Below, piece by piece: positions 1 to 25,198 of a stretch of DNA of 25,198 nucleotides. Within the stretch, counting starts at the first letter, position 1, and each line of letters starts with the position of its first letter. Source of the stretch: a virus. The notes beneath the pieces are model-generated. The model was not told the DNA's origin and ran no database searches. It saw nothing but the letters and a program-made list of their open reading frames with translations. The stretch spans positions 1-25,198 of the IMG/VR virus record IMGVR_UViG_3300004806_000091; one strand, given 5' to 3'. A program made the position numbers and the translations under genes.

Positions 1-132
1 TTTGGATGGATCTTTTGGTCCAACACGTTCAGGTAACTTTTTTACACTTGGTGTTTTACTGGCAAACTCCTTAGCAACACCTGGTTCTTGTGAGAATAAA
101 TAACGGGCTTGAGCTTTTGATTTAAATGGCAT
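1..132 (-). CDS. Small basic phage protein, MPFKSKAQ-type (3' end outside window)
   Basis: Only the first 44 codons lie in the window; the reading frame is open to the left edge. The protein begins MPFKSKAQARYLFSQEP and continues with a Lys/Pro-rich segment containing VKKLPERV. This opening is typical of a widespread family of small (roughly 50-90 residue) phage proteins of unknown function that start MPFKSxAQ and then carry a short basic, Leu-Pro containing tail. It is the gene immediately downstream of the Cys-cluster gene in the leftward packaging operon; the stop of that gene and this ATG are four bases apart (TAATACCATG). Nothing in the sequence reveals its role. Confidence 0.75.
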   Translation of the reverse strand, partial: MPFKSKAQARYLFSQEPGVAKEFASKTPSVKKLPERVGPKDPSK

Positions 133-136
133 GGTA

Positions 137-730
137 TTATGTGGTTAAATTGTTAAGCCAGCAGTTCTGGGGTAGCATTGCTTTTGTTTCAGCAGTCATT
201 TGAAAAGCTGAATCTGGCAAATGAACCGCTGTCTTAATGTCAAACCCATTTATAACACAACCCATAACATCATCGTCAAGCGCAATTTTACGTAACTGCC
301 TTAATCTGACCAATACGGCATCGGTTGATTTCATACAAGGTACACAATCCTTACGCCATCCTTTGTTAAATGGACATGTAATGCATGTCTTAACTCTATC
401 TTCAGCTGTTTTTTGATCTACTAGGCTATAACCACCAGCTGGCATGTTTCTTAACATTATTGCTCCCCATGCATTAACATGCTTATACATGTTTTGATTC
501 TTTGTCATAGCTGCTTGTTCACGTGGCTCTGTTTGGCAGAATGTTGGCCAATTTGAACAAATAAAGTTATCAATATCACGTTCAGGATCACCAACTGGTA
601 TGCCATTTTGTGTACGCCAGTCACCAAGTGCTTTTACTAACAAATCAAAAGTACCAGCACGTAATGTAACTAGATCATTAACAACATAATGATACCCATT
701 TGGTGGAATTATTCCTGCGTTAGCTTTCAT
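137..730 (-). CDS. Cys-cluster phage protein of unknown function
   Basis: A 197-residue protein directly downstream of the large terminase; the terminase stop and this ATG are two bases apart (TAACCATG), so the two are surely co-transcribed. The visible hallmark is a Cys cluster in the middle: CITC at about 116-119 followed by PF, then CVPC at about 127-130, and a further Cys near 157. Four or five cysteines in CxxC pairs suggest a bound metal, zinc or possibly an iron-sulphur cluster; this is inference. The rest is mixed alpha/beta with no recognisable motif, signal peptide or membrane segment. The position next to terL suggests a packaging or head-assembly accessory role, but the function is unknown. 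Confidence 0.75.
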   Translation of the reverse strand: MKANAGIIPPNGYHYVVNDLVTLRAGTFDLLVKALGDWRTQNGIPVGDPERDIDNFICSNWPTFCQTEPREQAAMTKNQNMYKHVNAWGAIMLRNMPAGGYSLVDQKTAEDRVKTCITCPFNKGWRKDCVPCMKSTDAVLVRLRQLRKIALDDDVMGCVINGFDIKTAVHLPDSAFQMTAETKAMLPQNCWLNNLTT

Positions 731-732
731 GG

Positions 733-2721
733 TTAATCTTTATTGATATTGAGACCTTGAGGCAACTCATTGTTAAATCCTAAATTAATTGGTGTACCGA
801 ACTTTACGCTAAAGCTATCTGCATAGTCAGCAATTGTACCTTCGTCTTCTAGTGGTTGTGTGTCTGGTGATTGTGGCTTGATGGCCATTGAGATACGTGC
901 GCATTGTACGAGCATGGTAAATGCGTCAGCTCTATCTGGCGACTTGTTTCCTCGTGCCTTATACACATCCTTACTTTCCACTTGAAGTAACTTACCTTTG
1001 CCAGCAGGAGAACCACCACGTCTATCAACCAGTTCTTGTAAAGTATCCTGATCAACTCCTTTGCCGACTTTAAGGTATTCATACTCGAAAAATCTGCCTG
1101 TAGCATACCATATTTCTGACCTGATGCCATCATATAGTTGAAAAGGAGCTTTTGTGTCTTCTTCGCATATGAGTACATCAGTAGCTTTTTCAGCATAGTT
1201 GATACCCATAATTGAAACTGGATCAGCTGTACCACGTGGATTAACTACATTTTGTATCTTTGTTAACCATTGTCTACGTATAGCATCATGCACACCTTGA
1301 CCAATACCAGTGCGATCAATTGCAAAGTTGCTTGGCATAACACCAAGGTCTTTTAATCGATCCATAATTGAATCAGCTAGTTCCTGTGTATCACCACGAG
1401 GCAACACACCCACTGCATCAATTTGCACACGCATTGCTGGTGTGTCTAATTTGATTACTTCATCATTATATGTGCGATATGCTACAGCATGACCTACACG
1501 ACCTGTTGCCATGGTTGGTAAGTCACCAGTGAATGCAGGATCTACAGAAGCAATGGTAACACTACCACCATCAAAGATCCATTCACCATATGCACGATCA
1601 ACCCAATGCTTTTGTATTATGGCGGTTTTATTACCTCTTGGTGGAAACATGCCATATACTTCTGACCACATCATTGGATGATCAGGATCACCACTGTACT
1701 GCTTAAGCTTCATCTTGTACCCGTTGTGAGTAAAGAAACGTTTATGAATATCAGCCTTGTGGATCACGTTTTCTGACTTCATTGCATTCAAACGAACACA
1801 ATGCCAACCAGTATTGCCTTCCCATGTGTCTTGATCTGACATCATGGTTTGTATGTCATCCCATCCTTGTTCAGGAACACAGTTCTTGCCGTATTCACTA
1901 AACACATCTTTGGGATTTGCTGCCATTACAATCTTGGTATGCTCAATGTCACCCTCTTCCATTGAGGAATACAAGTTAGGTATTTCCTCAAATGCGTTAG
2001 TGGGTACTTCTTGCGCTTCATCGATGAGTAAACGTGAACGTGATGATGAACCAAAGAGAGGATGCTTGGGACGTGGTTTTATCTTAGCACCTTTGATGGC
2101 ACCACGTGCTTGATCACCACGTGCAATGGTAAGAATGAATATACCCATACCACCACGCTTGCCATTTTCTGTAGCGATGGACTCACTGTCGGCTTTCCCT
2201 GGCAACGGTATAACGGCATTCTGATACATACGCTGCATATCACCAAACAAGTTTTTCTTAACGTGTTCTTCTTTGGTCGACATCACACGTACCAGTGTCC
2301 AATCAGGATCCAGTATCCAATCTAGTAACATCCAAGCAGAAGCAGAGTAAGTTTTACCCATGGATGCTGCTCCAAGTATGTTAACAAGATGGTGATTCTT
2401 GATACCATGCCACACCATTTGTACTGATCGTGGTTCTGACGTAAATGTTTCAGGTCCCCATAGCAATGTAGCAGCTGATTCATAATCACGTCTCATTAAA
2501 AACATTTGTAGGTACGCAAATGCTACACTGTACAGATCTTTTTCTGTAGTGATCTGTATTTGTTTTTCACTTTTCTGCAATAACTCAACGAAGCTTTGGT
2601 CCTCTAGTATTAGAGCCACTGCGTCTGTCAAATCCTTGAAACGGTTTGAGTTGTGTGGGTCTTTCGCACGCTCCAAGATCTCGTTTATTGAACTTAAGTG
2701 TAGTTTTTCTTCCTTTGTCAT
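733..2721 (-). CDS. terL: Terminase large subunit (ATPase-nuclease)
   Basis: The packaging motor that translocates DNA into the prohead and cuts concatemers. The N-terminal ATPase has a Walker A motif GAASMGKT (residues 117-124), a Walker B with catalytic acid LLIDEA (231-236) and a coupling-type segment KIVMAANPK (263-271). The C-terminal RNase H-like nuclease shows three acidic stations: SVDPAF (Asp394), FAIDRTGIG (Asp469) and SPDRADAF (Asp596/Asp599), the expected DDD pattern. At 662 residues it is on the long side for TerL, with about 100 residues before Walker A. The ATG overlaps the stop of the upstream zinc-ribbon gene (TAATG), which implies translational coupling; a weak AAGG lies about 8 bases upstream. 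No break or missing catalytic residue is visible. Confidence 0.96.
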   Translation of the reverse strand: MTKEEKLHLSSINEILERAKDPHNSNRFKDLTDAVALILEDQSFVELLQKSEKQIQITTEKDLYSVAFAYLQMFLMRRDYESAATLLWGPETFTSEPRSVQMVWHGIKNHHLVNILGAASMGKTYSASAWMLLDWILDPDWTLVRVMSTKEEHVKKNLFGDMQRMYQNAVIPLPGKADSESIATENGKRGGMGIFILTIARGDQARGAIKGAKIKPRPKHPLFGSSSRSRLLIDEAQEVPTNAFEEIPNLYSSMEEGDIEHTKIVMAANPKDVFSEYGKNCVPEQGWDDIQTMMSDQDTWEGNTGWHCVRLNAMKSENVIHKADIHKRFFTHNGYKMKLKQYSGDPDHPMMWSEVYGMFPPRGNKTAIIQKHWVDRAYGEWIFDGGSVTIASVDPAFTGDLPTMATGRVGHAVAYRTYNDEVIKLDTPAMRVQIDAVGVLPRGDTQELADSIMDRLKDLGVMPSNFAIDRTGIGQGVHDAIRRQWLTKIQNVVNPRGTADPVSIMGINYAEKATDVLICEEDTKAPFQLYDGIRSEIWYATGRFFEYEYLKVGKGVDQDTLQELVDRRGGSPAGKGKLLQVESKDVYKARGNKSPDRADAFTMLVQCARISMAIKPQSPDTQPLEDEGTIADYADSFSVKFGTPINLGFNNELPQGLNINKD

Positions 2722-2957
2722 TATGTAACCTTATGAATGTTGGGCTTGCGTCCTCTGCTGCCTGCTTTCCATTCCTTAAAGCCAATTTTTTCCCTTGCCC
2801 TTTGCGTTTCAATCGCCTGACAAGCATCGCACCTTTGCGCATATAGGTTTCTAGCAGCTCCACACCTAACGCATTTGCCCTCAGCAAGGCGTTTATTTTG
2901 CCAAATACGCTGCCTAGATAATTTTTTAAGCTTTTCCACAGGTTTTTCATTCTCCAT
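2721..2957 (-). CDS. Small zinc-ribbon protein
   Basis: A 78-residue, highly basic protein. It carries two CxxC knuckles: CVRCG at about 29-33 and CDAC at about 43-46, separated by a short loop (AARNLYAQR), which makes a compact zinc ribbon. The C-terminal part is rich in Lys/Arg (KAGSRGRKPN). Small proteins with this pattern (basic helix, G-x-C-x2-C-G, about ten residues, C-x2-C, basic tail) are common in phage genomes and probably bind nucleic acid. It lies between the putative small terminase, which it overlaps by 11 bases, and TerL, which it overlaps as TAATG. It may be a packaging accessory factor; no catalytic function is visible. The ORF read in another frame over the same bases (2585-2950) has no family-like features and is taken as a shadow. 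Confidence 0.8.
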   Translation of the reverse strand: MENEKPVEKLKKLSRQRIWQNKRLAEGKCVRCGAARNLYAQRCDACQAIETQRAREKIGFKEWKAGSRGRKPNIHKVT

Positions 2958-3654
2958 CTGTACCTTTCTTATCAGTATTAATTTCTATTATGTTAGTGAC
3001 GTCTTTTTCTGTCTTCTTGTTTTGTATTGTGCTGATCATTATGTTTAATTTGGTCAATTGACTCAAATTTTCTGCTGTTGATTCAGCATTTAACATTTTT
3101 GCAGGTGTTAATAAGCCAATACTGTTAACATCTTTGGCCATTTGCATGAAACCTTTGCTGACTTCATTCATTAAAAACAGTTTTTTCTCCAAAAGTTTGT
3201 CACGCTTTGGTTTATTTTTGACATTTCCATGATCATCTTTGTCTAATTCATCATCTGGCACATCATCAGGGTCTTCTGGTAGCAAACTGATCTTTTGTGC
3301 AAGGCTAATGTATTGATTACTTAGATGCTGTGTAACTGTATCAACAGTATTAATAATACGTTCATCCAGTATTTTAACTTTGTTAAGTCTGCGTTCATTT
3401 TGTGCGGTAGTTAACAAGTTGTTACTATTGAGACGTAACTGTTCCCATCCATTTTCTTGTGCATGTTTTACCAAATGTGTCGGTTGTATGTGTAATTCAC
3501 GTGCAACATCCACAAGGCTTGGTTTCCTTGGGTCATTCATAAAAATACCAAATGCACGGCTGTACAGATCCTGACGTGACTCAGTTGGTCGCTTCTGATT
3601 CTTGACCATCTCCGTTGGAGTCTGTGTCGGTTCTGTTGTCTTTGTTTCGTCCAT
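2947..3654 (-). CDS. Putative terminase small subunit (HTH)
   Basis: About 235 residues from the ATG at 3654; a GTG at 3675 would add seven residues and an ATG at 3609 would remove fifteen. The N-terminal 25 residues are Thr/Lys/Pro-rich and disordered-looking. There follows a helix-turn-helix of the kind used by small terminases (PSLVDVARELHIQPTHLVKH), and then long Lys/Glu-rich helices likely to oligomerise. The segment DPDDVPDDELDKDD is strongly acidic. The position two genes upstream of terL in the same operon, plus the HTH, supports DNA recognition for packaging. The start overlaps the 3' end of the preceding gene by about 74 bases; both overlapping segments are low-complexity, which fits a tolerated overlap. 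Without a profile search the small-terminase assignment remains probable, not certain. Confidence 0.7.
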   Translation of the reverse strand: MDETKTTEPTQTPTEMVKNQKRPTESRQDLYSRAFGIFMNDPRKPSLVDVARELHIQPTHLVKHAQENGWEQLRLNSNNLLTTAQNERRLNKVKILDERIINTVDTVTQHLSNQYISLAQKISLLPEDPDDVPDDELDKDDHGNVKNKPKRDKLLEKKLFLMNEVSKGFMQMAKDVNSIGLLTPAKMLNAESTAENLSQLTKLNIMISTIQNKKTEKDVTNIIEINTDKKGTDGE

Positions 3655-4375
3655 TGTAGTAATCTTTGCTGTCACAGACAGCTTTTAAAGTTTGTAAAGC
3701 CCAGTCAAGCACATTATTATGTGATTGCTTAGCTACCCATTCAAATTGTTTCAATCTTTCACGTGACACTGTTAACTTGAGCGTCATTGGTTGACCAAAA
3801 TCTAAGTACTCAGCATACTTATCTTGCAAACGTTGAAAGTGGTAACGTGCATACACCTTGGTAACATTATGCTTTTTACATGCATCGATAATTGTTAAGC
3901 CTTTTTGTATGTCCTCATACACTGGTATTAGTAACCTACCATGTGTCTCACGCCATTTTTTAAGTTTCTTGTTTTTGATTACTGACGGCTTTTTTAGTTG
4001 CACACGTCTTTCAACATAACTGCGAACTGCTTTGTATTTTCTGCCGACACGATTTGTTTTTGGATCAATACCAAATTCTTTAAGTATCCTGCTTATGGTT
4101 TTTTTGGATGATTGTGATTTTGTTACAATTTCATTGATGCTCATTGAATGATTCATATAATCATCATACACATCATATGCATCCATGGAACAGTTACCAA
4201 ATGGTCTATTAATAACACTAACATCACGTTGCTTGAAACCATGTTTCTTGGCTACATGTCTTACAGTGTTGTATGGAACATTTACTTCATTTGCTATCTG
4301 TACCAATGACAGCTTTTGTCCCAATCGTGATACAATTTCATTTATTGTTATAGCATCATGTTTCATGTGACCCAT
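3581..4375 (-). CDS. Multi-HTH DNA-binding protein
   Basis: First gene of the leftward packaging operon, 264 residues. At least two helix-turn-helix units are readable: LSLVQIANEVNVPYNTVRHV at about 19-38 and SINEIVTKSQSSKKTISRIL at about 76-95. A third helical repeat around ITIIDACKKHNVTKVYARYHF is possible. The middle is very Lys/Arg-rich and the C-terminus ends in an acidic, Asn/Asp/Ser-rich tail. Repeated small HTHs suggest a site-specific DNA-binding protein, either a regulator or a packaging recognition factor. A strong sigma70-like promoter (4382-4409) sits so close that transcription could begin at or next to this ATG; an in-frame ATG three codons later (4366) is an alternative start. 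It could itself be the small terminase, with the next gene as an accessory. Confidence 0.72.
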   Translation of the reverse strand: MGHMKHDAITINEIVSRLGQKLSLVQIANEVNVPYNTVRHVAKKHGFKQRDVSVINRPFGNCSMDAYDVYDDYMNHSMSINEIVTKSQSSKKTISRILKEFGIDPKTNRVGRKYKAVRSYVERRVQLKKPSVIKNKKLKKWRETHGRLLIPVYEDIQKGLTIIDACKKHNVTKVYARYHFQRLQDKYAEYLDFGQPMTLKLTVSRERLKQFEWVAKQSHNNVLDWALQTLKAVCDSKDYYNGRNKDNRTDTDSNGDGQESEATN

Positions 4376-4381
4376 GTGCCG

Positions 4382-4409
4382 ATTTTAAAAAAATAAAAAA
4401 GCTTGTCAA
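4382..4409 (-). promoter_or_regulatory. Sigma70-like promoter for the packaging operon
   Basis: Read on the minus strand, TTGACA (4404-4409), a 16-base spacer made almost only of T and A, then TAAAAT (4382-4387). This is a perfect -35 and a 5/6 match at -10. Transcription would be expected to start about seven bases downstream, near 4375, which is the first base of the ORF. The operon mRNA may therefore be leaderless or nearly so. Confidence 0.72.
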
Positions 4410-4472
4410 GCATATTATTTAATTATCAATGCAATTAATGTTTTGCAAATGATACCAACCAAGAAATAGGGT

Positions 4473-4829
4473 ATGAGCGTTATGTATAATGCTCACTATA
4501 TTGAATCAATCAATAATGCACTCAATTTGCTCGAACGACATGCAAGCAAAATCATCAGGGATGATGAAGCAACAAAGAAAAAAATTAACTACGTTGAATT
4601 TAGGGACGCAGTTAACAAAGCCAAGGAACAAGGCTTAATAAAGGTAACACAAGTGAGGCCTGGTCAAAAGGTCAGGGTGCCACGTGCCGAGTTCAAACTA
4701 TGTCACGATTTGTGGGAGAAGAACCTCTCACGTGACGAAATAGCACGCATCACGGGCTTTACTAAAAGCACCGTGGCGTCTCGTGTCAGCAGATATAAAA
4801 AGTATCTGCGTACTCTTAGTTATCAATAA
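4473..4829 (+). CDS. HTH DNA-binding protein
   Basis: A 118-residue basic protein transcribed divergently from the packaging operon. The N-terminal half looks like a winged-helix-like or helical domain (KKINYVEFRDAVNKAKEQG followed by a short beta-like segment IKVTQVRPGQKVRVPRAEF). The C-terminal half has a clear helix-turn-helix (LSRDEIARITGFTKSTVASR) followed by a basic helix. The divergent arrangement with 97 bases of AT-rich spacer suggests it regulates itself and the operon to its left; that is inference. AGGG lies just upstream of the ATG. An in-frame ATG three codons later is possible. Its last codons overlap the end of the convergent His-rich gene by seven bases. Confidence 0.75.
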   Translation: MSVMYNAHYIESINNALNLLERHASKIIRDDEATKKKINYVEFRDAVNKAKEQGLIKVTQVRPGQKVRVPRAEFKLCHDLWEKNLSRDEIARITGFTKSTVASRVSRYKKYLRTLSYQ

Positions 4830-5062
4830 TGATAACCGTAACCATCAGCATGCTTGTGTGATGCTGTGTGCGTGTGGTCCATCTTACCCATGCGCACATG
4901 TTTTAGTGCTGGGTTAGCTTTCTTGGCTGCAGGGGATGCGTGACGGGTTGCACTAGCAAGGATTGCCTGTGCACGGTGCATTGGGATGCCTTGACGATGG
5001 GCAATGCCTTCAGCTGCTGCGTGGAACCCTGGGTGACTGTGATGCATGTGTGCGTGTTTCAT
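4823..5062 (-). CDS. His-rich small phage protein (HPGF...ASPAAKKANP family)
   Basis: 79 residues from the ATG at 5062; longer (5104) and shorter (5047) starts exist. The core HPGFHAAAEGIAHRQGIP, then AILASATRHASPAAKKANP, is the signature of a very widespread small phage protein whose function is not known. What is odd here is composition: 15 of 79 residues are His, placed where relatives usually have Lys or Arg, together with an HTHTASHKH tail. This could bind metal ions or act as a pH-dependent nucleic-acid binder; both are inference. It is a single leftward gene between two rightward genes, with no visible promoter. Confidence 0.75.
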   Translation of the reverse strand: MKHAHMHHSHPGFHAAAEGIAHRQGIPMHRAQAILASATRHASPAAKKANPALKHVRMGKMDHTHTASHKHADGYGYHY

Positions 5063-5144
5063 ATATAATACGTGTGCCAATAATACCCAAGACATTTGCC
5101 ACATGGCAACATGGTTTTTTATTAGTCATGCCTAATAATAGTTA

Positions 5145-5172
5145 TTGACATACTTATAATTTAGTCTAGTAT
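5145..5172 (+). promoter_or_regulatory. Sigma70-like promoter for the SprT-like gene
   Basis: TTGACA (5145-5150), a 16-base spacer, then TAGTAT (5167-5172), with the start codon at 5184. A perfect TATAAT (5155-5160) lies inside the spacer, so either hexamer could serve as the -10. The leader would be very short in the first case (about 5 bases). Confidence 0.5.
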
Positions 5173-5183
5173 GGTAATCTCTT

Positions 5184-5630
5184 ATGAAACTAGTCAATAC
5201 AACATCTATCAACGATGCTTTGCTGCATCAGATCATACGTTACTGCCAACCATCAGGTGTCTACCTGAAAGACATCAAGCAGTTTAAATTCAAAACCACC
5301 AAACGCTACCATCATGGTGCTTATTACCACAATAAACGCATTGTGATCCATGTGCCCAAGCCCTTCACGTACACCAAGCCTCATGTGCGTCTACAACGCA
5401 GGGGCTACCTTGAATCAACCCACTACACATGGCTTGAGGAACTGATTTACGTTGTCGCCCATGAAATGCGCCACATGTGGCAGCATAACAACGACTGGAA
5501 ATTACCACGTATCATTAAGCGTATCAGAAAGCACACCATGGGTACACGTGCCAAACTTACCGAGGTTGATGCATGTGTCTATGGTATACAAAAAGCACGT
5601 GCTTGGCGCAAAGTAACAAGCCCTGTGTGA
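5184..5630 (+). CDS. SprT-like zinc metallopeptidase-fold protein
   Basis: A 148-residue protein with a gluzincin-type active site: YVVAHEMRHMWQH, where HEMRH (residues 93-97) is an HExxH motif. A downstream acidic segment LTEVDACVYG (Glu127/Asp129) could supply the third zinc ligand. Before the motif is a beta-rich region (KRIVIHVPKPF) as in SprT/minigluzincin folds. Such single-domain metalloproteins are common in phages; they may cleave proteins or be structural zinc proteins, and the substrate is not known. It is a stand-alone gene with its own promoter and a TCTTATG start context. No signal peptide is seen, so action in the cytoplasm is expected. Confidence 0.82.
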   Translation: MKLVNTTSINDALLHQIIRYCQPSGVYLKDIKQFKFKTTKRYHHGAYYHNKRIVIHVPKPFTYTKPHVRLQRRGYLESTHYTWLEELIYVVAHEMRHMWQHNNDWKLPRIIKRIRKHTMGTRAKLTEVDACVYGIQKARAWRKVTSPV

Positions 5631-6094
5631 TTTTCCATCATCACATGATACATTTGCCACAATAGCACGCAATACACTGCGCCATAACCATGGTTAGCAG
5701 TGCATACATTGCTTATTATATTTGCCATTGTTACCCTGACACGTAATTAACAACAAATAAAATAAACACATGTACCATTTTACGATACACACGATAATGG
5801 TACACAATATGTATCATATGGGATACACTGGGTACAGGCATGGGGCGGTGTGGCAGGGGGTGGGGGCTACCATGGTATACCCATGTGCCAGATAATCGAT
5901 TATGAGGCCATCCCTGTGCCCCAAATGGGGCATGCTACCAAGGTGTTTATCAAGCTATGTTAATTGTTGGGTTTAGTTCTGTTGCAGGTTCTCCCTGCAC
6001 ACTATTCCTTGGTACCATGTACAATATGATTAATGAACACAGATACCTGTACAGGATGCTGTACATGTGTCAAGCATCATATTGTGGTGGGGGG

Positions 6095-6118
6095 ATGAGT
6101 CATTGAGTCAATGAGTCA
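6095..6118 (+). repeat. Three tandem 8-bp WTGAGTCA repeats
   Basis: Copies atgagtca, ttgagtca, atgagtca follow each other without spacing. They are iteron-like and lie just left of two short perfect inverted repeats. Confidence 0.75.
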
Positions 6119-6221
6119 TGTGTATCATGTGGCATGTGTCATGCCGTAACGCTATGCGTTATAACATGACTACGTCATGCCTAATAATTGATACAAAAGT
6201 TACGTTTGAATAGAGAGTATA

Positions 6222-6277
6222 GGGGTGGGGTGGTGGCCTGTGGGGGTCGGGTGGTGGCATAGGGGCAGGGGGTGGGT
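6222..6277 (+). other. G-rich block with quadruplex potential
   Basis: Seven runs of three or more G occur in 56 bases on the plus strand, separated mostly by one to five bases (one gap of about ten, interrupted by GG pairs), with almost no C. This stands out in an AT-rich genome and is compatible with G-quadruplex formation on the plus strand. A smaller similar block lies at 5842-5868. Confidence 0.6.
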
Positions 6278-6389
6278 CACAGCGTAGGCACTGCAAGCAG
6301 TGCAACGCAGTGAAGCATGCTTCAACGGCAGTTGATTCAATGGTTCAATGATTCATTTGCTTTGCTTTGGTTCGCTTGATTCATGGCAC

Positions 6390-6418
6390 AAAAAAACCCA
6401 CTCAGTTAAGAGTGGGTT
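6390..6418 (-). terminator. Rho-independent terminator
   Basis: On the minus strand a perfect 9-bp stem AACCCACTC / GAGTGGGTT with a 6-base loop is followed by a run of seven T. It directly follows the 29-residue membrane peptide ORF (stop at 6437), which is the only minus-strand candidate it could serve. Confidence 0.85.
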
Positions 6419-6436
6419 CAGTGTGTGTAGTGTTAC

Positions 6437-6526
6437 TTAGCAACCATAGTACAGTATGTAAGCAAACGCGAAACAGACTGCTAAGAATAGAAATAGATCA
6501 AACAATACTTTAGATAGTTTTTTCAT
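6437..6526 (-). CDS. 29-residue membrane peptide
   Basis: A short ORF reading MKKLSKVLFDLFLFLAVCFA and ending FAYILYYGC before a TAA stop. It has two or three N-terminal lysines and then one continuous hydrophobic helix with aromatic residues at the end, so a single-pass inner-membrane peptide is likely. AGG lies four bases before the ATG and the start context is TCTTATG, as for several other genes here. A strong terminator begins 19 bases after the stop, which makes a one-gene transcription unit and is the main argument that it is real. A TATAAT-like box lies upstream on the minus strand, without a good -35. Function is unknown; small toxins, superinfection-exclusion peptides and lysis regulators have this form. 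Confidence 0.6.
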   Translation of the reverse strand: MKKLSKVLFDLFLFLAVCFAFAYILYYGC

Positions 6527-6666
6527 AAGACCTATAAGCTAGTACCTTACTTGTTACCATGCAAGCTTATTTTATTATAAATAAATAATGTTGCATGATG
6601 TGGTCACATATTATCTACTAGCCATGTTACAAGGTGCAATGATGCACCAAGTAACATTCTTATGTT

Positions 6667-7056
6667 ATGGATCAAAAATACTATGGTTGGAACAATAGGC
6701 AGACAAGTATAGTTAACTTGTGGCTGAGTGATGAAGAAATGTATCGTACAATACAGACTCTTGTTGAGTCTGCTTTGTTATCTGATTATCCTAAATACAC
6801 TCTTGCAAAAAGCTTGCAAGCTTATGTTGAAACGAGGGTTGATAAAGGTCATTCATTTCAAGACGGGTTTGTGACAGACCTTATATACGCATCAGTTGCC
6901 ATGATTGATTGGCAGGAACTTGCTTTAGCTTATATTGATGACGCTAGACGTGAGAAAGCTAAACAAGCTAAACAAGTATTCTCAGTTGGTGCAGGTTCTT
7001 ACTCTGCATCGTCTGAAGCAGTATACAACTATGGAATCGACCCTGACGACCTATGA
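6667..7056 (+). CDS. Phage hypothetical protein with YxGWNNRQT...VNLWLS motif
   Basis: A 129-residue acidic protein. The N-terminus KYYGWNNRQTSIVNLWLSDE is the signature of a widespread phage and plasmid family (GW-N-x2-T-x3-NLWL) of unknown function; I believe this corresponds to a DUF, but the number is not certain. The body is helical (TLAKSLQAYVETRV, LIYASVAMIDWQELA) and the C-terminus is Ser/Ala/Tyr-rich and acidic. It heads a two-gene unit: its stop overlaps the next start as ATGA. A competing ATG five bases upstream (6662) is in another frame and leads only to a short peptide. Confidence 0.8.
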   Translation: MDQKYYGWNNRQTSIVNLWLSDEEMYRTIQTLVESALLSDYPKYTLAKSLQAYVETRVDKGHSFQDGFVTDLIYASVAMIDWQELALAYIDDARREKAKQAKQVFSVGAGSYSASSEAVYNYGIDPDDL

Positions 7057-7235
7057 ACCCTGATTATCTAGACCAAATGCTTTGCTTTGAGTTAGGCACA
7101 CTCGACCAAGACCAAGTGATTCAGCTATTCCAAGGTCTCATTGATACGGGCGTTGTGTGGCAGTTGCAGGGTTTCTATGGTCGAACTGCTCGTGACCTGA
7201 TTAATGCAAGCTTATGTAGCTTGCCACAACGTTAG
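7053..7235 (+). CDS. Small phage protein, LFQxLIDTG...LQGxYGRxAxxLI family
   Basis: 60 residues. The core IQLFQGLIDTGVVWQLQGFY, then GRTARDLI, is a pattern shared by small proteins in many unrelated phages (a DUF7417-like family, from memory). No function is known. It is translationally coupled to the preceding gene through an ATGA overlap and followed 19 bases later by a strong terminator, so the two genes form one short operon. Confidence 0.82.
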   Translation: MNPDYLDQMLCFELGTLDQDQVIQLFQGLIDTGVVWQLQGFYGRTARDLINASLCSLPQR

Positions 7236-7254
7236 AATCAATAAGCCACATTGC

Positions 7255-7281
7255 AACCCTGCCTAACAAGCAGGGTTTTTT
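7255..7281 (+). terminator. Rho-independent terminator
   Basis: An 8-bp stem AACCCTGC / GCAGGGTT with a 7-base loop is followed by T residues to 7281. It ends the two-gene unit 6667-7235. Confidence 0.88.
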
Positions 7282-7482
7282 CATGCCCTCATGCTTCACT
7301 CTCGCGTGCACGCATGAGCCACAAATGAACAATGCCACACTACTTGTGACGGCAATGTGGCATGTTCTTATGAATGACAATATACAATGAATCAGGAAAC
7401 CATGTAACTGACTCAATGCAATGTTAGTGTGTGCCACATCATCATAGCAAGAACCAAATGAGAAAAACGGATTGAGATTGCA

Positions 7483-7605
7483 TTGGATTCGATTGGATTG
7501 GTGAATCAATTGGATTGGATTGGATTGGATTCGCATTCGATTCGCATTGTAGCGGATTGGTGCAATTGGATTCGATTGGAACAATTCGCATTGGATCATA
7601 TTGGA
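7483..7605 (+). repeat. ATTGG repeat array 1
   Basis: Twelve ATTGG pentamers in about 120 bases, all on the plus strand, many as direct GATTGG or (ATTGG)4 runs with interspersed GATTCG/CATTCG variants. The region is non-coding: the open frames across it exist only because the repeat contains no stop in several frames. The stretch 7282-7482 before it shows no gene. Confidence 0.85.
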
Positions 7606-7697
7606 TCATTAGAGATTCTTATAAGGTATATTAGCATTACTTTATTATAATTTAGTGCTTGAATCATGTAAACAATTGTTTCATGCTACAGGTTCTT

Positions 7698-8408
7698 ATG
7701 AATGATAATCAAAAAACAATCGGATACATTATTCACGAAGGTGTCACTAATGGTCACAACTTCGTTTGCGTTGCTACACTAGAGACAAGCAACCCTAAAA
7801 CGGGTAACATGATTCAAGTATGGTTTCTATTAAAGGATATCAATCCAGTGGAAGCATTGAAACTTGGTTTAGATGCGGAAACAATTTGCAAGGATTGTCC
7901 CTTTGCTAATGGTCAAGGTTGCTACGTTGTGATCCACCAAGCGCCTTTGCAAGTATGGAAAAAGTATCATGAGGGAAGGTATCAAAAACTTGATCCAAAG
8001 GATTATGCTAAGGTGTTCCGTTTTCGTAAGGTTCGCTTTGGCGCTTATGGTAACCCAAGTTTGTTGCCTATTAGCATTGTCAAATCAATTGCCAAGGTGT
8101 GTCAAGGTTGGACGGGTTACTTCCACGATTGGAAGACTAATCCACTAGCAAACGAGTATTCAAAATACTTTATGGCATCGACCGAAACTTTATCTAGTTA
8201 CAAGCTAGCAAAGTCACTAGCTTATAGAGTGTTCCACGTTTCCCCAAACAAGCCAGAGGGATCAAGGGAATGCGCCAATTCATCACATAACCTAACATGT
8301 GAAAATTGCAACCTATGTGACGGCGGTAATGGACGTGACGTTTGGATCAATCCGCATGGATCATTTGGTAAGGATAAGAAAGCAATTGCCGTAGCACTTT
8401 CCGCTTAA
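7698..8408 (+). CDS. DUF7227-like Cys-cluster protein
   Basis: 236 residues from the ATG at 7698, which has AGG five bases upstream and the TTCTTATG context; a TTG at 7659 is less likely. The landmarks are KTGNMIQVWFL near the N-terminus, then CKDCPFANGQGCYV, QAPLQVWKKYHEGRY, VRFGAYGNPSLLP, WTGYFHDW, and a C-terminal Cys group (ECANSSHNLTCENCNLCDGG). These are shared by a family found in phages and plasmids that I recognise as DUF7227-like. The ordered Cys pairs point to a metal site (zinc or Fe-S). No enzymatic activity is known to me. It is the first gene of a three-gene unit ending at the terminator 8899-8927. A TATAATTTAGT box lies at 7646-7656. Confidence 0.8.
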   Translation: MNDNQKTIGYIIHEGVTNGHNFVCVATLETSNPKTGNMIQVWFLLKDINPVEALKLGLDAETICKDCPFANGQGCYVVIHQAPLQVWKKYHEGRYQKLDPKDYAKVFRFRKVRFGAYGNPSLLPISIVKSIAKVCQGWTGYFHDWKTNPLANEYSKYFMASTETLSSYKLAKSLAYRVFHVSPNKPEGSRECANSSHNLTCENCNLCDGGNGRDVWINPHGSFGKDKKAIAVALSA

Positions 8409-8427
8409 ACAACTAACAACTAATAAC

Positions 8428-8670
8428 ATGAAAATAGAATATGGTATATTGAGTATTGAAAATCTGTATCAAATTAAAACAGTAGATGAGGCTTTAAACT
8501 ACATTGAAAGTTTAAAAGATTTATACGATAGGCAACGAGCGTACGATTATTTAAAAGACGTAAACATCTATTTTAAAATTAATGGTGCCAGCATTAACGA
8601 TACTTCAGGAGAGTTTGAAAGATTTAACAAAACGTATTTACAAATTAACAACAATTATAAAAAACACTAA
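8428..8670 (+). CDS. Hypothetical protein, 80 residues
   Basis: A small charged protein (KIEYGILSIENLYQIKTVDE, then helical). No family recognised; no Cys pairs, no membrane segment. Helix-rich composition with Asn/Lys/Ile bias. Codon and base use is noticeably more A-rich than in neighbours. It starts at TAACATG and its own stop is joined to the next gene by the same TAACATG arrangement, which supports it being translated. Confidence 0.68.
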   Translation: MKIEYGILSIENLYQIKTVDEALNYIESLKDLYDRQRAYDYLKDVNIYFKINGASINDTSGEFERFNKTYLQINNNYKKH

Positions 8671-8671
8671 C

Positions 8672-8875
8672 ATGAATAATACACTTAAAAAATACATTGT
8701 AAGAACTGTTTACTCGTTTACATTAGATCAGGAAGTCGAGGCAAATAACGAGAACGAGGCCGAGGACATTGCACTAAACCTGAACAAACAAGTTGATAGC
8801 AATGGTTTGCTTGACGCATTGTCGCAAGGTTGGAACCTTGAGGCTAGCTACATTGACGAATTAATAGAACCATAA
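8672..8875 (+). CDS. Hypothetical protein, 67 residues
   Basis: Starts one base after the stop of the previous gene (TAAcATG). Reads MNNTLKKYIVRTVYSFTLDQ followed by an acidic helix EVEANNENEAEDIALNLNKQ. The pattern of a beta strand pair, a helix of the E-A-N-x2-E-A-E-x-A type and a final acidic segment is typical of small phage proteins that modify or bind an enzyme, but no function is known. A longer frame from 8582 would overlap the previous gene by 89 bases and is rejected. A terminator follows 23 bases after the stop. Confidence 0.7.
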   Translation: MNNTLKKYIVRTVYSFTLDQEVEANNENEAEDIALNLNKQVDSNGLLDALSQGWNLEASYIDELIEP

Positions 8876-8898
8876 CACTTGGCACATTCGTCACACAG

Positions 8899-8927
8899 GG
8901 ACACACTCGCAAGGTGTGTCCTTTTTT
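8899..8927 (+). terminator. Rho-independent terminator
   Basis: An 8-bp stem GGACACAC / GTGTGTCC with a 7-base loop is followed by six T. It ends the unit 7698-8875. Confidence 0.9.
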
Positions 8928-8983
8928 GTGCCCACATGCTACTGGCACATTCTCGCACGCACGCTCGCACCCACGCACGACCC

Positions 8984-9290
8984 ATTGGCTCATTGGTTCT
9001 TATTGAATTGGTTTGATTCATTGGTTCATTTGGTTATTGGTGACAATGGTGACAATGTATCCTTAGTATCAAGTCTCAGTCTCACATGTATCCCATGGTA
9101 TGAGATTGATACTATTGCAAATTGGCATTGGTAATGCCACATTGCATGGATTGGGATTGCCACATGGATTGGATACGAATTGGATTGGCCAATTCGATTG
9201 GTTCAATGGGCATTGGGATTGGTTCACATTGGCACATTGGATTGGGATTGGCATTGGATTGGCACAATGGTTCACATTGGTGCATTGGCA
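8984..9290 (+). repeat. ATTGG repeat array 2
   Basis: Five ATTGG at about 8984-9045, then seventeen ATTGG in about 165 bases (9121-9287), again all on the plus strand and often as GATTGG, CATTGG or CACATTGG. Several overlapping frames are open on both strands only because of the repeat. It is the same motif and polarity as array 1; the two arrays bracket the unit 7698-8875. Confidence 0.85.
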
Positions 9291-9309
9291 CATTGTACCA
9301 TGTACCATG

Positions 9310-9610
9310 ATTCACTAGTGCATTTCGGTTCAGGGTTAGTTGCATGGGCACAACTCACCCATAACAGGTGAGTGTGCATCACTAATGCAAATCGGACTAG
9401 GAAGCCTGATGAACACCTACATGCATATGGGGCGGTATTGGCTCAATTGACCCTGCATGTAGCGACTCACAAACCCCTAACGGGTTTCGCCATGAATTAA
9501 GCCACTTGGTCTAACAGATTGGTCAAGGTGGCACCGCTACTATTATCAAGACCGTTACACCTTGCACAGGTGGTTGGATCAGTTTGTGCATCTGTTTAGG
9601 GTAGATACAG
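9310..9610. other. Hairpin-rich non-coding region, possible structured RNA
   Basis: No gene is supported. Stem pairs seen: CTCACC/GGTGAG (9354-9372); CTACATGCA/TGCATGTAG (9417-9462) with an inner GGG/CCC; AAACCC/GGGTTT (9471-9487); GCCAC/GTGGC (9501-9532); GTAGCG/CGCTAC (9459-9540), which could close a multibranch around the previous two; and TCTGT/ACAGA (9591-9611). Density of complementary blocks in 300 bases suggests an RNA element, on either strand. It does not match tRNA, tmRNA, RNase P or a group I intron as far as I can read. Confidence 0.4.
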
Positions 9611-9642
9611 AAAACCCCACAAGAGGTGCCGTCCTGTGGGGT
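9611..9642 (-). terminator. Probable terminator of the leftward small-gene operon
   Basis: On the minus strand an 8-bp stem ACCCCACA / TGTGGGGT with a 13-base loop, whose last pair begins the run of four T. It is the first hairpin met by transcripts from the 14591-9811 operon. The T run is short, so read-through is possible. Confidence 0.55.
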
Positions 9643-9735
9643 ACTTCAAACACTAACAAAAGTGTACTCTACATTAACGGCACTTAATGTACCAGCAATG
9701 TATCACATGTCCATGTTCCATGTCAAGTGCCACAA

Positions 9736-9759
9736 TGTCCGCATGTGTCCGCATGTGTC
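9736..9759 (+). repeat. Tandem 10-bp repeat TGTCCGCATG
   Basis: Two exact copies plus four bases of a third. It lies in the non-coding stretch 9643-9810, in which nothing else was recognised apart from many CATG palindromes. Confidence 0.7.
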
Positions 9760-9810
9760 AAGCACATGTTGTCAGTTGTTGCATGAGGCATGGTGCAATG
9801 TGACACCCTG

Positions 9811-9957
9811 TCACATGTCGTCCTGTATATCCTTATTGATCCAGTTAGCAAGAACCATGACACCTTCCCTTGGCACCATGAGTAGCCAGATGGTTACGTC
9901 AAGTGTCACAGCTAGTATGGCTAGTAGCATGAGGCATATGGTTCTTAGTATGTACAT
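9811..9957 (-). CDS. Small membrane protein, 48 residues
   Basis: Reads MYILRTICLMLLAILAVTLD, then VTIWLLMVPREGVMVLANWI and an acidic-polar end. It has one long hydrophobic segment (residues 3-27), a Pro-Arg-Glu turn and a second amphipathic helix, so a membrane-anchored peptide is likely. It is the last gene before the operon terminator, 20 bases after the stop of the previous gene. A nearby ATG in another frame gives only nine codons. Function unknown. Confidence 0.5.
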   Translation of the reverse strand: MYILRTICLMLLAILAVTLDVTIWLLMVPREGVMVLANWINKDIQDDM

Positions 9958-9977
9958 ATTGGGTAGTGTAGCATGGT

Positions 9978-10289
9978 TTATGTCCAGCGTTGCAAGGTAG
10001 CATTTTTACGTAGTGCTTCGTTATATGTTGGTACTGAGTCAAGTAGTTCCATGTGTTCTATTACTTCACAATATGATGTGAGTAGTAGGTTTAGGCTCAT
10101 TTCTTGGCTGAACTGCTTGATGGTTTTGTTTTTGTTCTTTTCTGATTTGTTTACTAGGTTGGTAACTAGTCTCAGGTTACGTTCTAGTATCTGTGTGGCT
10201 ATGTTGTTTCTTAGTGATGCCATTGTTTCATCGAATGAGTAGTAACCTTCCTGTACATCGATGTTCTTCTTGGGCGATTTTGGCTTCAT
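9978..10289 (-). CDS. Hypothetical helical protein, 103 residues
   Basis: Begins with a basic stretch (KPKSPKKN) and continues as a helical, mixed-charge protein: YYSFDETMASLRNNIATQIL, then RNLRLVTNLVNKSEKNKNK. No motif, Cys pair or membrane segment. Its ATG overlaps the stop of the preceding gene (ATGA), which supports its start. No family recognised. Confidence 0.68.
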   Translation of the reverse strand: MKPKSPKKNIDVQEGYYSFDETMASLRNNIATQILERNLRLVTNLVNKSEKNKNKTIKQFSQEMSLNLLLTSYCEVIEHMELLDSVPTYNEALRKNATLQRWT

Positions 10290-10561
10290 GGTTTTCTGTT
10301 AAGTGCTTTTAGTGCAATGTTTAATGTATCAAGCATGTTGCCGATAACAGTGATGCCGTTGCTAGTGATACCATAATCTTTTGTGCTACCCATGAATTGT
10401 ATTTGGTACTCACCCTTATTAAGCTCTATGACACCAATGATAACAGTTTTTGACGGTTTGTCGGTAACTGTGGCATAAATCGTGTAGGTATGGTATAGGT
10501 TGTCACTTAATCTGCCCATTATTTCTGATGCTTCTAGTTCTATGTTATATTTTTCTTTCAT
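10286..10561 (-). CDS. Hypothetical protein, 91 residues
   Basis: The ATG at 10561 is chosen because the preceding coiled-coil gene ends at 10566, four bases upstream; the longer frame from 10681 would lie entirely over that gene. Reads MKEKYNIELEASEIMGRLSD, then beta-rich (TYTIYATVTDKPSKTVIIGV, ELNKGEYQIQFMG). It looks like a small beta-sheet protein with a C-terminal helix. No family recognised. Confidence 0.65.
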   Translation of the reverse strand: MKEKYNIELEASEIMGRLSDNLYHTYTIYATVTDKPSKTVIIGVIELNKGEYQIQFMGSTKDYGITSNGITVIGNMLDTLNIALKALNRKP

Positions 10562-10565
10562 TTTA

Positions 10566-10721
10566 TTAGTTGTTGTTAGTTGGTTGTTTACCTGACAAAA
10601 GTTGTTCCAGTCGCAGTATTTCCTGTAGCAGTGCCTCATTATGTATCTCAAGTGTATCAATGTGATCCTCAAGATTGGCAATGCGGTTATGTAAGTGTTC
10701 TATGAGTGGTACCTGATTCAT
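10566..10721 (-). CDS. Coiled-coil peptide, 51 residues
   Basis: Short ORF with a heptad-like leucine/isoleucine pattern over most of its length (LIEHLHNRIANLEDHIDTLE, then LLQEILRLEQLL). A parallel coiled coil, probably a dimer or trimer, is likely. Its ATG overlaps the stop of the 27-residue ORF upstream (ATGA) and its stop is four bases from the next start, so it fits exactly into the gap between neighbours. Function unknown; an assembly or inhibitor peptide is possible. Confidence 0.65.
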   Translation of the reverse strand: MNQVPLIEHLHNRIANLEDHIDTLEIHNEALLQEILRLEQLLSGKQPTNNN

Positions 10722-10801
10722 GCGCTAGTGCCCTTTCCTTCGCTTTTACGGCCTTTTGTGGCGGTTAGGGGTATGATGGTAGCCATTGATGTTATTGTCA
10801 T
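10718..10801 (-). CDS. 27-residue peptide joined by ATGA at both ends
   Basis: Reads MTITSMATIIPLTATKGRKS and ends EGKGTSA. Its ATG overlaps the stop of the gene before it and its TGA overlaps the ATG of the gene after it, both as ATGA. Such perfect double coupling is hard to explain by chance and is the main evidence that it is translated. The sequence is a hydrophobic/Thr-rich half followed by a basic, Gly/Lys half. No function can be suggested. Confidence 0.5.
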   Translation of the reverse strand: MTITSMATIIPLTATKGRKSEGKGTSA

Positions 10802-11304
10802 AATTTGTATATGTTGCTTGTTAATGTTGTTAAGTCTCTGTAGCTGTTACTGTTAATAAACCAGCATGGTGGTTTGCCGTCATGTGGATCAGAACTGTTA
10901 CCAATTATTGGTGCTTCTGATGCATAGAGCCAACCCTGCACATGCCACATGTTCTCGTGGTAGTTACCTGTTACACTCACAATGATCCTGTCGTTATCAA
11001 TGTCACGTTGCTTTACCTTGCATTTATCTTTGTGACGTGACCAGCGTACATCAATGCATGTCCCATCAAGATCAGGCACATTGTAAACATCACAACCAAG
11101 GCTTGTTTGTATGTTTAGTGCTTGTGATGCAGCTAGTTCAGCACATGAAGCATTGCGATGATTGTCACGATACTGACCAGCATAGTCTTCAGGGAAGGCA
11201 CTGACACTACGCTTTGCCTCAGCTGAGTCCTGACGTGCATCACCGACACTTAGTGCATATGCTAAGTGTTGTGCTGATAGTATGATCTTACGTACTTGGT
11301 TCAT
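10798..11304 (-). CDS. Phage hypothetical protein, possible nuclease-like fold
   Basis: 168 residues. The segment NASCAELAASQALNIQTSLG, DVYNVPDLDGTCIDVRW, KQRDIDNDRIIVSVTG and HVQGWLYASEA has the order (conserved small-residue/Glu helix, then D-x-G-x2-I-x-VR, then beta strands with D-x-D and VTG, then GW) seen in a phage family I have met as hypothetical. The Glu helix, Asp strand and (V)R/K strand are loosely reminiscent of PD-(D/E)XK nucleases, but catalytic residues are not clear and this is speculative. The N-terminal 45 residues look helical and less conserved. It is coupled to the next peptide by ATGA. Confidence 0.65.
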   Translation of the reverse strand: MNQVRKIILSAQHLAYALSVGDARQDSAEAKRSVSAFPEDYAGQYRDNHRNASCAELAASQALNIQTSLGCDVYNVPDLDGTCIDVRWSRHKDKCKVKQRDIDNDRIIVSVTGNYHENMWHVQGWLYASEAPIIGNSSDPHDGKPPCWFINSNSYRDLTTLTSNIYKL

Positions 11305-11316
11305 TTTGGGCGATTT

Positions 11317-11538
11317 TTAGTCACCACTGTCCCATTCATAGGCACTATTTGTTGTGGGCGAAAAGTACCTGTCCTTTGTGCCGTTCCTATTGCCCCAATA
11401 CCTGCGCCAGTCATGTGCCACTGGTAGCTTGCTCTTGTCACGCACATCACCAAGCCATGTGTAACCAACTGGTTTGTTTAATGTATCAATGATGACACTT
11501 GTGCCATCTTCCCATGTTATTGTTTTTGTCGTGGTCAT
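11317..11538 (-). CDS. Hypothetical protein, 73 residues
   Basis: Start chosen at 11538 because it follows the stop of the upstream gene by one base (TAAcATG). Reads MTTTKTITWEDGTSVIIDTL, then GYTWLGDVRDKSKLPVAHDW and an aromatic, Arg/Asn-rich end. Rich in Trp, Tyr and Asp; probably a small beta protein. No family recognised. Confidence 0.65.
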   Translation of the reverse strand: MTTTKTITWEDGTSVIIDTLNKPVGYTWLGDVRDKSKLPVAHDWRRYWGNRNGTKDRYFSPTTNSAYEWDSGD

Positions 11539-11539
11539 G

Positions 11540-11680
11540 TTAGAATGTCTCATAAGTGTTCTCGATGACTTTGAGGCCACCACCAAATTTGACCACAAAG
11601 ATGAAAGCTGCGTCCATGTCAGGGAATGTTAGCAAGTAGTGCCCAGTGTTAGTGGGCACCCATACGGCATAAGGGTTCAT
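11540..11680 (-). CDS. Hypothetical peptide, 46 residues
   Basis: Reads MNPYAVWVPTNTGHYLLTFP, then DMDAAFIFVVKFGGGLKVIE and NTYETF. Its ATG overlaps the previous stop (ATGA) and its own stop is one base from the next ATG (TAAcATG), so it fills the junction exactly. A short beta-hairpin-like protein is likely. Function unknown. Confidence 0.6.
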   Translation of the reverse strand: MNPYAVWVPTNTGHYLLTFPDMDAAFIFVVKFGGGLKVIENTYETF

Positions 11681-11850
11681 GTTGTAATGTGCCTTTCTTG
11701 GTTGTCGGGCAAGTTGCTAGCATTACCTTGCAACAGTTCCATAACATTGCGTATCTCTGTGCTGATTCTTTTTGGGCGGTTCAGGCCATAGCTTGCAAAC
11801 AGTTGATCAAGCTCGTGTTCCGATATGATGTCCAATTGTATGTCGTCCAT
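11677..11850 (-). CDS. Hypothetical acidic protein, 57 residues
   Basis: Start taken at 11850, one base after the stop of the upstream gene (TAAcATG); the longer frame from 11916 would overlap it. Reads MDDIQLDIISEHELDQLFAS and then RPKRISTEIRNVMELLQGNA. Two or three short helices, acidic at the N-terminus. No family recognised. Confidence 0.62.
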   Translation of the reverse strand: MDDIQLDIISEHELDQLFASYGLNRPKRISTEIRNVMELLQGNASNLPDNQERHITT

Positions 11851-11851
11851 G

Positions 11852-12145
11852 TTATTTGTCCCCGACGTAAAATGATCCCTTAGCATCAATGCGCACCGCA
11901 CACTGTGTGTTTTCAAAACGTTTCAATTTTTGCATGATGAATAATATGTCACGTCTGATGTCATCAATACCTGCATTGTCGAGCATGGTGTGAACATGTT
12001 GATCTTCATTACCGCTAATATCATTGAGTGCGTTCATGTACTTAGCAAAAGCTAGTACGAAGTTGTTCTTGATAGCATCAGGCAAGTACAACTGTTTTAG
12101 TATTTTTTGATTATTGTCGAACTGTAGTGTTTGATATGAGTTCAT
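11852..12145 (-). CDS. Hypothetical helical protein, 97 residues
   Basis: The ATG at 12145 has the TCTTATG context shared with several genes here; an upstream start at 12181 would add twelve residues. Reads MNSYQTLQFDNNQKILKQLY and continues as an all-helical protein ending CAVRIDAKGSFYVGDK, a small beta hairpin. An 83-base gap with AT-rich sequence separates it from the HNH gene, so a secondary promoter is possible. No family recognised. Confidence 0.65.
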   Translation of the reverse strand: MNSYQTLQFDNNQKILKQLYLPDAIKNNFVLAFAKYMNALNDISGNEDQHVHTMLDNAGIDDIRRDILFIMQKLKRFENTQCAVRIDAKGSFYVGDK

Positions 12146-12183
12146 AAGAGAATATAAATAGGCATGACAGATCCAGTGCATGT

Positions 12184-12202
12184 TGCAAGCACTTTTTTAT
12201 AA
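12184..12202 (+). repeat. Copy of the TGCAARCACTTTTTTATAA motif
   Basis: Matches 14625-14643 at 18 of 19 positions. It lies in the AT-rich gap between the HNH gene and the next gene of the leftward operon, the only sizeable gap in that operon. Confidence 0.7.
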
Positions 12203-12228
12203 TTAATTTTATCCCTATGAAAAATGGA

Positions 12229-12552
12229 TCAAATATCCATCAAGTAACCCACTTCACGTGCGTTCTTTTTATCATCTTCAATCATCATGTGGCATGCATG
12301 ACACACTGGTAACCACATGGTCATGTCGTTCAAACGTGAACCAAATCTCTTGTTCATGTGATGTATTTCAGTTGCTTTACGCACTGGTACATGACCCTGA
12401 TTCTCACACACCTTACAGTTGGTGTGTAGCTGCAGATACTCTGTCCTTAATACTTTGTAAAGCCTGTTCTCTTTTGCTCGTTTCTTGCTGACACGCCTCA
12501 GTGGTGAGCGTTTCAGTATTCCTGTTCTTTTTAGACCTGAATATTGCGTCAT
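12229..12552 (-). CDS. HNH endonuclease
   Basis: 107 residues from the ATG at 12552. The N-terminus is very basic (LKRTGILKRSPLRRVSKKRA), as in many small phage HNH proteins. The nuclease part has CKVC (Cys46/Cys49), EIHHMNKRFG (His64/His65) and CHACH (Cys84, Cys87, His88) followed by a helix with Asn97: a zinc-stabilised HNH/beta-beta-alpha-metal site. Such enzymes nick or cut DNA; in phages they serve in packaging, recombination or as mobile homing nucleases. Here it stands in an accessory operon far from the terminase, so its role is open. Its first 140 bases overlap the end of the GKGDRPR gene in another frame. Confidence 0.85.
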   Translation of the reverse strand: MTQYSGLKRTGILKRSPLRRVSKKRAKENRLYKVLRTEYLQLHTNCKVCENQGHVPVRKATEIHHMNKRFGSRLNDMTMWLPVCHACHMMIEDDKKNAREVGYLMDI

Positions 12553-12613
12553 AATTGTCTCTGAATTGATTACTAAAACAGTTTCTTGGTCGGTCGCCTT
12601 TGCCAGCACTCAT
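12413..12613 (-). CDS. Small GKGDRPR...NYDAIF protein
   Basis: 66 residues. The start MSAGKGDRPRNCFSNQFRDN followed by YDAIFRSKK is a very common small phage protein signature (GKG-x2-RP ... NYD-x-IF) of unknown function; relatives usually end just after this motif. Here the frame runs on for another 38 codons with a Thr/Glu/Gln-rich sequence that lies over the start of the HNH gene. The extension may simply be an unselected read-on, or a frameshift between the two frames could fuse them. The ATG overlaps the stop of the upstream membrane peptide (ATGA). Confidence 0.75.
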   Translation of the reverse strand: MSAGKGDRPRNCFSNQFRDNYDAIFRSKKNRNTETLTTEACQQETSKREQALQSIKDRVSAATHQL

Positions 12614-12699
12614 AGTTGTGGATCTCTTGGTAGTTTAATTAAAACAAGTACTACGGCTAACGCAATCAGTGTAGCCAATATTGTTGGTGTTGTGTTCAT
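12610..12699 (-). CDS. 29-residue single-pass membrane peptide
   Basis: Reads MNTTPTILATLIALAVVLVL and ends IKLPRDPQL. A hydrophobic helix of about 16 residues is followed by a short basic cytoplasmic tail. Its ATG comes one base after the previous stop (TAAcATG) and its TGA overlaps the next ATG (ATGA), so both ends are fixed by neighbours. Function unknown. Confidence 0.6.
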   Translation of the reverse strand: MNTTPTILATLIALAVVLVLIKLPRDPQL

Positions 12700-12700
12700 G

Positions 12701-12925
12701 TTAATCGTCTATGTTTATTAATGTTAAATCTTTTTCTGGACGATCTTTTGTTAATTGAAAGTCATAATACTCATCACAGTCACCATCGTTCCATTCAACC
12801 ATATACATGCGCTCATATCTGGTATCAACTGTCTTTACAATCATACCACTAGGTGTGCATCTGTCATGTAACCATACTTTGTCCCCTATGCTGAATGGTT
12901 GGTTGAGTTTGTGGTTTAGGCTCAT
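12701..12925 (-). CDS. Small SH3-like beta-barrel protein
   Basis: 74 residues. The pattern FSIGDKVWLHDRCTPSGMIV, then YMVEWNDGDCDEYYDFQLTK, is that of small SH3/KOW-like barrels (GDxVW ... G-x-V ... V-x-W-x-DG ... L), common in phage accessory operons. They bind nucleic acid or protein partners; the partner is not known. The start lies inside the 3' end of the glycosyltransferase gene (62-base overlap in another frame). Confidence 0.72.
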   Translation of the reverse strand: MSLNHKLNQPFSIGDKVWLHDRCTPSGMIVKTVDTRYERMYMVEWNDGDCDEYYDFQLTKDRPEKDLTLINIDD

Positions 12926-13745
12926 GATTTGTTAATACCATACCATAATTGTTAATCCCTTTTTGCACAACTAGATCTGGTTTCTTAATCAATTTATTTG
13001 ACTTAAATGGCCTATAATCAACTTGATGATGCCATCTGTTAAATTTCCATGTCATTTTGACCACATCAGGGTGCATGTCCACTAGTGCCTGTGCCATAAG
13101 CTTTCTACCTTCACCCTGATACAGTTCATCAGTGTTACCACCTTTCATACGCATGGTAGTTACCTTGCCAGCAAGAAACGCATTAAATAGCACAGTGCAG
13201 TAACCATCCTTGAGTACACGTAGGCTCAAGTCAGTGTCCTCATTGTATCTACCTCTCCATCTGTAAGGTATCTTATTATCAATTAGGATACATGAATAGA
13301 TACGTGTGTTCAGGTAGTATGGCGGTATCCTTTCAGTTGTTTTACAAAATGAATAGTAATTGAATCCAGCGATTGCTACATTTGTGTAGCGATCCACAAA
13401 GTCCTCAGCTGCTCTAAAGATCGCTGGTGTACGTACCACTGGCTTCATGTTCCTATTGAGTCTATTAAAGTCCTCAATATTATCATCAATAATCCAGTGC
13501 TTATCATTGCCGAGTGACATGCTATGCTCCCAGACCCAATTGCGTGCTGGTATGCTACCCTGACCCAAATTGCTGAATGGTAGCACCAATATATTACGCT
13601 TATCAATGTGTTCAGCATAGTTATTGTATTCCTGTGGCTCAACCACAATGGAGTACTTGCAACCCATGCGCTCCAATGCACGCACTGTTAAGCGCACGTT
13701 CCATCGACCCTTACTAATCACGTAGACTGGATACTTAGGTTGCAT
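12864..13745 (-). CDS. TET-associated-type DNA-base glycosyltransferase (TAGT)
   Basis: 293 residues from the ATG at 13745. The sequence PVYVISKGRWNVRLTVRALE, VVEPQEYNNYA, LGQGSIPARNWVWEH, HWIIDDNI (residues 83-90) and RWRGRYNEDTDLSLR (163-177) closely follows the phage TAGT family, described by comparative genomics as glycosyltransferases that act on oxidised or hydroxymethylated pyrimidines made by TET/JBP enzymes. WIIDDN and NEDTD are the acidic groups expected of a GT-A fold binding a nucleotide sugar and metal. Role: probably adds a sugar to a modified base, protecting phage DNA from host nucleases. No TET/JBP, thymidylate-synthase-like or hydroxymethylase gene is in the window, so the acceptor is unknown. 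The C-terminal 20 residues are Pro/Gln/Thr-rich and overlap the next gene by 62 bases. Confidence 0.85.
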   Translation of the reverse strand: MQPKYPVYVISKGRWNVRLTVRALERMGCKYSIVVEPQEYNNYAEHIDKRNILVLPFSNLGQGSIPARNWVWEHSMSLGNDKHWIIDDNIEDFNRLNRNMKPVVRTPAIFRAAEDFVDRYTNVAIAGFNYYSFCKTTERIPPYYLNTRIYSCILIDNKIPYRWRGRYNEDTDLSLRVLKDGYCTVLFNAFLAGKVTTMRMKGGNTDELYQGEGRKLMAQALVDMHPDVVKMTWKFNRWHHQVDYRPFKSNKLIKKPDLVVQKGINNYGMVLTNHEPKPQTQPTIQHRGQSMVT

Positions 13746-13977
13746 CAGTATATCTGAGTCCAGCGTTCTTACCACGAATCAGTTGTGGGTGCCATATGCT
13801 CTTTGTTTTTGGTGTTAGCTTTTGGCCAATCAGTTTAGAAAAGTCTTGCAAGTCTTGTTCTGTTTCAAAACGCACAGTTATTTTTGCAAATGGTTTCTGT
13901 GGCTCTTGAACAAATTCAGGCATGCCTTCCCACTCAATCTGATACTTGTCAGGTATATCAATTAGTTTGTCTTCCAT
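13735..13977 (-). CDS. Small phage protein with EGMPEF motif, neighbour of TAGT
   Basis: 80 residues; the ATG at 13977 comes one base after the stop of the DUF6378-like gene. Landmarks are KYQIEWEGMPEFVQEPQKPF, ITVRFETEQDLQDFSKLIGQ and LTPKTKSIWHP. I recognise this set (MPEF-x-Q ... VRF ... DL-x2-F ... L-x-Q-x-LT-x-KTKSIW-x-P) from phage genomes, often near the TAGT-like glycosyltransferase; function not established. The recurrent pairing suggests a partner in base modification, which is inference. It overlaps the glycosyltransferase start by 11 bases. Confidence 0.78.
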   Translation of the reverse strand: MEDKLIDIPDKYQIEWEGMPEFVQEPQKPFAKITVRFETEQDLQDFSKLIGQKLTPKTKSIWHPQLIRGKNAGLRYTDAT

Positions 13978-13978
13978 G

Positions 13979-14260
13979 TTAAACCTTTGTTGGACGCTTA
14001 CCTGATTGTATCCACTCAAGGCATAATAGGTAACCATGTGCATCAATGATGTTATCTTCTTTGTGCAAATGCATCTCACGTGAGAGCTTGAGTCCCACCA
14101 TCATAATGACTGCTTCTTGTGGTGTTATCTCAGCTTTAAGTTTATGTGCTAATAGACCAGACCATATCTTTGCAGTCTTGGTATAGTCATCAATAGGTGT
14201 ACCATAATGTGCATTACGATCACCAAGTACTAATTCAATTGCTTTGTCTGCGTGGTTCAT
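13979..14260 (-). CDS. DUF6378-like protein
   Basis: 93 residues. The pattern ADKAIELVLGDRNAHYGTPI, DDYTKTAKIWSGLL, then ITPQEAVIMMVGLKLSREMH and HKEDNIIDAHGYLLCLEW, is that of the widespread phage family DUF6378 (GDR-x2-YG-x-P, then KLSRE, then DN-x-x-DA-x-GYL). The all-helical layout with paired acidic residues (E-x2-x2 and D-x2-DA) recalls MazG-like nucleotide pyrophosphohydrolases, which would fit nucleotide-pool management for modified DNA, but no activity is established. Its ATG overlaps the stop of the preceding short gene (ATGA). Confidence 0.82.
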   Translation of the reverse strand: MNHADKAIELVLGDRNAHYGTPIDDYTKTAKIWSGLLAHKLKAEITPQEAVIMMVGLKLSREMHLHKEDNIIDAHGYLLCLEWIQSGKRPTKV

Positions 14261-14433
14261 TCTCGTGATAATATGTTTTCTTTTAAGTAATCACTAATCT
14301 TTTGTTTTAATTCCTGATCCGAAATGTGGCACCATGCCTCATTGAGTAGGTCTTCTGCTATCGTTAATCTTTTTTTATCGTATGTCATTTCATCTAATAA
14401 AAGTTTAATTTGTTTTCCAAGGGGTAAGCTCAT
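14257..14433 (-). CDS. Hypothetical helical protein, 58 residues
   Basis: Reads MSLPLGKQIKLLLDEMTYDK, KRLTIAEDLLNEAWCHISDQ and ends KENILSRE. All-helical, mixed charge. The ATG overlaps the stop of the gene before it and the TGA overlaps the ATG of the gene after it, both as ATGA. No family recognised. Confidence 0.65.
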   Translation of the reverse strand: MSLPLGKQIKLLLDEMTYDKKRLTIAEDLLNEAWCHISDQELKQKISDYLKENILSRE

Positions 14434-14591
14434 ATTTCATGTGGTACACGAAATCTGTTGTTTTGTAAATGTTGTAATCGTGCTAGTTCATCTAGTTCAG
14501 CTTCAGTATATGGTTCTTCAGGTATTTCCTCATATAATTCAGCTAATAATCTATTTAGTTCTTGTTCCGATATTTTGTTTATTTCATTCAT
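14430..14591 (-). CDS. Hypothetical acidic peptide, 53 residues; first gene of leftward operon
   Basis: Reads MNEINKISEQELNRLLAELY, then EEIPEEPYTEAELDELARLQ and a more basic end. Strongly acidic and helical. AGGA lies a few bases before the ATG. Its stop overlaps the next start (ATGA). It faces the rightward replication operon across a 95-base AT-rich spacer. An acidic small helical protein as the first early gene could be a DNA mimic or an inhibitor; this is speculative. Confidence 0.65.
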   Translation of the reverse strand: MNEINKISEQELNRLLAELYEEIPEEPYTEAELDELARLQHLQNNRFRVPHEI

Positions 14592-14686
14592 AGTTCCTAA
14601 ATAAAAGTGATTAAATTATAAGAATGCAAACACTTTTTTATAAAATATATTTGACCTTATTACAAGAAAGTGCATTCCTCCTCGTG
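14592..14686. promoter_or_regulatory. Divergent promoter region of the two early operons
   Basis: Leftward: TTGCAT (14624-14629) with a TATAAT at 14615-14620, or a less good TTTTAT 17 bases from TTGCAT. Rightward: TATAAA (14638-14643) about 44 bases before the ATG at 14687. The 19-base sequence TGCAARCACTTTTTTATAA at 14625-14643 recurs at 12184-12202 with one mismatch. Confidence 0.5.
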
Positions 14687-14953
14687 ATGAAAGATCAATT
14701 CCACCCAAAGAACCCAATGTTGGTTGGCAAAGCTACAATACGTATTGCATTGCTAAAACCAACACCTGAGTCACCAACGGGTTCCATAATCAGTGATGTG
14801 AAGTTTGTTCCTGAACTGAACTATGAGAACCTTAATCCAGCTAACATGCAACCGCATGTCATCCTTGCTGGTGTAGCAACCAAGGCATTACGAGAATTCC
14901 TTGATAACCCAAATTCAGCAGTGATAGATCATGATGTGAATTCATCACAATAA
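14687..14953 (+). CDS. Hypothetical protein, first gene of replication operon
   Basis: 88 residues from the ATG at 14687; a start at 14624 is open but lies within the promoter-like sequence and gives a hydrophobic leader unlike the rest. The sequence has KDQFHPKNPMLVGKATIRIA, LLKPTPESPTGSIISDVKFV and NYENLNPANMQPHVILAGVA. It looks like a compact alpha/beta protein with no motif I can assign. The TAATG overlap with the next gene implies coupling. As the first gene ahead of SSB-like and nuclease genes it may help replication. Confidence 0.65.
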   Translation: MKDQFHPKNPMLVGKATIRIALLKPTPESPTGSIISDVKFVPELNYENLNPANMQPHVILAGVATKALREFLDNPNSAVIDHDVNSSQ

Positions 14954-15156
14954 TGAGATATCAAATTGAATGGCATGTTAATGAAATGGTTGTACCTTGG
15001 ACAGATAAAGGCCAACCATCAAAACCACCAGCGTATGTTAAATGTGGTGGTTGTTTATGGATCGAATCAGATAGTGAAGAGCTTGCTATTGAAAGATTCA
15101 TGAAAGTAGCTAACAAACCAACAACACGCTGCACAGTAATTTCAACTTCACAATAA
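14953..15156 (+). CDS. Hypothetical protein, 67 residues
   Basis: Starts in a TAATG overlap with the previous gene. Reads MRYQIEWHVNEMVVPWTDKG and has KCGGCLWIESDSEELAIERF. A single C-x2-C pair and a beta-alpha layout are visible. One pair is too few for a lone zinc site. No family recognised. Confidence 0.65.
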   Translation: MRYQIEWHVNEMVVPWTDKGQPSKPPAYVKCGGCLWIESDSEELAIERFMKVANKPTTRCTVISTSQ

Positions 15157-15158
15157 AG

Positions 15159-15341
15159 ATGCTAAAAACAAAACTAGGTCGCCCACGTTTGGGCAAAGGA
15201 TTAAGAAAGATTCTCTCGTGTTCTGTAGATCCAGTAACACTTGAATATATTGAGAAACATGTACCAGAAAGTTACAAACGAACTGGTTATGTAATTGATG
15301 AAATGGTAAACAAACTTAAAGAACATAAAATTAAATTATAA
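15159..15341 (+). CDS. Putative ribbon-helix-helix DNA-binding protein
   Basis: 60 residues, basic. KILSCSVDPVTLEYIEKHVP and RTGYVIDEMVNKLKEHK have the strand, helix, turn, helix layout of CopG/Arc-type (RHH) repressors; the N-terminus (LGRPRLGKGLRK) is a basic arm. An RHH dimer would bind operator DNA, for example its own operon. The start is two bases after the previous stop. Assignment by pattern only. Confidence 0.6.
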   Translation: MLKTKLGRPRLGKGLRKILSCSVDPVTLEYIEKHVPESYKRTGYVIDEMVNKLKEHKIKL

Positions 15342-15346
15342 CAGTT

Positions 15347-16000
15347 ATGGCTAAAACAACAAATATCGCAGGTATTATCGCACAACAACCAGACACTTGG
15401 GTCGATGGTTCTTTTAATGCACTAGTAACAAGTGCAAAAGCACCATATCAAGGTAAAGGTTCCGCTAAATGTATCTTAGTTGATCCACAAGATCATGCAT
15501 CTAAGATCGAAGCATCATTCTGGAACGTAGATCCAATCCGCTATGAAGGTATGATCGTTAGCTTTTATGGTGCAATTAAACGCACGCAATACAAAGACAG
15601 ACCACAAGTAAGTCTTGGTGAAAAAGCAAAGCTCACTATTGTATCATCAGCTGGTGGTGCTCCTGCTCCTGCTGGTGTTGCTGGTATTCACATGCCAGTT
15701 GCTACACCTAGCACACCAACTGCGTCTAATGCATCAGCACCAATTAACTTCAATGAAGAAATAGGTAAGATTGCAGCATTGTATCAACAGGCTTACAAAC
15801 AAGCTGTATTAATTAAGAACATGAATGATACAAGCAATGATCCATGGGATGCAGAACAATTAAGATCATGTGCAGCTAGTATATTTATAAGTGCTGAACG
15901 CAAAGGTTTGCAACATCACTTGCCAAGTATACAAGTTAAGGCATCAGATCTCAAACCAGTTGTAGCTCAAGCACAACCTGAAGACGAGAATCCATTCTAA
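15347..16000 (+). CDS. Single-stranded DNA-binding-like protein
   Basis: 217 residues. The first 105 residues look like an OB fold (beta-rich: NALVTSAKAPYQGKGSAKCI, IEASFWN, YEGMIVSFYGAIKRTQYKDR, KAKLTIV). An Ala/Pro/Thr linker and a helical domain follow. The C-terminus is PEDENPF, close to the acidic-hydrophobic tip of bacterial and phage SSBs that docks partner proteins. Expected role: coat ssDNA during replication and recombination and recruit the nuclease and helicase encoded next to it. The long helical domain between linker and tip is unusual for SSB. The next gene starts one base after its stop. Confidence 0.75.
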   Translation: MAKTTNIAGIIAQQPDTWVDGSFNALVTSAKAPYQGKGSAKCILVDPQDHASKIEASFWNVDPIRYEGMIVSFYGAIKRTQYKDRPQVSLGEKAKLTIVSSAGGAPAPAGVAGIHMPVATPSTPTASNASAPINFNEEIGKIAALYQQAYKQAVLIKNMNDTSNDPWDAEQLRSCAASIFISAERKGLQHHLPSIQVKASDLKPVVAQAQPEDENPF

Positions 16001-16001
16001 G

Positions 16002-16853
16002 ATGTCATTCTTCTCACAATCAGGCCATTGGTACACTGTGACCGATGGCACTATTGCTTCAGCGCATGATCTGGATCTCAGATCAGCACGTGAAGTTAAT
16101 GCATTTCCTTCAATAACAACTGTGTTGAAGGAACGTGCTAACGGCGCATTGGATACGTGGAAACAAGATCAATTGTTTCAGGCTATGGTTACTCACCCTT
16201 ACAAGGGTGATAGCCTTGAGCAATATAAACAATTCATTAGTGAACTTGCTAGCAAGAAGGGCACTGATGCAGCTGATTTTGGTACACGTCTTCATGATGC
16301 CTTGGATATATTCCCACAGATGACAATTGACCAAGACCTAGCACCATACATTGAAGCATTTGCTCCAGCGTATCATGAGATGGTCTCAGAACGTGTCAGC
16401 AGTGAGATCATGCTTGCCGATGAAGATGTTGGCGTTGCTGGTCGCACTGATCTTGTAGCAGTGACCAAAGAACATGGTCTTGCTATCATTGATTACAAAA
16501 CAAGTAAGTTCCGCAATGGTAAAGCATCATTCTGGGACTCATATAAGATACAATTAGCTTTCTATGCTAAGTGTTATCAAAAGCAGTTTGGTTTAAAAAA
16601 ACCACCACGCATCATTAATTGTGGTATCAATAGTGAACAACCAATGATGCCACAGTGGAAAGTTTACACTGTGGATGAACAGGAACAAGCATACAAGGAA
16701 TTCTTGTGTATTGCTTACTTATGGTTCAGTACAAAAAAGTATTGGCCAATGAATGATAAGGTTTGGAAGATTGAAAGAAATAAATATCATGCAGTGCGAG
16801 AAGGTAAAATTGCAGACAAACCTGTTAAGTTAAAATCTAAAAAGAAAGGATAG
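16002..16853 (+). CDS. PD-(D/E)XK exonuclease (RecB/Cas4-like)
   Basis: 283 residues. The nuclease core is readable: GTRLHDAL (His98, the GxxxH motif of RecB/Cas4-type nucleases), a Glu in VSSEIML (Glu135), GRTDLV (Asp150) and IIDYKTSK (Asp164-Tyr-Lys166). This is the E-D-(D/E)xK arrangement. Phage enzymes of this type degrade DNA ends for recombination or for recycling host DNA. Lying between the SSB-like gene and the primase-helicase, it is likely part of a recombination/replication set. No cysteines sit in a Cas4-like Fe-S arrangement, so it is closer to phage exonucleases than to Cas4. No recombinase (RecT/Erf) gene is seen nearby. Confidence 0.85.
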   Translation: MSFFSQSGHWYTVTDGTIASAHDLDLRSAREVNAFPSITTVLKERANGALDTWKQDQLFQAMVTHPYKGDSLEQYKQFISELASKKGTDAADFGTRLHDALDIFPQMTIDQDLAPYIEAFAPAYHEMVSERVSSEIMLADEDVGVAGRTDLVAVTKEHGLAIIDYKTSKFRNGKASFWDSYKIQLAFYAKCYQKQFGLKKPPRIINCGINSEQPMMPQWKVYTVDEQEQAYKEFLCIAYLWFSTKKYWPMNDKVWKIERNKYHAVREGKIADKPVKLKSKKKG

Positions 16854-16857
16854 TCTT

Positions 16858-18687
16858 ATGGATACGGCAGAATTAAATAATGCGCTCAAGCAGCGCATGG
16901 GGGAAGTTGTTGCCATGTTATACCCTAATGCAAAAGTAAAGGGTAACATTGCACATCTTGGTAACATTAATGGCGAAGCTGGTGATAGCTTTCATATTTA
17001 TGTTACTGGACCCAGAGTTGGTTGTTTTATTGATCGTGCCAATGAATCAGATAAAGGTGGTACTGCATTATGGTTGTGGGCAAAAGCTCGTAACATAACT
17101 TATGTAGATGCCATTAAACAGGCCAAAGAATGGCTAGGTATTAAAGATGACCATGCATCAGTTAAAAAGTATAAACCCAAAAGTTATGCTATGCCTGATC
17201 AATCTGGTTTAGTTATTAAGTTAGCAAAGCAGCAAACCAATGTAATGAATTATTTAGTTAACGAACGTAAGTTAACTGAAGACATCGTTAATAAGAACTT
17301 CATATCAGGTGTTAATGGTGATACAGCAATTGTGTTTCCTTACTTTGATATTGGTAATGATAAAGCAGTTCACATGAAGTATCTTGAAATTGCACGTGGT
17401 GTTGATGGTAAGAAAAAGATGTGGGCATCAAAGGACACAAAGCGTTGCTTATTTGGTAAACGAACTGTTACCGATAATGACAATACACTTGTTATTACTG
17501 AGGGCGAGATTGATGCCATGTCATATCAGACTGTTGGCATAGCTGCCGTCAGTGTGCCTAATGGTGTTGCCGACCAAGAATGGATCGAGCTTGACTGGGA
17601 ATGGCTTGAACGCTTTGAACGCATTTACATATCAACTGATATGGACGGCGTTGGTCGTGAATCAGCTGAAAAGATTGCACGCAGACTTGGTTTACATCGT
17701 AGCTACATTGTTACCTTACCATATAAGGATGCCAATGAATGTTTACAACAAGGCGTTAATCGTGAGGCATTCTTAAAAGCACTTGATGAATCTGCACAGA
17801 TTGATCTTGAGGAAATTAAGACTGCTATGAGCTTTAATGATGCTGTATGGGATCTATATGATGCAAAGCATGGTGAAGCTGGTTATCCAATGCCATGGAA
17901 TGAGTTTCCACTACGCATACGTCCAAGTGAGTTCACAGTTGTATCAGGCTACTCTGGTCATGGTAAGACACAATTACTGAACCACTTATTAATTCATTTA
18001 GTGAGTCTTGGTGCTAAGGTATTTGATGCCTCACTTGAAATCAAACCAGCCAAGACACTGCAAATGATGACACGTAGTGCATTAGCCAAGAAGCGTCCTG
18101 ACAATAAGGAAGAGCTTGATGGTTGCCTTAACTGGCTCAATAACAGTTTGTGGTTCTATGATCATGTTGGTGTGGCACAGAAAGCTAATCTGCTTAGTGC
18201 TATGACATATGCACGTAAACGCTTTGGTATTGATGTCTTTGTTATTGATTCACTGTTTAAGTGCGGTGTGTCTGGTGAGGATTATAATGGTCAACGTGGC
18301 TTCATGGATGAGCTAACTGCTTTCTGTAATGACACTGGTGCTCATGTGATCCTTGTTGCACACTCACGTAAGAGTGAGAATGAAGACAAGGTACCAACCA
18401 AGACTGATATTAGTGGATCACAAGACATCAATAATGCTGCATTTAATGTTGTCGTGGTTTGGCGCAATAAGCTAAAGCAACGCAAGATTGATGAAGCAAC
18501 TGAAGCAAAGAATCCATTACGGGTATCTGAACTTGAGGGTTGGTTTGATGGTCGCATGCGACTAGACAAACAACGCTTTGGTGAAGGTGAAGATAAGGAC
18601 TTACCACTATTCTTTGACAAGCATAGCTGGCAATTCTGGCCAACACAATACTACCGTTATGTGTACTATAAACATCAAACAAGTTGA
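16858..18687 (+). CDS. Primase-helicase (TOPRIM + DnaB-type RecA domain)
   Basis: 609 residues, the layout of T7 gp4. An N-terminal domain (about 1-95) resembles the primase zinc domain region but lacks its four cysteines. A TOPRIM domain follows with ITEGEID (Glu215) and DMDG (261-264). The C-terminal hexameric helicase has Walker A GYSGHGKT (364-371), the SLE motif ASLEIKP (Glu394), Walker B FVIDSL (461-466), AHSRK (501-505) and SGSQDINNAA (519-528). It unwinds DNA at the fork and may prime lagging-strand synthesis. AAAGGA lies about ten bases before the ATG, the best ribosome site in the window. No DNA polymerase is present here, so that gene must lie outside the window. Confidence 0.94.
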   Translation: MDTAELNNALKQRMGEVVAMLYPNAKVKGNIAHLGNINGEAGDSFHIYVTGPRVGCFIDRANESDKGGTALWLWAKARNITYVDAIKQAKEWLGIKDDHASVKKYKPKSYAMPDQSGLVIKLAKQQTNVMNYLVNERKLTEDIVNKNFISGVNGDTAIVFPYFDIGNDKAVHMKYLEIARGVDGKKKMWASKDTKRCLFGKRTVTDNDNTLVITEGEIDAMSYQTVGIAAVSVPNGVADQEWIELDWEWLERFERIYISTDMDGVGRESAEKIARRLGLHRSYIVTLPYKDANECLQQGVNREAFLKALDESAQIDLEEIKTAMSFNDAVWDLYDAKHGEAGYPMPWNEFPLRIRPSEFTVVSGYSGHGKTQLLNHLLIHLVSLGAKVFDASLEIKPAKTLQMMTRSALAKKRPDNKEELDGCLNWLNNSLWFYDHVGVAQKANLLSAMTYARKRFGIDVFVIDSLFKCGVSGEDYNGQRGFMDELTAFCNDTGAHVILVAHSRKSENEDKVPTKTDISGSQDINNAAFNVVVVWRNKLKQRKIDEATEAKNPLRVSELEGWFDGRMRLDKQRFGEGEDKDLPLFFDKHSWQFWPTQYYRYVYYKHQTS

Positions 18688-18994
18688 ACCAATTATTGGT
18701 GAAGCAATGCGTTTTTGGGTACAATCAAGTGGGGATTATCCTCACTTGGTTGACATGAACGAGAACAATGGAAACGGAGAATGTTCTTGTGGTGACTTCA
18801 AGTACAAGAAGCTAATTTGTTTCCGCAACAATGGTAAACGCATTGTTAACTATGGTTTCCCTAACACAACACGATGCAAACATATCAACACAGTATTAGT
18901 TTACTTAGGTAATCTAGTCGTTAACAAATATCATGAAGAAATTAATAATAATATCAATGCTACTATTAACCATAGCGAAAGCCCACATCAATGA
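18659..18994 (+). CDS. SWIM zinc-finger protein
   Basis: 111 residues from the ATG at 18659, which overlaps the primase-helicase 3' end by 29 bases. The motif CSCGDF (Cys42, Cys44) followed after about 28 residues by CKH (Cys73, His75) is the SWIM-type C-x-C ... C-x-H zinc finger, with the usual beta strand before it (RFWVQSSGDYPHLVDM). SWIM fingers bind DNA or proteins and occur in recombination factors; stand-alone phage SWIM proteins are of unknown function. The replication-operon position suggests a role with helicase or resolvase. A longer start at 18578 would overlap more and is less likely. Confidence 0.78.
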   Translation: MCTINIKQVEPIIGEAMRFWVQSSGDYPHLVDMNENNGNGECSCGDFKYKKLICFRNNGKRIVNYGFPNTTRCKHINTVLVYLGNLVVNKYHEEINNNINATINHSESPHQ

Positions 18995-19319
18995 ACAACT
19001 GATGCTTGATGCCATTGCTTATGCTGAACGCTCCCATGGTAAGATTGGTAAGCATGGTGAGTTCAGTGACTGGCAAATCAAGCCAAGCACTTGGTATCAG
19101 TATAGCAATATAAACATACCGATTAGCAGTTACACGCAACAACGCACTGTTGCATTAATCATACTACGTGACTATGAGCGCATACTGGTGCATAGGCGCA
19201 TTGAAGTCACACCACACAATCTTGCACTAGCGTGGAATGCTGGACCTTATGCGACCAGATATACCACATTAAATGAACTATACGCATACAGAGTAATGCA
19301 TTACTACACAATACCATGA
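18933..19319 (+). CDS. Exported lysozyme-like/lytic transglycosylase protein
   Basis: 128 residues. A typical signal peptide (MKKLIIISMLLLTIAKA, cleavage after about residue 17) is followed by AIAYAERSHGKIGKHGEFSD, with Glu32 in the position of the catalytic Glu of SLT-type transglycosylases, then DWQIKPSTW (the G-x-x-x-x-Q-I region) and ALAWNAGPYA, the family's late AWNAG motif. It should act on peptidoglycan in the periplasm or cell wall. It is small for the family. Its location in the middle of the DNA-replication operon, overlapping the SWIM gene by 62 bases, is unexpected for a lysis gene; the secretion signal would let it work without a holin. Confidence 0.8.
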   Translation: MKKLIIISMLLLTIAKAHINEQLMLDAIAYAERSHGKIGKHGEFSDWQIKPSTWYQYSNINIPISSYTQQRTVALIILRDYERILVHRRIEVTPHNLALAWNAGPYATRYTTLNELYAYRVMHYYTIP

Positions 19320-19534
19320 TACATGAATTCAAGAATCCAATTCCAGTTGTGACTAAAGAGCATGGTGTTGGTTATGCAATTTATGTGCGTGATGGTTCTA
19401 CATTTGAAAATGATATTTGGTGTGTCGCTTTATGTAATGGTGGCATTATCAGACATTATTGCTCAGATCAAATTAGAATGCATAGTAACCTAACTTTTGA
19501 TATTACTAAAAATGAAAATAGCAGTATTAGATAA
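19316..19534 (+). CDS. Hypothetical protein, 72 residues
   Basis: Joined to the lysozyme-like gene by an ATGA overlap. Reads MIHEFKNPIPVVTKEHGVGY and IYVRDGSTFENDIWCVALCN. Beta-rich, SH3-like in appearance, with two scattered Cys. No family recognised; no signal peptide. It overlaps the next gene's start by 23 bases. Confidence 0.65.
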   Translation: MIHEFKNPIPVVTKEHGVGYAIYVRDGSTFENDIWCVALCNGGIIRHYCSDQIRMHSNLTFDITKNENSSIR

Positions 19535-19718
19535 AACTAATTGCCCACAATGCGGTGCCAATTTAATTGGCAACCTGATACCAGATGACATGAAACATGA
19601 ATATGGTAATGCGACCCACTTCACACGATTAAATGGGTTGTATGATCCAAAGGCTAAACGTATTAAAGCATGGGAATGTCCTGAATGTGAGACATTCTTA
19701 AAGAAAGGCGACAAATGA
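19512..19718 (+). CDS. Zinc-ribbon protein
   Basis: 68 residues from the ATG at 19512 (the TTG at 19497 is less likely). CPQCG near the N-terminus and CPECE near the C-terminus form a four-Cys ribbon; between them lies IPDDMKHEYGNATHFTRLNG and LYDPKAKRIKAW. The pattern CPxCG...G-x-IP...YG-x-x-THF-x-R...G-x-YD...W-x-CP-x-C is recognisable from a common small phage family of unknown function. Likely a nucleic-acid or protein adaptor. Confidence 0.8.
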   Translation: MKIAVLDKTNCPQCGANLIGNLIPDDMKHEYGNATHFTRLNGLYDPKAKRIKAWECPECETFLKKGDK

Positions 19719-19843
19719 CAACAGAAGAACTTGATCGGTATTTACGTGACATGCAGGAACCACCAAGGTACACATCACGTGCCCAACAGATATATTGCCA
19801 GTTACTCATGACAGCTGGTTTACTGTTCTGTGTAATATTTTGA
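19715..19843 (+). CDS. Small membrane-tail protein, 42 residues
   Basis: Reads MTTEELDRYLRDMQEPPRYT, SRAQQIYCQL, and ends in a hydrophobic tail LLMTAGLLFCVIF. A polar helix followed by a C-terminal membrane anchor is visible. Its ATG overlaps the preceding stop (ATGA), which supports expression. It is in another frame from the start of the resolvase ORF, whose real start is 38 bases downstream of this stop. Function unknown. Confidence 0.55.
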   Translation: MTTEELDRYLRDMQEPPRYTSRAQQIYCQLLMTAGLLFCVIF

Positions 19844-19881
19844 ATATTCATTATCCGCATCATCATCCACTACTTCGCAAA

Positions 19882-20373
19882 ATGACAATCATCGGTATCG
19901 ACAATGGAACATCAGGTAGCTTTGCCATCATTGGCCCCAATGGGGTCATATTTGATGAGATGCCTGTTAAGGATAGCTTACTCGGCAAAGCTGGTAAGCA
20001 CATCAAACGTATCGATGTACCCAAGTTCATGGACATATTGGCACATAACAAGGAAAAGGACATCTTTGCTTATGTGGAGCGACCATTCACTGGTCAGTTC
20101 CTTAATGCCGTATTGCCAGCACAAAGGTCATTTGAAGCCGTTTTAATAGCCCTAGAACTGCTTAGGATTGGTTATGAGGTAGTTGATAGCAAAACGTGGC
20201 AAGTGCCCGTCCTTGGCCAAATAAAGGGGTCTAGTGAGCTAAAGAAAGCCAGCATGCTACGTGGGTGTCAGATGTACCCCAAGCTAACCAGTGCTATCAA
20301 GGCACATGGTGATGCTGATGGCTTACTCATTGCACACCATTATTGGCATAATAGGCCACAAGTGATACAATAG
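19882..20373 (+). CDS. RuvC-like Holliday junction resolvase
   Basis: 163 residues from the ATG at 19882. RNase H-fold resolvase pattern: IIGIDNGTSGSFAII (Asp7), YVERPF (Glu66) and HGDADGLLIAHHYW (Asp144/Asp146), the spacing expected for RuvC family members. It should cleave four-way or branched DNA, so that recombination or replication intermediates can be packaged by TerL. A longer frame from 19795 adds 29 residues that do not resemble the family and overlap the 42-residue gene. Last but one gene of the rightward operon. Confidence 0.86.
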   Translation: MTIIGIDNGTSGSFAIIGPNGVIFDEMPVKDSLLGKAGKHIKRIDVPKFMDILAHNKEKDIFAYVERPFTGQFLNAVLPAQRSFEAVLIALELLRIGYEVVDSKTWQVPVLGQIKGSSELKKASMLRGCQMYPKLTSAIKAHGDADGLLIAHHYWHNRPQVIQ

Positions 20374-20377
20374 ATGC

Positions 20378-20635
20378 ATGGAATACCATGGACAACACTT
20401 TTCAGGCGTTAATAAGCCAACACGTACCCCAGAAGGACCAAAGAAATTCAAGGTACTAGCTAGCTTTAATGGACAAAAGAAGATTGTACGCTTTGGTGAT
20501 CCACATCTGTCAATCAAGTCACATATACCTGAACGCAAGAAGAGCTACTGTGCCAGATCATCAGGTCAAGGTAACACAAAAAACAAGTTATCAGCCAATT
20601 ATTGGTCCAGAAAGCAGTGGCACTGTGGCCAATAA
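20378..20635 (+). CDS. Small basic phage protein, FGDPxxSIK...YWSxKxW family
   Basis: 85 residues. The pattern KKFKVLASFNGQKKIVRFGD, PHLSIKSHIPERKKSYCARS, then KLSANYWSRKQW, is that of a family seen in many aquatic phages and some large viruses (FGDP or FG-x2-G ... R(R/K)KS-x-x-AR ... YWS-x-K-x-W, DUF5754-like). Function unknown; strongly basic, so binding to DNA or RNA is likely. Starts four bases after the resolvase stop and is the last gene of the operon. Confidence 0.78.
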   Translation: MEYHGQHFSGVNKPTRTPEGPKKFKVLASFNGQKKIVRFGDPHLSIKSHIPERKKSYCARSSGQGNTKNKLSANYWSRKQWHCGQ

Positions 20636-20641
20636 ATGTGC

Positions 20642-20671
20642 TTGACACATTATAATAAAGTCTGCCATAAT
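20642..20671 (+). promoter_or_regulatory. Sigma70-like promoter facing a gene-free spacer
   Basis: TTGACA (20642-20647), an 18-base spacer, then CATAAT (20666-20671); a TATAAT (20651-20656) also lies inside. No ORF follows on the plus strand before the convergent exonuclease gene. Confidence 0.5.
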
Positions 20672-20752
20672 AAGGCCAGCGTAGAATAAAACTGTACTAT
20701 TGGTGCAGTATTAACTCATAGTTTGGCCAAATTATGGGAGACACTCTAACAG

Positions 20753-20785
20753 AATAACCTCTTACTTGAACGGTAGGGGGTTATT
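20753..20785. terminator. Hairpin between convergent operons
   Basis: AATAACC / GGTTATT stem (7 bp) with a 19-base loop; plus-strand sequence continues ACTTT, minus-strand TCTG. A weak, possibly bidirectional terminator at the end of the replication operon and of the leftward late genes. It touches the stop codon of the exonuclease gene. Confidence 0.45.
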
Positions 20786-21593
20786 ACTTTATCAGAGGTT
20801 TTGACTTCTTGTCAAACATTGCTTCCTGATAATCTTTAAATACTGTGGCTGTTATGCTGTAAAGCCCACCACACTTGTTACACTTCATTTGATGCACCTT
20901 GTTACCAGCTGCTGTTAAGCGTGTTAAGTTACAATGCACCTCTTCGCTAGCACACTTGGCACATGACCATTTGTCACGTCCAGCAACAGCACCAGCATGG
21001 GTCTTATGAGTCACATGTTCAGCAATGCGGTTGTATACCTTTTCAAGTAGCACAACATCATACTTACAGTACTTGACCATCTCATCAAGTGCATCTTTGT
21101 CCTTCTCAAGTATGATGCTCTTCCACAAACCATATGTGGTATGTATCTTGGCGCCAATGTCTAGGAACTTGGCCAAGTAGTCCAATCTGTTACTATTGAA
21201 GTTAAAGTGCCGTCTAGCTAGTTGCAGTGTATCAATTGTCTTATATGTGGGATACGTAGGTATCTTGTGCTTGATACAACGAGTTCTGATCCATGGTAGG
21301 TCGAACTTATCACCATTATGTGCCACTAGCTCATCAGCTGTGTTGGCGATTTCCATGAAGCTAGCCAACATGTGTGTATCATCTTGGTTCTTGTCCCAGC
21401 GTAAGCAGTGTGCATCTTTTTCACCTTCCCACTTGTAACCGATACAAATGATCGCACGTTCCTTTAATATATTATCATGATCAATATTGATTTTATAACC
21501 AATACGCCATGAAAGTACTACGTTTGGAGACGTTTCAATATCCCAGAATAGCCTTCTAATCTTCTTAATTGGCTTCAGGGATTTTGTTACCAT
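20784..21593 (-). CDS. DEDDy 3'-5' exonuclease with C-terminal zinc ribbon
   Basis: 269 residues. The DnaQ-like fold is seen in RLFWDIETSP (Asp18, Glu20), AHNGDKFDLPW (Asp95/Asp98) and YCKYDV (Tyr175, Asp179), the DEDDy arrangement; it resembles YprB-type RNase H-like domains rather than a polymerase-bound proofreading domain. The C-terminal 60 residues carry CAKC (211-214) and CNKC (238-241), a zinc ribbon. It would digest single-stranded DNA or RNA 3'-5' with the ribbon guiding the nucleic acid. It is a separate leftward gene facing the replication operon, and its biological substrate is unknown. Confidence 0.86.
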   Translation of the reverse strand: MVTKSLKPIKKIRRLFWDIETSPNVVLSWRIGYKINIDHDNILKERAIICIGYKWEGEKDAHCLRWDKNQDDTHMLASFMEIANTADELVAHNGDKFDLPWIRTRCIKHKIPTYPTYKTIDTLQLARRHFNFNSNRLDYLAKFLDIGAKIHTTYGLWKSIILEKDKDALDEMVKYCKYDVVLLEKVYNRIAEHVTHKTHAGAVAGRDKWSCAKCASEEVHCNLTRLTAAGNKVHQMKCNKCGGLYSITATVFKDYQEAMFDKKSKPLIK

Positions 21594-21631
21594 GAAGATC
21601 GTATTAACAGAAACATTACGTTTGTCTAGTC

Positions 21632-21847
21632 TTATTTATAAAATAATACATGCCATAAAATCGATGCCACTACTGATATGGTTAATACAATGCCACGTTG
21701 CATCCATTTATCATGTTCCAATTTTGTGACACGACCATTTGTCTTGTAAACTTGTGTCTTAATTTCACCAATGTCACATCTGATATCCTTTAACTCAGTT
21801 AGGATACGTGAAAACATTGCGTTGTCGGAATTAGGATCGTAGCTCAT
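21632..21847 (-). CDS. Tail-anchored coiled-coil membrane protein (XhlA-like)
   Basis: 71 residues: a helical, heptad-like region (ILTELKDIRCDIGEIKTQVY, TNGRVTKLEHDKWMQ) and then one C-terminal transmembrane helix (GIVLTISVVASILWHVLFYK). This topology matches small phage lysis/haemolysin-type proteins (XhlA-like) that work with a holin. The ATG overlaps the stop of the holin-like gene (ATGA). Confidence 0.7.
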   Translation of the reverse strand: MSYDPNSDNAMFSRILTELKDIRCDIGEIKTQVYKTNGRVTKLEHDKWMQRGIVLTISVVASILWHVLFYK

Positions 21848-22347
21848 GTTCCTGCTTTTGATTTGAAGCCATTCATAATGTTAGCTGACGCACGTGCACC
21901 GAAGTACCACGAAATCGCCATGGAAAAATCACAAACGATATTCTGCACAATGTACTGACGCATATCAGTTGTCGCATTGTCAGATAAATAGAAAGCAATG
22001 GTGCCACAACCAAGCAGGAACAAGCAGGTTGGTCGCACTAATGCCTTCACATCAAGTACCCATGAATCCTCTTTACCAGTGGCTTCATCAGCCTTCTGTG
22101 AGGCAGTAAAAGCATCAGCAGCACCTTGCTCAACCACTTTTGCTACTTCAGCCTTGGTTTGTTCAATAGCAGCAGCTGCTTCAGCTTGCTTTGCAGCCGT
22201 TTGCAGGGGCATCATTTTCAATTGAAAATCATGCTCCTGTTGCTGCTGTTTTAATGCCATAAAGGTGCTGGCAACATTGCCAACCACACCAATGATACCA
22301 CCAGTACCACCTGTCAAAGCTGATGCAAGTATACCAGTGATATCCAT
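21844..22347 (-). CDS. Holin-like membrane protein (GTA/3TM type)
   Basis: 167 residues. An N-terminal Gly-rich hydrophobic stretch (LASALTGGTGGIIGVVGNVA), a long Gln/Ala/Lys coiled-coil-like middle (QQQQEHDFQLK, AEAAAAIEQTKAEV), then RPTCLFLLGCGTIAFYL as a membrane helix and a final segment ISWYFGARASANIM. The ordering, including RP before the helix and YFG-x-R at the end, resembles the 3TM holin family used by phages and gene-transfer agents. It probably makes the lesion that releases endolysin. It lies with three other small membrane proteins. Confidence 0.68.
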   Translation of the reverse strand: MDITGILASALTGGTGGIIGVVGNVASTFMALKQQQQEHDFQLKMMPLQTAAKQAEAAAAIEQTKAEVAKVVEQGAADAFTASQKADEATGKEDSWVLDVKALVRPTCLFLLGCGTIAFYLSDNATTDMRQYIVQNIVCDFSMAISWYFGARASANIMNGFKSKAGT

Positions 22348-22351
22348 AGTC

Positions 22352-22492
22352 TTACTTTACCGCATTAGTAATGTCATTAGCTGCTGACTTAACGGCAGTA
22401 GCTGTGTCATTGATCTTCTTGCCATTCTTGAGTGCAACAAGCACACCAACAAGGAATACTGTAACAACTGCTAATATAATTGCGATAATCAT
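22352..22492 (-). CDS. 46-residue membrane protein
   Basis: Reads MIIAIILAVVTVFLVGVLVA and continues LKNGKKINDTATAVKSAAND. One N-terminal membrane helix is followed by a polar Ala/Lys/Asp helix. It sits in the 207-base gap between the two holin-like genes, its stop four bases before the next ATG. The topology suits a small holin or holin regulator. It could be mistaken for a non-coding gap. Confidence 0.6.
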   Translation of the reverse strand: MIIAIILAVVTVFLVGVLVALKNGKKINDTATAVKSAANDITNAVK

Positions 22493-22554
22493 AATGATAG
22501 AATAATAAGATTTGCTAATTGGCGCAAGTGTAGTGCCTATTATTAGATAAGTTG

Positions 22555-22791
22555 TTACTTTTTAGATGATTCCTGTGTCGCTTTAAAACCAGCATAACCA
22601 AGAATAATACCATTAGCTGTGCCAATATACAGTGGTACTGTGGCATCAATACCAACAAAGGTTAGTTTATTGAGACAAATAATAGCCCATACGATCAATG
22701 GTACTAGCACCAATATTGGGACACATAGTGATACAAGTAACCTTGTGTGACTTGGTTTGCCTGTGCTGTCGGTGAGAAATGATGAATTCAT
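22555..22791 (-). CDS. Small two-helix membrane protein (holin-like)
   Basis: 78 residues. MNSSFLTDSTGKPSHTRLLV is followed by two hydrophobic helices (about 19-40 and 50-70) separated by a short polar loop with FVGIDATVPLY, and a basic-polar C-terminus (TQESSKK). The DSTGKPSxTRL start and two-helix layout are typical of small phage proteins annotated as holins. Starts in an ATGA overlap with the upstream gene. Confidence 0.68.
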   Translation of the reverse strand: MNSSFLTDSTGKPSHTRLLVSLCVPILVLVPLIVWAIICLNKLTFVGIDATVPLYIGTANGIILGYAGFKATQESSKK

Positions 22792-23399
22792 TGTATTAAT
22801 TTTGTATCACTATTAGCTAATTTAAGAATATCTGCGTCATTACCTGTACCACCTTCTAAAAGTATAGTTTCTTTTGGCACCAATCCCACTTGTTTAAGCA
22901 TTTCCAATGTTTGTGGGTTACTCATAGCATTAAGAAGCTTTGCTGGGCTTGGTCTACCATTAGCAATGATCTCAGATTGCAATTCTCTGCCAACAGTTAC
23001 TGTGAATTCAAGATTAGCATTAGCCTCAAACATTTGATCATCAGTATAACCAGCTATGCGTGTTGGTTCACAGATAATATAAAGCTCTTGTATAAGATTT
23101 TCTAGTATCTTTATTTCCGCACGATTAAGATCAAATGCGTGTCTTTGATCCTCTAAATGCGATTCTAATTCAATAATTTCTGCTTTTAAATTAAGCAATT
23201 TGTGTTTTGGAGCAGATGAAGCTACTAGATCATTATATTCCTCAAGCTTTGCTTGATATTTCAATTCAGCACACTCTTCTAATGCTGCTGCACGTTTGCG
23301 CCCAACTAAAAAACCTTTTAAGGTTTTAAGCTTTTCCCAAGGAGTAGAACCAATAACTTGGTATCTATAATTGAATTCTGAATTTAAATTAGAAGCCAT
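22788..23399 (-). CDS. Tail-associated coiled-coil protein (hypothetical)
   Basis: 203 residues from the ATG at 23399 (longer frame to 23486 overlaps the propeller gene and is less likely). Reads MASNLNSEFNYRYQVIGSTP, WEKLKTLKGFLVGRKRAAAL, long helices EECAELKYQAKLEEYNDL and LLNLKAEIIELESHLEDQ, then CEPTRIAGYTDDQMFEANAN, and NGRPSPAKLLNAMSNPQTLE. I recognise this set from phage genomes, where it lies between tail-fibre and lysis genes; no function is established. A structural or tail-fibre assembly role is plausible. The coiled-coil centre suggests oligomerisation. Confidence 0.75.
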   Translation of the reverse strand: MASNLNSEFNYRYQVIGSTPWEKLKTLKGFLVGRKRAAALEECAELKYQAKLEEYNDLVASSAPKHKLLNLKAEIIELESHLEDQRHAFDLNRAEIKILENLIQELYIICEPTRIAGYTDDQMFEANANLEFTVTVGRELQSEIIANGRPSPAKLLNAMSNPQTLEMLKQVGLVPKETILLEGGTGNDADILKLANSDTKLIQ

Positions 23400-23409
23400 A
23401 TAAACAATA

Positions 23410-24417
23410 TTAAGACAAAGAATATCCTGCTGCTGCAAGATTATATCTAAATGTTGCAACAACATTTGCTGTCTGAGTAAAAACACCTGTATTACTTACA
23501 GTAGTACTTATATTATTATTTCCACTAGCAACAGTGCCAAAAGCTATCATTGCTTTATCTACTCCATATGAACAAGCAGAAGCAGCAGTTATATTTGTAC
23601 CTGTAACATTAGTGTTAGATGCAAGAATACCGACATTGCTAATTAAATTTATGTAGGTAGTATAACTACCAGTGCTATTACCACCATAAACAACAAAAGC
23701 TTTATCTAAACTATAAGTAGCAGCAGATGGTGAATTTCTTGCAGTTCCTATACCTGAAACATCTGATGCAACTACTCCAGTATTACTAACCAAATTAGTT
23801 ATAGTTGTTACACTTGACCCAGTTGTAGTAGTTTGTCCAAAAAGAAAAATAGCTTTATCAAATCCATATCCAGTTGCAGTTAATAATTCTCTAGCAGTAC
23901 CAACACCTGCAGTATCACCTGCGACAACCCCAGTATTGCTAACTAAGTTGGTTAATGAATACATAGTGCTTGAAGTATCATTACCGTAACCAAAAATAGC
24001 TTTATCAATACCATATCCTGCTGCTGCAAGTCTTTTTCTAATAGTACCGACACCAGTTGTATCTGATGCAACAACACCAGTATTACTAACTAAATTAGAT
24101 ATAGATACTGTAGTAGTACTATTACCATAAGCAAATATAGCTCTATCTGTACCATAAGATGCAGCAGCTAATGCTGCTCTAGCAGTTCCTACACCAGCAG
24201 TATCTGTCGCTATTACACCACTATTACTAAGAAGATTTGTAATATTTTGCACTGTGCCATTAGTACCAAATCCAAATATACCTTTTTGTGTTTTTTTATT
24301 GTACCAAAAAGAAAAAGGCATAGATCCAAAATTGGCATTAACTTTATCGGTTAATAAACTATAACCTAAAAAAGCTAATGCTGATTTAATTATAAAATCT
24401 TTACGATTATATTTCAT
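23410..24417 (-). CDS. Tail-fibre/receptor protein with six propeller-like repeats
   Basis: 335 residues. After an N-terminal segment (about 43 residues, with hydrophobic FIIKSALAFLGYSLL) come six tandem repeats of about 47-51 residues. The consensus is DKAIFGYG, then a variable Thr/Ser loop, then TNLVSNTGVVASDT, GVGTAR, and LAAAGYG. Repeats 1-4 are the most alike; 5 and 6 have diverged (loss of GTAR and Asp). This is a kelch/beta-propeller-like repeat known from phage tail fibres and adhesins, so binding to the host surface is the likely role. The loops between DKAIFGYG and NL differ in length and sequence, as receptor-contact loops would. It lies four bases downstream of the fibre gene to its right. 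Confidence 0.82.
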   Translation of the reverse strand: MKYNRKDFIIKSALAFLGYSLLTDKVNANFGSMPFSFWYNKKTQKGIFGFGTNGTVQNITNLLSNSGVIATDTAGVGTARAALAAASYGTDRAIFAYGNSTTTVSISNLVSNTGVVASDTTGVGTIRKRLAAAGYGIDKAIFGYGNDTSSTMYSLTNLVSNTGVVAGDTAGVGTARELLTATGYGFDKAIFLFGQTTTTGSSVTTITNLVSNTGVVASDVSGIGTARNSPSAATYSLDKAFVVYGGNSTGSYTTYINLISNVGILASNTNVTGTNITAASACSYGVDKAMIAFGTVASGNNNISTTVSNTGVFTQTANVVATFRYNLAAAGYSLS

Positions 24418-24420
24418 TTA

Positions 24421-25198
24421 TTAAAAGTTTTGTACATATGAACCATAATAATAACCTGCGGTTGCATTATAATAAATAGTATAAATATCTGTTTTACCTA
24501 AAGTAGCAGTTTGAGTTGGAGCAGTACCACCAGACCATTTTATGAAAGGCCAAGTGACTGTTGTTACCGTACCAAATCCTACTTGATGTATTGCGATTGT
24601 GATAACTTGTCCATCTTGTGCATTGCTAAAACTAATAGTAGAAGGAGTACCAGATGTTAAAAATAAATCAAATGAGTTTGATAATGCCCAATTAACTGTT
24701 ACAGATGAACCACTTGTTAAACTAATTGTGGCAGGGGTTAAATTTTGATTAGCAGCAGCAGCCGTTGTAGCTCCAGTACCACCATTTGCAACTGCTACAG
24801 TTCCAGTAACATTACCTGCAGTACCTGTAATAGAACCGCTTGGGACAACATAATCTGTACCAGCAGTAGCTGCGGTAAATGCCGAAGTTCCATTGCCTTT
24901 TAAAATACCTGTTAAGGTAGTAGCACCTGTACCGCCATTACCAACAGGCAACGTACCAGATACTTGTGATGTTAAACTTACACCAGATAGCGTACCACCT
25001 AAAGTAATAGTACCACTAGTTGTAATTGTACCACCTGTTAAAGTAATGCCGTTTACTGAACCAGATGTAGCAACGCTTGTTACTGTACCACCTGTGCCAG
25101 TAGCATTAATTGTAACTGAACCAGTAGAGCTATTAACAGTAACACCTGTACCAGCGATTACGCTTGTAACACCAGCATTACTTAAAGTTGTCGTACCG
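24421..25198 (-). CDS. Tail fibre protein with GNGGTGATT repeats (5' end outside window)
   Basis: The frame is open from the right edge of the window to the stop at 24421, about 258 codons, so the N-terminus is missing; an internal TTG at 24951 is not the real start. The sequence is Gly/Thr/Ser/Val-rich and beta-helical in character, with VGNGGTGATTLTG and VANGGTGATTAAAA motifs that occur in many phage fibres, then a C-terminal beta domain (SFSNAQDGQVITIAIHQVGF, TDIYTIYYNATAGYYYG). It should be a trimeric tail fibre or spike shaft with a tip domain. It is adjacent to the propeller gene and probably works with it in host recognition. Confidence 0.88.
   Translation of the reverse strand, partial: GTTTLSNAGVTSVIAGTGVTVNSSTGSVTINATGTGGTVTSVATSGSVNGITLTGGTITTSGTITLGGTLSGVSLTSQVSGTLPVGNGGTGATTLTGILKGNGTSAFTAATAGTDYVVPSGSITGTAGNVTGTVAVANGGTGATTAAAANQNLTPATISLTSGSSVTVNWALSNSFDLFLTSGTPSTISFSNAQDGQVITIAIHQVGFGTVTTVTWPFIKWSGGTAPTQTATLGKTDIYTIYYNATAGYYYGSYVQNF

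Follow-up and report, generated by a model that had tools for sequence, protein, structure and literature searches.

Clusters of a short ATTGG word around a GP88-superfamily phage operon as candidate half-sites for a DNA-binding protein

Two dense arrays of the word ATTGG flank an operon headed by a gene of the GP88 superfamily in a 25.2 kb phage record, analysed here over its full length (the window), whose genes are arranged in alternating blocks. The place, the word and its strand are conserved in the clade of the window, and comparable layouts built from other words recur around GP88-superfamily genes in other phage groups. Here it is proposed that the arrays are clusters of half-sites for a DNA-binding protein controlling or insulating the operon, a reading given a probability of about 0.45 from sequence comparisons. 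Among the functions raised in a preliminary description of this DNA, binding sites for a regulator or initiator are the best-supported possibility, as word, strand and place are kept, dyads are present and the layout occurs with other words. A cluster of half-sites is favoured because the word is kept although the surrounding non-coding DNA has lost detectable similarity, because other words are laid out in the same way around GP88-superfamily genes, and because the sites lie in spacers bounded by terminators and promoters.

Arrays and operon in the window

An exact search confirmed the two arrays of the preliminary description, with 12 and 22 plus-strand copies of ATTGG on the two sides of positions 7698-8875 (Table 1). 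All copies had been described as lying on the plus strand, which holds for 34 of the 35; the single minus-strand copy (9189-9193), within array 2, pairs as a dyad with the copy at 9184. The irregular spacing was also borne out, with start-to-start steps of 5-32 bp in array 1 and of 5-23 bp, plus one gap of 85, in array 2. The commonest steps are 5 and 6 bp, followed by irregular steps up to about 30, and a step analysis of both arrays found no helical period or 10.5-bp phase. The wider consensus is GGATTGG, and the most frequent variants are ATTGA, ATTGC and ATTCG.

Table 1. Positions of the arrays and neighbouring features in the window and in two related records
Feature	Record	Position	Strand	Basis or remark
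Intrinsic-terminator-like site preceding array 1, tail TTTTTTCATGCCC	Window	7255-7277	+	
Array 1, 12 ATTGG (plus ATTCG/ATTGA variants), direct repeats	Window	7482-7604	+	Exact search
AT-rich leader from array 1 to start codon	Window	7605-7697	+	Identical in three sister phages
GP88-superfamily gene (phrog_2554, DUF7227-like, Cys cluster)	Window	7698-8408	+	Profile match
80-aa gene	Window	8428-8670	+	98% identical in L083
67-aa gene, also open from an earlier start	Window	8672-8875	+	Different in sister phages
Intrinsic-terminator-like site closing the operon, tail TTTTTTGTGCCC, then array 2	Window	8897-8923	+	
Array 2, 22 plus-strand ATTGG and one minus copy	Window	8984-9288	+	Exact search
ATTGGCCAAT dyad within array 2	Window	9184-9193		Simulation-tested
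Conserved non-coding block adjoining array 2	Window	9290-9600		About 99% identical, three sister records
Terminator-like site opposing array 2 from the far side	Window	9614-9642	-	
60-aa ribbon-helix-helix-like protein, candidate binder	Window	15159-15341	+	Fold by inspection
Arrays around GP88 gene	G007 (L280)	2532-2604, 3817-3885		
Further array	G007 (L280)	5901-6031		
Further array, preceding DUF932 gene	G003 (reverse complement of L279)	3222-3390		
Arrays around GP88 gene	G003 (reverse complement of L279)	4906-4970, 6395-6531		

The density is far from random, as had been stated. ATTGG ranks first in clustering among all 1024 5-mers of the window, and Markov-1 simulations of the window reached at most 4 copies per 125 bp and 5 per 305 bp. 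The word is not equally dense elsewhere, with 98 copies per kb in array 1 and 72 in array 2. The rest of the window has 1.1 per kb on the plus and 1.9 on the minus strand, so that the arrays are about 50 times denser. Low-complexity DNA is common in the spacers of the window, and a non-coding stretch of about 1 kb (5640-6660) contains G-rich runs and short repeats (TGAGTCAT, TGATTCAA) without an ATTGG array.

The polarity (34 of 35 sites on one strand) together with the irregular spacing is consistent with a polar, spacing-tolerant signal, recognised on single strands by RecBCD/AddAB, a recombinase or a primase in the manner of Chi, or folding on its G-rich strand into a two-tier G-quadruplex. 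Chi words described to date are short and specific to the host. In some lambdoid phages, Chi is concentrated between the origin and the packaging site (PMC3784561), and the arrays resemble such regions in being short polar words concentrated in one region. They differ from them in having dyads, in bracketing one gene family and in the absence of a plus-strand bias outside the arrays (28 plus and about 48 minus copies). Such a signal also offers no reason for the bracketing of GP88-type genes, and it is considered very unlikely.

Gene calls were based on open reading frames and homology. The first gene of the operon, at 7698, had been described as DUF7227-like; it matches the phrog_2554 profile (E 1.4e-47), but does not belong to Pfam DUF7227 at the cut-off. 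It has no Pfam match, either to PF23872 DUF7227 (cut-off 27 bits, searched at E 0.01) or to PF17338 GP88 (cut-off 24.4 bits). Its relatives in L015 and L049 match PF23872 below the cut-off, and the genes found in its place in L083, G003 and G007 exceed the cut-off for PF17338.

Array 1 has a terminator on one side and the leader of the GP88-type gene, a probable promoter region judging from its sequence, on the other. Array 2 lies 3' of the terminator of the operon, in the spacer separating convergent genes. The array spacers are thus post-terminator, pre-promoter or between convergent terminators, and are probably untranscribed. In the proposed mechanism, array 1 would serve as an extended operator beside the promoter, with a matching cluster at the end of the operon. 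Against an operator function, no plus-strand promoter is obvious beyond array 2, and the irregular spacing without a helical period is unlike most cooperative operators.

Direct repeats beside AT-rich DNA (7605-7690) are also a feature of plasmid and phage iterons, and an initiator could bind the repeats and open the AT-rich stretch after array 1 for replication or maintenance. This is considered quite unlikely: the spacing in the window is irregular and without a 10.5-bp phase, there are two or three separate arrays 1.3-3 kb apart instead of one, and no initiator gene was recognised in the window, where the phage encodes a primase-helicase (phrog_239). The replication skew suggested as a check did not help this reading either, with no clear switch and no signal singling out the arrays.

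A coding origin of the arrays was rejected, the open frames that cross them on both strands being of low complexity. A position at fixed genome ends was also rejected, as the records of relatives break at different places. In T7, short-repeat regions with dense, imperfect short direct repeats lie just inside the genome ends; the arrays are similar in their dense, imperfect short direct repeats, but those of T7 are terminal, whereas here the relatives break at different places as if circularly permuted. The conserved block next to array 2 (9290-9600) may be an RNA with a regulatory role or an additional binding region. Structured RNA in it was rejected, its folding being no better than that of shuffles (z -0.77 and -0.55), and tRNA, tmRNA and Rfam searches of the window gave no match.

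Two other sequence features were observed around the operon. The leader and start TTCTTATGAATGA.AAT occurs twice (7364-7385 and 7690-7710), once on each side of array 1, and the copy upstream of the array resembles the relic of a gene start. A terminator T-tract followed by (C/G)(A/G)TGCCC, sometimes TCATGC, is found at 7277-7290, 8923-8935 and 6394-6380 of the window and in L015, L049, L076 and L013. This shared box seemed enriched: TGCC within 9 nt past a terminator was counted in 14 of 54 cases in DUF7227-like loci against 1 of 14 in random contigs, and in 7 of 59 and 8 of 93 after terminators in two other sets.

Conservation in related phages

Three further records contain the region (L083, L253 and L084, with primases 95-99% identical where present). 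The comparison with close relatives that had been proposed showed both arrays in place in L083 and L253, and array 2 in L084 as far as its record reaches. ATTGG counts are nearly constant, at 12, 11 and 12 in array 1 and 24, 27 and 23 in the array 2 region, while indels of 5 to 48 bp, mostly inside the arrays, alter the layouts between sisters and seem to exchange whole units. In L083 and L253 the phrog_2554 gene is replaced by a different gene matching PF17338 GP88 (E 5e-26), and the junction of the swap is the start codon; the middle 80-aa gene is kept in the sisters and the third small gene differs.

In the array 2 block, L253 has 6 substitutions in 579 positions against 33 in 1300 of neighbouring coding DNA (P 0.035) and L084 has 5 in 580 against 27 in 1300 (P 0.08), two comparisons that are non-independent and to which local recombination could contribute.

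More distant members of the clade were compared by scanning complete records for triplets of closely spaced ATTGG, with the same motif read backwards as control. Matches, on a single strand, numbered 20 in the window, 22 in G001, 13 in G002, 14 in G003, 21 in G007 and 2 in G008, and the control gave 0 in all these records except for 9 in G003. The sister records, of 58-61 kb, contain no other ATTGG clusters. Primase identity to the window is 72% in G003, 69% in G007 and 67% in G008, and the conserved non-coding block of the window has no DNA match in these three. The breakpoints of G001 and G002 indicate circularly permuted genomes; if so, the arrays of G003 and G007, which are on the strand of the primase gene, lie 6-10 kb before it. 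The gene flanked by arrays in both records is a GP88 gene by its match to PF17338 (E about 1e-48). Inspection of G003 showed a promoter close to the consensus, TTGACG-N17-TTATAA, after the array preceding this gene.

The orientation of the sites follows transcription in the window, G003 and G007. G008 has its phrog_2554 DUF7227-like gene on the opposite, minus strand, where the sites beside the gene are inverted dyads, GATTG-NN-CAATC, six in number with three per side. An inverted pair ATTGG N0-1 CCAAT is also present once each in array 2 of the window, the G003 arrays and the G007 arrays, with 3 observed against 0.45 expected and 19 of 2000 simulations reaching 3. Since the half-site persists in differing arrangements, a dimer recognising double-stranded DNA is a better explanation than a strand signal. 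The inverted dyads of G008 weaken the pairing-strand or other strand signal of the preliminary description, and they count against a Chi-like action in one orientation, which predicts no inverted pairs.

It had also been suggested that the arrays are a slippage-expanded satellite. As a mode of mutation this agrees with the unit-like indels, but on its own it fails to explain the retention of the word. In a fully neutral account, slippage and unequal recombination would multiply words in unselected spacers, and the bracketing would mirror the positions of spacers. The concentration of unit-like indels within the arrays and the common low-complexity DNA of the window's spacers are in line with it. 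The account is nevertheless thought somewhat unlikely, as ATTGG/GATTGG is kept in clade members without detectable similarity in the flanking non-coding DNA, dyads are present and the array 2 block has fewer substitutions than nearby coding DNA. Under the half-site reading, copy number would likewise be altered by slippage or unequal recombination, and the word would be held by selection. Satellites can homogenise, and the clade is represented by four divergent lineages only, both of which weigh against the operator reading; in addition, metagenome assembly of repeats can misstate copy numbers. If the neutral account is true, the arrays document an unusual satellite process with a positional focus, acting in phage spacers.

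Other words around GP88/DUF7227-type genes

Genes of the GP88 and DUF7227 types are widespread in phages (147 and 265 records), and to our knowledge no function is known for them. Protein searches gave 80 DUF7227-like and 80 GP88-like loci. No ATTGG arrays were found in the 80 DUF7227-like loci, many of which have arrays of other short words; ATTGG was therefore rejected as a universal word and is clade-specific. A search of the phage collection at DNA level gave no match. Among other viral records with (ATTGG)4, 4 of 24 have GP88 against 0 of 23 random records, and in 2 of those 4 an array is within about 1.1 kb of the GP88 gene.

Of 52 independent DUF7227-like loci, 10 have a repeat-rich stretch (score at least 35) in the first kilobase downstream of the gene; for kilobase bins located 2-5 kb downstream the figure was 2 of 119 (P about 1e-4). 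Arrays (score at least 25) follow 10 of the 29 terminators situated no more than 1.2 kb from the DUF7227-like gene, 3 of the 121 terminators at other places in those loci and none of the 79 from random viral contigs, a small control of 220 kb. The absence of arrays at terminators of random contigs, and their rarity at terminators distant from the gene, argue against the neutral account.

For bracketing, a density-based test, which requires same-strand clusters of one word on either side of the gene, replaced a looser statistic that 288 of 315 random pairs passed. Eight of 86 loci passed, and none of the 740 control placements did (P about 1e-8; with the loci collapsed to five groups, about 9e-6). 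The passing loci include those of the window clade, a GP88 group with the word CGCAAG, with 3-4 copies before and 6-8 after the gene in clusters on the plus strand only, and L205, with 12 CAAGCNN heptads before and 15 after the gene; words such as the latter have no G tracts, which disagrees with the Chi-like and G-quadruplex readings. The other 78 of the 86 GP88/DUF7227 loci do not pass, and 10 of the 12 cultured phages checked near the gene have no strong array, which also counts against the operator reading.

The two cultured exceptions are Ruegeria phage RpAliso, which grows on R. pomeroyi DSS-3, and Pelagibacter phage Hroenn. RpAliso has two arrays after its DUF7227-like gene, between RPALISO_228 and RPALISO_227, including six GTCAA(AAC) direct repeats (L299 3796-3912) between this gene and the next and just before the latter. 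In Hroenn a CCAGG/GGCAAC array occupies the spacer that precedes the GP88 gene. The 21-22 bp steps of RpAliso, equal to two helical turns, are iteron-like. Initiator sites vary in word by lineage, as the words of these arrays do, and both points are in keeping with an origin.

Long regular words were found in L019 (GTGGATCCGCGGTCC), L041 (GGCAGCACCGCGACC) and L049 (GAGGGTAATCCA); other words are short and irregular. The near-identical contigs L018 (6340-6610), L019 (6340-6720) and L021 (6340-6551) do not have the same number of GTGGATCCGCGGTCC units following the terminator (about 11 versus 18), which reflects active expansion or contraction, or else assembly collapse. This difference, seen between L018 and L019, and the wide variation of words and unit lengths across lineages (5 to about 25 bp) are as expected for a neutral satellite.

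A wider proposal is that in several unrelated phage groups the GP88-superfamily gene and its lineage-specific arrays form one functional unit, the word co-evolving with a phage-specific binder; this is regarded as unlikely. If true, the cassette could act under regulation in early host takeover or in defence, or be a place at which GP88-type genes are exchanged, and the array word and its binder would co-evolve much as immunity specificities do. A repeat layout with a lineage-specific word would give a handle on the regulation of GP88/DUF7227-type genes, would supply a natural series of operator words matchable to phage regulators, and may explain the exchange of different family members at one site. 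The layout was not found described in the open-access literature searched, which is no proof of novelty.

Candidate binders and known repeat systems

The half-site proposed here would have the core GGATTGG, with a minimal form ATTGG/GATTG, and would be read by a sequence-specific double-strand DNA-binding protein, most simply phage-encoded, that loads along the arrays. The preliminary description named the product of a bracketed gene as a possible binder. This is unlikely, because sister phages carry another gene at this place yet retain the word, and because neither gene type gave an AlphaFold model with a significant match in the PDB; as a DNA-binding initiator the bracketed protein was rejected. 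The weak PDB matches of the models are to TIM-barrel enzymes and to radical-SAM enzymes such as viperin and RlmN. A 60-aa protein with a ribbon-helix-helix-like fold is a putative candidate (Table 1), being kept in the clade at 43-48%. It has no Pfam or PHROGs match and no structure match in support, and L088/L089 encode it too, with no ATTGG arrays in their partial records (G009, G004). The window also encodes an HTH protein (4473-4829).

Ribbon-helix-helix repressors bind tandem half-site operators, such as omega heptads and met boxes, in direct or inverted arrangement near promoters. The layout described here is similar in its arrays of short half-sites and in the small ribbon-helix-helix-like protein kept by the clade, and the 7-bp step of L205 (CAAGCNN) is like that of the heptads. 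It differs in the window by the 5-bp core, the irregular steps of 5-30 bp, the up to 22 copies and the presence on both sides of the operon; a fixed heptad-type step of 7-8 bp is absent from the window clade, the 7-bp step occurring only in L205.

The stoperators of L5-type mycobacteriophages are asymmetric, mostly in one orientation and located in intergenic and promoter regions, with more than twenty 13-bp sites spread genome-wide and following transcription (PMC9283540). The arrays share with them asymmetric words, mostly in one orientation, in intergenic and promoter spacers, and GP88 genes are also common in mycobacteriophages; unlike stoperators, the words are of 5-7 bp in dense clusters, and G008 has inverted dyads. 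The tandem direct repeats of Borgs are intergenic, element-specific, perfect and nearly all unique to each site (PMC9605863). The arrays are likewise intergenic with element-specific sequences, but consist of imperfect words common to two or three sites and to distant relatives.

As to the host, a search with the primase gave a single remote match in a genome collection, 34% identical, in a Desulfobacteraceae MAG. Repeats were also observed within coding sequence. Alanine-rich coding repeats (SAAWSAAE-like) occur in small phage proteins near the region in L014 (8890-9110) and L089 (1980-2300), and the window has a tandem repeat with a 141-bp unit (23889-24230) within a minus-strand reading frame that probably encodes a tail or surface protein.
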